A DNA stretch of 64,000 nucleotides, from positions 186,001 to 250,000 of the forward strand of contig NZ_VNWN01000004.1 in assembly GCF_012720115.1 (NCBI RefSeq), read 5' to 3'. Both the position numbers and the translations under genes were made by a program. This document shows, in pieces, positions 1 to 64,000 of the stretch. The stretch's first letter is position 1. Each line of letters starts with the position of its first letter. This stretch comes from Sneathiella chinensis (GTDB lineage Bacteria > Pseudomonadota > Alphaproteobacteria > Sneathiellales > Sneathiellaceae). Under the pieces are notes generated by a model. It was given only the letters and a program-made list of their open reading frames with translations, did not search any database and was not told the DNA's origin.

Positions 1-114
1 GTCAGAACCAAGGCCGCAGTTCAGGCCGCGATAGATACCCTCGGACACGCCGCCTTCGCGGGTGAAGAAACCATGGGTCAGTCCGTCTTGCTCAAGTGCG
101 GCATGTGTGATCAT
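1..114 (-). CDS. pgeF: Peptidoglycan editing factor PgeF (YfiH/LACC1 family), N-terminal 38 codons only
   Basis: The window edge cuts this gene, leaving the first 38 codons from an ATG at 112-114. The peptide contains HGFFTREGGVSEG at residues 14-26, followed by YRGLNCGLGSD, the N-terminal signature of the PgeF/YfiH (multicopper polyphenol oxidase-like, LACC1) family. Family members hydrolyse mis-incorporated residues from peptidoglycan precursors or act as purine nucleoside enzymes; which applies here cannot be told from the fragment. It starts 1 nt after the stop of the upstream methyltransferase gene, so the two are almost certainly co-transcribed with lgt, an order seen in many alphaproteobacteria. 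Confidence 0.85.
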   Translation of the reverse strand, partial: MITHAALEQDGLTHGFFTREGGVSEGIYRGLNCGLGSD

Positions 115-115
115 C

Positions 116-1195
116 TTATTCCTCGAAACCGGCGGGTGGGGCGGTCATTCCGGCATGGAATGTCAGAGCCTTGAACAGGGTTCCCATTTCCTCGGCGCTG
201 ACCAGCCGGCGGTGATCTGACCGCAATTTGTCGGCTTGCTCCGTGGTGGCATTCCGGAGCAGGGTGAGGACGCGGGCCTCGATGCCCAGACGTTCCAGAA
301 ACCGTCCCTGTGTGGTAATCGGCGCCGCAATGCAGCCTGCTTTCTGCGCTGCTTGGGCCAGATCCTGAAAATGAACATGGGCTGTCAGGTCCGCCGTGCC
401 GGGGGCGGCAAGCGGGTCCGTGAAACGGTGGTCTTTCAGGGCTTGGAAACTGTCGCCAAAACGATCCTGCAACGGGCCATAGTCAAGGACCAGAGCAGCC
501 CCCCGGTTCGCGGTGATGGTCTGTCCCATTCGGGTGACAATTTGCGCTGCTTCCGGGTTGATTTCAAAAACAGTCCCATCCGTCAGGGTCGCGGGGTCGG
601 GAAGACCGTGTTCATCCGGGGATGGGATGGCCGCCCCAAGACAATAGGCAAACCCGTCGCCGTCCGTTGTGACCAGACGTTCATGCCATTCGCCGCCAAG
701 GATTTCATATTGGCGGATCGGCAGGGCATCGAAGAATTCATTGGCAATATAGAGAACCGGTGCATCCCCAAGGTCGGGCAGTTCGGTGTGCCAGTTCAGG
801 GTCGGGTGCTTTACCCGGTCTTTCTGAATGCGGGTCAGGCGGGCACTGGTCTCGACCATATGGACGGAGGCAGCCTTCAGAAAGTCGGGGACAATCCGCG
901 CACTTCTGAGGGCATCCGCCATCAGGGTGCCGTTGCCGGGGCCAAGTTCCACAAGGTGAAAGCGGGACGGAGCCCCCAGCTTGGCCCAGCAATCCACACA
1001 CCAGAGGCCGATCAACTCCCCAAACATCTGGCTGATTTCCGGGGCGGTGATAAAATCGCCCTGCTGCCCGAACGGGGTTGCAGATTGATAATATCCATGC
1101 GCCGGATGGGACAGGCTTTCCTGCATGAATGTGTACAGGGACAGGGGGCCGTCAGACTGAATGCGTGCTTTCAGGATGTCGGCAAGGGCGCTCAT
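116..1195 (-). CDS. Class I SAM-dependent methyltransferase, NDUFAF7/MidA family (DUF185)
   Basis: The protein is 359 aa. It carries GDFITAPEIS (about residues 46-55), the SAM-binding glycine motif ELGPGNG (83-89) and NEFFDALP (152-159), the characteristic blocks of the NDUFAF7/MidA (DUF185) family. Eukaryotic NDUFAF7 dimethylates an arginine of a complex I subunit; a comparable respiratory-complex substrate in this bacterium is an inference. The start ATG overlaps the lgt stop by 4 nt (ATGA), and the stop lies 1 nt before pgeF, so the gene is the middle member of an lgt-methyltransferase-pgeF operon. Confidence 0.9.
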   Translation of the reverse strand: MSALADILKARIQSDGPLSLYTFMQESLSHPAHGYYQSATPFGQQGDFITAPEISQMFGELIGLWCVDCWAKLGAPSRFHLVELGPGNGTLMADALRSARIVPDFLKAASVHMVETSARLTRIQKDRVKHPTLNWHTELPDLGDAPVLYIANEFFDALPIRQYEILGGEWHERLVTTDGDGFAYCLGAAIPSPDEHGLPDPATLTDGTVFEINPEAAQIVTRMGQTITANRGAALVLDYGPLQDRFGDSFQALKDHRFTDPLAAPGTADLTAHVHFQDLAQAAQKAGCIAAPITTQGRFLERLGIEARVLTLLRNATTEQADKLRSDHRRLVSAEEMGTLFKALTFHAGMTAPPAGFEE

Positions 1196-2001
1196 GCTTT
1201 TACATTCTTCGGCCGGAGGATCAGATACAGGCCGATGACGATCATGGGCAGGGACAGAAGCTGCCCCATGGTCGTGCCGCCGGCAAGGAAACCAAGATGG
1301 GCGTCCGGTTGGCGGAACAGTTCGACAAAGCCGCGCGCCGCCGCATATCCCACCAGAAACAGACCGGTCAGCACGCCCGGCTTATCCGCGAGCGAGGTTC
1401 GGCGCACCCAAAGCAGGATGGCGAACAACAGGGCCCCTTCCAGCAAGGCTTCGTAAAGCTGGCTGGGATGGCGGGGCAGGGGGCCGCCGTTGGGGAATAC
1501 CATGGCCCACGGCACATCACTTGTCCGGCCGAACAGTTCCCCGTTGATAAAGTTGGCGATCCGCCCGAAAAATAGGCCGACGGGCGCTACCAGTGACAGC
1601 ATGTCCGCAAGGGCCAGCGTCGGGATATCCCGTTTTCTGCAGAACAGGAAGGCCGCGACCACAACCCCCAGAAATCCGCCGTGGAAGGACATGCCGCCCT
1701 GCCAGACCATCAGGATTTCCGACGGGTTTGCGAAATAGAAGGCGGGTTTGTAAAACAGCACATATCCCAGTCGTCCGCCCAGAACAACGCCAAGGGTGGC
1801 CCATACAAGGAAGTCATCCACATCTTTGACCGAAACGGCGGATCCGGGGGCCGCCGCAAAGCGCATCATCAGCCGCCACCCGATGACGAGGCCGGCAATA
1901 TAGGCCAGGGCGTACCACCGAATGGCAAACGGCCCGATCTGAAGCAGAACCGGGTCGATTTCGGGGAAGGCCAGGGCGAGAAACTGTGTAGAAAATGTCA
2001 T
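1192..2001 (-). CDS. lgt: Prolipoprotein diacylglyceryl transferase
   Basis: This is an integral inner-membrane enzyme that transfers diacylglycerol from phosphatidylglycerol to the lipobox cysteine of prolipoproteins, the first step of lipoprotein maturation. The 269-aa product has several hydrophobic segments, the block GGMSFHGG (about 102-109), the Lgt signature GRIANFINGELFGR (146-159) and a later HPSQLYEA block. I chose the ATG at 2001 because the protein then begins MTFSTQFLALAFPEIDP, as Lgt proteins do; an in-frame ATG 12 codons upstream adds an unlikely extension. It is first in the operon and is transcribed divergently from ubiK. Confidence 0.96.
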   Translation of the reverse strand: MTFSTQFLALAFPEIDPVLLQIGPFAIRWYALAYIAGLVIGWRLMMRFAAAPGSAVSVKDVDDFLVWATLGVVLGGRLGYVLFYKPAFYFANPSEILMVWQGGMSFHGGFLGVVVAAFLFCRKRDIPTLALADMLSLVAPVGLFFGRIANFINGELFGRTSDVPWAMVFPNGGPLPRHPSQLYEALLEGALLFAILLWVRRTSLADKPGVLTGLFLVGYAAARGFVELFRQPDAHLGFLAGGTTMGQLLSLPMIVIGLYLILRPKNVKA

Positions 2002-2127
2002 GTCTGAGATATATAAAGGGTTGGAAAGGGAGTGCAACCCTGTCTTTGCCCGGCAAGGGCTATTCTTTGGGTTTGCCTTCTGTCATGTGAGAGGTCATAT
2101 TGCCGCCACGGATCGAAAGGAGACACC

Positions 2128-2472
2128 ATGCAAACAACTTCACGGATGTTCGATGACCTGGCCAGACTGGCGTCAGGGGCGGTTGGTACAGCACACGGCA
2201 TCAAGGCCGAATGGGAAAATATCCTTCACCAGCGGATGGAGCGCATGGTTGGGGAGATGAACCTTGTCCCCCGCGAAGAGTTCGATGCCGTCAAGGAAAT
2301 GGTCGTAAAGCTGGTCGACAAGGTGGACGCTCAGGCAGAACAGATTGCGGAACTGGAAGCCCGTCTGGCGGCGGCATCCGCGTCCCCGGCTCCGGCGAAG
2401 AAAGCCTCCGGGAAAACAGCGGCACGCCCTGCCCCGAAAAGCACCGGGAAGGCCGACAAGGCAGACGACTGA
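2128..2472 (+). CDS. ubiK: UbiK/YqiC-type accessory factor (BMFP domain)
   Basis: This is a 114-aa protein of the BMFP/YqiC/UbiK family. In enterobacteria UbiK binds UbiJ and lipids and assists the soluble ubiquinone biosynthesis complex under aerobic conditions. The middle (about residues 25-80) has the family pattern, with NLVPREEFDAVKEMV followed by a leucine/valine heptad coiled coil, and the tail is low-complexity Ala/Lys/Pro. The start at 2128 follows AAAGGAG by a normal spacing; upstream in-frame ATGs lack a ribosome site. It is divergent from lgt. Confidence 0.82.
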   Translation: MQTTSRMFDDLARLASGAVGTAHGIKAEWENILHQRMERMVGEMNLVPREEFDAVKEMVVKLVDKVDAQAEQIAELEARLAAASASPAPAKKASGKTAARPAPKSTGKADKADD

Positions 2473-2492
2473 TTTCCTGCTGATGTCCCGCT

Positions 2493-2514
2493 GACCCGCC
2501 CGCGAGGGCGGGTC
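2493..2514 (+). terminator. GC-rich hairpin after ubiK
   Basis: GACCCGCCC and GGGCGGGTC form a perfect 9-bp stem with a GCGA tetraloop about 20 nt after the ubiK stop. There is no clear T-tract, so termination efficiency is uncertain. Confidence 0.55.
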
Positions 2515-2517
2515 CGG

Positions 2518-2526
2518 TTATCCACA
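2518..2526 (+). promoter_or_regulatory. Perfect DnaA-box sequence in the ubiK-ybjN gap
   Basis: TTATCCACA, identical to the classical DnaA box, lies in the 235-bp AT-richer gap between ubiK and the YbjN-type gene. Apart from the hairpin before it I recognise nothing else in this gap. A single 9-mer can occur by chance. Confidence 0.3.
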
Positions 2527-2707
2527 GAAAATTTTATGACAGATTGAGATCATGGTTGCGTCCGGCTTTAAGGCGGATTACGCTAAATCTATGGTTTGTC
2601 TTGCGACAATCCACAACATATGGCCTTTGTAGCATTCCTGACCGGTTGCGGTATGAGCCAATATGCATGGCGACTACCGGAAGGGCTTTTCTGAAAGGAG
2701 TTACGCC

Positions 2708-3214
2708 ATGACCTCTCTGTATCTCTCTCATGAAGAATTCGAGGACAGCAATCCACTTGATCTGGTCGAAACCATTATTTCGGCCAATGACTGGTCGTTT
2801 GAGCGCCAGGGCAGCAACGAGTTGACGGTTGGTGTGGAAGGAAGCTGGTGCCAGTATCATCTTTGGTTTTCGTGGCGGGCCGATATTCGGGCCATACATT
2901 TTTCCTGTGCCTATGACGTGAAGGTGCCTGACCGGAAATACGGCCAGGTCTATGAATTGCTGGCGCGGGTGAACGAGCGGCTGTTCGTGGGCCATTTCGA
3001 TACATGGCGGGAAGAGGGGTTGATCCTGTTCCGGCATGCGCTTCTGTTGAACGAGAACTGCGAGGTCACCGACGGGCAGATTGCCAATCTTGTGGAAATC
3101 GGCATGAGCGAACTGGAAAAATTCTATCCGGCCTTGCAGTTTTGTCTCTGGGGAGGGCACACTCCCGAGCAGGCCATTGAGGCCGCAATGCTTGAAACAA
3201 TGGGTGAAGCCTGA
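2708..3214 (+). CDS. YbjN domain-containing protein
   Basis: This 168-aa cytosolic protein resembles the YbjN family (a fold shared with type III secretion chaperones). It has an acidic N-terminus, a region reading WCQYHLWFSW, and a C-terminal LWGGHTPEQAIEAAMLET helix. YbjN proteins are linked to stress and motility phenotypes in E. coli but have no defined biochemical role. The start at 2708 is preceded by AAAGGAG; an upstream ATG at 2663 has no such site. The gene is followed 2 nt later by proC, a pairing conserved in many alphaproteobacteria, so the two are likely one transcript. Confidence 0.75.
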   Translation: MTSLYLSHEEFEDSNPLDLVETIISANDWSFERQGSNELTVGVEGSWCQYHLWFSWRADIRAIHFSCAYDVKVPDRKYGQVYELLARVNERLFVGHFDTWREEGLILFRHALLLNENCEVTDGQIANLVEIGMSELEKFYPALQFCLWGGHTPEQAIEAAMLETMGEA

Positions 3215-3216
3215 AG

Positions 3217-4026
3217 ATGACAGTATCTATTACATTGGTCGGGTGCGGCAATATGGGCCGTGCCATGCTGGGGGGCTGGATTGAACAGAATGTCAAACCA
3301 AACGACATTCTGGTTGTGGATCCGTCCGTCGATAATCTGGAAATTGCCGGGAAGTCCGGGTGCAGGACACTGACCTCTCCGCTGTTGATCGAAGAGGGGT
3401 ATCAATCCGATGTGATTGTCTTTGCCGTCAAGCCACAGGTGATGACAGACGTGATCCCCGCCTATCAGGCGCTGATTGATAAGGGCGCCCTTGTTATTTC
3501 CATCGCGGCGGGAACCCGGATTTCCGTATTCGAGGAAAGCTTTGGCGAGGATGCGGCCATTATCCGAACCATGCCCAACACCCCCGCCGCCATTCGCCGC
3601 GGGATGCTGGTGTCGGTTGGCAACAGCAAGGTCACGGACCATCACAGGAAAATCTGCGATATCCTGATGAATGCCATCGGAACCACTGCCTGGGTTGAGG
3701 AAGAAGGGTTGATGGATGCGGTGACCGGCCTGTCCGGGTCGGGCCCGGCTTATGTGTTCCACATGATCGAGGCCATGATCGCAGCGGGTGTCAGTGCGGG
3801 GCTGCCGGAAGATCTTGCCAGAACCCTTGCGAAGACGACCGTGTCCGGAGCGGCGGAACTGGCCATTTCCTCTGCCGAGCCGGTGGATGTCCTCAGAAAG
3901 AATGTGACAAGCCCCAACGGAACCACCGCAGCCGGGTTGGCGGTCTTGATGGGCGGCAATGCCCTGACCGACCTGATGACCCGAACCGTTGCCGCCGCAA
4001 CAGAGCGGTCACGGGAATTGGGATAA
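3217..4026 (+). CDS. proC: Pyrroline-5-carboxylate reductase
   Basis: The enzyme performs the NAD(P)H-dependent last step of proline synthesis, converting 1-pyrroline-5-carboxylate to L-proline. The 269-aa protein has the Rossmann motif GCGNMGRAMLGGW at residues 9-21, the middle block RTMPNTPAAIRRGM, and the C-terminal family signature with SPNGTTAAGL. Length fits the family (about 270 aa). It begins 2 nt after the YbjN-type gene, so translation is probably coupled. Confidence 0.96.
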   Translation: MTVSITLVGCGNMGRAMLGGWIEQNVKPNDILVVDPSVDNLEIAGKSGCRTLTSPLLIEEGYQSDVIVFAVKPQVMTDVIPAYQALIDKGALVISIAAGTRISVFEESFGEDAAIIRTMPNTPAAIRRGMLVSVGNSKVTDHHRKICDILMNAIGTTAWVEEEGLMDAVTGLSGSGPAYVFHMIEAMIAAGVSAGLPEDLARTLAKTTVSGAAELAISSAEPVDVLRKNVTSPNGTTAAGLAVLMGGNALTDLMTRTVAAATERSRELG

Positions 4027-4085
4027 AAATTACACTTTAAAGTTGTTTTCCTCCTCCTATATTCATGCTTTTAAGGAGGAGCCGG

Positions 4086-4541
4086 ATGACAGAAGAAACT
4101 GAAGCAGGGCCGGCAGCCGGGGCAACCGGTGCCGCCCCGGCCGTTGGTGGCCCCACCATGGCCGGGAAAATGCTTGTTCCCGACATGACCCCTTTCACCA
4201 TCGATCAGACGGCCAACCTGCAGAAGATGGTGGAAGCGAACCAGTTCATGTCTGCCGGGCTGCAGGAAATTGTCGCCGCCCAGAGGGAAGCCTTGCAAAG
4301 CATCCTGAAAGGATTTGAAACAGACCTGCAATCCAGTCGTTCCGCGGCGGGGCAACCCGCTGGCACCCTGCCAGGACTGGACCCGCAATTGACGGCATTT
4401 GCCGCCGCCATGGATAATTTCGGAGCGACGGCAACAGGCTTCAATGCGGCAACAACCAGGAATTTTGAAACCCTCGGACAATCCATCACCGCCTCGCTCG
4501 CAAAGATTGAAGAGGTGGCGATAAAATTTTCAGGTGGTTGA
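4086..4541 (+). CDS. Small phasin-like helical protein
   Basis: This is a 151-aa protein with an Ala/Gly/Pro-rich N-terminus (to about residue 45), then amphipathic helical sequence rich in Ala, Gln, Phe and Met without cysteines, such as LQKMVEANQFMSAGLQEI and later NFETLGQSITASLAKIEE. This composition resembles phasins, which coat polyhydroxyalkanoate granules, but no diagnostic motif makes the call certain. The start follows AAGGAGG with good spacing. It sits between proC and a tRNA-binding protein gene. No other polyhydroxyalkanoate gene is nearby, so function is open. Confidence 0.55.
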   Translation: MTEETEAGPAAGATGAAPAVGGPTMAGKMLVPDMTPFTIDQTANLQKMVEANQFMSAGLQEIVAAQREALQSILKGFETDLQSSRSAAGQPAGTLPGLDPQLTAFAAAMDNFGATATGFNAATTRNFETLGQSITASLAKIEEVAIKFSGG

Positions 4542-4606
4542 TCTGGCGTCCGGGAACGGTCACTATCCCCATTGGAATATAGTCTCAAAAGCAGAGGGAT
4601 AGAGGT

Positions 4607-4954
4607 ATGAAGCAGGAAGACGAAATCGGATTTGAGGACTTTCTGAAAGTGGATATTCGTGTGGGGCAGGTGGTATCGGCAGAAGCCTTTCCAGAGGCCA
4701 GAAAACCTGCTTTCAAACTGTATATGGATTTCGGGCCGGAGATCGGCATCCGCAAGAGTTCCGCACAGATCACCGATCTTTATACGCTGGAAGACCTTGT
4801 CGGGCGCCGTGTAGCCGCCGTTGTCAATTTCCCGCCGCGCCAGATCGGGCCCTTTATGTCGGAAGTGCTGGTACTGGGATTTTCCGATGCGGAAGGTCGG
4901 ATTTCACTGGTCAAACCAGACCATGAGGTCCCGCTTGGCGCCCGACTTCACTGA
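4607..4954 (+). CDS. CsaA-type tRNA-binding domain protein
   Basis: This is a 115-aa single-domain protein of the EMAP/Trbp111 OB fold. The sequence FLKVDIRVGQVVSAEAFPEA near the N-terminus and the C-terminal SEVLVLGFSDAEGRISLV are typical of CsaA. Family members bind tRNA as dimers and CsaA was described as a secretion-related chaperone in Bacillus. Length (about 110 aa) fits. The gene stands between two small helical proteins of unknown role, with gaps of about 65 and 28 bp, so joint transcription is possible but unproven. Confidence 0.85.
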   Translation: MKQEDEIGFEDFLKVDIRVGQVVSAEAFPEARKPAFKLYMDFGPEIGIRKSSAQITDLYTLEDLVGRRVAAVVNFPPRQIGPFMSEVLVLGFSDAEGRISLVKPDHEVPLGARLH

Positions 4955-4982
4955 GTGCTGAAAACGGACAAGGAGTAGTCCT

Positions 4983-5315
4983 GTGACAGAGACGCCTGAG
5001 ATGCCGCCCCCGCCGGATTTGTCTGCGGTTTTTGAGGAGCAGCAGAAAAAGCTGAGCGAGGCCTATGCCGCCTCGCAGCAGGCGTTTCAGGTGTTCAGCC
5101 AGCGGGATGCGGAGATTGGCGCCCTGACCGCCAAATATCAGGAAGAAATGATCAAGGTGCTGACCATTGCCAAGGCAGTGCAAAATCCGCCCATGGCCAT
5201 CGCCTCGATCCCGGTTGTTCTGGCGGCGGCCAATCAGGCGTTCGCCCTTGCCCCTGTTGCTGACCTGAAATTGAAGACCACGATCGAGGCGGCTTTCGCC
5301 CCTTTCAAGGGCTGA
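4983..5315 (+). CDS. Small helical protein, phasin-like, GTG start
   Basis: The 110-aa product is predicted from a GTG start at 4983 preceded by AAGGAG. After a short proline-rich start it is a continuous Ala/Gln/Lys/Glu-rich helix (FEEQQKKLSEAYAASQQAF) followed by more hydrophobic helical sequence (AIASIPVVLAAANQAFALAP). There are no cysteines and no catalytic motif. The composition recalls phasins or short chaperone-like proteins, and it may be functionally related to the phasin-like protein two genes upstream. I do not recognise a named family. Confidence 0.5.
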   Translation: MTETPEMPPPPDLSAVFEEQQKKLSEAYAASQQAFQVFSQRDAEIGALTAKYQEEMIKVLTIAKAVQNPPMAIASIPVVLAAANQAFALAPVADLKLKTTIEAAFAPFKG

Positions 5316-5321
5316 CCGGGG

Positions 5322-6662
5322 TCAGTGGGGGAATAACAGTTCGACCCTGAGGCCGCCTTGCGGGGAATCCCCCAGCCGGATTTGCCCGCCATGTCCGTGC
5401 ACCACATCCCGGGCGATGGTCATGCCAAGGCCGCTGCCCCCGGTTTCCGAGTTGCGGGACGTATCCATGCGATAGAACGGCTTGAAGACCTTCCCCCGCT
5501 GGGAGGCCGGAATGCCGGGACCGTCATCATCCACGGTGATATAGGCAAGGTTCCGGGTGTCCTTGGCATCGATCCACACATGATTGGCGTAGCGGCGGGC
5601 ATTTTCGGTCAGGTTCGTCAGGCACCGCTTGAAGCTGTTGGGACGCACATTGGCAGTAATGTTGGATGCACAGGTCAGGGTGATATCCATGCCCTGTCGC
5701 CGTCCATTCTCGACCACTTCCTGAATAAGGTCTGACAGGTTTACGGTTTGGACGGCTTCCGCCTCCTGACCACGGGCAAAGGACAGATATCCCTCGACCA
5801 TATTGCGCATGTCTTCCACATCGCCTTGCAGGCTTTTGGTCGCTTCGTCCTGACCCATCATTTCAAGCTGCAGCTTCATGCGGGTCAACGGGGTGCGGAG
5901 ATCGTGGCTGACGCCTGCCAGCATTTCCGTGCGCTGCGTAATCTGGCGCAGAATGCGGTGTTTCATGTCGTGGAACGCCTTGGACGCCAGGCGAATTTCC
6001 TGAGCGCCGCTTGGCTTGAAGTCTTCCACATCCTGTCCCTTGCCGAACTTCTCGGCCGCATAGGCCAGTTGCCGGATCGGGCGCATCTGGTTGCGGAGGA
6101 AAATGAGGGCAATCCCGAGAAGCGCCAGCGAGATCCCGACCATCCACATGACAAAAATATAGGTCGTGGTCGAGAAGAGCCGCTTGTCCCGGACAATGAC
6201 CTGCAGCACGTCGTTTGGCAGTTGAACGCGGATCACCATGCTTTCCAGACGGTCATTGTTGCGGATGGTGAAATCGCGGCCGGGCAGGCTTTCGTGCAGG
6301 GCGCGGGCCAGATGCCGTTCCAGAAAGCCGTAATGTTCCTGTGTGCCGGCGGGGATCGACAGGCGTTCCCCTTTCTCGAAGCTGATGGCAAGGCGCATCT
6401 GGGTGCGGGCCATCCCGAGGATACTGGCCTCGGCCTCTTCACCGGGGAAGCGGTCGGTCAGCGAGATAACCGCCGCAACCTCACCGGCCACCCCTTGGGC
6501 AAGGCGCCGTGCCACATCATCCCAGTGCCGTTCGTAAAAGATATAGGTAACCAGAATTTGCAGGAAGATGATGGGCAGCACCACAATCAGCAGGGACCGG
6601 GCGAACAGGGTTCGCGGCATCAGCTTCTTCAGGAAATTGAATTTCAGAACTCGTACCTTCAT
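5322..6662 (-). CDS. EnvZ-type sensor histidine kinase
   Basis: This 446-aa inner-membrane kinase has a first membrane segment at about 21-43, a periplasmic sensor region to about 160, a second segment at about 166-189 and a HAMP linker. The phosphoacceptor box AGVSHDLRTPLTRMKL has His253, and the catalytic domain has N-box NLTENARRYA, DDDGPGIP and GGSGLGM. Gene order and architecture match the EnvZ/OmpR class. It is the last gene of a MarR-response regulator-kinase operon, 34 bp after the regulator. The signal sensed is unknown; alphaproteobacterial EnvZ-like kinases do not necessarily sense osmolarity. Confidence 0.9.
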   Translation of the reverse strand: MKVRVLKFNFLKKLMPRTLFARSLLIVVLPIIFLQILVTYIFYERHWDDVARRLAQGVAGEVAAVISLTDRFPGEEAEASILGMARTQMRLAISFEKGERLSIPAGTQEHYGFLERHLARALHESLPGRDFTIRNNDRLESMVIRVQLPNDVLQVIVRDKRLFSTTTYIFVMWMVGISLALLGIALIFLRNQMRPIRQLAYAAEKFGKGQDVEDFKPSGAQEIRLASKAFHDMKHRILRQITQRTEMLAGVSHDLRTPLTRMKLQLEMMGQDEATKSLQGDVEDMRNMVEGYLSFARGQEAEAVQTVNLSDLIQEVVENGRRQGMDITLTCASNITANVRPNSFKRCLTNLTENARRYANHVWIDAKDTRNLAYITVDDDGPGIPASQRGKVFKPFYRMDTSRNSETGGSGLGMTIARDVVHGHGGQIRLGDSPQGGLRVELLFPH

Positions 6663-6696
6663 GGGGTCTGTCTCTTACGCTCTGTCCTGTTGCGGG

Positions 6697-7380
6697 TCAG
6701 TCCGCCCATAACACGTATCCCTCACCGCGAACGGTTTGTAAATATCGTGGGTTTTTGGGGTCTTCCTCGATCTTGCGCCGCAGCCGTGTAATCTGGACAT
6801 CAACGGCCCGCCCCTGTGTGTCGCTGGAGACGGATAACTGGTCCCGGCTGATGGTAACGCCCGGGTTGGCGGCAAGGGTCTTTAACAAGCCCTGTTCGCT
6901 GGAGGTCAGGTTGATGATGGTACCATCCCTGAGTAGCTCCCCCCGTGTCAGATCAAAGGTGAAGGGGCCAAAACCGATTTCCGAAACGGTTTCCTGACGG
7001 GCGCGTCTCAGGATGGCCTCGATCCGCAACAGCAATTCCCTCGGCTCGAACGGTTTGGTCAGATAATCGTCCACCCCGGCTTCCAACCCGTCAATGCGGT
7101 CCCCGGCTTCCGCCATTGCGGTCAGCATCAGGATGGCCACGCCATTGTTGGCCCGCGCCGTTGTGCGGATATCACGGGCCAGCGACAACCCGTCCTTCCC
7201 CGGCATCATACGGTCCAGCACGATCAGGTCGAAGGTCAGGCCGGACAGCTTCCGCCACGCGTCCTCTGCGTTGGATGCGGCGGACACACGATATCCGTTG
7301 TCTGACAGATACTTCTTCAGAAGCGAGGCCAGTCTGGCATCGTCGTCAACCACCAGAATATGGGGAGCATTGTCTTGCAT
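6697..7380 (-). CDS. OmpR/PhoB-family response regulator
   Basis: The 227-aa protein has a receiver domain (residues 8-120) with the acidic pocket DDD (12-14), phosphoacceptor Asp56 in LIVLDRMMPG and the conserved lysine in LTKPF. A C-terminal winged-helix DNA-binding domain ends in RGEGYVLWAD. It is the cognate regulator of the downstream EnvZ-type kinase and lies 20 bp after a MarR gene. A MarR plus OmpR-type pair recalls PetP/PetR of Rhodobacter capsulatus, which act on cytochrome bc1 expression; applying that role here is inference. Confidence 0.92.
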   Translation of the reverse strand: MQDNAPHILVVDDDARLASLLKKYLSDNGYRVSAASNAEDAWRKLSGLTFDLIVLDRMMPGKDGLSLARDIRTTARANNGVAILMLTAMAEAGDRIDGLEAGVDDYLTKPFEPRELLLRIEAILRRARQETVSEIGFGPFTFDLTRGELLRDGTIINLTSSEQGLLKTLAANPGVTISRDQLSVSSDTQGRAVDVQITRLRRKIEEDPKNPRYLQTVRGEGYVLWAD

Positions 7381-7400
7381 GGGGTTCTCGCTGCCGGATA

Positions 7401-7895
7401 CTAGTTTCCAAGAATGCGTTTCAGGACGGTTTCCCGGTCTTCTTCATTGATCAGCCCGGACAGCACCTGCCGGTACCCCGCGACGGCCTCGCCGCCTGCT
7501 TCGCGAAAGGCTTTGGCAACCAGATTGCGCTGCTCCTCGCTCAGCTTGTGCTCAAGCGCCTGCCCCTTCTCGGTCAGGTAAAGAAGGCGCTGGCGGCGAT
7601 CTGTCACACCCGGCCGCTGCTCGATGAAGCCGCGTTCAACAAGGGCGTTCAAAACCCGGCTCAGGCTTTGCTTGGTAATGCGCAGGATATCCAGAAGTTC
7701 GGAAACGGATATGCCCTGATTGCGCCAGACAAAGTGAATGACCCGGTGATGGGCGCGCCCGAAATTATATTCTTTCAGAATTTTGTCCGGCCCTGCGGTG
7801 AAATCCCGATAAGCAAAAAACAGCAGTTCTATACATTGTCGCAGTTCCTCCTCTCGCAGGAAGAGGGGACTGGCACCAGATTTTACGTCAGCCAT
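7401..7895 (-). CDS. MarR-family transcriptional regulator (PetP-like)
   Basis: The protein is 164 aa with the MarR winged helix: FVWRNQGISVSELLDILRITKQSLSRVLNALVERGFIEQ spans the helix-turn-helix and the wing leads into RRQRLLYLTEKGQ. MarR proteins bind DNA as dimers and often respond to small ligands. It is the first gene of the marR-ompR-envZ-type operon and is divergent from ilvE across about 100 bp, so it may regulate itself, the two-component genes and perhaps ilvE. The arrangement resembles the PetP-PetR order described in Rhodobacter. Confidence 0.88.
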   Translation of the reverse strand: MADVKSGASPLFLREEELRQCIELLFFAYRDFTAGPDKILKEYNFGRAHHRVIHFVWRNQGISVSELLDILRITKQSLSRVLNALVERGFIEQRPGVTDRRQRLLYLTEKGQALEHKLSEEQRNLVAKAFREAGGEAVAGYRQVLSGLINEEDRETVLKRILGN

Positions 7896-7999
7896 GTTGA
7901 CTTAAATTTCTCATAATGTTACCAATATCAAGTTCGATTCGAAAGAAACGTACCCTATGCGTGAAAATATGAACACATTATAACTCAAGGTGTTGAAAA

Positions 8000-8884
8000 A
8001 TGGATACCGCCTCCTTTGCCGATCGTGATGGCTATATTTGGTTTAATGGTGAACTTGTTCCGTGGCGTGACGCCAACGTGCATGTTCTCACCCACGGATT
8101 GCATTATGCCAGTAGTGTGTTCGAAGGGGAACGGGTCTATGACGGAGAAATTTTCAAACTCACCGAGCATAGTGAGCGTTTGATCAAGTCCGCAGAAATC
8201 CTTGGGTTTGATATTGGTCTGACCGTTGAGGAGATCAACAAGGCCTGTCTTGAGACTGTGGCTGCCAACAAAATCGTTGATGGATATATCCGTCCGATCG
8301 CCTGGCGCGGGTCCGAGATGATGGGTGTTTCCGCCCAGCAGAGCAAGATCAACTTCGCCGTTGCCGCTTGGGTCTGGCCGAGCTATTTCGACGCGGAAAC
8401 AAAAATGAAGGGCATTCGCCTGAAACTGTCCGACTGGAAGCGTCCGTCCCCGGAAACCATCCCGACCCAGTCCAAGGCGGCAGGGCTGTACATGATCTGT
8501 ACGCTCAGCAAGCACAAGGCCGAGTCAGAAGGGTATGACGATGCGGTCATGCTGGACTATCGCGGACGGGTGGCTGAGGCAACCGGCGCCAATATCTTCT
8601 TCACCAAGGGCGGTGTCCTTTATACTCCGACTCCGGATTGCTTCCTTGACGGGATTACCCGCCGGACCGTTATCGACCTTGCCCGCGCCCGTGGTATCGA
8701 GGTGGTCGAGAAGGCCATCATGCCGGAGGAAATGGCCGATTTCGAGGAATGCTTCCTGACCGGTACCGCCGCAGAGGTAACGCCGGTGGGGTCCATCGAC
8801 AAATACACCTTCACGCCGGGTCCGATCTGTGAACAGTTGATCACGGATTACGAGAACTGTGTTCGTCGGCGGGCTGCTGCGTAA
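8000..8884 (+). CDS. ilvE: Branched-chain amino acid aminotransferase
   Basis: This fold-type IV PLP enzyme interconverts leucine, isoleucine and valine with their 2-oxo acids. The 294-aa product shows HGLHYASSVFEGERVYDG near residues 32-49, the likely PLP lysine K159 in PTQSKAAGLYM, and the EATGANIFF and DGITRRTVI phosphate-binding blocks typical of the class. Length matches the family (290-310 aa). The start at 8000 follows AAGG. It is monocistronic, with its own terminator, and faces away from the MarR operon. Confidence 0.94.
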   Translation: MDTASFADRDGYIWFNGELVPWRDANVHVLTHGLHYASSVFEGERVYDGEIFKLTEHSERLIKSAEILGFDIGLTVEEINKACLETVAANKIVDGYIRPIAWRGSEMMGVSAQQSKINFAVAAWVWPSYFDAETKMKGIRLKLSDWKRPSPETIPTQSKAAGLYMICTLSKHKAESEGYDDAVMLDYRGRVAEATGANIFFTKGGVLYTPTPDCFLDGITRRTVIDLARARGIEVVEKAIMPEEMADFEECFLTGTAAEVTPVGSIDKYTFTPGPICEQLITDYENCVRRRAAA

Positions 8885-8918
8885 ACCAACGCGCTCAAAA
8901 GCCTGAAACAGTGATGAT

Positions 8919-8953
8919 ATGCCGTCCTGCCAAAAGCAGGGCGGCATTTTCAT
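8919..8953 (+). terminator. Rho-independent terminator after ilvE
   Basis: GCCGTCCTGC and GCAGGGCGGC pair (one G-U) around a short A-rich loop, followed by a T-rich stretch, about 35 nt after the ilvE stop. Confidence 0.85.
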
Positions 8954-9082
8954 TTTTGGCCTTTTTCCTTTATAAAGCCTCATAATGGCGCTATTGATTA
9001 TGGTTGATCAACCGGGGGTGTATGACCCGCCGGTCATTAAGACTTTGATCGTAAGGTTTATTGTTGGGGTGCGGGAATTATC

Positions 9083-10459
9083 ATGAAGCGAGTTGGTTTG
9101 GTTTTGGGTGCGATCCTGTTGGGTACCAGTCCCGTTCTGGCGGACTTTCAGGCAGGGCTGGATGCCTATAACAGCAAAGACTTCGCGACTGCTGTTACTG
9201 AATGGCAGAAAGAGGCCTCGAAAGGGGACCTGAACTCGCAATACAATCTGGGTCTGTTGTTCGAAAAAGGGGTTGAGGGATATCCGAAAGACCTTGCCGC
9301 AGCCTATGGATGGTATCGGATTGCCGCATCTCAAGGGGTGAAACCCGCAGAGGAAGCCCTGTCCCGGCTGGAGCCTCTTTTGACCGCCGGGCAGATCGAG
9401 GACGGTAACCGTCTGGCGGTTGAGATGTTTGGTCAGTGGTACCGACAGAATATCGGACAGGATGAACAGGCTTATCAGGCCGCCAAGGCAAAGCGGGAAG
9501 ATGATCGCAAGGCCAAGCTGGCAGCAGAGCGGAGACTGGCTGCCGAACGGGCGGAACGCCAGCGCCAGATCGTTGCCCAGCGTCAGGCGGATGCAAAAAT
9601 GGCGGACCAGCTTGAAAAGGAAAGCCGTGAAGCGGCGATCCGTGCCGCACAGGAGCAGGCCGAGGAAGCCAAGCGTCAGGCCCTGATCACCCAGCGCCGC
9701 AAAGAGGAAGAGGAACGGCTTGCCCTGTTGCAGGCGGAACAGCAAAAACAGGCCCAGATGAATGCCGCCCGTGCGCGCCTTCTGGAATTGCAGGCAAAAC
9801 AGTCTGGTACAGGAGCCGTCCCGCAGACGACCCTGATCCAGTCTGAACCACCGGTCTCCAATATGCCGAAGACAGGCGCCGGACGGGCCGCTGCAGTCCC
9901 AGCCGCGCCGCAGACCCAGCCTGCACCGCGCCCGGCCCCGTCTCCGAAAGTAACCGCAGAGCCGCTCAAGGCAGCGCCAGCCGCGCCATCCGCAGCCCCG
10001 GCGGCAGCCGCAACTGTTCAGGCCGCCCCTGCGGCCCCTGCTGCATCAACCGCGCTTACCAGCCCCTCACAGAAGCCTGCGGTCGAGGATCGGAATGCTG
10101 CAGTTTCCGGTTCCAACACGGCCGAAAAGCCGCAAGAAAAACCGCAGGAAAAGCCAGCACAAAAACCGGTGACAACGACAATGGTGCCCGTTTCCAGCGG
10201 GCTGGATGAGACCGTGGTGAAAGAGATTTTTGCTGCGGCCCAATCCGTGCCGCTGGATACACCCGCCGCGAAAGAGGAAATCCAGAAGGGGCGGACCGAT
10301 ATCCAGTCTCTGAAATGGTCCCTGATTTCAGCGTCCCGTGGGCGGATGAATGCGCGGAAGATGAACGAGACCCTTGCGCAAACCATGACCCCGGCACAGG
10401 TGGCCGAGGCGAACCGTCAGGCCGCCGAATGGATCAATCAACGCCTGAAGCGTCAATAA
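9083..10459 (+). CDS. Exported Sel1-repeat protein with long coiled coil and Pro/Ala-rich linker
   Basis: The 458-aa protein starts with a signal peptide (MKRVGLVLGAILLGTSPVLA, cleavage near residue 20). Next come Sel1-type TPR repeats (about 21-105: YNLGLLFEKG and AAYGWYRIAASQG), a highly charged Arg/Glu/Ala/Gln coiled coil (about 130-235), a Pro/Ala/Lys low-complexity linker (about 245-365) and a C-terminal helical region without recognisable motif. Sel1 repeats mediate protein contacts; such envelope proteins often have scaffold roles. The start lacks a strong ribosome site. No partner is obvious: moaE lies downstream on the opposite strand. Confidence 0.85.
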   Translation: MKRVGLVLGAILLGTSPVLADFQAGLDAYNSKDFATAVTEWQKEASKGDLNSQYNLGLLFEKGVEGYPKDLAAAYGWYRIAASQGVKPAEEALSRLEPLLTAGQIEDGNRLAVEMFGQWYRQNIGQDEQAYQAAKAKREDDRKAKLAAERRLAAERAERQRQIVAQRQADAKMADQLEKESREAAIRAAQEQAEEAKRQALITQRRKEEEERLALLQAEQQKQAQMNAARARLLELQAKQSGTGAVPQTTLIQSEPPVSNMPKTGAGRAAAVPAAPQTQPAPRPAPSPKVTAEPLKAAPAAPSAAPAAAATVQAAPAAPAASTALTSPSQKPAVEDRNAAVSGSNTAEKPQEKPQEKPAQKPVTTTMVPVSSGLDETVVKEIFAAAQSVPLDTPAAKEEIQKGRTDIQSLKWSLISASRGRMNARKMNETLAQTMTPAQVAEANRQAAEWINQRLKRQ

Positions 10460-10511
10460 GCTATTGAGCGCGGGATTGGGATAAGACGTGAGATCGGGAT
10501 CGCGTGCAGGG

Positions 10512-10961
10512 TCACTGCCACCTTTTGGCGGCGTCATGATCGCTTTCCCGTTCCTTGACCCAGTCGTTTTCACCTTCTGAGTTGGCTTCCAGCTTCCAGA
10601 AGGGGGCCTTGGTCTTCAGCCAATCCATCAGGAATTCGGCGGCGGCGAAGGCATCACCGCGATGGGCCGACGCCGTGATGACAAGGACGATAGGCTCCCC
10701 AAGGTCCATTTTCCCAAAGCGGTGAATGATCAGGCATTCTGTCAGCGCCCATCGTTCGCGGGCGGCGGCCTCGATCTTCTCCAGCTCTTTTTCTGTCATG
10801 CCGGGATAATGTTCCAGCGTCAGGGACGTGACGTTGCTGCCGTCATTGAAGTCCCGAACCAGTCCCGTAAAGGTGACGACCGCGCCAATATCGGTGCGCC
10901 CTTCTGTCAGGCGATTGAATTCCGCACCGGTGTCAAATTTCTCCCGCTGGACGATGACCAT
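10512..10961 (-). CDS. moaE: Molybdopterin synthase catalytic subunit MoaE
   Basis: MoaE and MoaD form molybdopterin synthase, which puts the dithiolene sulfurs on cyclic pyranopterin monophosphate. The 149-aa protein has GAVVTFTGLVRDF, the LEHYPGM block, IIHRFGKMDLGE, ASAHRGDAF and the basic block LKTKAPFWKLE with the catalytic lysine. I start it at the ATG at 10961 (MVIVQREKF), as in homologues; the upstream in-frame extension lies within moaD. It begins 1 nt after the moaD stop and is the last gene of the cofactor block. Confidence 0.95.
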   Translation of the reverse strand: MVIVQREKFDTGAEFNRLTEGRTDIGAVVTFTGLVRDFNDGSNVTSLTLEHYPGMTEKELEKIEAAARERWALTECLIIHRFGKMDLGEPIVLVITASAHRGDAFAAAEFLMDWLKTKAPFWKLEANSEGENDWVKERESDHDAAKRWQ

Positions 10962-10962
10962 A

Positions 10963-11214
10963 TCAGCCCCCGGTGACCGGCGGAAAGAACGCGACCTCGC
11001 GGGCATTGCCGAGGGGAATGTCTTCCGTCACATATTCCTGATCGATGGCGACCCGAATGACGCTGAGGTCCTGAAAAATTTCCTCGAAGGCAGGGTTGCG
11101 GGATTTGAGCCAGTCAATCAACTGATAGAGCGTGGTCACGTGACCCGGCAGTGTCACATCCTCTTCGGAAATTCCCAGTTTGGATCTAAGCCAGGCGAAA
11201 TAAAGAATTTTCAT
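10963..11214 (-). CDS. moaD: Molybdopterin synthase sulfur carrier subunit MoaD
   Basis: The 83-aa ubiquitin-like protein ends in PPVTGG; the C-terminal Gly-Gly is adenylated and thiocarboxylated before sulfur transfer within MoaD-MoaE. Length and ending are diagnostic. Its ATG overlaps the moeA stop by 4 nt (ATGA) and its stop lies 1 nt before moaE, so the three genes are tightly coupled. Confidence 0.95.
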   Translation of the reverse strand: MKILYFAWLRSKLGISEEDVTLPGHVTTLYQLIDWLKSRNPAFEEIFQDLSVIRVAIDQEYVTEDIPLGNAREVAFFPPVTGG

Positions 11215-12470
11215 TGGTACAGCTCCGAAAAGGGGAGGAAGCGTAAACGGTCACCCTGTTTAATATCGGTTATATCCGGGCCAAGTTCAATCAGGCCGTT
11301 CGCCCAGACAAGGGACGAAATGATCCCGGATCCCTCGTCAGGGTAGGGCTCGATGATGCAATTCCCATCAGGGTCCTTGCGATACCGCCCCCGCAACCAC
11401 TCGGTCCGTCCGGCCTTTTTGCGGCGCGAGAAGGCCGCCGTTCCGTAAAGACCGGGAAAAGGCGGGCTGTCTTCCTCTCCCGACAGGCCAGCAAGGAGCG
11501 GGCGAACAAACTGGGTGGCGCAGACAAGGCTGGCCACCGGGTTTCCGGGTAGGCCGACAAAGGCCGTCCCGGAAATTTGCCCAAGGGCAAGCGGGCGTCC
11601 CGGTTTTATGGCGATCCGCCAGAAATGCAGGCTGCCAAGACGGTTCACGGCCTGCTTCACATGATCCTCATCCCCCATAGAGACCCCGCCGGACGTGATG
11701 ATCAGGTCCGACGTTTCAGCAGCCTGTTGCAGGGCTTCGGTGATGGTTTCCAGATTGTCGGGCAGAATGCCGCGATCTTCCACCTTGCATCCATAGCGTT
11801 GCAGGAGGGAGAGAAGCATATACCGGTTGGAATCAAATGTGGTGCCGGTTGGGGCCTGTTGGCCCGGCTCCCTCAGTTCATCGCCGGTGGAAAAGACGGC
11901 CACCCTCAGGCGGGACCAGACGGGAACGGTATCCCTGCCGATAGAAGCAAGCTGCGCAATGATCTGGGGGGTGATCCGGGTTCCGGCTTTCAGGATTGTC
12001 TGGCCCTTCTGAACATCCTCACCGGCAAGGCGGCAATTCACGCCCTTTTTCAAGCCGGCAGGCAACTGGACGCGTCCGTCTGATACGGTCACATCCTCCA
12101 GCATGGCTACGGTGTCGAACCCTTCCGGCATCAGCGCGCCGGTAAAAATCTTGATGACTTTGGTGCGGTCCGGTGTGCCTTCAAACGGGGTTCCTGCAGC
12201 GCTGCGACCGGAACAGGCGAAAGAACGGTCCGGCGCGGCCTGACAGGTTTCAAAATGGAAAGCATATCCATCCACGGCCGAATTGTTTCCGGCAGGAACA
12301 TTCCGGTCAGCGGTAATATCTTGCGCCAGAAGGCGGCCGTCCGCGTTGTGAAGGGGGCAGGTTTCCGGGTGGGTGATCCGGGTCACGGCGCGTTCCAGCT
12401 TCTCTCGCGCCTCTGCAAAAGGGATCATTTCCGACGGGTCGGCGAAACAGTCATTGGGCAGTCGCGGCAT
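11211..12470 (-). CDS. moeA: Molybdopterin molybdenumtransferase MoeA
   Basis: MoeA inserts molybdate into adenylylated molybdopterin. The 419-aa protein has the N-terminal block with NNSAVDGYAF (about residues 62-71; many homologues have DNSAMDGYA), FTGALMPEG, the molybdopterin-binding domain with FSTGDEL, TSGGVSMG, and KPGRPLALG followed by GLPGNPVAS. It begins 1 nt after the mobB stop and overlaps moaD. The window also holds one likely molybdoenzyme, MsrP, and a molybdate-binding ModA, but these are not in the operon. Confidence 0.95.
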   Translation of the reverse strand: MPRLPNDCFADPSEMIPFAEAREKLERAVTRITHPETCPLHNADGRLLAQDITADRNVPAGNNSAVDGYAFHFETCQAAPDRSFACSGRSAAGTPFEGTPDRTKVIKIFTGALMPEGFDTVAMLEDVTVSDGRVQLPAGLKKGVNCRLAGEDVQKGQTILKAGTRITPQIIAQLASIGRDTVPVWSRLRVAVFSTGDELREPGQQAPTGTTFDSNRYMLLSLLQRYGCKVEDRGILPDNLETITEALQQAAETSDLIITSGGVSMGDEDHVKQAVNRLGSLHFWRIAIKPGRPLALGQISGTAFVGLPGNPVASLVCATQFVRPLLAGLSGEEDSPPFPGLYGTAAFSRRKKAGRTEWLRGRYRKDPDGNCIIEPYPDEGSGIISSLVWANGLIELGPDITDIKQGDRLRFLPFSELYQ

Positions 12471-12471
12471 G

Positions 12472-12975
12472 TCAGGCCCCCTCGTTCATCAGGTGGGTGA
12501 CAATGAAATCGGCAATCTGGTCCGCATTGTTCAGATCAAGGCGGGGGATCGGCGGGGACAGTTCCGTACAGTCCGTGGCCACGGCGACAACGGTATCATC
12601 ATCGACATGCAGCAAGGGCGAGTCATTCTCCCTGCGCCAGACCTCGATTTTCGGGAATTTTTCTGTCTTGAAGCCTTCGACAAGCAGAATGTCCACAGGG
12701 GATATCCTGCCAATAAGCTCATCCAGTGACCATTCTTCCTCGTTCTGGTTTTCGTGCAGAAGGGCCCAGCGATTGGCCGAGGAAATCAGGACTTCATGGG
12801 CGCCCGCCTCGCGGTGCCGGTGGGAATCCTTGCCCGGTTTGTCCATGTCAAACCGGTGATGGGCATGCTTAATTGTCGAGACGGAAAACCCCCTCGCATT
12901 CAAGGCCGGTATCAATCGAACCACAAGGGATGTCTTGCCATTGCCACTCCATCCCGAAATGCCGATGACCTTCAT
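12472..12975 (-). CDS. mobB: Molybdopterin-guanine dinucleotide biosynthesis adaptor MobB
   Basis: This 167-aa P-loop GTP-binding protein has Walker A SGWSGNGKTSL (about 7-17), TIKHAHHRFDMDKPGKDS and the family block LLVEGFKTEKFPKIEVWR. MobB assists MobA in making the guanine dinucleotide form of the cofactor. MobA itself is not in this window. The gene lies between pgsA (3 nt away) and moeA (1 nt away). Confidence 0.93.
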   Translation of the reverse strand: MKVIGISGWSGNGKTSLVVRLIPALNARGFSVSTIKHAHHRFDMDKPGKDSHRHREAGAHEVLISSANRWALLHENQNEEEWSLDELIGRISPVDILLVEGFKTEKFPKIEVWRRENDSPLLHVDDDTVVAVATDCTELSPPIPRLDLNNADQIADFIVTHLMNEGA

Positions 12976-12978
12976 GCC

Positions 12979-13542
12979 CTAGCGGTCCTCCTCCATCATG
13001 TGACGCAGGCCAAGGGTCAGGTAGTCATACCCGGTCCAGACCGTCAGCAACCCCGCGACCCAGAGCAGGATTTCCCCGACCATAAGGGCATCGAAATGCT
13101 GGTTCACGGCCGGTCCCCCCAACAGGAAACACAAGGACAGAATCTGGACAGCGGTTTTCCATTTGGCCAGTTTGCTGACCGGCATCCCAACCCGAAGTTC
13201 CGCCAGAAATTCCCGCAGGCCCGAGACCATGATTTCACGGCACAGGATAATGACCGCCGGGATCATCGCCCAGCCATTGATCCGGTCAATGCCGGCCAGA
13301 AACAGCAGGACAGCGGCAACAAGCAGTTTGTCCGCAACAGGGTCCAGAAACCGTCCCAGATTGGATGTCTGCTTGTTCCGGCGTGCAAGATATCCGTCAA
13401 AGAAATCGGTGATCCCTGCGGCCATGAACAGCCCAAGCGGTACCCAGCTAGCCAGATCCCCCGGAAGGTAGAAGGAGGCAAGCAGAAGCGGGATGACCAC
13501 AATGCGCGAAAGGGTCAGCAGATTTGGAACACTCAGAAGCAT
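12979..13542 (-). CDS. pgsA: CDP-diacylglycerol-glycerol-3-phosphate 3-phosphatidyltransferase
   Basis: The enzyme makes phosphatidylglycerol phosphate from CDP-diacylglycerol and glycerol 3-phosphate at the inner membrane. The 187-aa protein has several membrane helices and the CDP-alcohol phosphotransferase signature: DFFDGYLARR, then GRFLDPVADK (D-G-x2-A-R-x8-G-x3-D-x3-D). It starts with LLSVPNLLTLSRIVVIPLL, typical of PgsA. It lies downstream of uvrC on the same strand, a very common pairing in bacteria, with the cofactor genes after it. Confidence 0.95.
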   Translation of the reverse strand: MLLSVPNLLTLSRIVVIPLLLASFYLPGDLASWVPLGLFMAAGITDFFDGYLARRNKQTSNLGRFLDPVADKLLVAAVLLFLAGIDRINGWAMIPAVIILCREIMVSGLREFLAELRVGMPVSKLAKWKTAVQILSLCFLLGGPAVNQHFDALMVGEILLWVAGLLTVWTGYDYLTLGLRHMMEEDR

Positions 13543-13615
13543 ACCCGATACCTTGTTTCAGGGGCTACAATTCCCCTCAGTATAGAGGTGACTTGGCCGA
13601 TTGAAAGGACTGAAA

Positions 13616-15514
13616 TCAATTTTCTTCGTGGAAAAAATCGAAGATCGTCCGGGCGAGGGTTTTCGAGATTCCCTCTACCTTTTCAAGGTCCGCAAGGGCG
13701 GCCTGCTCGACCCCCTTGGCGGAACCGAAACGGTTCAACAGGGCCTTTTTCCGCTTGCCCCCAATTCCCGGAATTTCATCTAGCGGGGACCGGCGAATGG
13801 CGCTGGACCGTTTGGCGCGGTGGGTGGTGATGGCGTAGTTATGCACCTCATCCCGCAAGCGCTGCAGGAAATAGAGGGTGGGGTCTTTTTCCGGAAGGGA
13901 GAAGGGTGCCTTGCCGGGTACAAAAAAACGTTCCCGCCCGGCGTTGCGATCCGGCCCCTTGGCGATGCCCGCAAGGATCACATCCCGAACGCCCAGTTCC
14001 CTGAAGACGTCCTCCGCTGCGCCCAACTGGCCAAGGCCGCCATCGATCAGGACAATGTCCGGCCATTGCTCCCGCGAGCCGGAGCCTTCACCGATCCTGT
14101 CCGGGTCTTCCCGAAGCAGGCGGGAGAAGCGCCGGGTCAGGACCTCGCGCATCATGCCGTAGTCATCGCCGGGGGCGAGGGATTTGTCCTTGATGTTGAA
14201 TTTCCGGTACGCCTTTTTTTCAAAACCGTCGGGCCCGGCGACGATCATGGCGCCCACCTGATTGGTGCCTGAGATATGGCTGTTGTCATATACCTCGATC
14301 CGTTTGGGTGGGCTTTCCATCTGGAACAGGGCGCCAACGGCTTCCAGACTGCGTTTCTGGGAGGCATTCTCGGCCATGCGCCGGGCCAGTGCCCCCTTGG
14401 CGTTCAGGATGGCGTGATCCAGCATCTCCCGCCGGCCGCCCCGGCGGGGGCTGGTGATCTCGACCTTGTGGCCGGATGCAACCGAGAGCGCCTCCTTGAG
14501 GAGCTCTGCCTCTTTCAGTTCGTGACTGACCCAGATTTGCCGGGGGATGGGACGGGAATCGTAAAACTGCCCGATAAAGGCCGCCAGAATGTCCGCCGGT
14601 TCATCTTCCTTGGTGTGGGCAGGATAATGGGCGCGGTTTCCAAGGTTCTGCCCGGACCGGATAAAGAAGGTCTGGACGCAGGTCTGGCCGCCTTCCTGAT
14701 GGGCGGCGATAATGTCTGCCTCGTCCACATTATCAAGGTTGATGGACTGACGGGACTGGATATGGGCCATGGCCTTCAGGCGGTCGCGAAAAACGGCGGC
14801 CTGTTCGAAATCAAGATCGTCGCTGGCCTGTTGCATCCGCTCGGCCAGCCGTTCCTGAATGGCGTGGCTTTTGCCTGACAGGAAGGCGCGGGCCTCCTCG
14901 ACGATGGTGGCGTAGTCCTCGGGCGAGATACGCCCGACGCAGGGGGCGGAACAGCGTTTGATCTGGTATTGCAGGCAGGGGCGGGTCCGGTTCTGGAAAT
15001 CGGAGTCCGAGCAGGAGCGGAGCGGAAACAGGCGCTGGAAGGCGGCCAGTGTTTCATTGACGGCACCGGCGGAAGCAAAGGGTCCGAAATACTCCCCCTT
15101 GCGGGAGCGGCTGCCCCGGTGCTTGGTGATCTGGGGCCAGTCGTGATCTCCCGTGATCAGGATATAGGGGAAGGATTTGTCGTCCCGCAGGATGATGTTG
15201 TAGCGGGGCTTCAGCTTCTTGATCAGGTTGGCTTCGAGAAGCAGGGCCTCCACCTCGGTATGGGTGGAGACAAACTCCATGGACCGGGTCAGGGACACCA
15301 TCCGCATGATCCGCGTGGATTGCCCCACGGACTTGGTATAGCTGCTGACCCGCTTTTTCAGGTTCTTGGCCTTGCCCACATAGAGAATATTCTCCTGTGC
15401 ATCGATCATGCGATACACGCCGGGGGACGACGGCAGGGTCTTCAGGAACCTGCTGATGACGGCGGCACCGGTCTGGAACGGCGATTCGGAGAGTTGTTCG
15501 TGTGATTCTTTCAT
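13616..15514 (-). CDS. uvrC: UvrABC excinuclease subunit C
   Basis: UvrC makes the incisions 3' and 5' of DNA lesions in nucleotide excision repair. The 632-aa protein has the GIY-YIG domain (SSPGVYRMIDAQENILYVGKAKNLKKR near residues 29-56), the cysteine cluster (CLQYQIKRCSAPCVGRI), a UvrB-binding UVR motif, the RNase H-like domain (VYDNSHISGTNQVG and IDGGLGQL) and C-terminal helix-hairpin-helix motifs (IPGIGGKRKKALL and VEGISKTLA). It starts about 410 bp downstream of folB in an AT-rich gap and leads the uvrC-pgsA block. UvrB is encoded 5 kb away. Confidence 0.97.
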   Translation of the reverse strand: MKESHEQLSESPFQTGAAVISRFLKTLPSSPGVYRMIDAQENILYVGKAKNLKKRVSSYTKSVGQSTRIMRMVSLTRSMEFVSTHTEVEALLLEANLIKKLKPRYNIILRDDKSFPYILITGDHDWPQITKHRGSRSRKGEYFGPFASAGAVNETLAAFQRLFPLRSCSDSDFQNRTRPCLQYQIKRCSAPCVGRISPEDYATIVEEARAFLSGKSHAIQERLAERMQQASDDLDFEQAAVFRDRLKAMAHIQSRQSINLDNVDEADIIAAHQEGGQTCVQTFFIRSGQNLGNRAHYPAHTKEDEPADILAAFIGQFYDSRPIPRQIWVSHELKEAELLKEALSVASGHKVEITSPRRGGRREMLDHAILNAKGALARRMAENASQKRSLEAVGALFQMESPPKRIEVYDNSHISGTNQVGAMIVAGPDGFEKKAYRKFNIKDKSLAPGDDYGMMREVLTRRFSRLLREDPDRIGEGSGSREQWPDIVLIDGGLGQLGAAEDVFRELGVRDVILAGIAKGPDRNAGRERFFVPGKAPFSLPEKDPTLYFLQRLRDEVHNYAITTHRAKRSSAIRRSPLDEIPGIGGKRKKALLNRFGSAKGVEQAALADLEKVEGISKTLARTIFDFFHEEN

Positions 15515-15925
15515 TCTGGACCTGATCGCGAGACACTAATCTGGGTTGTTCATACAACCCGGGCGTTAAAGAATCTGGCTAAACCCCTTACAGGAAAGCA
15601 ACATTAGACATCCAGTTTTTCATGACAAAAATCAGTTTTACAGTTTTTTGACAATATCCACCAATCCTGTGGATAACTTTGTGCGTAAGATGGTGACATA
15701 TACCTGTACCTAACTGAAAACCTAGTGTGTCAACTATCTGCCTAATTTTTAGGCAATTACTTAAGTTGTTGAAAAATAGTGTAAATTTAAATGTCAACAG
15801 GCCTTGGTCCGGAAAATTGACTTTTTGGCCAGTTTTTTTTCACCCTCATTAGCGATTGGTTCCCGCTGTGCACAACTAAACGGAATATTTGGCTAAAATG
15901 ATGAAAAAAGGACACTGCGGCGTGG
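15515..15925. other. AT-rich 411-bp intergenic region upstream of uvrC
   Basis: No ORF is credible here. The region is markedly richer in A+T than its surroundings, with oligo-A/T runs around 15770-15840. It contains DnaA-box-like elements around 15655-15688, a GGGTTGT-TCAT-ACAACCC hairpin or dyad at 15543-15560 near the uvrC start, and a TGTGCACA palindrome at 15868-15875. It must carry the uvrC promoter; whether it does more is discussed as a finding. Confidence 0.6.
15655..15688 (-). promoter_or_regulatory. Cluster of DnaA-box-like sites
   Basis: On the minus strand there is an exact TTATCCACA at 15668-15676 and a one-mismatch TTACGCACA at 15680-15688. The first is also half of a perfect dyad, TATCCAC-N7-GTGGATA, at 15655-15675. 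I see the sequence identity; DnaA binding is inferred. Confidence 0.4.
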
Positions 15926-16342
15926 CTACTCCTTTTTCTTCCTGACGATCTCGACACCGACGCTGCCCGCGTTTGTCACCGCGGTCAGTTTTTCTACTTT
16001 TACTTTCGCCTCAACAATCCGGGTATGGGCCAGACAGATGTCGGCGATATTCTCTGCAAGGGTTTCCACAAGGTTGATATGCTGCCGTTCGACCATCTCC
16101 TTCACCGCATTGGCGATGCTCTCATAACAGACAACATTGTGGTAATCGTCGTTGATGGGACCCAGATGATCCTTCACGGTCATGGTAATGTTGATGCGGA
16201 CCGGCTGGGACGCGTCTTTCTCGTGCTCATAGACCCCGATCATCATGTCGAGCAGCAAGTCGCTGATAAAGATGGTGTGCGTCCCTGCGGCCGTCTCCGG
16301 CAGTTGAAGGGGCTGTACCTTGCCAAGTTCACTATTGTTCAT
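15926..16342 (-). CDS. folB: Dihydroneopterin aldolase
   Basis: FolB cleaves 7,8-dihydroneopterin to 6-hydroxymethyl-dihydropterin in folate synthesis. The 138-aa product has the family blocks IGVYEHEK, VCYESIANAVKEMV, LVETLAENIA and the C-terminal VKVEKLTAV with the catalytic lysine. Length is slightly above the usual 120 aa owing to an N-terminal extension of about 20 residues. It is 7 nt downstream of a pteridine-reductase-like SDR, which supports a pterin role for both. Confidence 0.9.
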   Translation of the reverse strand: MNNSELGKVQPLQLPETAAGTHTIFISDLLLDMMIGVYEHEKDASQPVRINITMTVKDHLGPINDDYHNVVCYESIANAVKEMVERQHINLVETLAENIADICLAHTRIVEAKVKVEKLTAVTNAGSVGVEIVRKKKE

Positions 16343-16349
16343 AAGTCAA

Positions 16350-17099
16350 TCAATCCTCCGTCGCACGGGATGAGGGCAGATGCTGGCCACCATCCAGGGC
16401 AATGAATTCGCCCGTCATGGACGTTGCTTTTAAAATGAATGCGACGCCTTCTGCGATGTCGTCGGGGTTCGCACCATATCCCAGCGGAACCGACTGGCAC
16501 TGCAGCCGGAAACTTTCTTCCGATTGCCGTGAATTGGCCAGTGTCGGGCCGGGGCCGATGGCGTTGACCCGGATACGCGGCGCCAGCGCCATGGCGGTTG
16601 TCCGTGTCAGGGTCCACAGGGCGCTTTTACTTAAAGTATAGGACATGAAGTCCGGGCGCAGGTTCATAACCCGCTGGTCCACAATATTGATAATATTCCC
16701 CTGCAGGGGGGCTGCCTGTTCGATCTGGCTGGCAAAATCCCGGGACAACAAGACCGGCGCCTCAAGATTGATGGCCATGTGCAGGCGGAAGCTGTCGGGG
16801 CCGATGCTACCAATGTCGTCCGGCTCAAACAGGGACGCGTTATTCACCAGACAGGTAAGTGGCCCCAGATGGTCCGCTGCCTGCGGGATCAGGGCGGCGA
16901 CCTGTTCAGGCGAGGCAAGGTCCGCTTGCAGGCAGGTGGTTCGGACCCCCAGCGCCTCAATCTGCCGGGCCAGATCCTGGGCTTCCTGTCTGGACTGATT
17001 GTAATGCAGGGCGATATTCCACCCTTCTTGCGCCAGCTTCAGCGCGATGGCGCGGCCAATTCGTTTCCCCGCGCCGGTCACAAGTGCGTTTTTCGTCAT
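16350..17099 (-). CDS. SDR oxidoreductase, pteridine reductase/FolM-like
   Basis: The 249-aa protein is a classical-size short-chain dehydrogenase with the cofactor motif TGAGKRIGRAIA near residues 8-19 (the Arg within this motif is typical of pteridine reductases and FolM), NNAS, the catalytic YTLSK motif and a C-terminal ALDGGQHL. FolM reduces dihydromonapterin or dihydrofolate with NADPH. Adjacency to folB supports a pterin substrate, which remains an inference. Confidence 0.78.
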   Translation of the reverse strand: MTKNALVTGAGKRIGRAIALKLAQEGWNIALHYNQSRQEAQDLARQIEALGVRTTCLQADLASPEQVAALIPQAADHLGPLTCLVNNASLFEPDDIGSIGPDSFRLHMAINLEAPVLLSRDFASQIEQAAPLQGNIINIVDQRVMNLRPDFMSYTLSKSALWTLTRTTAMALAPRIRVNAIGPGPTLANSRQSEESFRLQCQSVPLGYGANPDDIAEGVAFILKATSMTGEFIALDGGQHLPSSRATED

Positions 17100-17165
17100 A
17101 ACCCTTCTATTCAGGCAGGCCGATGGATAAGGTCCTGCCCCCTGATATGGTGTTTGACGCTTATA

Positions 17166-18143
17166 CTATTGCATCATGGCCACGGAGTATACGCCGGACA
17201 TGCCATTGAACTGGGCATAGACATAGGCCAGATAGGCCGCACAGAAAACAGCGCCAAGAATGCGCCCAACCGGTTTCTGGGTCAGGAAGATGGGCACCAG
17301 AATGACCGAGGCCGCCAACATGATAATCAGGTCGAAATGAAGGATTTGCTCCGGGGCGTTCAGCGGCTTGATCAGGGCGGTTACACCGATGATCCCGGTA
17401 ATGTTGAACAGGTTTGACCCGAGCACGTTGCCGATCGCCACATCACCATGGCGGCGGAAAGCGGCGATAACGGACGTTGCCAGTTCCGGTAGGGAGGTGC
17501 CAAGGGCGACCAGTGTCAGGCCGATGATTTCCGGTGAGACGCCTGCCGCCGTCGCAATGGCAACAGATCCGTCAATCAGGAAGCGCGAGCCAATGGCCAG
17601 ACCAATGATGCCCATCAGAACAAACAGGCCGCTGACCCATGCGCTTTTCGGCATGTTTTGTTCGTATTCTTCAAGGGCTTCGTCCGCGCTCTGGTCGCCG
17701 GATTTCTTGGCCCGGCGATAGGCCATGAAGATAACCAGACCCAGCAGGATGACCAGAATGGCCCCCTGCAGATAGGAAATGGTCCCGATCCAGGCGAGGA
17801 TACAGAAAACGAAAGACCCGAAGATCATGATCACACAATCCCGAAGCGCGGATTTGTTGTCGCAGGTCAGCGGGTAAATCAGGGCGGGGACGCCCATCAC
17901 CAGAAGAATATTGGCAATGTTACTGCCAACCACGTTCCCGATGGCGATTTCAGGAACCCCCTTGATGGCGGCTTCAATACAGACGACCAGTTCCGGGGCG
18001 GACGTTCCGAAAGCGATAATCGTAAAGCCGATCACCAGTTTTGGAACGCCAAATTGTTCTGCAAGGGCCACGGCCCCCCGAACGAGTAACTCACCGCATA
18101 CAAGCAGAATGACCAAACCCGCGGCTACCTGTAGGTACATCAT
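17166..18143 (-). CDS. Calcium/sodium antiporter (CaCA superfamily, YrbG-type)
   Basis: The 325-aa inner-membrane protein has about ten hydrophobic segments and two inverted alpha-repeats marked by GTSAPELVVCIEAA (first half) and GTSLPELATSVIAA (second half), which form the cation-binding site. Each is paired with a GNVVGSN/GNVLGSN motif. Length fits bacterial exchangers of about 320 aa. The ion is inferred from the family. It is a stand-alone gene between the folB-SDR pair and the TraB/GumN gene. Confidence 0.93.
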   Translation of the reverse strand: MMYLQVAAGLVILLVCGELLVRGAVALAEQFGVPKLVIGFTIIAFGTSAPELVVCIEAAIKGVPEIAIGNVVGSNIANILLVMGVPALIYPLTCDNKSALRDCVIMIFGSFVFCILAWIGTISYLQGAILVILLGLVIFMAYRRAKKSGDQSADEALEEYEQNMPKSAWVSGLFVLMGIIGLAIGSRFLIDGSVAIATAAGVSPEIIGLTLVALGTSLPELATSVIAAFRRHGDVAIGNVLGSNLFNITGIIGVTALIKPLNAPEQILHFDLIIMLAASVILVPIFLTQKPVGRILGAVFCAAYLAYVYAQFNGMSGVYSVAMMQ

Positions 18144-18310
18144 GAAGAAAAACTGTCCTCGCTGCCTGCAGGGGCAACATGTTAAGGGTCAAACACAAAT
18201 CGATTTGGTGTTATATAAACATGCCGGTCGCTGTGTAAAAGGGGCAATGGCCCGCAAGGCTTAAAAATCGCCATAATCTTGCTGTATCGGACCCCTGTCG
18301 AAGGCGCTGG

Positions 18311-19240
18311 TCAGTATCGCTTGCGAATGATGTACCCTTCCGCCTCCAGCAGTTTGAGGACACCGGTTTCCCCCGGTAAATGCAGGGCGCCAATTGCAAC
18401 GAAGGCGCCGCCCGTCTCAAGATGCTCCCGCATGCGGTTGACCATGGTCCTGTTGCGGTTGTCGATCAGGTCCTCGGTCATCATCTTGCGAAGCGGTTCA
18501 CTGACTTCTTCAAGGCTGTCTTCCAGATTACAGAAAATCCAGCCGGTCCGTCCGGCCAGATAATTGTCTGACATCTGGCTGATATCCTGTTCCAGATCAG
18601 GATATTCCTTCATCACCTGTTCAAGATATTCCAGTTGTACCTTTGCAGGCAGGTTGTCAAACAGGCCCAACTGGTCCTGGCTGGTTTCCAGCGCAACAAC
18701 CTGCTTTTTCATCTGATAGGCGGATTTCTCCAACTCCTTGTCGAGCAGGGTCAGGTTACCCTTACCCGTTGAGGACGTGGGGGCCGGTTGGCTGAGAATG
18801 GACGCCGCCGCCCATATTTTCAGGCGGTCCAGAACCTGCGGTGTCAGGCCATAGGGCTGGATCAGGTCGGACAACTGTTGAAACCGGTCCGCCCCGATTT
18901 CCGATTTCAGGCTGAACGAAGCCGGGCCAAACATCATGGCGCGGGCGGTATCAATATTCTCATCCTTCAGGGAGGTTTCGAAAATGGCGACAGGGGAACT
19001 GGTAAAGGCCTGCATGACGATACCCGGCAGGTAGAGAATGCGGGGATCCTTCGAATGCATGGTGCCAAAAACGAAACTTGAGGGGCCGCCGGGTTTTTCC
19101 ACCTGCCACAGGCGGCCATTGTCATAGGCGCGGCTTTCGCAATTGTCCGGTTGGAAGGCCCTTGCATGGGCCAATCCTGCCAGCGGGGTCAGAAAAAGCG
19201 CAAAAAGAAGTGCAATTCCTGTATTTCTGATGCGCCTCAT
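18311..19240 (-). CDS. TraB/GumN family protein with signal peptide
   Basis: The 309-aa product begins with a signal peptide (MRRIRNTGIALLFALFLTPL..., cleavage around residue 27). It shows VFGTMHSKDPRI, the TraB/PrgY/GumN signature in which a conserved His follows a GT pair, and a C-terminal FVAIGALHLPGETGVLKLLEAEGY. Family members are thought to be metalloprotease-like (Tiki-related), but bacterial function is poorly known. I chose the ATG at 19240, preceded by AAGGAAA, over one 12 codons upstream. Confidence 0.85.
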   Translation of the reverse strand: MRRIRNTGIALLFALFLTPLAGLAHARAFQPDNCESRAYDNGRLWQVEKPGGPSSFVFGTMHSKDPRILYLPGIVMQAFTSSPVAIFETSLKDENIDTARAMMFGPASFSLKSEIGADRFQQLSDLIQPYGLTPQVLDRLKIWAAASILSQPAPTSSTGKGNLTLLDKELEKSAYQMKKQVVALETSQDQLGLFDNLPAKVQLEYLEQVMKEYPDLEQDISQMSDNYLAGRTGWIFCNLEDSLEEVSEPLRKMMTEDLIDNRNRTMVNRMREHLETGGAFVAIGALHLPGETGVLKLLEAEGYIIRKRY

Positions 19241-19405
19241 GAAATTTCCTTCTTCGTTGCTGCAAGCCAGAGGCATAGCGTAGCCTATTTATAGCGTTGC
19301 CGAAACCGGGGGATCAGAAGAAAAAAGCGTGACTTCTGTCTTGACCCTCTAGTAACTGGAGGATGCACACTCTCTGGCGTATAAAGTCAGGTATTGGAGA
19401 AAACA

Positions 19406-19777
19406 ATGAGATACGGGCAATTTGGCAAACAGGTCCGGCCCCATGTCACAGAGGAACTTGCAGAGGCCGCTCATCTTGCCGAGGCCGGGCGGGCCAGTGA
19501 CGCCTTCCGGCATCTGGAGCGAGCCCATGTTCTGGGACAGGCGTCCACGCGAGAGCATGTGCGTGTTCATGTGGTGATGCTGTTCTGGGGAATCCGATAT
19601 CGCTGCTGGAAAGAGGTGCGGGGGCAGGTTCTGCGGATCATTGGCGCGGCTACCAAAACGGCCCTTGGCTGGGTGCCAACCGGGAATACGGGCGGCGCCA
19701 ATATCAGCCCCTTCAAGCCCTTGCCGATCCCTGAGGATTTGCAGGGTATCATTGAGCAGGCAAAAAAGGGCACCTGA
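19406..19777 (+). CDS. DUF3703 domain protein
   Basis: The protein is 123 aa. Its middle reads RASDAFRHLERAHVLGQASTREHVRVHVVMLFWGI, which matches my memory of the DUF3703 family: short proteins with several conserved histidines and no known function. The ATG at 19406 follows GGAGA with 6-7 nt spacing; a TTG four codons upstream overlaps this ribosome site and is unlikely. It lies 21 bp before modA on the same strand, so they may be co-transcribed. Confidence 0.65.
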   Translation: MRYGQFGKQVRPHVTEELAEAAHLAEAGRASDAFRHLERAHVLGQASTREHVRVHVVMLFWGIRYRCWKEVRGQVLRIIGAATKTALGWVPTGNTGGANISPFKPLPIPEDLQGIIEQAKKGT

Positions 19778-19798
19778 TCAGGAGCCAGAGGAAGGGAT

Positions 19799-20626
19799 AT
19801 GGAGAGGGTGTTGGCAGCTTTATTAAAACGGTTTGGTGAGGTCCGGTGTTTGTCTGGCAGGCTGGCTGTGGGGCTGGCCCTGTTTTTGAGCCTGCTTTCG
19901 CCCCTTGCCGCAGCGGAGGCCGGGAACAAGGATATTCTTGTCTTCGCGGCGTCCAGCATGACGGCACCGGTCACCGAGGCTGTGGCCGTCTTTGAACGCA
20001 AAACGGGCCAACGGGTCGTTGTTTCCTTCGCCGGCAGTTCCGTTCTGGCCCGCCAGATCGAGAACGGTGCGCCAGCGGACCTTTTTATCTCGGCCAATCA
20101 GGGGTGGCTGGACTATCTGGAGGAACGGAAACTTCTTGTGCCCGGTAGCCGGTCGGTGATTGCGTCAAACACACTGGTCGTTGTTGCCCACAAGGCGGGG
20201 CCGCTGGCGGATCGTATCCCCCTTGATGATCTGACAGAACTTCCGGGGGGCGGCCGGATCGCGGTCGGGGACCCGGATCATGTGCCCGCCGGTATATATG
20301 CCCGGCAGGGGTTGCAGGCCCTTGGCCTGTGGGAGGCCGTGAAGGGGCGTCTGGTCAGGGCGGCCAATGTGCATGCGGCCCTGATGATGGTTGCCCGTCA
20401 GGAAGTGCCGGTCGGTATTGTTTACAACACGGATGCCCGGCTGGATAAGGACCTGAAAATTGTGGCCCGCTTCCCGGAGGGAAGTCATGCGCCTGTTCTG
20501 TACGGTCTGGCGCAATCCACGCGTGGCGGGCAACAGAAGGCGGCGGAACTGGCCGCGTTTCTGACCTCGGCGGAAGGGATGCGTATTTTCGGTGCCTATG
20601 GGTTTCTTGCGCCGCCTGCCCGCTGA
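19799..20626 (+). CDS. modA: Molybdate ABC transporter substrate-binding protein
   Basis: This periplasmic binding protein is 275 aa. After a long, positively charged N-terminus (about 20 residues) comes a hydrophobic signal segment ending near AAAEA. The mature start ILVFAASSMTAPV, then FAGSSVLARQIENGAPADLFISAN and ARQEVPVGIVYNTDA, are ModA hallmarks; serines in the ASS and SS motifs bind the oxyanion. The usual modB and modC partners are absent here (uvrB follows on the opposite strand), so the permease must lie elsewhere if the protein serves import. Confidence 0.9.
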   Translation: MERVLAALLKRFGEVRCLSGRLAVGLALFLSLLSPLAAAEAGNKDILVFAASSMTAPVTEAVAVFERKTGQRVVVSFAGSSVLARQIENGAPADLFISANQGWLDYLEERKLLVPGSRSVIASNTLVVVAHKAGPLADRIPLDDLTELPGGGRIAVGDPDHVPAGIYARQGLQALGLWEAVKGRLVRAANVHAALMMVARQEVPVGIVYNTDARLDKDLKIVARFPEGSHAPVLYGLAQSTRGGQQKAAELAAFLTSAEGMRIFGAYGFLAPPAR

Positions 20627-20658
20627 CCTTGCAGGTTGGCCGTTGTGATGATTGGCGG

Positions 20659-22806
20659 TTAGCGGCGTCCGCCGAAACCGCCGCCATGACCCGCCCGGCC
20701 TGCCTTTGATCGGCCTTGTGGCTTGCCGCTTCTGGGGCCGCCGATACCCAGTTCCCGATCCTGCAGTTTCTTAATCTCGTCGCGAAGGCGGGCCGCTTCC
20801 TCGAACTCGAGGTCTGCTGCGGCTGTCTTCATTTTCTTTTCCAGATCCTCGATATGGGCCGTCAGGTTGTGACCGACCATATTGGAGGCATCCTCAAGCC
20901 CCAGACTGATGTCATGATGGTCCTGCTCGTAGACGCTTTGCATGATGTCATCAATATTCTTGCGGACCGACATGGGGGTAATGCCATGCTCCCGGTTATA
21001 GGCTTCCTGCTTGTCCTTACGGCGTTTGGTTTCGTCCAGCGCCCGTTGCATGCTGCCCGTAATCTTGTCCGCATAGAGGATAACCCGGCCGTCCACGTTC
21101 CGGGCGGCGCGCCCGATGGTCTGGATCAGGGAGGTTTCCGAGCGCAGGAACCCTTCCTTGTCTGCATCCAGAATGGCCACAAGGGCGCATTCCGGGATAT
21201 CCAGCCCTTCCCGCAAAAGGTTGATCCCGACCAGAACATCAAAGGTTCCAAGGCGCAGATCGCGAATGATTTCAATTCGCTCCAGCGTATCAATGTCTGA
21301 ATGCAGATACCGGACCTTGATACCGTTCTCATGGAAATATTCGGTCAGGTCCTCGGCCATTTTCTTGGTCAGGGTGGTGACAAGAACGCGTTCGCCCTTG
21401 GCCGCGCATTCCTTGCATTCCGCCATCAGGTCGTCGACCTGCGAGTCAACCGGCCGGATCAGGCAGTCCGGGTCTGTCAAACCGGTAGGGCGGATCACCT
21501 GTTCAGAGAAGGTGCCACCGGTTCGTTCCATTTCCCAATTGCCGGGCGTTGCCGATACATAAATGGTCTGCGGACGCATCAGGTCCCATTCCTCGAACTT
21601 GAGGGGGCGGTTGTCCTTACAGGATGGCAGGCGAAAGCCGTAGTCGGACAGGGTACTTTTGCGCCGGGCGTCCCCTTTATACATGGCGCCAATCTGGCTG
21701 ACGGTCACATGGCTTTCATCCACCATCAGGACGGCGTTGTCCGGCAGATATTCGAACAGGGTCGGTGGCGGGTCGCCCGGATTGCGCCCGGACAGGTAGC
21801 GGGAATAGTTTTCAATGCCGGCGCAGCTTCCGGTCGCTTCCATCATTTCAAGATCGAAGGTTGTCCGCTGTTCAAGGCGCTGTGCTTCCAGCAGCTTGTT
21901 CTCGGCCTCAAACTGGGCCAGACGCTCCCTCAGTTCAGCGCGGATTTTCTCCTGTGCCTGCCGCAAGGTTGGTTTCGGGGTCACGTAGTGGCTGTTGGCA
22001 TAGACCCGGATTTCGTCCATCTTGCCGGTCTTCTCGCCGGTCAGCGGGTCAAATTCCGTAATGGTTTCAAGCTCGTCCCCGAACAGGGACAGGCGCCACG
22101 CCCGGTCCTCAAGGTGGGCCGGGAAGATTTCGACGGTGTCCCCACGCACCCGGAAGGTGCCGCGGGTGAAGCTGGCGTCATTCCGACGATACTGGATTTC
22201 AACCAGATTTTTCAGAAGATCCTGCCGGTTCAGCCGTTCGCCCTGCCGGATGGTCAGGGTCATTTCCGTATAAGTCTCGACCGACCCGATACCATAAATA
22301 CAGGAGACGGAGGCAACGATGATCACGTCATCCCGTTCCAGCAGCGCTCGGGTGGCAGAGTGGCGCAGGCGGTCAATCTGCTCGTTGATGGACGCGTCCT
22401 TCTCGATATAGGTATCGGTTCGGGGGACATAGGCCTCCGGCTGATAGTAATCGTAGTAAGAGACGAAATATTCAACGGCGTTGTTGGGGAAGAAGGCCTT
22501 CATCTCGCCATAGAGCTGGGCGGCGAGGGTTTTGTTGTGAGCCAGAATAAGGGTCGGGCGCTGGACCTGCTCGATCACCTTCGCCATGGTAAAGGTCTTG
22601 CCCGATCCCGTCACCCCCAGAAGCACCTGATCCTTGTCCAATGCCTTCAGGCCGCCGGACAGTTCCTTGATGGCGGTTGGCTGATCCCCGGCGGGTTCAT
22701 ATTCGGAAACCACCTGAAACGGAATTCCGCCCTGCGTTTTTTCGGGCCGAACCGGTCGGTGAGGTTGAAAGATCGGGAATGTTTCAGTTTTGTTCTGGTC
22801 TGACAT
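20659..22806 (-). CDS. uvrB: UvrABC excinuclease subunit B
   Basis: UvrB verifies DNA damage in nucleotide excision repair after loading by UvrA. The 715-aa protein has Walker [10 protein letters not shown], the beta-hairpin region [21 protein letters not shown], the DEAD-like motif VDESH, helicase motifs near the C-terminus (LREGLDIPE and QTIGRAARN) and a final UVR domain ([24 protein letters not shown]). A Gly/Arg-rich tail of about 25 residues follows. I use the ATG at 22806 (MSDQNKTE); a GTG 12 codons upstream lacks a ribosome site. I saw no alphaproteobacterial LexA motif (GTTC-N7-GTTC) upstream. Confidence 0.96.
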
Positions 22807-22952
22807 GGCCCGTTTATACGCAATTCCGGGCCAAGATGCCACAGCAATTTGGGCGGCGTGAATGACTGTCAGGCCGATCCGGGGGAAGGCAGGGGGAGGC
22901 CACCCCGGATCGCCTGTTCAGGGCACGGATTTATATCCCGCCCCGGAAAAGG

Positions 22953-23180
22953 TCAGGCGCGCCAGAAAGGTTTGCGGGCTTCTGTGCGGGCATCCTGTCT
23001 GGAAATGCCCATATCGATCAAATTTTCTTCATCCAGTTGGGCCAGTTGGGCACGCATGCTTGCGCGTTCCTGCCACAGGAGAAGGCTGGCAAGGACTTTT
23101 GCCGTGAAACCGGATTTGCCGGTTTTCAGATCAAAGCCATAGCCCTTGGTCGGTTTGATGTTCAGTGTTCCGATGGACAT
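22953..23180 (-). CDS. DUF1127 (YjiS-like) small protein
   Basis: The 75-aa protein ends in a DUF1127 domain: LLLWQERASMRAQLAQLDEENLIDMGISRQDARTEARKPFW. DUF1127 proteins are small, Arg-rich and associated with RNA binding or turnover and phosphate/stress responses in alphaproteobacteria; in Brucella and Agrobacterium several are in the VtlR regulon. The ATG at 23180 sits 7 nt after AAGGAG; a GTG two codons upstream is too close to that site. It is divergent from the GcvA-like LysR gene. Confidence 0.85.
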   Translation of the reverse strand: MSIGTLNIKPTKGYGFDLKTGKSGFTAKVLASLLLWQERASMRAQLAQLDEENLIDMGISRQDARTEARKPFWRA

Positions 23181-23291
23181 GCTCACTCTCCTTGTTCTTC
23201 CCCGAAATGAGGGGGCGGGGGGCCCTGAGAAATCACGATGCCCTTATGACGGAGAAAATGCTTGAGGACAAACGATAGTTTTTAATAAGAT

Positions 23292-23310
23292 GAATTAGAA
23301 AAACTAATTC
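23292..23310. promoter_or_regulatory. Perfect dyad upstream of the GcvA-like LysR gene (LysR box)
   Basis: GAATTAG-AAAAA-CTAATTC is a perfect 7-bp inverted repeat that fits the LysR T-N11-A rule and contains CTAAT, the core element reported for E. coli GcvA. It lies 17 bp before the regulator start and between two divergent genes, so autoregulation or control of the DUF1127 gene is plausible. Confidence 0.6.
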
Positions 23311-23327
23311 GATTGAGGGAGGGAAAG

Positions 23328-24266
23328 ATGCGATTACCCCCGTTGAATGCCTTGAGGGTTTTTGAAGCGGCTGCACGTTGCCTGAGTTTTTCGAAAGCGG
23401 CGGAAGAACTTAATGTAACCCCGGCGGCTGTCAGTCACCAGATCAAGGCCCTTGAGGAATGGCTGGGCGTAACCCTTTTCAAGCGCCTGAACCGGGCGGT
23501 TATCCTGACCGAGGAAGGGCAAAAGTATGTTCTTGGCATACGGGAAGGGCTGGAAGCCATCGAAATGGCCACGGAAAAACTGTTGATGCAGGAAGAAGCC
23601 GGGGCCCTGACGGTCAGTACGCTTCCTTCATTTGCGGTGCGCTGGCTGCTTCCCCGTCTCAGCAAGTTTCGGGAGGATCACCCGGATATTGATATCCGTC
23701 TGGATGCGTCTGACCGATTGACGGATTTCGACCGGGAAGAGGTGGATCTGGTGATTCGCTATGGTAACGGGAACTATCCGGGGTTCCGGACCGAGAAGAT
23801 GCTGACAGAAGATACCCTGTTTCCCGTTTGCAGTCCGGCCCTGCTGCAAGGGGTTCATCCGTTACGACAGCCGGAGGACCTGATTCACCATACCCTGTTG
23901 CATGATGACCTGCGTGTGGATTGGGAAACCTGGCTGGCGGCGGCGGGGGTCAGGGGGATTGATCCAAAAAAGGGACCCAGCTTCAACGACTCTTCCATGG
24001 TGCTGACGGCGGCCATGGCCGGGCAGGGGGTGGCGCTGGGGCGGAGTACATTGGCCGCGGACGATCTGGCCGCGGGCCGTCTGGTCAAGCCGTTCGATGT
24101 GGAGATCCGGGCCGACAATGCCTATTACATCGTTTGCCCTGAGGCTTGGGCCGACCGCCCCCGAATCGTGACCTTCCGAAACTGGCTGCTGAAAGAGGCC
24201 GCGCTGGATCCGGGCCGGTTCATGTCCAGTGCGCAAGGGGATGAGGGCACGGACAGCGCGGGGTAA
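23328..24266 (+). CDS. LysR-family regulator, GcvA-like
   Basis: The 312-aa protein begins MRLPPLNALRVFEAAARCLSF and continues with SKAAEELNVTPAAVSHQIKALE, which closely resembles GcvA-type regulators (glycine cleavage and amino-acid control). The effector domain has LPSFAVRWLLPRL and the VDLVIRYGNG block typical of the subgroup. The start at 23328 follows GGGAGGG. No glycine cleavage gene is adjacent; the divergent DUF1127 gene is the nearest potential target. Confidence 0.88.
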   Translation: MRLPPLNALRVFEAAARCLSFSKAAEELNVTPAAVSHQIKALEEWLGVTLFKRLNRAVILTEEGQKYVLGIREGLEAIEMATEKLLMQEEAGALTVSTLPSFAVRWLLPRLSKFREDHPDIDIRLDASDRLTDFDREEVDLVIRYGNGNYPGFRTEKMLTEDTLFPVCSPALLQGVHPLRQPEDLIHHTLLHDDLRVDWETWLAAAGVRGIDPKKGPSFNDSSMVLTAAMAGQGVALGRSTLAADDLAAGRLVKPFDVEIRADNAYYIVCPEAWADRPRIVTFRNWLLKEAALDPGRFMSSAQGDEGTDSAG

Positions 24267-24320
24267 TGCCGGGGACGGGGCCTTGTGATGCCGCCGATGC
24301 TGGAAATGGGGGAATGTACT

Positions 24321-24339
24321 ACCCAAAAGTGGGTTTTTT
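24321..24339 (+). terminator. Short terminator after the GcvA-like gene
   Basis: ACCCA-AAAG-TGGGT followed by TTTTT. The stem is only 5 bp but the T-run is good. Confidence 0.5.
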
Positions 24340-24421
24340 CGGCAAAAACTTGCCATTGTCTGTTGAAAGGCAGGGCGGAGAGGCGTAGCTTGACCCGGGC
24401 AAAAACGCCTATGGCAAATAA

Positions 24422-25648
<1,227 letters not shown>

Positions 25649-25692
25649 TGCAGGATGGCCCCGGTCTTTTCGCCGGGGGCCTTGAAAATATG

Positions 25693-25725
25693 AAAAGGCG
25701 ACCGGGCTCTCGGTCGCCTTTTTTT
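25693..25725 (+). terminator. Rho-independent terminator after the aminotransferase
   Basis: AGGCGACCG and CGGTCGCCT form a perfect 9-bp stem around a short loop followed by TTTTTTT. Confidence 0.92.
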
Positions 25726-25884
25726 ATGGCGGCGGGGTGGGGTGGCCATTTCAGGGTGGGGCAAGCCGCGGCAAGAAAAGCTGGGGAATACCTGTGATGA
25801 CGGGGGAGGGGCTTTTTACTTGTGCCTTGCTGACCTAACTTAAAACATTAGGTGGTTGTCATAAAAAAGGGGAGGCACGGAGGG

Positions 25885-27903
25885 ATGAGCGTAGAAAAAC
25901 CAACGGGGCCTCGCAGCATTGCGCTGGTGGGCCCCTATTCAAGCGGTAAAACCACACTTCTGGAAAGCCTGCTGAGCATGTGCGGGGAAACGGATCGCAA
26001 GGGCAGTGTGGAAAACGGTACCTCGGTTGGGGATTACGCCCGGGAGGCGCGGGATCGGAAAATGAGCGTGGAGGTCAACACGGCTCATTTTTCATTTATG
26101 GGGGACCGGTTTTCCGTTCTGGACTGTCCGGGATCGGTTGAATTTCTGCAGGAATGTGAAAATGCGCTGATCGGGGTGGATGCCGCCGTTCTGGTGTGCG
26201 ACCCGGAACCTGACAAGGTGATCACGGTGGCGCCGGTTCTGAAATTTCTGGAAGACCGCCACATTCCCACCTTTGTATTCGTCAACAAGGTGGACAAGGC
26301 GCGGGGCAGCGTTCAGGACCTTTTCCGGGCGTTGGAGGAGGTTTCAAACCGCGACCTTGTCTTGCGGCAGGTGCCCATCGTTCAGGATGGGACGGTCACC
26401 GGATATGTGGACCTGGCGTCGGAGCGTTCCTATGTCTACAAGGAAGGGGCGAAGTCCCGCATCATTGAAATGCCGCCGGAGATAGCCGAGGAGGAAGGAA
26501 CCTCCCGGTTTGCCATGCTGGAGACACTGGCCGATTTCGATGATCACCTGATGGAAGAATTACTGGAGGATATCGAGCCGGACAAGGATGAGGTTTATGG
26601 CTTGTTGCAGCAGGATTTGCAGCAGGGGTTTCTGGTGCCGGTCTTCATGGGGTCGGCCCTTGCGGATCACGGCATATTCCGTCTTCTGAAGGCGCTTCGG
26701 CATGAGGTGCCCGCCGCTGCAGAAACAGCGCAGCGAACAGGCATGGACAAGGCGGGCGAGGCCCCCGTCGCACAGGTCTTGAAAACCTATATTTCCCCGC
26801 AAGGAGGCAAAATGTCCCTTGCCCGTGTCTGGTCGGGGGTGTTCCGGGACGGGGAAACCTATTCGGCGGGGCGGATCGCGGGCATATACCGCCTGCAAGG
26901 GGTAAAGCAGGAAAAACTGGCAGAGGCCGTGCCCGGTGACATTGTCGCGTTCGGCCGGCTGGAGGATTTGCATACCGGCGACCTGCTGCATAATGGTACC
27001 GAGGTCGAAGCGTCAAGGGTGGCACCGTTGGAGCCGGTCTATCATTATGCGCTTTACTCTGAAAATCGGGACGAGGATGTCAAGCTGTCCGCGGTCCTGA
27101 ACAAGATGGCAGAGGAAGACCCCTCGCTTGTGCCGGAGCACAAGCAGGAAACACAGGAGTTGCTGCTGAAGGGGCAGGGGGAAATTCACCTGAAGGTCGC
27201 CCTTGAACGAATTCAGAGCAAATACGGGCTGGCGGTCCAGTCGAAGCGCCCCAAGGTGGCCTATAAGGAGGCCATTCGCAAAGGCACCAAACAGCATGCA
27301 AGATTTCGCAAGCAAAGCGGCGGGCATGGTCAATTCGGGGATGTCCAGATCGAGATCGAACCCCTGCCGCGCGGCGGCGGGTTCGAGTTTCACGAGCGGG
27401 TGGTGGGTGGTTCCGTGCCGCGCCAGTTTATTCCGGCGGTTGAAAGCGGCGTGAAGGACTATCTGGTGGAAGGGCCGCTTGGTTTTCCGGTGGTGGATGT
27501 GGCGGTCACCCTGTTCGATGGGCAACATCATTCCGTGGACAGTTCGGAAAATTCGTTCCGTTCGGCCGCCCGGATCGCCATGAGTGAGGGCATGCCCAAA
27601 TGCTCGCCGGTCCTGCTGGAGCCGATCCACAAGGTCGAACTGGCCATGCCAAGCCTCTATACGTCCAAGGTGACAGGGATCGTAAGTTCCCGGCGTGGGC
27701 AGATTTTGGGCTTTGATGCGCGGGAAGGATGGCCCGGATGGGATGTCCTGACGGCCATGATGCCGGAAGAAGAACTGCATGATCTGATCATTGATCTGCG
27801 ATCCGCGACCCTTGGGGTGGGCACATTCCGGTGCAGTTACGATCATCTGCAGGAACTGACCGGGCATATCGCGGACAAGGTTGTTCAGGCGCATGGGGGG
27901 TGA
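25885..27903 (+). CDS. EF-G-like translational GTPase with altered switch motifs
   Basis: The 672-aa protein has EF-G architecture: GTPase domain, domain II (PQGGKMSLARVWSGVF), domain III, domain IV (KQSGGHGQFGDVQIEIEP) and a C-terminal domain V (SRRGQILGFDAREG). The P-loop GPYSSGKTT (16-24) and NKVD (134-137) are intact. However, G3 reads DCPGS (80-84): the usual DxPGH histidine, needed for GTP hydrolysis in EF-G and EF-Tu, is Ser84. The usual RGITI of switch I is replaced by RKMSVEVNT. It belongs to a paralogous EF-G-like group rather than the housekeeping FusA. The start at 25885 has two GGAGG-type sites upstream. It appears monocistronic. Confidence 0.85.
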   Translation: MSVEKPTGPRSIALVGPYSSGKTTLLESLLSMCGETDRKGSVENGTSVGDYAREARDRKMSVEVNTAHFSFMGDRFSVLDCPGSVEFLQECENALIGVDAAVLVCDPEPDKVITVAPVLKFLEDRHIPTFVFVNKVDKARGSVQDLFRALEEVSNRDLVLRQVPIVQDGTVTGYVDLASERSYVYKEGAKSRIIEMPPEIAEEEGTSRFAMLETLADFDDHLMEELLEDIEPDKDEVYGLLQQDLQQGFLVPVFMGSALADHGIFRLLKALRHEVPAAAETAQRTGMDKAGEAPVAQVLKTYISPQGGKMSLARVWSGVFRDGETYSAGRIAGIYRLQGVKQEKLAEAVPGDIVAFGRLEDLHTGDLLHNGTEVEASRVAPLEPVYHYALYSENRDEDVKLSAVLNKMAEEDPSLVPEHKQETQELLLKGQGEIHLKVALERIQSKYGLAVQSKRPKVAYKEAIRKGTKQHARFRKQSGGHGQFGDVQIEIEPLPRGGGFEFHERVVGGSVPRQFIPAVESGVKDYLVEGPLGFPVVDVAVTLFDGQHHSVDSSENSFRSAARIAMSEGMPKCSPVLLEPIHKVELAMPSLYTSKVTGIVSSRRGQILGFDAREGWPGWDVLTAMMPEEELHDLIIDLRSATLGVGTFRCSYDHLQELTGHIADKVVQAHGG

Positions 27904-28003
27904 GGGGCTTCCTCTCACAGACTGTTGAATTGTATTTTACCGGCGCCAATCCAATTATTCCTTCTGAAGTGGTTGATTTTCGCTATTGAAGGAGGAGAAG
28001 GGC

Positions 28004-28978
28004 ATGCTCATCAGGATCAGGAAAAGCTGGGAGATACAGGAAAGCCGCGTCACGCCTGAGGCAACGTACGTGAACCGCCGGGATATTCTGCGGGGAATGG
28101 GGCTTGGCGGACTGGCGATCGGATCGGCTTCTCTTGGTTTGCCGGGAAAGGTGTATGCGGATAATGCAGACCCCAGCCAGAGCCTGTATCCGGTTTCCCG
28201 AAATCCGGCCTATCAGGTGGATCGGGACCTGACCCCCTACAAGATCGCGTCAACCTACAACAATTTCTATGAATTCGGGTCGCACAAGAATATTGCCCGG
28301 GCGGCGCAGCGCCTGAATATCCGACCGTGGACGGTCACCATTGATGGCATGGTGTCAACACCGCGTGAGATTGCCATTGATGATCTTCTTGCCCGAATGC
28401 CACTGGAGGAGCGGATCTATCGCCATCGCTGCGTCGAGGCGTGGTCCATGGTGGTGCCATGGAGTGGTTTCCCCTTGAAGGAACTGGTTCGTCTGGCCGA
28501 CCCGACGGCAGATGCCCGGTATCTGGTCATGCAGACATTCGAGGACAGTTCCGTTGCATCCGGGCAGAAGCAATTCTGGTATCCGTGGCCCTATACAGAG
28601 GTCCTGACACTTGAAGAGGCGACCCATGATCTCGCCTTCATGGTGACCGGTCTTTATGGAAAACCCGTTCCCAAGCAAAACGGGGCCCCGCTGCGGCTGG
28701 CGGTTCCGTGGAAATACGGGTTCAAGCATGTGAAGTCCATTGCCCGTTTCAGTTTCGTCAAGGAGCGGCCGAAAACCTTCTGGGAAACCCTGAACAGCGA
28801 TGAATATGGTTTCTGGGCAAATGTGAACCCGGATGTGCCGCATCCGCGCTGGTCACAGGCAAGCGAGCGGGACATCGGAACAGGGGAGCGCTTCCCGACA
28901 CTGCTTTTCAATGGCTACGCCGAAGCGGTTCAGGGGCTTTATCGGAATGTTGAGGATAAAAGCCGCCTGTTCGTATAG
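28004..28978 (+). CDS. msrP: Protein-methionine-sulfoxide reductase catalytic subunit MsrP
   Basis: This periplasmic molybdoenzyme of the sulfite oxidase fold repairs oxidised methionines in envelope proteins. The 324-aa precursor has a Tat signal with twin Arg at 25-26 (NRRDILRGMGLGGLA), a mature region with SHKNIARAAQ, and RHRCVEAWSMVVPWSGFPL in which Cys143 should bind molybdenum. The C-terminal RFPTLLFNGYAEAVQGLY is typical. Start at 28004 follows GGAGGAGAAGG. The membrane partner MsrQ, usually the next gene, is absent here; the minus-strand small-RNA array follows instead. Confidence 0.93.
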   Translation: MLIRIRKSWEIQESRVTPEATYVNRRDILRGMGLGGLAIGSASLGLPGKVYADNADPSQSLYPVSRNPAYQVDRDLTPYKIASTYNNFYEFGSHKNIARAAQRLNIRPWTVTIDGMVSTPREIAIDDLLARMPLEERIYRHRCVEAWSMVVPWSGFPLKELVRLADPTADARYLVMQTFEDSSVASGQKQFWYPWPYTEVLTLEEATHDLAFMVTGLYGKPVPKQNGAPLRLAVPWKYGFKHVKSIARFSFVKERPKTFWETLNSDEYGFWANVNPDVPHPRWSQASERDIGTGERFPTLLFNGYAEAVQGLYRNVEDKSRLFV

Positions 28979-29003
28979 TTGTTTTCTCAGACTGTACAAA
29001 AGG

Positions 29004-29155
29004 AAAAGCCGGCCTTTGGGAGAAAGGCCGGCCAGTCTAACAGGGAGATCTGTCTTATGAGAAAGACAGGCAGTAACCTCAATTTGGGAGGGTGAGGTTA
29101 CCGCAATTCAGGCTTTCACCCGAAAAGCGAAAAGTTAGGGGAACTGTTTCGCTTC
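29004..29155 (-). ncRNA. Candidate small RNA A of a tandem hairpin-RNA array
   Basis: Read on the minus strand there are four hairpins. HP1 (29127-29152) has loop CCCCT. HP2 (29073-29101) has stem GTAACCTCA/TGAGGTTAC and loop CCCTCCCAAAT. HP3 (29050-29069) has stem CTGTCTT/AAGACAG. A linker with CTCCCTGTTAGACT precedes terminator HP4 (29008-29032), GCCGGCCTTT-CTCCC-AAAGGCCGGC then TTTT. The T-run falls after the stem only on the minus strand, which sets the orientation. The 5' end is approximate. Three of four loops expose CCCC/CUCCC sequence complementary to Shine-Dalgarno regions. No expression evidence is available to me. Confidence 0.72.
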
Positions 29156-29211
29156 ATCCACATGTAGGTATGCAGGGGGAGGAATTGAATCCCTGAAAAG
29201 GCATGGCAGCC

Positions 29212-29226
29212 ATGCAGAAAACGCAT
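29212..29226. promoter_or_regulatory. LysR-type dyad upstream of small RNA A
   Basis: ATGCAGAAAACGCAT is an ATGC-N7-GCAT dyad with T and A separated by 11 nt, as in LysR boxes. Similar 15-mers precede RNA B and RNA C. Confidence 0.55.
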
Positions 29227-29238
29227 GTAGGGCGGATG

Positions 29239-29421
29239 AAAAAAAAGCCAGCCTCATAAGAGGCTGGCAAGTCTAACAGGGAGGTACACCATCTAAGGAT
29301 GGTGAAGGTTGTTCGCAAATGGGAGGAAAGCGAACAACCGGGAATATCGATAAGGGATCGATATTCGATCAATATTGCGGTGCAACGTTGATGAAGGGAA
29401 TATAGGGGTAACCGTCGGGCC
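29239..29421 (-). ncRNA. Candidate small RNA B of the array
   Basis: On the minus strand HP1 (29342-29366) is GAATATCGAT-CCCTT-ATCGATATTC, HP2 (29307-29339) has a perfect 10-bp stem GGTTGTTCGC/GCGAACAACC with loop TTTCCTCCCATTT, and HP3 (29287-29304) is CACCATC-CTTA-GATGGTG. The linker CCTCCCTGTTAGACTT follows, then terminator HP4 (29247-29268), GCCAGCCTC-TTAT-GAGGCTGGC with eight Ts. A possible promoter is TTGCAT at 29450-29455 and TATGTG at 29428-29433 (16-nt spacer), giving a start near 29421 and an RNA of roughly 180 nt. The promoter is inferred. Confidence 0.75.
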
Positions 29422-29449
29422 GTGCTACACATAATTTTGCAGTGCACCT

Positions 29450-29464
29450 ATGCAAAAACTGCAT
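29450..29464. promoter_or_regulatory. LysR-type dyad upstream of small RNA B
   Basis: ATGCAAAAACTGCAT, again ATGC-N7-GCAT/T-N11-A, overlaps the putative -35 element of RNA B. Confidence 0.55.
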
Positions 29465-29545
29465 TCCCGTTAAATCATTGAATTAATTTGTAAAAATATA
29501 ACAATTGGGGCAAGTGCGCTGCAATAAAACTGTCATACTTTGGGC

Positions 29546-29744
29546 AAAAAAATTGCCAGCCTCGGGAGAGGCTGGCAAGTCTAACAGGGAGGTTGCCATG
29601 TCAGGGGGACATGGCAGGCTGTTTGAGATTGGGAGGAAATCAAACAGCGTTTCGCGAAAAGTTGGGAGACTGTCGCGAAATTCGGTAGTGCTGCGATGCA
29701 GCATCTGATGACCTGTATTTATGAAATTCCTGAAGCAAATAGAA
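29546..29744 (-). ncRNA. Candidate small RNA C of the array
   Basis: On the minus strand HP1 (29650-29680) is TTTCGCGA/TCGCGAAA with a CTCCC loop, HP2 (29618-29648) is GCTGTTTGA/TCAAACAGC with loop TTTCCTCCCAATC, and HP3 (29594-29616) is TGCCATGTC-CCCCT-GACATGGCA. The linker CCTCCCTGTTAGACT follows, then terminator HP4 (29553-29578) with core GCCAGCCTC-TCCC-GAGGCTGGC and a T7 run. A TATATA at 29751-29756 could be the -10 element, giving a start near 29744. The terminator stem matches RNA B exactly, while the HP1 sequence resembles RNA A, so the three are duplicated and partly mixed copies. Confidence 0.75.
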
Positions 29745-29766
29745 GAAGAATATATACAATGCGGGC

Positions 29767-29781
29767 ATGCGTTTATTGCAT
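29767..29781. promoter_or_regulatory. LysR-type dyad upstream of small RNA C
   Basis: ATGCGTTTATTGCAT (minus strand ATGCAATAAACGCAT) differs from the RNA A site ATGCAGAAAACGCAT at only two positions. It lies just upstream of the putative RNA C promoter and about 60 bp after the end of the LysR gene. Confidence 0.6.
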
Positions 29782-29840
29782 ACCTTTCAAGTCATTGAAA
29801 AATAACAAAAATTATCGGCTTCCGGGATGTTTGGGAGGGA

Positions 29841-30731
29841 TCAGAAATGGGATTCCGCGATCTTCTGAATCAGGAAGTCCCGGAAAATTGTCACCCGTTT
29901 TGATTTCCGAAGCTCCTCCGGATACACATAATAGGCGTCAAAGCTGGGGCCTTCCACTTCCGGCAGGATGCGGACAATATTGCTGTGACCCTGCACAATG
30001 TAATGGGGGAGGCTGCCAATACCGACACCGCTTTCGATGGCGAGAAGCAGTCCATAGACGTTGTTCACCTTGAAGATGGGCTCCACCCCCTTGTCGATCT
30101 GGGACAAGGTCTGCATGATCCAGTTTACATTCGAGATGTTGGATGGCGCTTCATCTCCATACACAATGATATTGTGGGAGATCAAATCCTCGACGCAGGT
30201 CGGGGCACCATGCTTTTGCAGATATTCCGGCGACGCATACAGGTGATGGCTGACGGTCATCAGCTTGCGCTTGATCAGGTCCGGTTGGACCGGTTCACGC
30301 AGGCGAATGGCAACGTCGGCTTCGCGCATGCCAAGGTCCAGTTCCTTGTCGGCCAGAACCAGGTTGACGGAAACATCCGGGTAGACATCCAGAAAATCAC
30401 GGATACGGGGGGTCAGCCAGTTGGCTCCCAATCCCACGGTGGCCGTCACCTTGATTTCGCCGGACGGCTTTTCGCGGGAATCCAGAAGGCGTGCTTCTGT
30501 CATGGCCAGTTTGGCAAACACCTCATGGGCCGTGCGGAACAGCAACTCGCCCTGCTCGGTCAGCAGCAGGCCGCGGGCGTGACGATGGAACAGGGAAACA
30601 GTCAGGCTTTCTTCAAGGGCACTGATCTGGCGGCTGACAGCGGATTGACTGAGATGCAGGGCTTCACCCGCACGAGTGAAGCTGCCTGCCTCTGCCACCG
30701 CATGAAATATTCTAAGTTTGTCCCAATCCAT
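29841..30731 (-). CDS. LysR-family regulator of the VtlR/LsrB type
   Basis: The 296-aa protein starts MDWDKLRIFHAVAEAGSF with a winged helix TRAGEALHLSQSAVSRQISALE and continues FHRHARGLLLTEQGELLF and LLDSREKPSGEIKVTATVGLG, which I recognise as the LsrB/VtlR group. LsrB (Sinorhizobium, Agrobacterium) acts in oxidative stress and envelope control; VtlR (Brucella) activates the small RNA AbcR2 and small DUF1127-type proteins. Like lsrB it lies beside trxB. Here it is directly upstream, on the same strand, of three candidate small RNAs. A large inverted repeat precedes its start. Confidence 0.85.
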   Translation of the reverse strand: MDWDKLRIFHAVAEAGSFTRAGEALHLSQSAVSRQISALEESLTVSLFHRHARGLLLTEQGELLFRTAHEVFAKLAMTEARLLDSREKPSGEIKVTATVGLGANWLTPRIRDFLDVYPDVSVNLVLADKELDLGMREADVAIRLREPVQPDLIKRKLMTVSHHLYASPEYLQKHGAPTCVEDLISHNIIVYGDEAPSNISNVNWIMQTLSQIDKGVEPIFKVNNVYGLLLAIESGVGIGSLPHYIVQGHSNIVRILPEVEGPSFDAYYVYPEELRKSKRVTIFRDFLIQKIAESHF

Positions 30732-30740
30732 CCTGTATTC

Positions 30741-30790
30741 CCCAATTCACAATACCGACTGTTCAAGCCCAAGGTATGATTGGAATTGGG
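30741..30790. promoter_or_regulatory. Large imperfect inverted repeat between trxB and the VtlR/LsrB-like gene
   Basis: CCCAATTC (30741-30748) pairs with GAATTGGG (30783-30790), and inside it ATACC (30752-30756) pairs with GGTAT (30773-30777). It begins 10 bp upstream of the LysR start and lies after the trxB stop, so it could be an operator for autoregulation or a trxB terminator. There is no T-run. Confidence 0.45.
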
Positions 30791-30863
30791 CTATTCAAGC
30801 AGATTGTCCCGAGAAAGCAAATAAAATCATGTAATTAGAAAATATCAGGACGCCGGGACATCC

Positions 30864-31835
30864 TTATTCCGCGGCTTCCTGTGCGGCGTGATCCTCATTT
30901 TCTGCCAGATATTTTTCTGCCTCCAGCGCCGCCATACAGCCGGTACCGGCTGCTGTAACCGCCTGACGGTAGATCTTGTCCTGTACATCGCCGCAGGCAA
31001 AGACGCCGGGGATGTTGGTCGCGGTGGAATCCGGGGCGGTGAGGATATATCCCTCGTCATCCATGGTGATCTTGCCAGCAAAAACATCCGTATTCGGTTT
31101 GTGGCCGATGGCGACAAAAACGCCGTGAACAGACAGGTCGCGGGTTTCCCCGGTATTGACGTTCTTGATCCGGGCACCAGTGACGCCCAGCGGGTTGTCA
31201 TCCCCCAGAATTTCCTCAAGAACCGTGTCCCAGATAACCTCGATCTTCGGGTTCTTGTGCAGGCGGTCCACAAGGATTTTTTCCGCCCGGAAAGAATCAC
31301 GGCGATGGATGACGGTGACCTTGTCCGCATGGTTGGTCAGGTACATGGCCTCTTCAACGGCGGTGTTGCCGCCACCAACAACAAGGACTTCCTTGCCGCG
31401 ATAGAAGAAACCGTCACAGGTTGCGCAGGCGGAAACGCCAAATCCCATGAAGGTCTGTTCCGAGGGCAGGCCCAGCCATTTGGCTTGTGCACCTGTTGCG
31501 ATGACGATGCTGTCTGCCTTGTAGACATTGCCGGAATCAGAAGTCGCCACATAGGGACGGGAGGAGAAATCCACGTCGACAATGATGTCATGGTGAATGA
31601 CGGTTCCGACGTTGCGGGCCTGCGCTTCCATCTGTTCCATCAGCCACGGCCCCTGAATGGGGTCTGCGAAACCGGGATAGTTCTCCACCTCGGTGGTAAT
31701 GGTCAATTGCCCGCCGGGCTGAATGCCATGAACCATGATGGGGTTAAGGGAAGCCCGGGCCGCGTAAACGGCGGCGGTGCATCCGGCCGGACCGGATCCG
31801 ATGATTAGAACACTGGTGTTGAAGGTCTCGGCCAT
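30864..31835 (-). CDS. trxB: Thioredoxin-disulfide reductase
   Basis: This FAD enzyme passes electrons from NADPH to thioredoxin. The 323-aa product has the FAD motif IIGSGPAGCTAA (11-22), the redox pair Cys137/Cys140 in ACATCDG, the NADPH motif VVGGGNTAVEEA and the C-terminal GVFACGDVQDKIYRQAVTAAGTG. The ATG at 31835 follows CAGGAG; an upstream ATG at 31865 is less likely. It is upstream of the VtlR/LsrB-like gene on the same strand, a conserved alphaproteobacterial pairing that fits an oxidative-stress role. Confidence 0.97.
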   Translation of the reverse strand: MAETFNTSVLIIGSGPAGCTAAVYAARASLNPIMVHGIQPGGQLTITTEVENYPGFADPIQGPWLMEQMEAQARNVGTVIHHDIIVDVDFSSRPYVATSDSGNVYKADSIVIATGAQAKWLGLPSEQTFMGFGVSACATCDGFFYRGKEVLVVGGGNTAVEEAMYLTNHADKVTVIHRRDSFRAEKILVDRLHKNPKIEVIWDTVLEEILGDDNPLGVTGARIKNVNTGETRDLSVHGVFVAIGHKPNTDVFAGKITMDDEGYILTAPDSTATNIPGVFACGDVQDKIYRQAVTAAGTGCMAALEAEKYLAENEDHAAQEAAE

Positions 31836-31963
31836 TTCTTGCTCCTGAAAATCCTGTCTTCGCACTGATCGCGTTTGCGCGAGTGTCTCTATTTATTACG
31901 CGTGGTATGGACATGCAAGGGGCAGTATGGAGCAATTCCCGAAGGCAGCCTGCTTCTGGTTGT

Positions 31964-32947
31964 TCAGGCGCTTTTCCGGTTCGTCAGGATGGTTTGGATA
32001 CAATCCGCAATTCGCCGTGTTTCCGCCAGTTCCGGCGGGGTCCAGCTGTCCCAGCGACCGGTGAAGGGGCGTGTCCGGTCCCGCTCTCTCATGGTGGCGT
32101 GAAACCGGGTGAATTTCCGGTTGCCGCCGGGAAGGTCGAAAACCAGAACCGGTTTGCCCGCTGTACAGGCTTCGCAGACCATATTGACGGAATCGGCGGT
32201 GACAATGACCAGGTCGGCTTTTTCCAGATAGGCGAAATAGGGATTGTCCCCTGTGCCGCGCCAGATTCTGTGGGGCAGGTTCGCCAGACAGTCTTCGAGG
32301 ATCTTCTCATTCTCGGGCCCGGTCCGGCGGGATGTGGTCACCAGAAAGCTGCAATCCGTTTCTTCCTGCAACTGTTCCAACCGGGTGGTCAGGGCGTGCA
32401 TGGTTTCTGGTGTCACCTCATAGCAGCGGTTGCTGCCGCCCACCAGAACCGTCACCACAGGGGCGGAAAGGCCGGCCAGTTCGTCTGAAAAACGGGCCGC
32501 TTCCTCGGACAGGCGCTGCGGGGTGATCCGGGTGAGGGAGCCTTCGCTGACCAGCACATTGGGGCCGCGCAAGGCATCGTGTTCCGGCACCACCACCAGA
32601 TCGAACCGGTTTGCCGGGGCGTTCGGGGTCTGGATATGGATGGTGAAGGTCGCCCCCTTGCTGGCCTTGCGGATGGCCATGCTCATGGGGATTGCCTGCC
32701 GTCCGCAGGTGATCAGGATGTCAGGCCACGGCGGATCAAGACGATCGCCGCTGTCTTTCAGTTGCCGAAGCGGAGAGAGCCAAAACTGCGGCGGCAGCCA
32801 GCGCCACGGCTTTTTTGTGTGGATGCGTTTGACCTTGAAATCCAGTCCCATTGCCTCGGCCAGTCCGATGCACTGGTTTTCCATTCCGGCGCTGCCGTCC
32901 GTGACAACCCAGCAGGTGCGGGCGGGGTCTGAACTGGAAATGGGCAT
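31964..32947 (-). CDS. ELM1/GtrOC1-family protein (mitochondrial-fission ELM1-like)
   Basis: The 327-aa protein has the family N-terminus CWVVTDGSAGMENQCIGLAEA, the block TFTIHIQTPNAP, VLVGGSNRCYEV and a C-terminal VTADSVNMVCEACTAGKPV, which has the feel of a GT-B glycosyltransferase donor site. ELM1 in plants affects mitochondrial fission; alphaproteobacterial homologues are widespread but lack a defined activity, and an envelope glycosyltransferase role is only suggested. It lies upstream of trxB on the same strand, with 128 bp between, and is divergent from the Lrp-type gene. Confidence 0.8.
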   Translation of the reverse strand: MPISSSDPARTCWVVTDGSAGMENQCIGLAEAMGLDFKVKRIHTKKPWRWLPPQFWLSPLRQLKDSGDRLDPPWPDILITCGRQAIPMSMAIRKASKGATFTIHIQTPNAPANRFDLVVVPEHDALRGPNVLVSEGSLTRITPQRLSEEAARFSDELAGLSAPVVTVLVGGSNRCYEVTPETMHALTTRLEQLQEETDCSFLVTTSRRTGPENEKILEDCLANLPHRIWRGTGDNPYFAYLEKADLVIVTADSVNMVCEACTAGKPVLVFDLPGGNRKFTRFHATMRERDRTRPFTGRWDSWTPPELAETRRIADCIQTILTNRKSA

Positions 32948-33123
32948 ACGGGTCCTTTTTCTCGTTGTCGTGCCGGTGGGCTGAGCACCGCTATCTGCTT
33001 GGCACTATTCAGGCGGAATCTTGCAGGTCAAGTGTTTTAATTGGGTTTTGGGCTGATACAAAGACTTGGCGTCCCTTCTGCATTGTAATAATATTGCGCG
33101 CAAATGATCTTCGGAGGCAATAT

Positions 33124-33627
33124 ATGCAACGAGTGAAACTCGATGAAATCGATCGGCGGATTCTGCACGATCTTCAGGAAAACGGGCGGATTACCAATGT
33201 GGAACTCGCCAAGAATGCAGGGATATCGGCGCCACCTTGTCTGCGCCGTGTTCGTGCGCTGGAGGAATCCGGTTACATTTCGGGGTATCATGCGCAACTT
33301 AATTCCGAAAGCCTTGGTTTCGGGGTTACGGTTTTTGCCCTTGTCGGTCTGCACAGTCAGGCCGAGGCGGATTTGAACGCCTTTGAGGATCAGGTCCAGA
33401 GATGGCCGCTTGTCCGGGAATGCTACATGCTGGCCGGGGAAAACGACTTTATCCTGAAAGTGGTCGCCAAGGATTGGGATGCCTATCAGCAGTTCCTGAC
33501 CCACGAACTGACCGCCGCCCCCAACGTGGAACATGTCAAGACATCGCTTGGCATTCGCGTTTCCAAGTTTCTGCCGGGTGTCCCGGTCGAAATGGAAGGA
33601 AAGACAAATACCGAGGATGCCTTGTAA
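33124..33627 (+). CDS. Lrp/AsnC-family transcriptional regulator
   Basis: The 167-aa protein starts VKLDEIDRRILHDLQENGRITNVELAKNAGISAPPCLRRVRALEESGYI, the standard Lrp helix-turn-helix, followed by the RAM ligand domain (CYMLAGENDFILKVVAKDWDAYQQFL). Lrp-type proteins sense amino acids as oligomers. The ATG at 33124 follows GGAGG. The next gene, an acyl-CoA synthetase, begins 75 bp downstream and might be a target, but the pair is not clearly an operon. Confidence 0.92.
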   Translation: MQRVKLDEIDRRILHDLQENGRITNVELAKNAGISAPPCLRRVRALEESGYISGYHAQLNSESLGFGVTVFALVGLHSQAEADLNAFEDQVQRWPLVRECYMLAGENDFILKVVAKDWDAYQQFLTHELTAAPNVEHVKTSLGIRVSKFLPGVPVEMEGKTNTEDAL

Positions 33628-33702
33628 TCAGGCATCCTGTCGGTGGATTTTCACGCGCAAAACAAAAACAATAAACTGCAGGGAATGTGCAAGGAATACG
33701 CC

Positions 33703-35322
33703 ATGAATCCGTTTGAAATGAACCTCGATGCCTCCAGGGCGAATTATGATCCGTTGACACCGCTGACCTTCCTTGAACGGTCAGCGGCCGTCTATCCGGA
33801 TCACAAGGCCATGGTGCATGGGGACTGGTCCTATACCTACGCCGAATTTTACGACCGGTGTCGGCGGTTGGCGAGTGCCATCGCGAAGCAGGGACTGGGG
33901 CAGGGCGATACGGTCAGTATCATGGCGCCCAATATTCCAGCCATTCTGGAAAGTCATTTTGGGGTTCCCATGATGGGCGGGGTCCTCAACGCCCTGAATA
34001 CGCGGCTGGATGCGGACGCCCTTGCGTTCATTCTGGATCACGCGGAATGCAAGCTGCTGATCACGGATCGGGAATATTCCGATGTGATGCGGGCCGCGCT
34101 GAAGAAGGCCTCTGTCAATCCGGTGGTGATCGATATTGACGATCCCGAGGCCGAGGGCGGAGACCTGATCAGCGAGATGACCTATGAAGCCTTTCTTGAA
34201 ACGGGCGATCCCGATTTTGAATGGACCGGTCCGGCGGATGAATGGCAGGCCATTGCCCTGAACTATACATCCGGGACGACCGGAGACCCGAAAGGTGTGG
34301 TTTACCACCACCGCGGGGCTTATCTTGCGGCAACCGGCAGCAGCATGTCCTGGAACCTGCCAAAACACCCGACCTATCTTTGGACCCTTCCGATGTTCCA
34401 TTGCAACGGATGGTGTTTCCCCTGGGCCATTACGGCGGTTGGCGGAACGCATGTCTGTCTTCGCAAGGTCGAGGCGGATGGTATCTATGCTGCCATGGGG
34501 GATCACGGTGTTGATCACTTGTGCGGGGCACCGATCATTCTGTCCATGCTGATCAATACCGGTGATGAAAACAAGGCCAAGGCCCGCCCCGGAACCAAGG
34601 TCATGGTGGCGGCGTCCCCGCCGCCGGCGGCGGTACTGGCAGAAATGGACCAGCTTGGGTTTGATGTGACCCATGTGTATGGCCTGACCGAAAGCTATGG
34701 CCCCGCTGTCTATTGCGACTGGCGCGATGACTGGAATGACAAATCCGTACAGGATCGGGCCGCCCTGAAGGCCCGGCAAGGGGTGCGGTATCATGCGCTG
34801 AGTGGTCTGGATGTGTTGGACCCGGACAGCCTGCAACCGGTCCCTCGGGATGGGGCGACCATGGGCGAGGTGATGATGCGCGGCAACCTGATCATGAAGG
34901 GATACCTGAAAAATCCGTCCACCACGGAAAAGTCCTTTAAGGGGGGATGGTTCCATACCGGGGACTTGGCCGTCATTCACGAGGATGGGTATATCGAGCT
35001 TCGGGACCGGTCCAAGGATATCATTATTTCAGGCGGCGAGAATATCTCCACCATCGAGGTGGAGGGGCTGCTGTATAAGCATCCAGCGGTTCTGGAGGCG
35101 GCTGTTGTGGCGCGCCCCGATGACAAATGGGGGGAAACCCCGTGCGCCTTTGTGATGCTGCGGGATGGCAGTAGCGCCACAGAGCAGGACATCATCGCTT
35201 TCTGCCGCGATAACATGGCGCATTTCAAATGCCCGAAGACCGTGGTGTTTGAGGACTTGCCCAAAACGTCGACCGGCAAGGTACAAAAATTCGTTCTGAG
35301 AGAGCGCGCCAAGAACCTCTAG
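33703..35322 (+). CDS. AMP-forming acyl-CoA synthetase (medium-chain/DmdB-like)
   Basis: The 539-aa ligase activates a carboxylic acid via an acyl-adenylate to its CoA thioester. It has the P-loop-like YTSGTTGDPKGVVYHHRG, a middle YGLTESYGPAVY, the hinge GWFHTGDLAVIHEDGYIELRDR, and the C-terminal PKTSTGKVQKF with the catalytic lysine. Sequence style and length resemble the group that includes medium-chain ligases and the methylmercaptopropionate-CoA ligase DmdB; the substrate cannot be set from sequence alone. The ATG at 33703 follows AAGGAA. Confidence 0.85.
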   Translation: MNPFEMNLDASRANYDPLTPLTFLERSAAVYPDHKAMVHGDWSYTYAEFYDRCRRLASAIAKQGLGQGDTVSIMAPNIPAILESHFGVPMMGGVLNALNTRLDADALAFILDHAECKLLITDREYSDVMRAALKKASVNPVVIDIDDPEAEGGDLISEMTYEAFLETGDPDFEWTGPADEWQAIALNYTSGTTGDPKGVVYHHRGAYLAATGSSMSWNLPKHPTYLWTLPMFHCNGWCFPWAITAVGGTHVCLRKVEADGIYAAMGDHGVDHLCGAPIILSMLINTGDENKAKARPGTKVMVAASPPPAAVLAEMDQLGFDVTHVYGLTESYGPAVYCDWRDDWNDKSVQDRAALKARQGVRYHALSGLDVLDPDSLQPVPRDGATMGEVMMRGNLIMKGYLKNPSTTEKSFKGGWFHTGDLAVIHEDGYIELRDRSKDIIISGGENISTIEVEGLLYKHPAVLEAAVVARPDDKWGETPCAFVMLRDGSSATEQDIIAFCRDNMAHFKCPKTVVFEDLPKTSTGKVQKFVLRERAKNL

Positions 35323-35429
35323 GTGTCACCCGCTTTCTATCGCGCTGCGTGACGGACAGTGTGCATTATGACTTTCTTAACCAGACGGGAGCATTCTGAA
35401 CAGGAATGCTCCCTAGGAAAGGTTGAGAC

Positions 35430-35699
35430 ATGACACATTTTCTGGTGACGGAAGAGAACCCGGACGGGAAGAGACTGGAACAGGTTCTGTCCATGGTGCG
35501 GAATGATGTTATCCAGCGTTGTATGTTGATCGCAGAGGATCATCGGCCCGAAGCCCAAGCCGTTCTGGCCAATAATATGAAGGTGTTGGGTTTGTTGACC
35601 GAGGCGATTGGCCTTGCCGAAGACAGTACCCGAATTCTGGATAAGGCATTTGGCCCCAGTCAGGCGGCAAGAGGCGGCCCGCCCCGCATTGGTGTCTAG
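35430..35699 (+). CDS. Small hypothetical protein
   Basis: This is an 89-aa predicted cytosolic protein that I do not recognise. It is mostly helical (LEQVLSMVRNDVIQRCMLIAEDHRPEAQAVLANNMKVLGLLTEAI) with a Gly/Pro-rich C-terminal end. AGGAAAGG precedes the ATG, which supports translation. It is about 107 bp after the acyl-CoA synthetase on the same strand and converges with the alpha/beta hydrolase. Confidence 0.6.
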   Translation: MTHFLVTEENPDGKRLEQVLSMVRNDVIQRCMLIAEDHRPEAQAVLANNMKVLGLLTEAIGLAEDSTRILDKAFGPSQAARGGPPRIGV

Positions 35700-35731
35700 C
35701 GGGGCGACGCCGATTTGAAGGCCGTTGGCGG

Positions 35732-36520
35732 TTACAGAAAGTCGCGCATTGCCTTTCTGACCGCATCCGCCTTTTCAATCATCTGCATATGGCCGCACTC
35801 CGTCAGCATGACGGTTTTGGCGTCCGGGATGGCGGCAATCAGCTTTTGTGCGGCCCGGGGCATGGTCATCATGTCCCGATCCCCCAGAATAAACAGGGCC
35901 GGGCAGGTCACATGGGCGGCAGCCTCAAACCCGCCCTCATAGTTGGCGCAAAGGCTGAGCCCCTTATATAAAGTGTCGTCCCCGGCCCGCTCGACGGTGC
36001 GAAGGGCATTTCCGATCATCCACAAACCTGGCACTTCCGATGCCCCCATATGGGACGGGCGGGCGTGGGACCAGTCGATCATCATGCGATAGGCGGCAGG
36101 ATCGTTGGCCTTGGCCATATTCAGGAATTCTTCGCCGACCATCATGGGAAAGGCGGTGCCGATCAGGACCAGATGGGAAACGCGCGCAGGATACCGCCCG
36201 GCGGCAGACAGGGCCGTCAGGGACCCCATGCTGTGACCGGCAAGGGCGGCTTTTTCCACACCGACCGCATCCAGAAAGGCAATGACCCAATCGGCCATCT
36301 CATCGATGCTGGCGGGAAGGGGGCCATCGCTTTTCCCATGTCCGGGCAGGTCAAGGGCAAAGACATTATACCCGTGATGGGCAAAATACCGGCTTTGCAG
36401 GGCCCATGCGGTATGATCCATGGCCGCACCATGCAGAAACACAAGGGTGGGCTTGTCCGGGTCGAAAGCCTGACCGCCGGTTGAGGCGAACAGGGACATA
36501 TTCTTGACATCAATTTTCAT
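35732..36520 (-). CDS. Alpha/beta hydrolase
   Basis: The 262-aa protein has the oxyanion region FLHGAAMDHTAW, nucleophile elbow GHSMGS with the catalytic Ser, the acid-site region LGDRDMMT and the catalytic His in ECGHMQMIEKADAV. The substrate is unknown. It starts 11 nt after the metY stop with AAGGAG upstream, so it is probably the second gene of a metY-hydrolase operon. Confidence 0.88.
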   Translation of the reverse strand: MKIDVKNMSLFASTGGQAFDPDKPTLVFLHGAAMDHTAWALQSRYFAHHGYNVFALDLPGHGKSDGPLPASIDEMADWVIAFLDAVGVEKAALAGHSMGSLTALSAAGRYPARVSHLVLIGTAFPMMVGEEFLNMAKANDPAAYRMMIDWSHARPSHMGASEVPGLWMIGNALRTVERAGDDTLYKGLSLCANYEGGFEAAAHVTCPALFILGDRDMMTMPRAAQKLIAAIPDAKTVMLTECGHMQMIEKADAVRKAMRDFL

Positions 36521-36531
36521 CCGTTCGCTCC

Positions 36532-37836
36532 TTATTTTCCGGCGACCTTGGAAGCGGCCCTGAGGCCGGCTTTCAGGTCCTTGATCAGGTCGTCCGCATC
36601 TTCAATCCCTACAGACAGGCGGATCATGCCTTCCGAGATGCCCGCTGCTTTCAGGGCCTCGGCGTCCATCTGCTGGTGGGTGGTGGAGGCGGGGTGAATG
36701 ACAAGGCTTTTGGCGTCCCCCACATTGGCCAGATGGGAAAAGATCTGTAGGGCCTCGATGAAGGCCTTGCCTGCTTCCCTTCCGCCCTTGACCGTGAAAC
36801 TGAAAATGGAGCCTGCCCCTTTTGGCAGCAGGGTTTTTGCCAGTTCATGATCCGGGTGGGATGGCAGTTCGGGGTAGCTGATGGTCTCAACCACGTCCTG
36901 ATTTTCCAAAAAGGCGATAACCTTGCGGGCATTGGCCACATGCCGTTCCATCCTGACAGAGAGGGTTTCCACTCCCTGCAGAATCTGAAAGGCGTTGGTC
37001 GGGCTGAGGCAGGCGCCGAAGTCACGCAGGCCTTCGGTGCGGGCGCGCATCAGGAAGGCAAGGGGGCCGAATTCCTCGGAATAATTGATCCCGTGATATC
37101 CCGCATAGGGTTCGGTCAGTGTGGGGAATTTGCCGCTTTTCTCCCAGTCGAAACGACCGCTGTCAATAAGCGCACCGCCCATGGCAATACCGTGCCCGCC
37201 CAGAAATTTTGTGGCGGAGTGAACAATCAGGTCCGCGCCATGCTCAAACGGTTGGCACAGATAGGGGGTGGCAAAGGTATTGTCGATCAGCAAAGGGATT
37301 TCGTGTTCGTGCGCCACGTCCGCGACCCGGCGGATATCGGTGACTTCCAGTCCCGGATTGCCAAGTGTCTCGGAAATGACCAACCGGGTGTTGTCCTGAA
37401 GGGCGGCCCGGAAGGCATCCACATCCCGGGGATCGACAAAGGTTGTCTCGATCCCGAAGCGGGGCATCGTGTGGGTCAGGAAATTATAGGTCCCCCCATA
37501 AACGGATTGGGAGCAGACAATGTGGGAGCCGGCACTCATCAGGGTGACGATGGCCAGATGCAGGGCGGCGTGACCGGATGCGGTGCAGATTGCCCCAGCG
37601 CCCCCTTCCAGACTGGCAAGGCGTTCCTCCAGAACTGCTGTGGTCGGGTTGGAGAGACGGGAATAGATATGCCCGGTAGTTTCCAGATTGAACAGGGAGG
37701 CCGCGTGATCGGCGTCCCGGAAAACATAGGAGGTTGTCTGGTAGATAGGGACGGCGCGGGACCCGGTTACAGGGTCGGGGCGCTGGCCGGCATGAAGGCT
37801 CAGCGTATCAAACTTCAGAAAATTCGGATCAGCCAT
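36532..37836 (-). CDS. metY: O-acetylhomoserine aminocarboxypropyltransferase (sulfhydrylase)
   Basis: This Cys/Met-metabolism PLP enzyme makes homocysteine (or methionine) from O-acetylhomoserine and sulfide (or methanethiol). The 434-aa product fits MetY (about 430 aa, longer than the 390-aa MetZ/MetB group). It starts FDTLSLHAGQRPDPVTGSRAVPIYQTTSY and has PLP lysine K210 in HSATKFLGGHG, then VGIEDADDLIKDL at the C-terminus. About 330 bp separate its start from small RNA D; I looked for but did not recognise a SAM riboswitch there. Confidence 0.93.
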   Translation of the reverse strand: MADPNFLKFDTLSLHAGQRPDPVTGSRAVPIYQTTSYVFRDADHAASLFNLETTGHIYSRLSNPTTAVLEERLASLEGGAGAICTASGHAALHLAIVTLMSAGSHIVCSQSVYGGTYNFLTHTMPRFGIETTFVDPRDVDAFRAALQDNTRLVISETLGNPGLEVTDIRRVADVAHEHEIPLLIDNTFATPYLCQPFEHGADLIVHSATKFLGGHGIAMGGALIDSGRFDWEKSGKFPTLTEPYAGYHGINYSEEFGPLAFLMRARTEGLRDFGACLSPTNAFQILQGVETLSVRMERHVANARKVIAFLENQDVVETISYPELPSHPDHELAKTLLPKGAGSIFSFTVKGGREAGKAFIEALQIFSHLANVGDAKSLVIHPASTTHQQMDAEALKAAGISEGMIRLSVGIEDADDLIKDLKAGLRAASKVAGK

Positions 37837-38169
37837 AAAGTTGCTCCTGCAAAATGTCTTGCGGGAAGGCTATACCGTTGTCGAAAGCAGGTCCAGACGG
37901 GAAACTGTCCAGCCGGTCTCTAAATGCAGAAAGAGGAAGGGAAATAACGGTTGATCTGTTGGGAAACAGAAACGGCATTCGACTGTTGACGGGGGAATTA
38001 ATTAAGGGGGCTGCCTATACAAGCGCCCCCTTTTATTTTTTTATTCGTTACCTCAACCTGTCAGACTTGACCTGTTGGCAAGAATAAAACGCTGAAACTG
38101 AATTTGTGTCAAGCCTCGGTGTCAAAAAAAATTCATATTTCTTTGTCAGGGGGAGGCGGGCTCCCGGAT
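37837..38169. other. Non-coding region upstream of metY
   Basis: There is no credible ORF. The region must contain the metY promoter and leader. It holds a GC-rich hairpin with a T-rich flank on the plus strand (38006-38042), described separately, and a smaller CTGTT-GGGA-AACAG hairpin around 37957-37970. No known riboswitch pattern was recognised. Confidence 0.5.
38006..38042 (+). terminator. Terminator-like hairpin on the plus strand upstream of metY
   Basis: GGGGGC pairs with GCCCCC around a 13-nt loop and is followed by TTTTATTTTTTT. The nearest gene, metY, is on the other strand, so if this terminates anything it would be an unannotated plus-strand RNA antisense to the metY leader. It could also be part of the metY promoter region. 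Confidence 0.4.
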
Positions 38170-38262
38170 AAAAAAAAGAGCCGCCGAATGGGCGGCTCAA
38201 GTCAACAGGGAGGCGTCAAACAGATTGGATGAGATCCAATCCACAGCCCTAGTTGGGCTGAC
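38170..38262 (-). ncRNA. Candidate small RNA D, diverged copy of the array RNAs
   Basis: On the minus strand CAGCCC-AACTA-GGGCTG (38244-38260) is followed by GATTGGAT-CTC-ATCCAATC (38223-38241). The linker CCTCCCTGTTGACTT (compare CCTCCCTGTTAGACTT in B and C) then leads into terminator GAGCCGCC-CATTC-GGCGGCTC with eight Ts. The 5' end may lie further upstream. The conserved linker and terminator architecture link it to RNAs A-C, 9 kb away, although the CCUCCC-loop hairpin is missing. It lies between DUF1192 and metY. Confidence 0.68.
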
Positions 38263-38468
38263 ACTAATCAATTTAGGGGGATTTCATTAAATTACAATTA
38301 ATGAATACACAAAAATTACCAAAAATAATCAGTTTTTTATGTGGAATATCGCCTTGCAATTCGAAAGAATAACAATGTATTCCTAAAATAATGTGTTTTT
38401 TCAGTCAGATAGATTGTGGCGCCGCCTTGTGGCGGTCTTCGGTTCCGGATAGTCGGGGCTGACCTTTC

Positions 38469-38651
38469 TCAGCTTTTGAAGATGCTGTTGGCGGCGACTT
38501 CGGCCTGCCTCTTTTGCTGCAATATGGTTTCCACCTTGCCGATTTCGGCTTTCAGAAGAGAGATATAGTCCTCAAGTTCGTTGATCGACATTCCAGAGAA
38601 GTCCGCTGTTCTGTCTGTCAGGATCGGCTGGTCGTCTTCATCCCTTGCCAT
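38469..38651 (-). CDS. DUF1192 family small protein
   Basis: The 60-aa protein has an acidic start (MARDEDDQP), then DFSGMSINELEDYISLLKAEIGKVETILQQKR, a short coiled coil, and NSIFKS at the end: the DUF1192 pattern found only in alphaproteobacteria. Function is unknown. The ATG at 38651 follows GAGG; a start nine codons upstream is possible. It is divergent from a quinone oxidoreductase gene, and this neighbourhood with TrcR further on is conserved in the class. Confidence 0.8.
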   Translation of the reverse strand: MARDEDDQPILTDRTADFSGMSINELEDYISLLKAEIGKVETILQQKRQAEVAANSIFKS

Positions 38652-38766
38652 AATCAATTTCCTCAATATGTTAGTCACTCATATAACAGGTTCGGCCGTT
38701 CGGGCCTTGTCGCAACGGATCGGCCCTGCAAGTCTATAATAAGCACAAGAACAGACGGAGTAAAAG

Positions 38767-39771
38767 ATGACCACGATACCAGCAGAAATGACGGCTATCG
38801 AAATCAAGGAATTCGGCGGACCGGAAAATCTGGTTCCGGCCAGTCGTCCGGTGCCGGAACCCGGTCATGATGATGTGTTGATCAAGGTTGCGGCCGCAGG
38901 GGTGAACCGCCCGGACGTGTTGCAGCGTCGCGGTGGCTATGCCCCGCCGCCGGGTGCCTCCGATATTCCAGGGCTGGAGATCAGCGGTGAAATCGTTGCC
39001 ATCGGGCAGGGGGTGACCCGCTATCAGGTGGGCGACAAGGTATGCGCGCTGGTGGCTGGCGGCGGCTATGCCGAATATTGTGTGGCCCCCGAAGCGCAAT
39101 GCCTTGATGTGCCGGAAGGGTATGACATGGTTCGGGCTGCTGCCATTCCGGAAACCTATTTTACGGTCTGGACAAACGTATTCGATCGTGGACGGCTCAA
39201 GGGCGGCGAGACCTTTTTGGTTCATGGCGGCGCCAGCGGTATCGGAACCACGGCCATCCAGTTGGCCAAGGCCTTTGGTGCCCGCGTCTTTACAACCGCT
39301 TCCACCGACGAGAAATGCCGCGAGATTGAAAAGCTGGGGGCGGAACGGGCCATCAACTATAAAACCGAGGATTTCGTTCAGGTGGTCAAGGAATTGACAG
39401 ACGGCCGGGGCGTAGACCTTATTCTTGATATGGTTGGCGGTGATTACATCCAGCGGAATATCTCGGCGCTGGCGGTTGAGGGGCGGCTTGTCTATATCGC
39501 GTTCCTTGGCGGCCCGAAGGCTGATGTCAATTTCGCGCCCGTCATGGCAAAGCGCCTGACCATCACAGGGTCAACATTGCGCCCTCAGTCTGTGCAGGCC
39601 AAATCCGAAATTGGTCGCAGCCTTGAAAACAAGGTTTGGCCGCTGCTTTCCGCAGGGACCGTCGGGCCGATCATTGACAGTGTCTTCCCGCTGGACAAGG
39701 CAGCGGATGCCCATCGGCGGATTGATGACTCTGCCCATATCGGCAAGATTGTTCTGGAAGTCACGTCCTGA
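38767..39771 (+). CDS. NAD(P)H quinone oxidoreductase, PIG3 family
   Basis: The 334-aa protein is a zinc-independent medium-chain dehydrogenase/reductase. It has AAAGVNRPDVLQRRGGYAPPPGASDIPGLEISGEI (about 40-74), the cofactor motif HGGASGIGTTAIQLAKAFGA and SADRINAHRRID-like C-terminal sequence. PIG3-type enzymes reduce quinones with NADPH. It is monocistronic with a hairpin after it. Confidence 0.9.
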   Translation: MTTIPAEMTAIEIKEFGGPENLVPASRPVPEPGHDDVLIKVAAAGVNRPDVLQRRGGYAPPPGASDIPGLEISGEIVAIGQGVTRYQVGDKVCALVAGGGYAEYCVAPEAQCLDVPEGYDMVRAAAIPETYFTVWTNVFDRGRLKGGETFLVHGGASGIGTTAIQLAKAFGARVFTTASTDEKCREIEKLGAERAINYKTEDFVQVVKELTDGRGVDLILDMVGGDYIQRNISALAVEGRLVYIAFLGGPKADVNFAPVMAKRLTITGSTLRPQSVQAKSEIGRSLENKVWPLLSAGTVGPIIDSVFPLDKAADAHRRIDDSAHIGKIVLEVTS

Positions 39772-39796
39772 GGGTATAGGGAAACAGCGTAGCAGC

Positions 39797-39820
39797 CCAC
39801 CCGGAGCAGGTTCCGGGTGG
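39797..39820 (+). terminator. Hairpin after the quinone oxidoreductase
   Basis: CCACCCGGA and TCCGGGTGG form a perfect 9-bp stem with a 6-nt loop 25 bp after the stop. There is no strong T-run. Confidence 0.6.
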
Positions 39821-39916
39821 ATGTTGCCCTAGACTTTGCGTCTGTTTTCAGCCATATAGGGGATAAGTGATTCAAGTGGTTGCCTTGAAAAACAGGGAAC
39901 CCAACAAGGAGAAAAT

Positions 39917-40678
39917 ATGGTGACGCCGTTAATGCCGAAGGCGACTGCCGTTTGGTTGATCGACAATACAGCCCTGACCTTTGCCCAGGTTGCGACCTTC
40001 TGTGGTCTGCATGAACTGGAGGTTCAGGGCATTGCGGATGGTGAAGTGGCTGTGGGTATCGTTGGCTCTGATCCGATTGCCAATGGTCAGTTGACCCGGG
40101 AAGAGATTGCCCGGTGTGAAAAAGACCCCGCCGCGCAGCTGGTGTTGTCAAAACCGGTCGGTGACGTGCCGCAACCGCGTCGCAGCGGTGGGCGTTACAC
40201 ACCTGTTTCCCGTCGTGGGGATCGTCCTGATGCGATCGCGTGGCTGTTGAAATTCCACCCGGAATTGTCCGATGCCCAGATCGGCAAACTTGTGGGCACA
40301 ACAAAGACAACCATCAATGCGGTGCGGGACAAAAGCCACTGGAACTCCTCCAATATTTCGCCGCGTGATCCTGTCAGCCTTGGCATCTGCACGCAACTTG
40401 AACTGGACGAGTTCGTGAAGAAATCCGCGCATCTGCGGACCGAAGAGGATCACGGAAAGCTGATGGAAGAAGTGGCGGCGTCTGTTGCTGCGGATGCGGC
40501 TGCCGTTCCCCTGACGCCGTATGAGCGCAAGAAGCGTGAGCTTCAGGAAGAGGAAAAATACGACCCGATGGCAGAAGCAGAAGCTGTCTTTGGCAAGTCC
40601 TCTTCAGACAGTTCGGATGAGGATGCCAAGCGTAAGGCAGCCCAGAGCTTTGACGAGATTTTCAAACCTAAAGACTAG
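39917..40678 (+). CDS. trcR: TrcR-type transcriptional regulator (DUF1013)
   Basis: The 253-aa protein carries the DUF1013 blocks MPKATAVWLIDNTALTFAQVATFCGLHELEVQGIADGEV and RRGDRPDAIAWLLKFHPELSDAQIGKLVGTTKTTINAVRDKSHWN, the latter a helix-turn-helix-like segment, followed by an acidic, less conserved tail. The family is restricted to alphaproteobacteria; in Caulobacter it is named TrcR and linked to cell-cycle transcription. The start follows GGAG. It has its own strong terminator. Confidence 0.88.
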   Translation: MVTPLMPKATAVWLIDNTALTFAQVATFCGLHELEVQGIADGEVAVGIVGSDPIANGQLTREEIARCEKDPAAQLVLSKPVGDVPQPRRSGGRYTPVSRRGDRPDAIAWLLKFHPELSDAQIGKLVGTTKTTINAVRDKSHWNSSNISPRDPVSLGICTQLELDEFVKKSAHLRTEEDHGKLMEEVAASVAADAAAVPLTPYERKKRELQEEEKYDPMAEAEAVFGKSSSDSSDEDAKRKAAQSFDEIFKPKD

Positions 40679-40705
40679 GTTTTCTGGAAAACAGAACAGC
40701 AAATC

Positions 40706-40735
40706 AAGCCGCGATGTCCAATCGCGGCTTTTTTT
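40706..40735 (+). terminator. Rho-independent terminator after trcR
   Basis: AAGCCGCGAT-GTCCA-ATCGCGGCTT followed by TTTTT: a perfect 10-bp stem. Confidence 0.95.
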
Positions 40736-40828
40736 GTGGAAAACAGCAGGGGCAGACCCTTGACTTTAGGGGAGCGGCATTGTTCTTCTAAAGGCAATAA
40801 GAACTGAGAAAAAAGGGAGGGGGCCATA

Positions 40829-42733
40829 ATGGCGACCTTTGAAGAAGATTACGCGCGATCCTTGTCTGATCCGGATGGTTTCTGGGGTGACGCTGCGGAG
40901 GAAATCAGCTGGTCAAAAAAATGGGACCGGGTTCTGGATGCAGATAACCTGCCGTTCAGCCGCTGGTTCGTCGGCGGCGAACTGAACACCTGTTACAACT
41001 GCCTTGATCGTCATGTGGAGGAAGGGCACGGTGACCGTCTTGCCCTGATCTATGACAGCCCCATGACCGGGCAGGTGAAGAAATATTCCTATGCGGAACT
41101 GACTGATCTGGTTGCCCGCTTTGCCGGCGGTCTGGCGGATCTCGGGATTGGCAAGGGCGACCGTGTCATCATCTATATGCCGATGGTCCCGGAAGCGGCG
41201 ATCGCCATGCTGGCCTGTGCCCGGATCGGGGCCATTCATTCCGTTGTGTTCGGCGGGTTTGCCGCCAAGGAACTGGCAACCCGGATCGACGATTCCAAAC
41301 CCGTCGCCATTATCGCCGGCTCTTGCGGGTTGGAGCCGGGACGGATTGTCGAATACAAGCCTCTGCTGGACGAAGCGATTGAGATTGCGACCCACAAACC
41401 AACCAACTGTGTGGTTCTGCAACGCCCGGAAGTCACAGCCTCCCTCATTGCAGGCCGGGATGTTGACTGGGCTGACCTGATGCAGGCGGCATCACCGGTG
41501 GCGTGCGTTCCTGTCAAGGCGACGGACCCTCTCTATATTCTTTATACCTCCGGGACAACCGGGGTTCCCAAGGGCGTGGTTCGGGATAATGGCGGACATG
41601 CGGTGGCCCTTAAATGGTCCATGAAGCATGTCTATAACATTGATCCCGGTGATGTGTTCTGGGCCGCGTCCGATGTGGGATGGGTCGTTGGCCATTCCTA
41701 TATTGTCTATGCGCCGTTGCTTCAGGGTAGCACAACCATCCTGTTCGAGGGCAAGCCGGTCGGGACACCCGATGCCGGAACCTTCTGGCGGGTGATACAG
41801 GACCACAAGGTCAAATCCCTGTTTACGGCCCCAACCGCGTTCCGGGCCATCAAGCAGCAGGACCCGGAAGGCAAACTGATCGGTGATTACGACCTGTCCC
41901 ATTTTGAAATCCTGTTCCTCGCCGGAGAGCGGGCCGACCCGGATACCATTGTCTGGGCGCAGGAAAAACTGCAGGTGCCGGTTCTGGATCACTGGTGGCA
42001 GACTGAGACCGGATGGTCCATCGGCGCCAACTGTTCCGGCTACGGCATCAAGCCAGTCAAGCTGGGCAGCCCGACCTTGCCGGTGCCGGGATATGATATC
42101 CGCATCATCAATGAGGAAGACGGAAAGACGGAAATGAAGCCGGGTGAAATCGGGGTCATCGCCGTAAAACTGCCGTTGCCGCCGGGGTCTTTGCCGACCC
42201 TGTGGCACAATGACGAAGGGTTCCTGAAAGCCTATATGGCGGACATTCCCGGTTATTATAAGACAGGGGATGCAGGGTACCGGGATGAAGACGGGTACCT
42301 GTTCATCATGGCCCGTACCGACGATATCATCAACGTGGCGGGGCACCGGCTGTCCACCGGTGGCATGGAAGAAGTGCTGGCCGGACACAAGGATGTGGCC
42401 GAATGTGCCGTGATCGGGGCCAAGGATCAGCTCAAGGGGCAGATCCCCATGGGCTTCGTGGTTCTGAATGCCGGTGTGGATCGGGACCCTGACGAGATCA
42501 GGAAAGAACTGGTTACGCTGGTCCGTCAGAAAATCGGTCCGGTCGCCGCCTTTAAGGAGGCCATGATCGTGGGCCGCCTGCCGAAGACACGCTCCGGCAA
42601 GATCTTGCGGGCGATCATGCGAAAAATTGCCGATGGGGAAGAGTATAAAGCCCCGGCAACCATTGACGATCCTGCGATCCTGACGGAAATTTCCGAGGTC
42701 CTGAAACAGGCAGGGTATCCAAAGGGGGAGTAA
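40829..42733 (+). CDS. prpE: Propionyl-CoA synthetase
   Basis: The 634-aa AMP-forming ligase activates propionate (or other short acids) to the CoA thioester. The N-terminal part reads PFSRWFVGGELNTCYNCLDRHVEEGHGDRLALIYDSPMTGQVKKY, characteristic of PrpE. The adenylate motif YTSGTTGVPKG, DVGWVVGHSYIVYAPLL, DHWWQTETGW and the C-terminal LPKTRSGKILR with the regulatory/catalytic lysine are intact. GGGAGGGGG precedes the start. It heads a likely operon with an SDR and a cupin gene. Confidence 0.9.
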   Translation: MATFEEDYARSLSDPDGFWGDAAEEISWSKKWDRVLDADNLPFSRWFVGGELNTCYNCLDRHVEEGHGDRLALIYDSPMTGQVKKYSYAELTDLVARFAGGLADLGIGKGDRVIIYMPMVPEAAIAMLACARIGAIHSVVFGGFAAKELATRIDDSKPVAIIAGSCGLEPGRIVEYKPLLDEAIEIATHKPTNCVVLQRPEVTASLIAGRDVDWADLMQAASPVACVPVKATDPLYILYTSGTTGVPKGVVRDNGGHAVALKWSMKHVYNIDPGDVFWAASDVGWVVGHSYIVYAPLLQGSTTILFEGKPVGTPDAGTFWRVIQDHKVKSLFTAPTAFRAIKQQDPEGKLIGDYDLSHFEILFLAGERADPDTIVWAQEKLQVPVLDHWWQTETGWSIGANCSGYGIKPVKLGSPTLPVPGYDIRIINEEDGKTEMKPGEIGVIAVKLPLPPGSLPTLWHNDEGFLKAYMADIPGYYKTGDAGYRDEDGYLFIMARTDDIINVAGHRLSTGGMEEVLAGHKDVAECAVIGAKDQLKGQIPMGFVVLNAGVDRDPDEIRKELVTLVRQKIGPVAAFKEAMIVGRLPKTRSGKILRAIMRKIADGEEYKAPATIDDPAILTEISEVLKQAGYPKGE

Positions 42734-42771
42734 TCCCCCACCACCTCACAACATTGGAGTGAGACTGACAA

Positions 42772-43548
42772 ATGAGACTGGAAAATAAAATTGCAATCGT
42801 CACAGGGGCGGCGCAGGGAATTGGTTACAGCATCGCGGAAGAGTATCTGAAGGAAGGGGCAACCGTTATCCTTGCGGATATTGAGGAAGCCGCCGTCAGG
42901 GACGCGGCCAGCCGTCTTGGGGGTCGGGCAACCGGGCGGGGGCTGGACGTATCGTCAAAGCAGCAATGTGAGGCACTGGTAGACGCCGTCGTGAAGGAAT
43001 TCGGTTCTGTTGATATTGTGGTCAACAATGCCGGTATTCTTCGCACAGGCGATGTTCTTGAGATTTCCGAGGAAGATTTTGACGCGGTCCTCAATGTGAA
43101 CCTGAAAGGGGCGTTTCTGTTGTCGCAGGCGGCGGGACGCAAAATGGTCGATCAGGCGCAGGGCGGCAGCATCATCAACATGTCGTCGGTAAATGCCTTG
43201 CTGACGATCCCGAATATCCTGCCCTATAACGTTTCCAAGGGCGGCTTGAACCAGTTGACCCGCGTGATGGGCGTTGCCCTTGCACAGCGCGGCGTCCGGG
43301 TCAACGCGATTGGCCCCGGCTCGATCGAGACGGACATGCTGAAAAAGGTGATGGAGGATGATGCGGCCCGTCATTCCATCCTGTCCCGTACCCCCATGGG
43401 GCGCTGCGGCCGACCGGATGAAATCGCAAAAATTGCCGTTTTCCTGGCATCAGACGACAGTTCCTACATGACCGGGCAGGTTGTCTATGCCGATGGCGGA
43501 CGGCTTGGTCTCAACTACACCTCACCGGTACCGGAAGCAGAAGCCTGA
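42772..43548 (+). CDS. SDR-family oxidoreductase
   Basis: The 258-aa short-chain dehydrogenase has TGAAQGIGYSIAEEYL (11-26), Asp after the second strand (ILADIEE, favouring NAD), NNAG, catalytic Ser in MSSVNA, YNVSK and a final YADGGRLGLNY. Substrate is unknown; similar proteins act on sugars, hydroxy acids or 3-hydroxyacyl compounds. It is 38 bp after prpE and 13 bp before a cupin gene. Confidence 0.88.
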   Translation: MRLENKIAIVTGAAQGIGYSIAEEYLKEGATVILADIEEAAVRDAASRLGGRATGRGLDVSSKQQCEALVDAVVKEFGSVDIVVNNAGILRTGDVLEISEEDFDAVLNVNLKGAFLLSQAAGRKMVDQAQGGSIINMSSVNALLTIPNILPYNVSKGGLNQLTRVMGVALAQRGVRVNAIGPGSIETDMLKKVMEDDAARHSILSRTPMGRCGRPDEIAKIAVFLASDDSSYMTGQVVYADGGRLGLNYTSPVPEAEA

Positions 43549-43561
43549 TAGGAGGCACCCC

Positions 43562-43957
43562 ATGATAAAGGCAGTGGATCTTGCAACGGAACTCTCAAAG
43601 CTGACACCGCTGGTCGGGCGAAGCCGGGAGACAACGGATAGCGAGGCAGCCGCTGCCTTTTCTTCTGTGGCCCCTTTTGGCAACGGAGCCGTGTTCATTG
43701 GCAGCTTTTCAGGGGAAAGCAAATGGGAACGGCATTCTGCCGGTGATGAACTGGTTCAGGTTCTGGACGGGGAAGCTGTCCTGACCATCCTGCACGAGGA
43801 TACGCGAACCGAACTGACCCTTGGCAAGGGAATGCTGACGGTGGTGCCACGGGCTCACTGGCATCGGTTCAATGCACCGAAGGGGGTAACGGTTCTGACT
43901 TTGACGCCGCAGCCCACTGATCATTCAAAGGCGGATGATCCGAGGCAGGCGATTTAG
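43562..43957 (+). CDS. Cupin domain protein
   Basis: This is a 131-aa single-domain cupin. The first motif region is KWERHSAGDELVQVLDGEAVL and the second is GMLTVVPRAHWHRFNAPKGVTVLTLTP, providing His/Glu metal ligands. It probably binds a small acid or acts as an isomerase or sensor. The start at 43562 follows GGAGG. It is the last gene of the prpE-SDR-cupin run. Confidence 0.82.
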   Translation: MIKAVDLATELSKLTPLVGRSRETTDSEAAAAFSSVAPFGNGAVFIGSFSGESKWERHSAGDELVQVLDGEAVLTILHEDTRTELTLGKGMLTVVPRAHWHRFNAPKGVTVLTLTPQPTDHSKADDPRQAI

Positions 43958-43998
43958 GGGATAGGGAGCGGCCTGAACAGGCAGGGGAGGGGGACAAG

Positions 43999-44025
43999 AA
44001 AAAAGCCCTCCGTTGCGGGAGGGCT
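43999..44025 (-). terminator. Terminator of greA
   Basis: On the minus strand AGCCCTCC-(6 nt)-GGAGGGCT followed by TTTTT, about 25 nt after the greA stop. It may also slow plus-strand transcription leaving the cupin gene. Confidence 0.88.
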
Positions 44026-44048
44026 TCTGCCGAATGGCTCAGCGGCGA

Positions 44049-44525
44049 TTAGCCGATATATTGCACATTCAATACCTCGTAGGCCTTGGAGCCGCCGGGG
44101 GTCGTGACTTCTACGCTGTCCCCTTGCTCCTTGCCGATCAGGGCGCGGGCAAGCGGGGCGGAAATGGACAGACGTCCTTCCTCGATATTACTCTCGTCTT
44201 CACCGACGATTTGATATGCGAGCTCCTCATCGGTGTCCTCGTCAACAAGTTGAACGGTGGCACCAAACTTGATGCTGGCGCCTGAGATGGAGGCAACATC
44301 AATAATTTCCGAACGGCCGAGTTTGTCTTCCAGTTCGGAAATCCGGCCCTCGATATGGGATTGCTGCTCTTTGGCAGCGTGATATTCCGCGTTCTCAGAA
44401 AGATCACCGTGCTCGCGTGCCGTGGCAATTGCCTGAATAACGGCGGGGCGTGCATTTGACTTCAGATCTTTGAGTTCGCCTTCCAGCCGGGCAAAGCCGG
44501 CTGCGGTCATAGGTAGTCTTTCCAT
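44049..44525 (-). CDS. greA: Transcription elongation factor GreA
   Basis: GreA rescues backtracked RNA polymerase by stimulating transcript cleavage. The 158-aa protein has the N-terminal coiled coil ([42 protein letters not shown] with the acidic tip residues) and the C-terminal domain with [23 protein letters not shown]. Length is standard. It lies about 95 bp after carB on the same strand, and this carAB-greA order is common in alphaproteobacteria. Confidence 0.97.
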
Positions 44526-44566
44526 GGAAATCTCTGATTACGATGTTACGCAAAAGTCCCTAGTTG

Positions 44567-44589
44567 GCGCTTCACATTACGTGAAGCGC
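44567..44589 (-). terminator. Strong hairpin between carB and greA
   Basis: GCGCTTCAC-N5-GTGAAGCGC forms a perfect 9-bp stem after carB on the minus strand. Only a weak T-stretch follows, so it may be a leaky terminator or processing site. Confidence 0.6.
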
Positions 44590-44621
44590 AGCAGTATCCT
44601 TCAATTCAAAAGCACAAAGTC

Positions 44622-47600
44622 TTAAGAATAGGATTGAAGAGGATTAACTTCAAGGGTTCCCGTCTTTATTTTCTCGATTGCCATGACAGAAGCCCGTGCA
44701 CCCGCCACAGTGGTGGAGTACGGAATCTTCATCATCAGCGCAGTATGCCTGATGTCATAGCTATCGCGAAGGGCTTGCGCACCTTCTGTTGTGTTGAAGA
44801 CGAGGGCGATTTCACCGTTCTTCATCAGGTCCACGATATTCGGGCGACCTTCCATGACCTTGTTGACAGACGCCACGTTCAGCCCCTGTTCAGACAGGTA
44901 CTGGGCGGTGCCTGATGTGGAGACCATCTCGAAACCGAGTTCAATCAGCTTGGCGACGGTATCCTTGATCAGGGTCTTGTCCAGATCCTTGACGGAGACA
45001 AAAACCTTGCCGGAGGTCGGCAGGATCACGCCAGCGGCCAACTGAGATTTCAGGAAGGCGGACTGGAAGTCCGTATCGATTCCCATGACCTCACCGGTCG
45101 AGCGCATTTCCGGTCCAAGAACCACATCCACGCCGGGGAACCGGGTGAAGGGGAAGACCGCTTCTTTCACGGTGACGTGCTTCTGCTCGCGTTCTTCCAG
45201 ACCGAAAGACGCCAGTTTCTCGCCAGCCATGACGCGTGCGGCAATTTTGGCAATGGGATAGTTGATGCTTTTTGCGACGAAGGGCACGGTCCGGCTGGCC
45301 CGCGGGTTGACCTCCAGAATGAACACCTTGCCATCCTTGACGGCAAACTGGACGTTCATCAGGCCGACCACATTCAGCGCGAGGGCAAGAGACCGGGACT
45401 GGTTCTTGATTTCCTCGATCACATCCTTGCCAAGCGTGTAGGGCGGCAGGGCACAGGCGCTGTCACCGGAGTGAATGCCCGCTTCCTCGATATGCTCCAT
45501 GATGCCGGCGACAAAGACATCTTTGCCGTCGCTGAGGCAGTCCACATCCACCTCGATGGCGTTCTGCAGGTAGCTGTCCACCAGAACCGGGTTGTCACCG
45601 GAAACCTGAACGGCTTCCCGCATGTAGCGGTCAAGACCCTCGTTGTCGCGGACGATTTCCATGGCGCGTCCCCCCAGAACGTAGGAGGGGCGGACAACCA
45701 CGGGATAACCGATCCGTTCGGCAACCTCGAAGGCTTCCTCAACAGAGCGGGCAATGCCGTTTTCAGGCTGGATCAGGCCCAGCTTGTGCAGCAGTTGCTG
45801 GAACCGCTCCCGGTCCTCTGCAAGGTCGATGGCATCCGGAGATGTTCCCAGAATGGGAACGCCGGCGGCTTCAAGACCTGCGGCCAGTTTCAGCGGTGTC
45901 TGGCCGCCGAACTGAACGATAACCCCGTGCAGGGTCCCGTTGGACTGTTCCTTGCGGATGATGGCCAGCGTGTCCTCGATGGTCAGCGGCTCGAAATACA
46001 GCCGGTCCGAGGTGTCATAGTCCGTGGACACGGTTTCCGGGTTACAGTTGACCATGATGGTCTCATAGCTTGCCTCTTCAAGTGCATAGGCAGCGTGGAC
46101 GCAGCAATAGTCAAACTCGATCCCCTGACCGATCCGGTTCGGGCCACCGCCAAGGATAACCACTTTTTTCCGGTCGCTGGGGTCGGCTTCACACACCGGG
46201 GCATCCCACTCGTTTCCTTCATAGGTGGAGTAGAGATACGGTGTCTTGGACGTAAATTCGCCAGCACAGGTATCAATCCGCTTGAAGACGGGGTTGATGT
46301 CCAGTTCCTGACGGAGCTTGAAAACATCCGCCGCAGACTGACCGGACAATTCGCCCAGACGGTCGTCGGAGAAGCCCATCTTCTTGAGGCGCAGCAGGCC
46401 CCCCTTGTTGGTCGGCAAGCCGTTGTCCCGCACGGACTGTTCCATGGCCACAATGGCCTCGATCTGGGACAGGAACCACGGTTCGTACTTGCTGGCGCCC
46501 TGGATTTCCTCCAGCGTCAGGCCTTCACGGAAGGCCTGTGCGATATTCAGCAGGCGGTCCGGTGTGCTCCGGGCAAGGATGTTCAGGATGTCCTGCTTTT
46601 CCGGGCCAATCTTCTGTTCGTTCATGCCGGTCAGGCCGGTTTCCAGAGACCGCAGGGCTTTTTGCAGGGATTCGGCAAAGGTTCTGCCGACCGCCATGGC
46701 CTCACCAACGGACTTCATCGCGGTGCCAAGGATGGCTTCCGCCCCCTGGAACTTCTCGAAGGTGAAGCGCGGGATTTTCGTAACCACATAGTCGATGGTC
46801 GGCTCGAACGATGCCGGTGTAACGCCGGTGATATCGTTGTCAAGCTCGTCCAGTGTGTAGCCAACGGCCAGCTTCGCCGCGATCTTGGCGATCGGGAAGC
46901 CGGTTGCCTTGGAGGCAAGCGCACTGGAGCGGGAGACCCGCGGGTTCATTTCAATGATAATCAGGCGACCGGATTCCGGGTTGACCGCGAACTGAACGTT
47001 CGAGCCGCCGGTTTCCACACCGATTTCACGCAGGACCGCAATGGAGGCGTCCCGCATGATCTGGTATTCCTTGTCGGTCAGGGTCAGGGCCGGTGCCACG
47101 GTGATGGAGTCACCGGTATGCACACCCATCGGGTCCACGTTTTCGATGGAACAGATGATGATGCAGTTGTCCGCCTTGTCGCGAACCACTTCCATTTCAT
47201 ATTCTTTCCAACCGACAATGCTTTCCTCGATCAACACTTCTGTTGTCGGGGAGGCATCCAGACCGGATGTGACAATGGCCTCAAACTCTTCCCGGTTATA
47301 GGCAAGACCGCCACCGGTGCCGCCCAGCGTAAAGGACGGGCGAATGATGCAGGGAAGGTGGACTTCCTCAAGGGCCTGCCATGCTTCTTCCATGCTGTGT
47401 GCAACCGCACTTTTCGGCATGTCGAGGCCGATTTTCTGCATGGCGGTGCGGAACTTGTCCCGGTCTTCCGCCTTGGCAATGGCCTCTTCATTGGCGCCAA
47501 TCAGCTTGACGCCAAGACGCTCAAGGGTGCCGCGTTCGGACAGGGCCAGCGCCGTGTTGAGGGCGGTCTGACCGCCCATGGTCGGCAGGATCGCGTCGGG

Positions 47601-47846
47601 GCGTTCCTTCTCAAGGATTTTCTCGACGACATCCGGGGTAATCGGTTCCACATAGGTGGCGTCCGCAAGGCCGGGGTCGGTCATGATCGTTGCCGGGTTG
47701 GAGTTTACCAGAATGACCCGGTACCCTTCCTCTTTCAGGGCCTTACAGGCCTGGGTGCCGGAATAGTCAAACTCACAGGCCTGGCCAATAATGATTGGCC
47801 CGGCGCCGATGATCATGATGGATTGGATATCGGTACGTTTAGGCAT
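44622..47846 (-). CDS. carB: Carbamoyl-phosphate synthase large subunit
   Basis: The 1074-aa protein contains two homologous ATP-grasp halves. The first starts [30 protein letters not shown]; the second starts [25 protein letters not shown]-terminal MGS-like allosteric domain (about 940-1074) follows. It makes carbamoyl phosphate for arginine and pyrimidine synthesis with CarA supplying ammonia. Its ATG overlaps the carA end by 8 nt, giving translational coupling. Confidence 0.98.
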
Positions 47847-49014
47847 GGGCGTCGATCATATCTACAAAGCGTTGGAAGAGGTAATGGCTGTCACGGGGGC
47901 CGGGGCTGGCTTCCGGGTGATACTGAACCGAGAAGACCGGCTTGCCGTCAAGGGCAATGCCTTCAACGACGCCATCAAACAGGGACTTGTGGGTTTCCGT
48001 AACGCCGTCCGGCAGGCTTTCCCGCTTGACCACGAAACCGTGGTTCTGGGAGGTGATTTCCACCTTGCCTGTGGTCAGGTCCTTGACGGGCTGGTTGGCG
48101 CCGCGGTGTCCCTGCTGCATTTTCATGGTTTCTGCGCCAACCGCGAGGGCCAGCATCTGGTGACCCAGACAAATGCCGAAGGTGGGGATGCCGCTGTCGA
48201 TGCACTGGCGGATTACAGGAACGGCATATTCGCCGGTTGCCGCCGGATCGCCGGGGCCGTTCGCCAGAAAGATCCCGTCGGGATTGTGGGACATGATGTC
48301 TTCAAAGCTGGCGGTTGCCGGAACAACCGTAATGGAGCAGCCAAAGGAGGCGAGGTTGCGCAGGATGTTCTGCTTTACCCCGTAATCCACAGCCACAACA
48401 TGCCGCTTGGGCGCATCCTGTGTGCCATAACCGGTCTTGATGTCCCAGCAGCTTTCATTCCAGTTGTAGGCTTCCTTGCAGGAAACCACCTTGGCAAGGT
48501 CCATACCTTCAATGCCGGGCCATTCCGCGGCTTTCTTTTTCAGGGCGTCCATGTCGAACTGACCGTCCCGGGCAAAGGCAATCACACCGTTGGGTGCGCC
48601 CTTTTCCCGGACAAGGTGGGTCAGGTGACGGGTGTCCACGCCGGAAATGCCGGTCAGGCCGCGGGCTTTCAGCCATTCGTCCAGATGGCCGCTGGCCCGC
48701 CAGTTGGCCGGTTCCGTAATGTCGGCGCGAATGATCAGGCCGCTGGCGCCGATACCGTTTGTTTCGATATCTTCGTCGTTGTAGCCCACGTTTCCGATAT
48801 GCGGAAACGTGAAGGTGATCATCTGGCCTGCGAATGAGGGGTCTGTGAGGGATTCCTGATACCCGGTCATCGAGGTGTTGAAGCAAACCTCACCGACGGT
48901 TTCACCCTCCAATCCAATACCAAAGCCGTGAAAGACCGTTCCATCTTCAAGGACGAGGACGGCCGTTGGCGTCCTTGCCGTGTTTAGATCTGTTGTGTTC
49001 AATGATTTAGACAT
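47839..49014 (-). CDS. carA: Carbamoyl-phosphate synthase small subunit
   Basis: The 391-aa glutamine amidotransferase subunit has the N-terminal domain ([36 protein letters not shown]) and a class I GATase domain with the catalytic Cys in [10 protein letters not shown] and His in [12 protein letters not shown] start at MSKSLNTTD (49014), which gives the usual length; the longer in-frame extension would add 40 residues with no similarity. It is divergent from the YqeY gene across about 210 bp of AT-rich DNA. Confidence 0.97.
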
Positions 49015-49227
49015 GACTATAGGGACCCCCTGCGTAATTCGCTGGGCCGCAATCCTTCTGCAATACTGATATTGACGCGCGAACATAGGGTAACAATGGG
49101 TGTCAGTCAAGTTCTTGTTGATAAAAAAAGTCATTTAAAATCAATGACTTACGCAAAAGATTTGGTTTGCTAAAAAAATTCCATTGCGGTAATATTGCTC
49201 CTTTCTTCACAACGAATATTAGTGATT

Positions 49228-49686
49228 ATGTTACGCAGTCAATTGAAAGACTCTTTAAAAGAGGCAATGAAATCAAAGGATAAGCGAAAGATCGCTACCT
49301 TGAGATTGATTCTTGCCACCCTGCAGGATCGGGATATTGCTGCCCGCGAAAAGGGTTCCGAGGACGGAATCACTGATGATGAGATTCTCAAGATGCTGAC
49401 GACGATGGTTCGCCAGCGCCGGGATTCTATCGCCGCCTATGAGCAGGGCGGTCGCGTTGATCTCGCAACCTCCGAGCAGGAAGAGATTGATATTATCTCT
49501 GCCTATCTGCCCAAGCAATTTGACGAGAAGGAAATCCGGCAGGCGGTTGAGGAAACCATTAGCCTGATTGGCGCCGAGGGCCTGAAGGATATGGGCAAGA
49601 CCATGGGTGTCCTGAAGGAAAAATACGCCGGAAAGATGGATTTCTCCAAGGCCAGTGCGGTCGTCAAGGCAGCGCTTGGCGCCTGA
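49228..49686 (+). CDS. GatB/YqeY domain protein
   Basis: The 152-aa protein corresponds to the C-terminal tRNA-binding domain of the GatB amidotransferase subunit: MLRSQLKDSLKEAMKSKDKRKIATLRLILATLQDRDIA, then EIDIISAYLPKQFDEKEIR and DMGKTMGVLKEKYAGKMDFSKASAVVKAALG. YqeY proteins are small tRNA-amidotransferase-related proteins, often preceding dnaG and rpoD as here. The ATG at 49228 aligns with family starts. Gap to dnaG is about 76 bp. Confidence 0.93.
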   Translation: MLRSQLKDSLKEAMKSKDKRKIATLRLILATLQDRDIAAREKGSEDGITDDEILKMLTTMVRQRRDSIAAYEQGGRVDLATSEQEEIDIISAYLPKQFDEKEIRQAVEETISLIGAEGLKDMGKTMGVLKEKYAGKMDFSKASAVVKAALGA

Positions 49687-49762
49687 GGGGCGGGAGTAAT
49701 TCCGGTCGGGTAGTGTTCGGCTGATCGCCAGAGCGGTCGGCAGGGTCATAATCGGAGCAGAA

Positions 49763-51652
49763 ATGGCATTTCCGCCGCAGTTTCTTGAGGAAATACGAAA
49801 CCGGGTCAGTCTCGCGGATTTGATAGGACGCAGGACGAAACTCGTTAAGAAAGGCCGGGAATATTCCGGCCTTTGCCCGTTTCATAATGAGAAAAGCCCG
49901 TCCTTCACCGTAAACGAGGAGAAGGGGTTCTATCATTGTTTCGGGTGCGGGGCGCACGGGGATCAGGTTGAGTTCGTCAAGCAAACCGAAGGTGTGACCT
50001 TTGTTGAGGCCATTGAGCGTCTGGCGGAACTGGCAGGCATGCAGGTTCCCGCACAAAGCCCGCAGGAACAGCGTAAACAGAAAAAAGCAGCAACCCTTCA
50101 TGAGGTGATGGAGACGGCGGCCACCTGGTTCACTGCCCAGCTTGGCGGCGCGGTCGGGACCGGTGCTCGTGAATATCTGGATCTTCGGCAGGTCGGGCAG
50201 AAGGCGCGTGACGGGTTCCGTCTTGGCTATGCCCCGCAATCCCGCACCGCATTGAAAGAGGCCCTGCTGGCACGGGGTATCGATGAAAGCCTGATGCTTG
50301 AGGCAGGCCTGATCATCAAGCCCGATGACGGGCGTCCCACCTATGACCGCTTTCGCGATCGCCTGATGTTCCCCATCGGGGACCGCCAGGGGCGCGTCAT
50401 CGCCTTTGGTGGACGGGCGCTTGGGGATGCGCCGGCCAAATACCTGAACTCGCCGGATACACCGCTATTCCATAAAGGGTATGTCCTCTACAACATGGCA
50501 GAGGCCCGCCGGAAAGCCTATGACGCGGGATCGGTCATCGTTGCCGAGGGATATATGGATGTGATCGCGTTGGCGGAGGCCGGGTTCGAAAACGCGGTTG
50601 CCCCTCTTGGTACGGCGGTGACCGAAGATCAGTTGCAGTATCTGTGGAAGATGGCGGCAGAGCCGATCATGTGTCTTGACGGAGACAGTGCCGGGTGGCG
50701 GGCGGCCTTGCGGGCCGCTGAACGGGCCTTGCCGCTTCTGAAGCCGGGGCATTCGTTGCGCTTTGCCCTGTTGCCGGGCGGGGTTGACCCCGATGACCTG
50801 ATCAAGCAGCAGGGGGCGGAGGCCATGAAAGAGGTGCTGGGGCAGGCCTTGCCCTTGTCCGATCTTTTGTGGCGGAAGGAATTCGAGGGGCGGGATCTGG
50901 GGACGCCGGAACAGAAAGCCGCGTTTGAGGCGGCCTTGTTTGCGCTTTGCGACCAGATCGAGGACCAGACCGTCCGGACCTATTACCAGAAGCATTTCAA
51001 GGATCGATTGTGGACCTGGTCACGGCAAAGCCGGAGCAGTTCCTTTTCGCCCAAGGGAGGGCAGGAAAAAGCGAATCGATTCGGCCGATTCGCGAATCAG
51101 AAGGGATCTGGTCACCGGCCGGCCTCCTCCAAACCGGTTTTGTCCGGGACGGGTTCGCGGGGGCGCCGTGAGGAATTATTGCTGTTAACCGTTATAAACC
51201 ACCCGGAAATCTTGGAAAATCACTTTGAGGATTTCGCCGCCCTGCAACTTTCCTCCGCCGATCTTGACAGGCTATGCCGCGCAATCATAGAAATTGCCAC
51301 TTCCGAATCATCCCTTGACTACGAAGGTATGAGTCACCAATTAAGCATCCGTGGACTGGGCGAAATCGTGTCGCGTATGGAAAAGTCCAAGGTAAGTTCA
51401 CTTGATTGGTTCGTAGAGGCCGGTGTCGCATTGGAAGATGTGACGCGTGGCTGGTTGCATATACTGGCGCGCCACAGGCATGAAGCGCTGGTGCAGGATA
51501 TTAAGTTGGCACAGGGACAGTTGGAAAAAGAATTTACCACCGAAAATTTCGAGCGCTTGAGGATGGCGAAAGCGGCCTTGGAACAGGCCGAGGGAAAAGA
51601 AGCGGAACTTGATGGCTTCGGTGTTGCGTCGGGTAGAGATAACAAATTTTGA
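49763..51652 (+). CDS. dnaG: DNA primase
   Basis: DnaG makes RNA primers for DNA replication. The 629-aa protein has a CHC2 zinc ribbon with C38, H41, C59 and C62 (CPFHNEKSP...FYHCFGCG), the RNA polymerase/TOPRIM core (VIVAEGYMDVIALAEAG, CLDGDSAGW) and a C-terminal DnaB-interaction region separated by a Ser/Gly/Lys-rich linker at about 430-465. Gene order yqeY-dnaG-rpoD matches a macromolecular-synthesis operon. Confidence 0.97.
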   Translation: MAFPPQFLEEIRNRVSLADLIGRRTKLVKKGREYSGLCPFHNEKSPSFTVNEEKGFYHCFGCGAHGDQVEFVKQTEGVTFVEAIERLAELAGMQVPAQSPQEQRKQKKAATLHEVMETAATWFTAQLGGAVGTGAREYLDLRQVGQKARDGFRLGYAPQSRTALKEALLARGIDESLMLEAGLIIKPDDGRPTYDRFRDRLMFPIGDRQGRVIAFGGRALGDAPAKYLNSPDTPLFHKGYVLYNMAEARRKAYDAGSVIVAEGYMDVIALAEAGFENAVAPLGTAVTEDQLQYLWKMAAEPIMCLDGDSAGWRAALRAAERALPLLKPGHSLRFALLPGGVDPDDLIKQQGAEAMKEVLGQALPLSDLLWRKEFEGRDLGTPEQKAAFEAALFALCDQIEDQTVRTYYQKHFKDRLWTWSRQSRSSSFSPKGGQEKANRFGRFANQKGSGHRPASSKPVLSGTGSRGRREELLLLTVINHPEILENHFEDFAALQLSSADLDRLCRAIIEIATSESSLDYEGMSHQLSIRGLGEIVSRMEKSKVSSLDWFVEAGVALEDVTRGWLHILARHRHEALVQDIKLAQGQLEKEFTTENFERLRMAKAALEQAEGKEAELDGFGVASGRDNKF

Positions 51653-51720
51653 TTTTAAGAGGCGCGAGACTTGATCGGGGAGAGTTCAAGTCCAACGCCT
51701 ATTCCAGGAGTTGGTTCTGA

Positions 51721-53748
51721 ATGGCTATGAAATCAGCTGAAGCGGCAGAAGTAAATGATCAAAGGGAAGATGCACCGGATAGCCCGCTGATCGATGCTTC
51801 CCAGGCTGCCGTCAAGAAGATGCTCGCGAAAGCGAAGGAAAAAGGCTTTGTCACCTTTGACGAACTGAACGCGGTTTTGCCGCAGGATCAGATGTCATCG
51901 GAGCAGATCGAGGACACCATGTCCTTGCTGTCTGAAATGGGCATCAACGTTGTTGAAAACGAAGAAGCCGGCGAGGACAGCGCTGCCGAAGAGGACAGCG
52001 ACGATGACGAGGATCAGGAAGAACGGGCAACCAAGGACACACCTGAAAAGCCCGCTGCTTCCGGCGATCGGACCGATGACCCGGTTCGCATGTATTTGCG
52101 CGAAATGGGTACGGTTGAACTGTTGTCCCGCGAAGGTGAAATCGCCATCGCCAAGCGCATCGAGGCCGGTCGCGGCAAGATGATCGGCGCCATTTGTGAA
52201 AGCCCGCTGACCATTCGGGCGATCCTGAACTGGCGTGAATTGATGCTGCAGGAACAACTTTTGCTGCGCGATGTGATTGACCTTGATGCCACCTATGGCG
52301 CGGGTGCCGCAGCGGAAAAGGCCCTTCAGGAAGGGTACGATGAAGACAGCGATGACGACCTGCCAGCGGCAGGTCTGGTCTCTGACGATGATTCTTCTGA
52401 CGATGATGACAATGACGAGGAATCCGAAGAGGGCGCCGAACGCGACGACGATGATGACGGCGACGAGGGTGAAGAAAACACCATGTCTCTTGCCGCGCTG
52501 GAAGAAACCCTCAAGCCTCAGGTCTTTGAGCGTTTCGACGAGATCGCGAAAACCTACAAGAAACTTCATAAACTTCAGGAAGCCCGCCTGACTGCTGCGC
52601 TTGAAAATGACAGCATGTCCACTGCGCAGGAAAAGAAGTATGAAAAGCTGAAGAACGAGTTGGTCAAGCTGATGGATGATGTCCATCTGACCAACAACCG
52701 GATCGAGGCCCTTGTTGACCAGTTGTATGGTATTAACCGCCGGTTGATGGGTCTGGAAGGGAAGCTGCTGCGCCTTGCCGAACGGCACAAGGTGGCCCGC
52801 GCCAGTTTCCTTGAAAACTACTTTGGTTCCGAGCTTGATCCGGGCTGGTTGGAGAAGGTTGGCGGCCTGAAGGCAAAAGGCTGGAAGGAATTTGTCGCCA
52901 ACGAGGAAGACGGTATTACGGAAATCCGGAGTGAAATCATCAAGATTTCTTCTGAATTCGGGATGCCGATGAATGAATTCCGCCGGATCGTCAGCACGGT
53001 TCAGACAGGCGAGCGTGAAGCCAGCCGCGCCAAGAAGGAAATGGTGGAAGCCAACCTGCGTCTGGTGATCTCCATTGCCAAGAAATATACCAACCGTGGC
53101 CTGCAGTTCCTCGACCTTATTCAGGAGGGGAATATCGGCCTGATGAAGGCGGTGGACAAGTTCGAGTATCGCCGAGGCTATAAGTTCTCCACCTATGCGA
53201 CATGGTGGATTCGTCAGGCGATTACCCGCTCGATTGCCGATCAGGCCCGGACAATCCGTATTCCGGTTCACATGATCGAAACGATCAACAAGCTGGTCCG
53301 GACCTCCCGTCAGATGCTTCACGAAATCGGCCGCGAGCCGACACCGGAAGAACTGGCCGAGAAGCTGGGCATGCCGCTTGAAAAGGTTCGCAAGGTGATG
53401 AAAATCGCCAAGGAACCGATCAGTCTTGAAACCCCCATCGGTGACGAGGAAGACAGTCATCTGGGTGACTTCATTCAGGACGAGAACGCGGTGCAGCCTC
53501 TGGATGCAGCCATTCAGTCGAACCTGCGTGAAACCACAACCCGGGTTCTGGCCTCGCTGACCCCGCGGGAAGAACGTGTTCTTCGCATGCGGTTCGGCAT
53601 TGGCATGAATACGGATCACACCCTTGAGGAAGTCGGACAGCAATTCTCGGTGACCCGCGAACGTATCCGGCAGATCGAAGCCAAGGCCCTGCGGAAGCTG
53701 AAACACCCCAGCCGTTCCCGCAAACTGCGCAGCTTCCTGGATACCTAG
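51721..53748 (+). CDS. rpoD: Primary sigma factor RpoD (sigma-70)
   Basis: The 675-aa housekeeping sigma factor has region 1.1 at the N-terminus, region 1.2 ([22 protein letters not shown]), a long non-conserved insert with two extremely acidic Asp/Glu/Ser stretches (about residues 82-100 and 218-258), region 2 ([26 protein letters not shown] and [14 protein letters not shown]), region 3 and region 4 ([27 protein letters not shown]). AGGAG precedes the start. A terminator and a tRNA gene follow. Confidence 0.98.
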
Positions 53749-53760
53749 GACCTTTGGTTG

Positions 53761-53805
53761 GACGAAAAAATTGGCGGAACCTGTGTTTCGCCAATTGCGT
53801 CTTTT
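53761..53805 (+). terminator. Terminator after rpoD
   Basis: GACG...AATTGGCG pairs with CGCCAATT...CGTC around a 12-nt loop, followed by TTTT. Confidence 0.8.
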
Positions 53806-53872
53806 CCGGGAACCGGCTAAATAATCACGAACATATTTCAAAAGCGTCCCCTTAAGGATGCTTTTCGGGATC

Positions 53873-53949
53873 GGGCCTGTAGCTCAGCTGGTTAGAGCCG
53901 TCCGCTCATAACGGACTGGTCGTAGGTTCAAGTCCTACCGGGCCCACCA
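53873..53949 (+). tRNA. tRNA with CAU anticodon, best read as tRNA-Ile2
   Basis: The 77-nt sequence folds as a full cloverleaf: acceptor GGGCCTG/CGGGCCC (one G-U pair), D arm GCTC...GAGC, anticodon stem GTCCG/CGGAC with loop CTCATAA (anticodon CAT), T arm GTAGG/CCTAC with TTCAAGT, discriminator A and encoded CCA. The acceptor has C4-G69 and C5-G68, the pairs reported as TilS recognition elements, and a GGGCC start like isoleucine tRNAs. So it is probably the isoleucine (AUA) tRNA whose C34 becomes lysidine, rather than a methionine tRNA. Confidence 0.85.
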
Positions 53950-53958
53950 TCCAATAAT

Positions 53959-54006
53959 AAAACCCGCCGTTCCGGACTTCTCTCCGGGTGGCGGGTTTTC
54001 TTTTTT
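53959..54006 (+). terminator. Terminator after the tRNA
   Basis: AAAACCCGCC pairs with GGCGGGTTTT (an inner TCCGGA-type stem may also form), followed by TTTTTT. Confidence 0.9.
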
Positions 54007-54160
54007 CCGGGCTTTCCTCCCTCATATTCCGTGCATGAACCACCCGTTAAGGGGGTATTGGTGTTGCATCAAAAACGGGTATAACAGAAAAATGACAGCG
54101 GGCAGGGTCGCTGTACTGCTGTACTGCGACACCGGCGGGGAGGCTGGGGGAGGAACGCGC

Positions 54161-54583
54161 ATGGAAACAACAGGAATACCGCCTGGAGAGGGCAAGCTGG
54201 GCCGCAAATATATCAAGAGCTTTGCCAGCGGCATTGTCTCTCAGTTCGTCTGTTCAGCGGAGCACTATGCCTGGCTTGCCTATGACTACAGGGTCTCTGT
54301 GGTGACAATCGATTTGATCTCATTGGCAATTGATCCCGTTGAATTTGATATCGATCGCAACCGGAACCTTGCCAGAATGTGTCAGACTACACTTTTCCAA
54401 AATGTCAGGTTGCTGACCCCTCCGGGCGCGGTGACCTCGGCGGTTCTTGTCGCTCGTTTTGGAATTGGCCAGCAGTTGGGAGATGAAAGAGGCCCGAGTG
54501 TCTTTTCCGTTATCCTGACCGATGATCGCGGCAAGGAATGGCGTGTTGATCGTGTCGTGGAAAGGATGCTGATGCAGCCTTGA
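54161..54583 (+). CDS. Hypothetical protein
   Basis: The 140-aa protein starts at an ATG preceded by GGGGAGGAA; a longer ORF begins at 54035 in the tRNA downstream region but has no ribosome site. It is a mixed alpha/beta sequence with hydrophobic strands (AWLAYDYRVSVVTIDLISLAI) and no signal peptide or motif I know. It stands alone between the tRNA and the histidine kinase. Confidence 0.55.
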   Translation: METTGIPPGEGKLGRKYIKSFASGIVSQFVCSAEHYAWLAYDYRVSVVTIDLISLAIDPVEFDIDRNRNLARMCQTTLFQNVRLLTPPGAVTSAVLVARFGIGQQLGDERGPSVFSVILTDDRGKEWRVDRVVERMLMQP

Positions 54584-54859
54584 AGGGACGGCGGTCACGG
54601 CTTTTGTCTTGCAGGACGGGGATTTTTTCGGGTTTTTGCGGGTTTTAGTGCGGCATTAAAACTATCCATGCGTGAAGGCGTTGATTTTTCTGTGTTTTCT
54701 TGCCATTACTGCGAAGGAAGATTTTATTAAGATTACTGTTTTTTAAACCTTTTGGTTTACCGTCTTCCCGATTGATCCGCAGGTCCGAGGTTTTTTCTCG
54801 CATTCAGGGGCGAAAAACAGCCTTGGCATATGCGGGTCGGCAATCATTTTTGGGGTGGT

Positions 54860-56779
54860 ATGAAGAGTTTGTGGCGCAAGAAATCGGATAAAACCAAGAC
54901 GCGAGGGAGGCCGTCGGACAATTGGGTCGGCAACTATCTGGCGCTTGTTGCCGGGCTTGTGTTCATCATCGGCGGATTGTTCTTCTATATCCACGACACG
55001 CTGACCGAGGTGGAAGACAATTTCCGAATTGACTCTTTCCAGACCAGCGCCCGGATCGATGGCATTGTCGAGCGCATTACCGGGAATATCGACAATCTTG
55101 AGCGCATGAACAATGCCACTCGCGAGGAGCAGGTGGACGCGGTACAAGCCAGCCTTTTCCTGTTGCTGGCGGTGCAAAGTGAATTGACCCTGAATGCGGG
55201 CATTGTCCGCGATGCCCTTGATCACAACAGGCTGGTCTATGATGACCTGATGCGCTGGATCAGCGAGGATGTGTTGGCCCTTCGGGAAATCCTGCTGGTG
55301 GCGGAACAGGGAAGCGGAACGTTCAATCGGGCGCAGGCAACCCGCCAGCTACAGGAATCCCTGCATTATATTCTGAAAATGCAAAGTGATCTGAGGGAGG
55401 CGACACAATTCGCGCTTGCCGAGCAGGCCTCCCGTGTTCGCGGATTCCGCGGCGACATGCTGATGGTCCTGTTCATCACGGCCATTCTGGGGGCCACGCT
55501 GGCCTATTCCATCTACCGCCGTCAGAAGACCACGAAGGAACTTGAAAATAGTGAATTGCGGCACCGGCGGATCTTCGAGAATGCGACCGAGGGGATTTAT
55601 CAGGTGGACCTTGACGGGAACCTGATGGATGCCAATCCCGCCCTTGCGGGGTTGCTCGGGTTTCGCAATGTGGCGGACCTGCTGGAGAATGTTGAGTCCC
55701 TTAAAAAGGATGTCTATCTGAGCGATCAGATTGCGGATACCCATTTGATGCTGTTGTCGAAAGGCCAGTATCTGATTGACGAGATCCACCGCTGGAAACG
55801 CAAGGATGGAGCGTTGGTCTGGGGGGCCATTAACGCCCATACGGTTTTCGGGGACGATGGACAGGCCCTGTATTACGAGGGCACCTTTACCGATATGAAC
55901 GCCCGGGTTGAGGCGGAACTGAGCCTACGCAAGGCGAAGGAAAGCGCCGAGTTGGCCAACCGTGCAAAATCCGAATTCCTTGCCAATATGAGCCATGAAT
56001 TGCGGACCCCGCTGAATGCGATTATCGGCTTCTCGGAAATCCTCAAGGCGGAGGCCTTCGGGGGGCTCGGGCATCCGAACTACAAGGAATATGCAGGCGA
56101 TATTCACTCTGCGGGGGAACATCTTCTGCAGGTTATTAACGACATTCTGGATGTTGCCAAGATTGAGGCTGGCCAGTTGCAGTTGTTCGAGCGCAAGGTC
56201 GACCTGAACCAGGTGATCAAGAGCGGCTTGCGGATGCTGTCGGTGCGGGCGGACAATGCGGAACTGCAACTGATCCCGGAAATTGCCCCGGACCTGCCGC
56301 CCATTCTGGCCGATGAAACCCGCATCAAGCAGATTCTGGTCAATCTGGTGTCCAACGCGGTCAAATTCACCGAGCCGGGAGGCAAGATCACCGTACGGGC
56401 CAAACTGCTGGATACTGACCAGATTTCCGTGCAGGTGATCGATACGGGGATCGGGATCGCGGAAAAGGACATTGCCCGGGTACTGTCCCGCTTTGGACAG
56501 GTACAGACAACCTATGCCCGGAATAACGAAGGGACAGGCCTTGGCTTGACCCTTGTACAGTTGATCGCCGAATTGCACGGGGCGGAATTCAAGCTGGAAA
56601 GTGTGCTTGAGGTGGGGACCACCTGTACCCTGATATTCCCGAAAGAACGCACCCAGGATCTGGTCCCGGAGGGCAGCAACGACAAACAGGGGCAGGTTGT
56701 GGCCTCGTTCCCGGCGGGAACAGCGACAGGGGCAGAGGCAGAGACCCCGGCCCCGATTGCGGCCAACGGCAAAGTTTGA
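54860..56779 (+). CDS. Membrane-bound PAS sensor histidine kinase
   Basis: The 639-aa kinase has membrane helix 1 (about 25-44), a helical periplasmic domain (about 45-199) with regular heptads, membrane helix 2 (about 200-216), a PAS domain (about 235-345; RRIFENATEGIYQVDLDGNLMDANPAL), a HisKA domain with His379 in NMSHELRTPLNAIIGFSEIL, and HATPase motifs (LVNLVSNAVKFTEPGG, DTGIGIAEKD, GTGLGLT). An Ala/Pro/Thr-rich C-terminal tail follows. No response regulator is adjacent, so it is an orphan kinase; the layout resembles PleC/DivJ-type kinases but I cannot assign it. The ATG at 54860 follows GGGGTGG. Confidence 0.88.
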   Translation: MKSLWRKKSDKTKTRGRPSDNWVGNYLALVAGLVFIIGGLFFYIHDTLTEVEDNFRIDSFQTSARIDGIVERITGNIDNLERMNNATREEQVDAVQASLFLLLAVQSELTLNAGIVRDALDHNRLVYDDLMRWISEDVLALREILLVAEQGSGTFNRAQATRQLQESLHYILKMQSDLREATQFALAEQASRVRGFRGDMLMVLFITAILGATLAYSIYRRQKTTKELENSELRHRRIFENATEGIYQVDLDGNLMDANPALAGLLGFRNVADLLENVESLKKDVYLSDQIADTHLMLLSKGQYLIDEIHRWKRKDGALVWGAINAHTVFGDDGQALYYEGTFTDMNARVEAELSLRKAKESAELANRAKSEFLANMSHELRTPLNAIIGFSEILKAEAFGGLGHPNYKEYAGDIHSAGEHLLQVINDILDVAKIEAGQLQLFERKVDLNQVIKSGLRMLSVRADNAELQLIPEIAPDLPPILADETRIKQILVNLVSNAVKFTEPGGKITVRAKLLDTDQISVQVIDTGIGIAEKDIARVLSRFGQVQTTYARNNEGTGLGLTLVQLIAELHGAEFKLESVLEVGTTCTLIFPKERTQDLVPEGSNDKQGQVVASFPAGTATGAEAETPAPIAANGKV

Positions 56780-56837
56780 AGGCAGAGGGCCATAAACAGG
56801 CCTTGACAGTTGTGCGCCGGGCGACAACTCTTCCCTC

Positions 56838-57782
56838 ATGGAAAAACGACATGTAATTCTGGATTGTGATCCCGGTCAGGATGATGCGGTAGCCATTCTG
56901 CTGGCGCTAGCCTCGGAAGAGGAAATAAACCTGCTGGGGATCACCACGGTTGGGGGCAATGTCCCGCTTTACTGGACCGAAAGCAATGCCCGGCGGATTT
57001 GTGAACTTGCCAATCGCCCGGATATGAAGGTTTTTGCCGGGGCCAGTGGGCCGTTGATGCGAAAGCTGGTGACGGCGGAGTGGATCCACGGAAAGACAGG
57101 GATTGATGGTGCCAATCTGCCCGATCCGACCATGCCCCTGCAAGAGGCGCATGGGGTCGATTTTATTGTGGAAACCTGCATGGCAGCCGGTGAGGGCGAA
57201 ATCACCCTTTGCCCGATCGGGCCCATGACCAATATCGCCCTCGCCATGATGAAAGAGCCGCAGATTATCCCGAAAATTCGCGAAATCGTCTGTATGGGCG
57301 GCGCGGTTCGGGAAATGGGCAACGTGACGCCAGCGGCCGAGTTCAATATCTATGTGGACCCCCATGCGGCCAAGGTGGTGCTGGATGCAGGCGTGCCCTT
57401 TACCATGATGCCGCTGGATGTGACCCACAAGGCCTTGGTGACCCCGGACCGGTTACAGCGGTTCAAGGACCTCAATTCCCCGGTGGGCGATGTTTGCGGG
57501 GGGATGCTGGATTATTTCAACCGCTTTGACATGACCCGCTACGGGTTTGACGGGGGGCCTTTACATGATCCGTGCGTCATTGCCTATCTGATTGATCCCG
57601 ATATCTTTCAGGGGCGGCGGGTGTTCATGGATATTGAAACCCGGTCAGAGCTGACCTTGGGGCAGACCGTTGCCGACTGGTGGAATATTCAGGAACGCGA
57701 ACCGAACGCCTATGTCTGTGACAGTCTGGATGCGGAGGCGTTTTTTGATCTTCTGACAACCCGTCTGGCGCGCCTGAAATAA
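56838..57782 (+). CDS. Inosine-uridine preferring nucleoside hydrolase
   Basis: The 314-aa protein has the calcium-binding N-terminal motif ILDCDPGQDDAVAILLAL (about 7-24), LLGITTVGGN, the TLCPIGPMTNIALAM-type block and a C-terminal D-containing HDPCVIAYLIDPDIF. It cleaves N-glycosidic bonds of ribonucleosides. Base specificity is not clear from sequence. It stands 58 bp after the histidine kinase on the same strand. Confidence 0.92.
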   Translation: MEKRHVILDCDPGQDDAVAILLALASEEEINLLGITTVGGNVPLYWTESNARRICELANRPDMKVFAGASGPLMRKLVTAEWIHGKTGIDGANLPDPTMPLQEAHGVDFIVETCMAAGEGEITLCPIGPMTNIALAMMKEPQIIPKIREIVCMGGAVREMGNVTPAAEFNIYVDPHAAKVVLDAGVPFTMMPLDVTHKALVTPDRLQRFKDLNSPVGDVCGGMLDYFNRFDMTRYGFDGGPLHDPCVIAYLIDPDIFQGRRVFMDIETRSELTLGQTVADWWNIQEREPNAYVCDSLDAEAFFDLLTTRLARLK

Positions 57783-57796
57783 TCGGAAAACGGGGC

Positions 57797-58192
57797 CTAG
57801 TTGATAGGCTCGTCGCTTTTGCGGTGGCTGGGCCGGGATAAAACAAATCCGGCCCCCACCAGCATCAGGGCCAGCATGGACGCCAGCCCCCACCACGGCA
57901 CATCACTGAACATAAACACCAGAATGGCACTTGTGGCCATGGTGGTGACGGTGACGATTTTGGCCCGCAGGGGGATCACGCCATATTCAGACCATTCCTG
58001 AAGCGGCGGTCCGAAAATACGGTGGGTATACAGCCAGTCATGAAACCGGTTGGAGGATTGGGAGAAGGCCCACAGGGCGATCAGAAGAAAGGGTGTTGTC
58101 GGCAGCACCGGCAGCACCACCCCCAAACCCCCAAGGGCTACAAAGAAGAAGCCCAGCCCCAGTAACAGGTATTTCTTGCCTTGTCTTGTCAT
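57797..58192 (-). CDS. DUF454 (YbaN) family inner-membrane protein
   Basis: The 131-aa protein has three to four hydrophobic segments and the DUF454 pattern LGLGFFFVALGGLGVVLPVLPTTPFLLIALWAFSQSSNRFHDWLYTHRIFGPPLQEW. Family function is unknown. It converges with the nucleoside hydrolase gene. Confidence 0.88.
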   Translation of the reverse strand: MTRQGKKYLLLGLGFFFVALGGLGVVLPVLPTTPFLLIALWAFSQSSNRFHDWLYTHRIFGPPLQEWSEYGVIPLRAKIVTVTTMATSAILVFMFSDVPWWGLASMLALMLVGAGFVLSRPSHRKSDEPIN

Positions 58193-58508
58193 GATAGGGG
58201 TGGAGACCTGTCCTTTATACTGCCTTTGGCGCGGGCGCCTTTTCTGTCCAAAGACTATCCCTTTCCCGGGTCCGGTTCAAACCATTGTTGAAAAGGCCCT
58301 CCTTGGAAGATGGGTCTGACGAATTTTTCGGGCCTGATTGTTCTGTTGTTAAGAAAAATCGGAAATATTCGGGAAGCTGTTGTTTATCAAGAAGTTCCCG
58401 TTTTGGCGGGCTCAGGAATACTCAAGGTAGGCGGGAAAAGATTGATATAAAACTTTCTGTTTAGTCCGGCAGAAGGGTTGAATAGGTATATTTTGATTGT
58501 TTTTTATG
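58193..58508. other. Non-coding region before the branched-chain amino acid transporter
   Basis: The gap between the DUF454 gene and the transporter totals about 515 bp. The first 300 bp are AT-rich and contain nothing I can name; ORFs here are short and lack codon character. The rest contains a promoter candidate at 58509-58538 and a leader with a CCTGAC...GTCAGG hairpin at 58569-58592. Confidence 0.5.
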
Positions 58509-58538
58509 TTGAAATTCTTGAGGATTGAAAATTATACT
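58509..58538 (+). promoter_or_regulatory. Candidate sigma-70 promoter of the transporter operon
   Basis: TTGAAA (58509-58514), an 18-nt spacer and TATACT (58533-58538). A start near 58545 would give a leader of about 165 nt before the binding-protein gene. Confidence 0.5.
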
Positions 58539-58709
58539 ATTTGTGACCACGATCAAAAAAGCAGGGTGCCTGACATAGGGAGTACAGTCAGGTCCGGTCC
58601 AGCCTGAAATAAGGAAGAATAGCTGGAGTGGGTTAGCATCCAATGCGCGAAAACAAGGTTCATGATCAACGGTCCAGGGAAGGTCACCAGTTTCCTAAGG
58701 GAGGGAAAA

Positions 58710-59954
58710 TTGAGTATCAAATCAACGATCATTGTTGGCGCCGCCTTTGCGACGCTTTCCGCCTTTTCAGCTCAGGCAGCAGAAAAAATCAAGATCGCCT
58801 TTATCGACCCGCTGTCCGGCCCCTTCGCCGCAACGGGCACCAACGGCCTGCAGCAGTTTATTTATGCAGCGGATGAGCTGGTAAACAAGAAGGGCGGCGT
58901 TCTGGGCGGCCGTGAATTTGAAATTGTACCGCTGGATAACAAGGTCAGCCCGAAGGAAAGCCTAGTTCAGTTGAAGCGGGCTATCGGCGACGGTATTCAT
59001 TATGTGGTGCAGGGGAACAGCTCCGGGGTGGCCAACGCCCTGACGGATGCCATCAGCAAGCACAACCGGCGCAACCCTGACAGCCGCGTCATCCTGCTGA
59101 ACTATTCTGCGGTGGACCCGGCTCTCACCAATGAGAAATGCAGCTACTGGCACTTCCGTTTTGACGCCGGTGCGGACATCAAGATGAACGCCCTGACGGA
59201 CGCCATCAAGAACAACTCGAACATCAAGAAGGTTTATATCATCGGTCAGGACTATTCGTTCGGTAAGGCCGTGGCCTCCAGTGCGATCCAGTTCCTGGGC
59301 GAAAAGCGTCCTGATATCGAAATTGTCGGCAACGAGTTGCACCCGATCGGGAAGGTCAAGGACTTTACCCCGTATGCAACAAAGATCCGGGCCTCCGGTG
59401 CGGATGCGGTGATCACAGGTAACTGGGGCGCCGACATGGTTGGCCTTGGCAAGGCGATCGGTGAAACCGGTCTGGATGTGCCGATCTACACCTATTATGC
59501 GGCCAATGACGGGATTACCAAAACCATCGGCGAAGGGGGTAAAAACCGCATTCGTCTGGTCCATGAAGGCCCCGTAAACCCACCAAGCAATGACGTTTAC
59601 AAGGCTTACCACACCGGTTTCAAGGCCAAGAACCCGGATAAGGATGTCTCCCAGTTCCGGATCGTCAATGTGATCCAGATGCTGGCCAAGGCAATGGAGC
59701 AGGCTGGCAGTGAAAAACCCATCGAGGTTGCCAAGCAGCTTGAAGGGATGGAGTTCACCACCCTGCATGGTGAGAAAGTGGTCATGCGCTCTGATGATCA
59801 CCAGTTGATCCAGCCGATCCATATCTCGGTCCATACGAACGAGAATATCACCTTCGATTCTGACAATTCAGGCTATGGCATGCGGACAGAGTCCACCATC
59901 GCAGCCGCAGACACGGCATTGCCGACAACATGCAAGATGGAACGGCCGGAATAA
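58710..59954 (+). CDS. Branched-chain amino acid ABC transporter substrate-binding protein (TTG start)
   Basis: The 414-aa periplasmic protein of the LivJ/LivK (peripla_BP_6) family has a mature start AEKIKIAFIDPLSGPFAATG and middle IKKVYIIGQDYSFGKAVASS. I choose the TTG at 58710: GGGAGGG lies 4 nt upstream and it gives a clean signal peptide ending SAFSAQA, whereas the ATG at 58662 adds 16 residues before it. It is the first gene of a five-gene importer operon. The ligand is probably a branched-chain or related amino acid, but this family also binds urea, amides and aromatic acids. Confidence 0.85.
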   Translation: MSIKSTIIVGAAFATLSAFSAQAAEKIKIAFIDPLSGPFAATGTNGLQQFIYAADELVNKKGGVLGGREFEIVPLDNKVSPKESLVQLKRAIGDGIHYVVQGNSSGVANALTDAISKHNRRNPDSRVILLNYSAVDPALTNEKCSYWHFRFDAGADIKMNALTDAIKNNSNIKKVYIIGQDYSFGKAVASSAIQFLGEKRPDIEIVGNELHPIGKVKDFTPYATKIRASGADAVITGNWGADMVGLGKAIGETGLDVPIYTYYAANDGITKTIGEGGKNRIRLVHEGPVNPPSNDVYKAYHTGFKAKNPDKDVSQFRIVNVIQMLAKAMEQAGSEKPIEVAKQLEGMEFTTLHGEKVVMRSDDHQLIQPIHISVHTNENITFDSDNSGYGMRTESTIAAADTALPTTCKMERPE

Positions 59955-60071
59955 TCGGTCCCATCTCTTAATCCTTCGGATACAGGGCCGTCTGGTGAAC
60001 AACCGGACGGCCAGCCGGACGGGCTTGTCGCCCGTTTCCCCTCAATGTCTGTACTGTAAGAGATTCAAGCC

Positions 60072-61022
60072 ATGTCTGAATTGTTGTTTTTCTCCCTGTT
60101 GAACGGGATTGTGACCGGCTTGCTGCTGTTTATGTTGGCAAGTGGCCTGACCCTGATCTTCTCCATGATGGGGGTTCTGAATTTTGCCCATGCCAGTTTC
60201 TACATGCTGGGCGCCTATTTCGCTTATACGATTAGTCTTTATGTGGGCTTCTGGCTCGGCCTGATCCTTGCCCCCCTTCTTGTCGGGGTGCTGGGGGCGC
60301 TGGTCGAACGATACGGCCTTCGCTATGTGCACCGATGGGGGCATGTGGCCGAATTGATTTTCACCTTTGGCCTCGCCTTCCTGATCGAGGAAGTGGTGCA
60401 GTTTATCTGGGGCAAGGAAACAAAGGCCTATCACGAGCCTGAGATTCTCCAGTTTTCCCTGTTTACCTTTTTTGGACAGGATTTCCCGGCCTACAAGGCC
60501 TTCATGCTTCTTGTCTCCATCGCCATTTTTATTGTCCTGTTGTTGATCCTGACCCGCTCCCGTATCGGGCTGATTATTCAGGCGGCCATCACCCATCCCA
60601 ACATGACAGCCATGCTGGGGCATAATGTCCCCCTTGTCTTCATGGGGGTGTTCGGGGTTGGCTGTGCCCTTGCGGGTCTTGCCGGTGTGATTGCCGGGCC
60701 TGCCCTTGGCACATTCCCGGGCATGGCGGTGGTCCTTGGCAGTATCGTCTTTGTGATCGTCGTTGTGGGGGGGCTTGGGTCTTTGACCGGGGCCTTTGTC
60801 GCATCGTTGCTGATCGGCTTGTTGCAGACATTCGCCATTGCGCTGGATTATTCCGTTTCCGACCTTTTGGCGGTTCTGAATATTTCCGTCGATGCGGAAA
60901 GCGCCTTGCGTGACCTTTGGGCCCTGTCCCTGCCGCAGGTGGCACCCATCCTGCCATATCTGCTGTTGGTTCTGATCCTGATCTTCCGTCCAACCGGCCT
61001 GTTTGGGAAGCGTGAAACATGA
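60072..61022 (+). CDS. livH: Branched-chain amino acid ABC transporter permease LivH
   Basis: The 316-aa inner-membrane protein has about eight hydrophobic helices and the LivH patterns LLFMLASGLTLIFSMMGVLNFAHASFYMLGAYF at the N-terminus and GGLGSLTGAFVASLLIGLLQTF near the C-terminus. It pairs with LivM to form the membrane pore. Its end overlaps the livM start by 4 nt (ATGA). Confidence 0.92.
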   Translation: MSELLFFSLLNGIVTGLLLFMLASGLTLIFSMMGVLNFAHASFYMLGAYFAYTISLYVGFWLGLILAPLLVGVLGALVERYGLRYVHRWGHVAELIFTFGLAFLIEEVVQFIWGKETKAYHEPEILQFSLFTFFGQDFPAYKAFMLLVSIAIFIVLLLILTRSRIGLIIQAAITHPNMTAMLGHNVPLVFMGVFGVGCALAGLAGVIAGPALGTFPGMAVVLGSIVFVIVVVGGLGSLTGAFVASLLIGLLQTFAIALDYSVSDLLAVLNISVDAESALRDLWALSLPQVAPILPYLLLVLILIFRPTGLFGKRET

Positions 61023-62317
61023 CTGATACAACACATCTCAATGGGGGGGAGGCGACTGCCCCTCTGGTCAAGCGGCTTGGGCCGTGGATCGGTCTGGCAG
61101 CCCTTCTGGTTGTCCTGCCCATGATCTTCAGCACCAACAGTGCCATCTATACCATGAACCTGATGGGCATCTTCGTGGTCTTTGCCCTCAGCTACAACAT
61201 GTTGCTGGGGCAGGGGGGGATGCTGTCCTTTGGCCATGCGGTCTATTTCGGGCTGGGCGGGTTCATGTCCATGCATCTGGTCAACTACATCGAAGAGGAA
61301 ATCTTTGTCCTTCCCATCTTTCTGGTGCCCATCTTCGGCGGCCTGATCGGGTTGGTGTTCGGTGTGATCATCGGCAGTTTCTCGACCCGCCGGGCGGGGA
61401 CGGTATTTGCCATGATCTCGCTGGGGATCGGTGAATTGATGGCCGCAAGCTCCCTGATTTTTGTTGCCTTCTTTGGCGGCGAGGAAGGGGTTAGCGGGGA
61501 CCGGACCATGGGGCCGAATATTCTGGGGGTGGATTTCGCCCAGGATATCGAGGTTTACTACCTGATCGCCGCATGGGCGTTCGTGACGATCCTGTTGATG
61601 TACCTGTTTTCCCGAACCCCCATGGGGCGGATGGCGAATGCGGTACGTGATAACGAGGAGCGAGCCGAGTTCATTGGCTACAGTCAGCGGAAGGTCCGGT
61701 TTATCTCTTTCTGTGCATCCGGGTTCTTTGCCGGTATCGCCGGCGGCCTGTTCGCCATCAACTTCGAAATCGTGACCGAGGAAAACCTCAATGCCATGAC
61801 CTCCGGCGTGGTGCTTCTGATGGCCTATATCGGTGGGGTCGGGTTCTTTATCGGACCGATCATCGGGGCTGTTGTCTTTACGCTGCTGCAGACGTTGCTC
61901 AGTAATTATACGGAAATCTGGCAGCTTTATGTGGGCGTCCTGTTCGTCCTGACGGTGATGTATGTACCGCAGGGTCTGACCGGGATTCTGGCAATGCACG
62001 GCCCGGCCTTCCGAATGCAGCGCCTTGGGATACTGGTGGTGCCCTATATCCGGGCGGGTCTGCCAACGGCATTGATGTTGTGCGGCATTATCGGCTTTTT
62101 GGAAATGATCCATCACCTTCGCGCGGCTGCTGTGGGGGAAACCGGAATGTCCCTTGCCGGGATCGAGTTTGATACCCATGCGGTCATGCCGTGGGTCGTC
62201 GTTGTCCTGATGGGCAGCGTCGGGGCCTTCTTGACCAAAACCCAGATGCCGCAATTGCGGGAGGCGTGGGATCAGGCGAATGCCCCTCTTGCCTCTGACA
62301 AGGGAGTGACATCATGA
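61019..62317 (+). CDS. livM: Branched-chain amino acid ABC transporter permease LivM
   Basis: The 432-aa permease has FALSYNMLLGQGGMLSFGHAVYFGLGGF (first third), the cytoplasmic ATPase-contact loop RTPMGRMANAVRDNEERAEFIGYSQRKVRFISF and GGVGFFIGPIIGAVVFTLLQTLLSNYTEIW. It is longer than the usual 320-360 aa because of a C-terminal extension of about 80 residues with at least two more hydrophobic segments. It overlaps livH and livG by 4 nt each. Confidence 0.92.
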   Translation: MTDTTHLNGGEATAPLVKRLGPWIGLAALLVVLPMIFSTNSAIYTMNLMGIFVVFALSYNMLLGQGGMLSFGHAVYFGLGGFMSMHLVNYIEEEIFVLPIFLVPIFGGLIGLVFGVIIGSFSTRRAGTVFAMISLGIGELMAASSLIFVAFFGGEEGVSGDRTMGPNILGVDFAQDIEVYYLIAAWAFVTILLMYLFSRTPMGRMANAVRDNEERAEFIGYSQRKVRFISFCASGFFAGIAGGLFAINFEIVTEENLNAMTSGVVLLMAYIGGVGFFIGPIIGAVVFTLLQTLLSNYTEIWQLYVGVLFVLTVMYVPQGLTGILAMHGPAFRMQRLGILVVPYIRAGLPTALMLCGIIGFLEMIHHLRAAAVGETGMSLAGIEFDTHAVMPWVVVVLMGSVGAFLTKTQMPQLREAWDQANAPLASDKGVTS

Positions 62318-63069
62318 CGTCAGCCATTGCCCTGAAGGGGGTTGTCAAAAGTTTCGGGCCGACCCAGATCATTCGCGGTGTCGATCTTGATATTCGTCAG
62401 GGGGAACGCCACGCCATTATCGGTCCCAACGGGGCTGGTAAATCGACCCTGTTTCACCTGATCAGTGGTCGCTACACCCTGACCGGGGGGTCGGTTCACC
62501 TGAAAGGGGAGGAGATCAGCAATCTTCCCCCCTATGAAATCTATCGGAAAGGACTGTCCCGCAGTTTTCAGGTGACCAACCTGTTCCCGCAGATGAGTGT
62601 TTTTGAAAATGTTCGCTGCGGCCTGATGTGGGTCAAGAACTACCGTTATTCTTTCTGGCATCTGGTGGACCGGGAAAGGGACCTGAACCGGAGGGTGATG
62701 GAAGTTCTGGAGGAAATCGGTCTGGCAAATCGCCAGCATGTTCCGGCGGGGGTTCTGACCTATGCAGAACAGCGGGCCCTGGAAATCGGGATCGCCGCAG
62801 CGGGCGGTGCCGATGTCATCATGCTGGACGAGCCAACCGCCGGGATGAGCCATTCGGAAACCGATCAGGCCATCAGCCTGATCCGTAAGGTGACCGAGGG
62901 CCGAACACTGGTGATGGTGGAGCATGACATGGGCGTCGTGTTTGATCTGGCAGACCGGATTTCGGTTCTGGTGTATGGCGAGATTATCGCCACGGATACA
63001 CCGGAAAACATTCGCAACAACAAAGCCGTTCAGGAAGCCTATCTGGGGGCGGAGGCCGAGCATGCTTGA
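62314..63069 (+). CDS. livG: Branched-chain amino acid ABC transporter ATPase LivG
   Basis: The 251-aa ATP-binding subunit has an intact Walker A GPNGAGKST (36-44), the Q-loop region and Walker B VIMLDEPTAGM. The signature motif reads LTYAEQR rather than the usual LS(Y/G)GEQR: the conserved Gly of the signature is Ala. It works as a heterodimer with LivF. It overlaps livM by 4 nt and livF by 8 nt. Confidence 0.93.
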   Translation: MTSAIALKGVVKSFGPTQIIRGVDLDIRQGERHAIIGPNGAGKSTLFHLISGRYTLTGGSVHLKGEEISNLPPYEIYRKGLSRSFQVTNLFPQMSVFENVRCGLMWVKNYRYSFWHLVDRERDLNRRVMEVLEEIGLANRQHVPAGVLTYAEQRALEIGIAAAGGADVIMLDEPTAGMSHSETDQAISLIRKVTEGRTLVMVEHDMGVVFDLADRISVLVYGEIIATDTPENIRNNKAVQEAYLGAEAEHA

Positions 63070-63757
63070 AGTGAAAGACCTACATGCCTACTACGGCAAA
63101 AGCCATATTCTTCAAGGGGTGACCTTCAATGTGAAGGAAGGGGAGATCGTTTCTCTTCTCGGGCGAAATGGCGTCGGGCGCTCCACCACCATCAAGTCCA
63201 TCATGGGCGAGGTGGCGCCGCAAGGCTCCATCCTGTATCGCGGGCGGCAGATCGCCGGGTTGAAGGCCCACGAGATCGCCCGTTGCGGCCTTGGGTATGT
63301 GCCTGAAAACCGGGATGTATTTCCGGGCATGACGGTGCGCCAGAATTTGCTTCTGGGCATCAAGGACATGAAGGTGGAAGGGCGCTGGAAAATGGATGAC
63401 ATGTTCGACATGTTTCCAAACCTTCGAAACCGGGCGGATGTGGATGCGGGCGTCCTGTCCGGAGGGGAGCAGCAGATGCTCACCATGTGCCGAACCCTGA
63501 TGGGGGATCCCGATCTGATCATGATCGATGAACCCACCGAGGGGCTGGCACCAAAAATCGTGGAGCAGGTCGGAGATCTACTTTCTGAAATTGCCCGTCG
63601 CGGAGTTTCTATTCTTCTGGTAGAACAGAAACTGGCAATTGCTCTCAAGATATCTCACCGTCTGTATGTGATGGGTCATGGTCATATGGTGTATGAGGGA
63701 ACACCTGATGAACTTAAGGCGAACGAGCAGATCCGTAAGGAATGGCTCGAAGTCTGA
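63062..63757 (+). CDS. livF: Branched-chain amino acid ABC transporter ATPase LivF
   Basis: The 231-aa ATP-binding subunit has a standard signature LSGGEQQ and Walker B LIMIDEPTEGL. The Walker A motif reads GRNGVGRSTT (34-43), with Arg40 where the phosphate-binding Lys normally stands; the codon is CGC. I start at the ATG at 63062 (MLEVKDLHAYYGKSHILQG), which overlaps the livG end. It is the last gene of the operon and is followed by a strong terminator. Confidence 0.92.
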   Translation: MLEVKDLHAYYGKSHILQGVTFNVKEGEIVSLLGRNGVGRSTTIKSIMGEVAPQGSILYRGRQIAGLKAHEIARCGLGYVPENRDVFPGMTVRQNLLLGIKDMKVEGRWKMDDMFDMFPNLRNRADVDAGVLSGGEQQMLTMCRTLMGDPDLIMIDEPTEGLAPKIVEQVGDLLSEIARRGVSILLVEQKLAIALKISHRLYVMGHGHMVYEGTPDELKANEQIRKEWLEV

Positions 63758-63780
63758 GTGATCCCGTACGACGGAGAGAT

Positions 63781-63823
63781 GGCGGTGACTGACCCGACTG
63801 CCCGGGTCGTCACCGCCCTTTTT
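63781..63823 (+). terminator. Strong terminator after livF
   Basis: GGCGGTGAC pairs with GTCACCGCC outside a second stem GACCCG/CGGGTC, followed by CTTTTT. Confidence 0.93.
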
Positions 63824-63933
63824 ATATGTTGAAACATTTTGCGGGTTCCCGGAAACGCATTATCATCCTGCCAAGACAGGGACTGCCGTCAGGCGGAATA
63901 AAAAAGACTGAGTTCTGAGCAAGAGGTTCACCC

Positions 63934-64000
63934 ATGAGCAAGACGCATGTGTCGCTGGACGACAAGTATGAACTGGAAGAAGGTCAGGTTTTCATTACCG
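63934..64000 (+). CDS. Start of an indolepyruvate ferredoxin oxidoreductase gene (partial)
   Basis: Only 22 codons are in the window. The peptide MSKTHVSLDDKYELEEGQVF matches the N-terminus of the long fused indolepyruvate:ferredoxin oxidoreductases (about 1150 aa) of proteobacteria, which typically start with xVSLDDKYxLExGxVFLTG. These enzymes oxidatively decarboxylate aryl or branched 2-oxo acids made by transamination, so the position after an amino-acid importer is sensible. AAGAGG precedes the ATG. Confidence 0.7.
   Translation, partial: MSKTHVSLDDKYELEEGQVFIT

Follow-up and report, generated by a model that had tools for sequence, protein, structure and literature searches.

The window studied here, a stretch of 64,000 nucleotides of the Sneathiella chinensis genome, contains a locus with the gene order trxB - lsrB/vtlR - array - msrP. 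The gene trxB (30864..31865, minus strand) encodes a thioredoxin reductase and is placed upstream of lsrB, as in Agrobacterium, and lsrB/vtlR (29841..30731, minus strand) encodes an orthologous LysR family protein of 296 aa, which is the predicted activator of the array. The interval extends on the minus strand from lsrB, which ends at 29841, to the convergent gene msrP (27986..28978, plus strand), which closes it at 28978, and three small RNA units lie in between. A preliminary description had placed three minus-strand units of about 150-200 nt in this region. This was borne out, as they occupy approximately positions 29708-29545, 29398-29237 and 29167-29000, and their size could be refined to about 160-168 nt from the predicted starts. 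The linker reported for each unit is indeed shared: CTCCCTGTTAGACT occurs exactly three times in the 3.55-Mb genome, always in the array and on the minus strand. Each unit had also been credited with a terminator followed by a T-run; the minus strand has three such terminators where about one is expected by chance, and the other strand none, but in unit 3 the T-run is not continuous (TTTTCCTTTT).

Unit 1 (29545..29708, approximately 164 nt from the predicted start) begins with the hairpin P1 (29703-29689), followed by P2 with a CUCCC loop (29680-29650), P3 with a 13-nt loop holding UUCCUCCCA (29648-29618) and P4 with a CCCC loop (29616-29594). These precede the linker ACCUCCCUGUUAGACUU (29577..29593), a second anti-Shine-Dalgarno (anti-SD) motif in which CTCCCTGT is invariant in 81 sequences from many genera, and an intrinsic terminator with CUCCC in its loop (29546..29578). 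Unit 2 (29237..29398, about 162 nt), which scores 74.9 bits with the array model, has P1 (29392-29368), P2 (29366-29342), P3 with the loop UUUCCUCCCAUUU (29339-29307), P4 (29304-29287), linker (29285-29269) and terminator (29268-29247), and is preceded by a predicted -10 element, CTATAT (29400..29405), according to the alphaproteobacterial sigma70 consensus in PMC8844928. Unit 3 (29000..29167, about 165-168 nt) is the most diverged, and its first hairpins differ from those of the other units. It has P3 with CCCUCCC in the loop (29104-29070), P4 (29069-29050), a linker that reads AUCUCCCUGUUAGACUG where the other units have ACCUCCCUGUUAGACUU (29049-29033), and a terminator with a CUCCC loop (29033-29007). 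All these elements are on the minus strand.

The strong hairpins that had been claimed are confirmed by folding, the energies of units 1-3 being -65.9, -63.9 and -69.1 kcal/mol and the z-scores -9.5, -11.2 and -8.2, with none of 200 shuffled sequences folding as well. The C-rich loops are also predicted to be unpaired as described (0.75-1.0 for CUCCC, CCUCC and CCCC), with the exception of the linker motif of unit 3 (0.34). The same plan is common in Sneathiella: P1 of the GAUGUUGC-NNN-GCAACAUC type, P2, whose loop is often C-rich, P3 of 8-13 bp with UUCCUCCCA in its loop, P4, linker and terminator. CUCCC-rich units follow lsrB in each of the 22 Sneathiella loci whose sequence continues beyond this gene, and usually two or three of them can be recognised by their linker; the orthologous loci include that of S. 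chungangensis.

In a joint alignment of all units the 5' hairpins were misaligned and covariation was weak, and it was therefore computed per unit position. For unit 2 (21 genomes) 94.0% of the cells pair, 24 of the 51 pairs have changed on both sides, and 114 double-change cells were counted against 39.5 +/- 6.5 in shuffled alignments (0/500); when the partners were slid as a control only 29-44% were paired. Unit 1 (15 genomes) gave 77 such cells against 24.0 +/- 4.4. The P3 loop and the linker, on the other hand, hardly vary across Sneathiella, and this combination of covarying stems with nearly fixed loop and linker is as expected of structured RNAs whose unpaired binding sites do not change. 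Conservation of stems and linker in close relatives, on which the first reading had been made to depend, is thus present, with hairpins that keep pairing in up to 22 Sneathiella genomes. Small ORFs within the interval were rejected as genes because the stems covary.

The LsrB proteins are 76-80% identical within Sneathiella and 54-65% identical at the trxB locus elsewhere, and the next LysR protein in the same genome is only 32% identical to LsrB. In Sinorhizobium meliloti, LsrB activates abcR1 via GCAT-N3-TG-N3-T at -61 to -49 (PMC8844928). An exact match to this pattern, GCATAGGTGCACT (29453-29441), precedes unit 2 at approximately -60 to -48 of its predicted start, and the pattern is found between units 1 and 2 in 22 of 22 Sneathiella loci. 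The sequence GCATGGCTGCCAT before unit 3 fits it as well, so that the published consensus is matched in full before units 2 and 3, and its GCAT half lies within a dyad present at all three. This dyad, ATGC-N7-GCAT, is of the classical LysR type (T-N11-A) and emerged from comparing other genera. It occurs three times in the window, one per unit and 179-190 nt upstream of the linker core: at 29767..29781 for unit 1 (190 nt), at 29450..29464 for unit 2, where it runs into GCATAGGTGCACT, and at 29212..29226 for unit 3. Of 34 loci in other genera, 20 have it exactly and 30 with no more than one mismatch, where the background is 0.05 and 0.40 per kb, respectively. Moreover, it stands ahead of 7 of the 11 inspected sRNA copies without lsrB detected alongside, and therefore the box belongs to the promoter of the RNA and not to lsrB. 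As regards the protein itself, the LsrB of this locus has a single cysteine, C179, and lacks the pair C144/C273, described as a conserved redox-sensing pair in Agrobacterium LsrB (PMC11975290); no cysteine column is common to more than 9 of the 103 aligned orthologues.

A model search of related genomes, as had been suggested, recovered relatives across the class, the 3'-module model matching 191 of 386 sampled Alphaproteobacteria (E <= 1e-5). For 19 of the 29 loci from this search lsrB was in the fetched flank. Model R1 holds terminator pairs only and thus acts mainly as a sequence profile. Many other genera have one RNA downstream of lsrB, with the near-invariant block UACGUCUCCCAGACGUGAAGCCUCCCUGUUCAACUU followed by a terminator; genera with such a single-copy relative include Minwuia, Kiloniella, Magnetovibrio, Aquibaculum and others, usually with the ATGC-N7-GCAT box. 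In two Minwuia loci (L046, L047) the CCTCCCTGTT motif occurs once more (CCTCCCTGTTCAGCA), 41 nt ahead of the main linker core, which suggests an extra motif of that lineage. In several genomes the class-wide sRNA is located apart from lsrB, and some of these genomes have two copies at a distance of 2-50 kb (for example G310, G325 and G225); the box is often present at these copies too.

The statement that these RNAs belong to no named Rfam family holds at gathering thresholds, but significant matches exist below them. SorX (RF02784) scores the units with 39.3, 38.4 and 36.5 bits (best E 8e-8; threshold 46.6), suhB/MmgR (RF00519) with 35.5 (unit 2), 21.7 and 21.5 bits (threshold 41) and SorY (RF02651) with 15-32 bits (threshold 111). 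At curated thresholds 16 lsrB loci gave no Rfam match either, the nearest being SorX, suhB and SorY, and the wider family also scores best with SorX. These scores raise the alternative that the units are stress sRNAs of the SorX/SorY/SuhB(MmgR) group, which have an end consisting of CCUCCCUGUUNGACUU plus terminator, and that they depend on stress sigma factors or on processing of the 3' end of the lsrB mRNA, not on LsrB. The SorX/SorY RNAs of Rhodobacter have a nearly identical CCUCCCUGUUGGAC(U) linker ahead of their terminator, transporter mRNAs are among their targets too (PMC8307010), and SuhB/MmgR, which is in the same Rfam clan as ar15 (CL00108), shares the CUCCCU...AGACUU end. Nevertheless, all scores stay below gathering and concern only the 3' module, the SorX/SorY models being without P1-P3 and SuhB/MmgR having only 77 nt. 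Moreover, SorX/SorY differ in locus and origin: going by the title of a work cited in PMC8307010, SorX derives from a 3'-UTR, and it is not an lsrB-linked gene. Processing of the lsrB mRNA, for its part, would not need the conserved box and terminator found at each unit. We therefore consider this alternative unlikely.

A BjrC1505 sRNA (RF02356, 65.5 bits) is also present in the window at 38171-38298 on the minus strand, 9 kb from the array. The array model scores its 3' end, which consists of CCTCCCTGTTGACTT and a terminator, with 26 bits. This is thus a second sRNA of related 3' design; it is without the ATGC-N7-GCAT box.

Two multicopy systems resemble the array in design. The LhrC1-5 RNAs of Listeria are multicopy and tandem and carry UCCC several times, in loops, in the linker and in the terminator, but they belong to an unrelated phylum and are an analogy only. 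The CcsR1-4 "cuckoo" RNAs of Rhodobacter, proposed earlier as an analogue, are likewise C-rich, homologous and arranged in tandem; to our knowledge no link to LsrB is known for them. They are not the best analogue, as CcsR1-4 of R. sphaeroides are co-transcribed with ccaF1 (PMC8307010), whereas the array has lsrB and msrP as neighbours, and box and terminator are present for every single unit.

The AbcR system is a better analogue, on account of the position at lsrB/vtlR and trxB, the LsrB-type box at each copy and the predicted transporter targets. The preliminary description is well supported in its proposal of anti-SD sRNAs, but the analogues that it named are not the best ones, and it left AbcR unmentioned even though it had recognised the VtlR/LsrB gene. 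In Agrobacterium the order is trxB-vtlR-abcR1-abcR2, with a trxB-vtlR pair described as a conserved feature of the class (PMC7486931), and in S. meliloti abcR1/2 adjoin lsrB (PMC8844928, PMC3712013). Of 80 named loci, 76 have trxB upstream of lsrB and 24 have msrP on its far side; Kaistia and Roseibium, where msrP also lies beyond the sRNA, are among the latter. The intervals after lsrB in Pleomorphomonas, Roseibium and Kaistia give weak, sub-threshold matches to ar15/AbcR (RF02345), and the motifs CUCCUCCC and/or UUCCCCUC, known from AbcR, are present at most of them. This synteny, together with the matches and motifs, identifies the position of the array, directly downstream of trxB-lsrB/vtlR, as that of AbcR.

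The likeness to AbcR1/AbcR2 (alpha-r15, RF02345; Sinorhizobium, Agrobacterium and Brucella) is not limited to the tandem arrangement downstream of lsrB/vtlR with trxB upstream (PMC8844928, PMC7486931, PMC3712013). It includes an LsrB-type box at equal distance, seen in the array as a sequence match, solute-binding-protein targets, predicted in the array, and one anti-SD motif in a hairpin loop with another in a single-stranded linker. In AbcR a loop carries aSD1, CUCCUCCC, while aSD2, UUCCCCUC, lies between the hairpins; the units agree with this in layout but not in letters, having UUCCUCCC in the loop and CCUCCCUGUU in the linker. The array differs in having three copies with a box on each, whereas in S. 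meliloti only abcR1 is LsrB-dependent. In addition, the Sneathiella units have five hairpins, about 160-168 nt and different motif sequences where AbcR has three hairpins and 114-121 nt, and they do not reach the RF02345 threshold (>= 40 bits), with no ar15 row in the Rfam scan. A search with RF02345 across the class gave zero matches, controls included, and says nothing on absence. With a model of nine lsrB-linked rhizobial AbcR-like loci the Sneathiella units score 15-22 bits, above most other places and little above the 14-18 bits of lone terminators on the reverse strand, so that sequence homology to AbcR is only suggestive. Unit 2, like the alpha-r15 family (PMC7143759), is partly homologous to SuhB (35.5 bits). 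In the literature searched we found no report on AbcR in Rhodospirillales. The units thus probably work like AbcR, at the AbcR locus, and are probably related to it; as model score and three-hairpin form both fail for alpha-r15, we keep to the term AbcR-like.

Targets were searched by sequence patterns only. The extended 10-nt complement of the P3 loop, TGGGAGGAAA, has 16 matches in the genome, two of which are the array's own hairpins, against one for the reversed control. Two others form the Shine-Dalgarno sequence of genes for Peripla_BP_6 solute-binding proteins, at a distance of 3-4 nt from the ATG, and one more is located ahead of a predicted lipoprotein. The 30 loci fetched from nine further Sneathiella genomes contain 22 ORFs of 60 aa or more with TGGGAGGAA 2-8 nt from the ATG; 10 of these encode solute-binding proteins, and there is also a LivM-type permease. 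With the canonical AAGGAGGAA as control the same genomes gave 2 of 22 solute-binding proteins (Fisher p = 0.008). These counts are small and partly non-independent, four of the ten matches being one orthologous gene, and strong Shine-Dalgarno sequences may be common in solute-binding genes. One Peripla_BP_6 gene has the site in five genomes. Predicted loop-complement sites were also seen at the start codons of four TRAP-type (DctP) and one SBP_bac_8 solute-binding genes (L229, L232, L238, L239, L248). The linker complement, AACAGGGAGG, is enriched as well (19 against 3, the sRNA genes themselves included) but has no convincing start-codon targets, for which reason we regard the P3 loop as the more likely principal site of targeting. 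The AbcR targets livK and prbA of S. meliloti are of the same kind (PMC8844928). ABC-transporter mRNAs would be candidates for repression at the ribosome-binding site. Together with covariation and conservation, this target signature supports well the earlier reading of structured trans-acting sRNAs with exposed anti-SD motifs.

The repetition of CUCCC motifs within one RNA and in tandem copies would also suit C-rich decoys or sponges for an RNA-binding protein or another sRNA, acting without pairing to mRNAs. We regard this as quite improbable in view of the excess of loop complements over the reversed control and of their position at the start codons of transporter genes. That the stems are mere terminators or intergenic repeats without trans function seems more improbable still, for the convergent lsrB and msrP do need terminators and there are three terminator-like sites, but each unit has four further hairpins with compensatory changes, a nearly invariant unpaired linker and loops, an upstream box and class-wide conservation.

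In our judgement the array is quite probably a triplicated and divergent counterpart of the AbcR locus, that is, three LsrB-activated anti-SD RNAs that repress transporters. LsrB/VtlR, encoded directly upstream, would bind the ATGC-N7-GCAT dyad centred at about -65 before each unit and activate each unit separately, giving three transcripts of about 160 nt that stop at the intrinsic terminator of their own unit. The large P3 loop of each RNA would expose UUCCUCCCA, or CCCUCCCA in the case of unit 3, and the linker ahead of the terminator CUCCCUGUU; in some units P2, P4 or the terminator would add C-rich loops, the anti-SD sites being redundant in each RNA. The RNAs would then pair with the ribosome-binding sites of transport genes, mainly those of periplasmic solute-binding proteins, competing with the 16S rRNA for these sites and blocking translation, probably with the help of Hfq.

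As to the origin of the system, we lean, without strong conviction, towards an ancient circuit of LsrB and an adjacent anti-SD sRNA that would predate the split between Rhizobiales and the rhodospirillum-like lineages. Outside Rhizobiales it would be represented by an uncatalogued RNA family with a near-invariant UACGUCUCCCAGACGUGAAGCCUCCCUGUU core, AbcR would be its rhizobial descendant, and in Sneathiella it would have been triplicated, each copy having an LsrB box. Since LsrB outside Rhizobiales is without the conserved redox cysteine pair, the ancestral signal may have been other than thiol oxidation.

If this reading is true, the AbcR circuit, known from rhizobia, extends to many other Alphaproteobacteria. 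New here are a large, alignable RNA family absent from Rfam and a refined candidate LsrB site, ATGC-N7-GCAT, which is directly testable, and the Sneathiella array offers a natural triplication for examining the division of labour between copies. The AbcR RNAs and VtlR/LsrB have been studied as host-interaction regulators in rhizobia, Agrobacterium and Brucella. That other Alphaproteobacteria, Sneathiella and Kiloniella among them, have an AbcR-type pair of regulator and RNA together with the likely binding site suggests an origin of the circuit in the control of nutrient uptake and a later use in host association.

Follow-up and report, generated by a model that had tools for sequence, protein, structure and literature searches.

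The window analyzed here, a 64,000-nucleotide stretch of the Sneathiella chinensis genome, carries on its minus strand the gene for a 296-amino-acid LysR regulator of the LsrB/VtlR type (29841..30731), with HTH_1 and LysR_substrate domains and a match to PDB entry 9HH1. Directly upstream of it lies trxB, for thioredoxin-disulfide reductase (30864..31865, minus strand; TIGR01292, 415 bits), and downstream of it are three predicted small RNAs, tandem paralogues with intrinsic terminators. On the minus strand the order is lsrB, site 29767, RNA 29708-29545 (copy 1), site 29450, RNA 29392-29237 (copy 2), site 29212, RNA 29151-28998 (copy 3). lsrB and the RNA cluster are flanked by redox-repair genes: trxB on one side and, on the other, msrP (27986-28978, plus strand), for protein-methionine-sulfoxide reductase.

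By reciprocal scores and synteny, the regulator is an LsrB/VtlR orthologue, in agreement with the group to which the original prediction had assigned it. A. tumefaciens LsrB (9HH1) aligned with it at 335 bits, as against 123 bits for the next PDB LysR chain, and the LsrB of a Mesorhizobium locus with ar15 downstream (L116) picked out the window gene at 365 bits, the next LysR gene reaching 134 bits. The HTH region was near-identical to that of A. tumefaciens LsrB, and 103 of 110 related loci had a TrxB-like sequence in the same orientation upstream of lsrB; in Rhizobiales, lsrB and trxB are described as one operon (PMC11975290). LsrB proteins (E up to 1e-60) were present in 40 of 60 genomes, this one included, and in 19 of 37 genera. 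These homologues contradict the statement, made in the accessible part of the same paper from a tree of few species, that LsrB is unique to Rhizobiales (PMC11975290), and it does not hold.

As originally predicted, three sites fit both ATGC-N7-GCAT and the LysR T-N11-A rule (T2, A14): exact matches stand on the minus strand at 29767-29781 (ATGCAATAAACGCAT), 29450-29464 (ATGCAGTTTTTGCAT), and 29212-29226 (ATGCGTTTTCTGCAT), lying 58, 57, and 60 bp before model position 1 of RNA copies 1, 2, and 3, with no other copy in the window. With 1.79 copies expected in the window, the pattern by itself is not rare, and the genome-wide search that had been proposed as a check found it at 43 places in 3.55 Mb (3,547,739 bp), yet the cluster in the window is far from chance: in 20,000 dinucleotide shuffles of the 862 bp that separate msrP from the LysR gene, three dyads were never reached, and the Poisson probability at the genome rate was 1.9e-7. 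A chance origin of the cluster was ruled out by the shuffles, even though the bare pattern is near expectation in the window. The longer, 24-bp pattern ATGCR-N5-YGCAT-N4-G-N3-T had four matches in the whole genome, three of them the window sites and the fourth, at C17:434596, within a long open frame. Single sites with purine at position 5 and pyrimidine at position 11 (C12:896352, C12:1219053, C12:1333006, and C17:57429) also fell within long frames. The genome-wide count of the exact 24-bp pattern thus did not reveal a large set of additional sites; a one-mismatch search of the genome returned 40 rows.

The identity of these dyads with the published LsrB box, in sequence as well as register, is supported, so that LsrB would be expected to bind them here. 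In S. meliloti, where LsrB activates, the box takes the forms GCAT-N3-TG-N3-T and TGCA-N6-GCAT at about -72 to -49 and is like the one found here (PMC8844928, PMC10746234). In the sections of those reports that are accessible, the first form is the LsrB consensus and spans -61 to -49 relative to the abcR1 start, backed by reporter, Northern, and gel-shift data (PMC8844928), and the second lies in the nfeR1 promoter, where a point mutation abolished the gel shift (PMC10746234). Within the window, TGCA-N6-GCAT was exact in copies 1 and 2, and copy 3 read TGCG-N6-GCAT. The half-box that follows the dyad was exact (GCAT-N3-TG-N3-T) in copy 2 (GCATAGGTGCACT; extended box at 29441..29464, minus strand) and copy 3 (GCATGGCTGCCAT; 29203..29226, minus strand) and had one mismatch in copy 1 (GCATGCCCGCATT; 29758..29781, minus strand), with CG against the published TG. 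From the start of GCAT to RNA model position 1 we counted 62 bp for copy 1, 61 bp for copy 2, and 64 bp for copy 3, and in Mesorhizobium (L116, L118) and Pleomorphomonas (L105) a GCAT-N3-NG-N3-T element stands at -61 relative to where ar15 begins. The Brucella VtlR motif CAATGCAGCCATGCA also resembles the copy 3 promoter (reverse complement CATGGCAGCCATGCA), at 13 of 15 positions by count (PMC12595884). Ahead of copy 2, a candidate -10 element, TATATT, can be read at 29399..29404 (minus strand), with no good -35 element.

The three RNAs differ in how strongly they match the covariance model R1 but share their architecture. Copy 1, adjoining lsrB (29545..29708, minus strand), scored 105 bits and carries anti-Shine-Dalgarno motifs and a terminator at 29578-29553; copy 2, the middle one (29237..29392, minus strand), scored 157 bits with its own sequence included in the model, and has five hairpins and covariation in the genus; copy 3, the distal one (28998..29151, minus strand), scored 61.6 bits, with a terminator at 29033-29007. 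Folding energies lay 10.4, 11.1, and 6.8 standard deviations below those of shuffles for copies 1, 2, and 3 (z of -10.4, -11.1, and, over 29001-29136, -6.8). In the predicted fold four hairpins are followed by the terminator, and CCUCCC stays unpaired at two places, the third hairpin's loop and the linker leading into the terminator. What marks a trans-acting anti-Shine-Dalgarno small RNA was therefore found, namely unpaired CCUCCC/CUCCC in a structured RNA with an intrinsic terminator, the pairing with mRNA being a prediction. Plus-strand RNAs were considered and rejected, as terminators, model matches, and dyad register all point to the minus strand.

Conservation of the structure was assessed on genus sequences alone, with 4 extracted RNAs skipped and other genera left out of the alignment. 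An RNAalifold consensus over 45 RNAs of the three paralogue groups recovered the terminator only, because the MAFFT alignment of the paralogues was poor 5' of the terminator; pairs were therefore counted on the middle-copy orthologues alone (20 of 45). Among these, 96.9% of cells were paired and 22 of 44 pairs had changed on both sides, compared with at most 48.8% of cells and at most 9 double-sided pairs in slid-partner controls, a comparison biased in favor of the counted structure in that it was taken from the window copy. In the own genome, R1 gave three strong matches, all at this locus (157, 105, and 62 bits). The next ones, at 22.9 and 22.7 bits, were window 38169-38340 and C17:366172-366349, and no LsrB half-box was found upstream of either. 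Window positions 38171-38298 (minus strand; R1, 22.9 bits) hold an Rfam BjrC1505 small RNA at 65.5 bits, above its gathering score, with an CCUCCCUGUUGACUU linker.

Membership of the window RNAs in known Rfam families was rejected. The ar15 model (AbcR; gathering score, 40 bits) matched nothing between 28900 and 29900 with E allowed up to 5, and a search of the own genome with it placed none at the lsrB locus. SorX (RF02784) reached 39.3, 38.4, and 36.5 bits, below its gathering score of 46.6, and suhB/MmgR (RF00519) up to 35.5 bits, below 41; both families share with the window RNAs an CCUCCCUGUU-type linker before the terminator, but the match is confined to the 3' half. At the same place in the lsrB loci of Mesorhizobium (L116, L118) and Pleomorphomonas (L105), ar15 itself was found, and in two of the three R1 overlapped it (L116, 4156-4321 versus 4202-4316; L118, 4150-4315 versus 4196-4310), the shared part being the CCUCCCA loop and the terminator; R1 did not reach the third (L105). 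Model and synteny together support a reading of the window RNAs as structured anti-Shine-Dalgarno RNAs that occupy the AbcR position.

Similar arrangements have been described in parts of the literature accessible to us. As here, S. meliloti lsrB adjoins tandem anti-Shine-Dalgarno RNAs in a system of LsrB with AbcR1/AbcR2 and NfeR1 (PMC8844928, PMC10746234), but of its tandem pair only AbcR1 is LsrB dependent, AbcR2 being under RpoH1, whereas all three RNAs in the window have the box; NfeR1 is a further LsrB-activated RNA there, and the window RNAs miss the ar15 model. Brucella has the same trxB-vtlR order with a small RNA behind, but this host-associated pathogen has one VtlR-dependent RNA at the locus as opposed to three (PMC12595884). 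In A. tumefaciens, where VtlR/LsrB acts with AbcR1, atu1667, and VrsA, the regulator is orthologous (9HH1), stands in a trxB operon, and has very few consensus sites (PMC7486931, PMC11975290).

Not every RNA copy in the genus retains its box. Three RNAs were present in 20 of the 21 genus loci with downstream sequence and two in the remaining one. Based on 68 of 76 R1 rows (8 rows below 23 bits were left out), an exact dyad preceded the first copy in 20/21 loci, the second in 17/21 (the other 4 had one mismatch), and the third in only 7/20; thus, the third copy appears to be under looser control. The predicted site upstream of each RNA therefore stood for this species, at 57 to 60 bp, but did not extend to most distal copies of the genus. 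Among the 13 third copies that have no exact dyad, inspection by eye found the half-box kept in 4, with one mismatch in 2, and absent in 7 (L020, L022, L023, L024, L029, L030, and L037), and the promoters of these last seven share a different, largely common sequence that is possibly read by another sigma factor. The second AbcR of S. meliloti is reported to be under RpoH1 and not LsrB (PMC8844928).

The association of dyad and lsrB extends across Alphaproteobacteria. Across 80 named LsrB loci, the 31.4 kb just after the lsrB stop codon held 30 strict sites, compared with 3 in the 101.6 kb lying farther than 1 kb downstream and 2 in the 192 kb on the upstream side. In the first 1 kb after lsrB (30 loci, genus and class), position 5 was a purine and position 11 a pyrimidine in all 52 of the ATGC-N7-GCAT sites, a constraint that was not part of the search pattern. 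Of the 80 named loci, 28 had a strict site in the 400 bp that follow lsrB and 52 had none, which means that not every locus has the full dyad. R1 had 47 matches at E up to 0.01 in 45 of the 80 loci, the window and L046 not counted (47 of 69 rows were used; left out were window rows, matches with E weaker than 0.01, and L046, whose contig is identical with that of the genus locus L037). A strict dyad stood no more than 130 bp before the RNA in 21 of these 45 loci; 17 of 23 dyads were 54 to 61 bp from the RNA, and several other loci had a one-mismatch dyad at 58 to 61 bp. Behind lsrB in a Hyphomicrobiales MAG (L087, 3787-3890), two dyads accompany a weak match to Rfam ar14 (30.6 bits; cutoff, 58.8), which we take to be the NfeR1 family; this might connect ar14 with the RNAs that occupy the place of AbcR. 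We did not find an lsrB-small RNA module described for such non-Rhizobiales taxa in the open-access literature, and the accessible part of an Azospirillum brasilense small RNA survey does not report one (PMC7685610).

DUF1127 genes offer a lead toward further targets. Brucella VtlR is reported to activate AbcR2 and three DUF1127 proteins (PMC12595884), a connection that the original prediction had named and for which sequence support was now found in a conserved genus dyad and in enrichment in other families. The own genome contains three DUF1127 matches in two genes. The dyad ATGCRNNNNNYGCA[AG] lies about 450 bp upstream of the two-domain DUF1127 gene and was in the same place in 21 of 22 main genus loci; the 22nd (L184) has the dyad at a place outside the compared range. 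At C12:1333006-1334159 (L143), a 93-amino-acid frame that has no Pfam match is followed by a 179-amino-acid protein with two DUF1127 stretches, and the shared upstream region, strongly conserved in the genus, includes the dyad and a TTGTTT-N17-AATATA-like promoter. Around 30 DUF1127 loci of other genera (13 genomes; 3 loci were cut by contig ends, which makes their center approximate), 7 strict dyads occurred within 700 bp upstream versus 1 in an equal stretch downstream, where 0.34 would be expected upstream from the density away from lsrB; looser dyads numbered 15 versus 2, and the half-box was exact in 2 of the 7. Control of DUF1127 genes by LsrB may be proposed on these grounds as a lead, short of proof. 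Elsewhere in the window, a small DUF1127 gene (22986-23090, minus strand; 35 bits) adjoins a GcvA-type LysR gene (23313-24266), with no exact dyad nearby.

The signal to which this LsrB responds may also differ from that in A. tumefaciens, where cysteines 144, 236, 244, and 273 are reported to act in redox sensing (PMC7486931, PMC11975290). In the 9HH1 alignment these four correspond to V140, I232, S240, and V269 of the window protein, whose sole cysteine is Cys179. Among 110 homologues, a cysteine was found in the C144 column in 8, the C236 column in 11, the C244 column in none, and the C273 column in 3; therefore, a thiol switch is not a general property of the LsrB group. Judging from these alignments, the A. 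tumefaciens cysteine switch is unlikely in the window protein, which would sense its signal in another way.

Three other readings of the dyads were weighed. A promoter-plus-RNA unit duplicated twice would carry the dyad along even if it had no function, as duplication copies the promoter too and the three RNAs are indeed tandem paralogues. However, across 30 loci the dyad arms were kept while the 5-bp spacer varied, single-copy loci of other families had the dyad at the same 54- to 61-bp spacing, and distal copies of other species did lose it, which indicates that the dyad decays when not needed; passive repetition is accordingly highly improbable. The dyads might instead be bound by another regulator, of the LysR or NtrC kind, lsrB being a mere neighbor: T-N11-A is generic for LysR proteins, the genome has 17 LysR-like matches and so at least 16 other candidates, and in S. 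meliloti NtrC acts as a repressor of nfeR1 beside the site for LsrB (PMC10746234). This we consider very unlikely, given that the sequence and register equal those of the reported LsrB box, that the DNA-binding region so closely resembles that of A. tumefaciens LsrB, that the dyad is tied to lsrB loci class-wide, and that the NtrC motif is given in that report as TGC-N11-GCA and not TGC-N7-GCA (PMC10746234). Action at the RNA level, within a leader or a read-through transcript, would draw on the inverted-repeat arms, which could form a 5-bp stem, but 5-bp arms around a 5-nucleotide loop are weak, the dyad lies upstream of the inferred start and of the -10 element, and it matches a DNA box with published protein-binding data; we give this reading almost no credence.

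We thus regard the locus as very probably the core of an LsrB/VtlR regulon, comprising LsrB and a box before each of three activated anti-Shine-Dalgarno RNAs, and the original proposal of a regulator plus a multicopy RNA module finds support in orthology, box identity, and RNA structure. The sites, the RNAs, their conserved structure and spacing, the orthology, and the class-wide recurrence come directly from computation, and from them we infer the following course for binding, activation, and transcript ends. LsrB would bind the imperfect 15-bp dyad and its downstream half-site (ATGCR-N5-YGCAT-N3-NG-N3-T), about 75 to 58 bp upstream of the predicted RNA starts, and would switch on three tandem sigma-70 promoters with weak -35 elements. 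The products would be three RNAs of about 155 to 165 nucleotides, each with four hairpins, a terminator, and CCUCCC placed both in a loop and in an unpaired linker, and they may block translation by pairing with the ribosome-binding sites of mRNAs, probably those for transport and metabolism, as for AbcR. Elsewhere in the genome, LsrB probably has a further target in the DUF1127 operon.

Circuits of LsrB/VtlR and small RNAs are a known kind of system. New here are the three tandem RNAs with a box each, a class-wide footprint reaching beyond Rhizobiales, a regulator that lacks the redox cysteines, and turnover at the distal RNA. It seems reasonably likely that LsrB, anti-Shine-Dalgarno RNA, and DUF1127 form an ancestral alphaproteobacterial core and not a trait of host-associated Rhizobiales, that the redox cysteines were a late addition in some lineages, and that the RNA was triplicated in this genus, with the distal copy released from or kept under LsrB depending on the species. 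The absence of the redox cysteines from nearly all of the 110 relatives calls into question how general the thiol-switch model is. Together, our analyses widen the LsrB/VtlR-small RNA circuit, described in root-nodule bacteria and Brucella, to many further families of Alphaproteobacteria, and the tandem RNAs with and without boxes in one genus offer a natural series on how the control of small RNA paralogues diverges.
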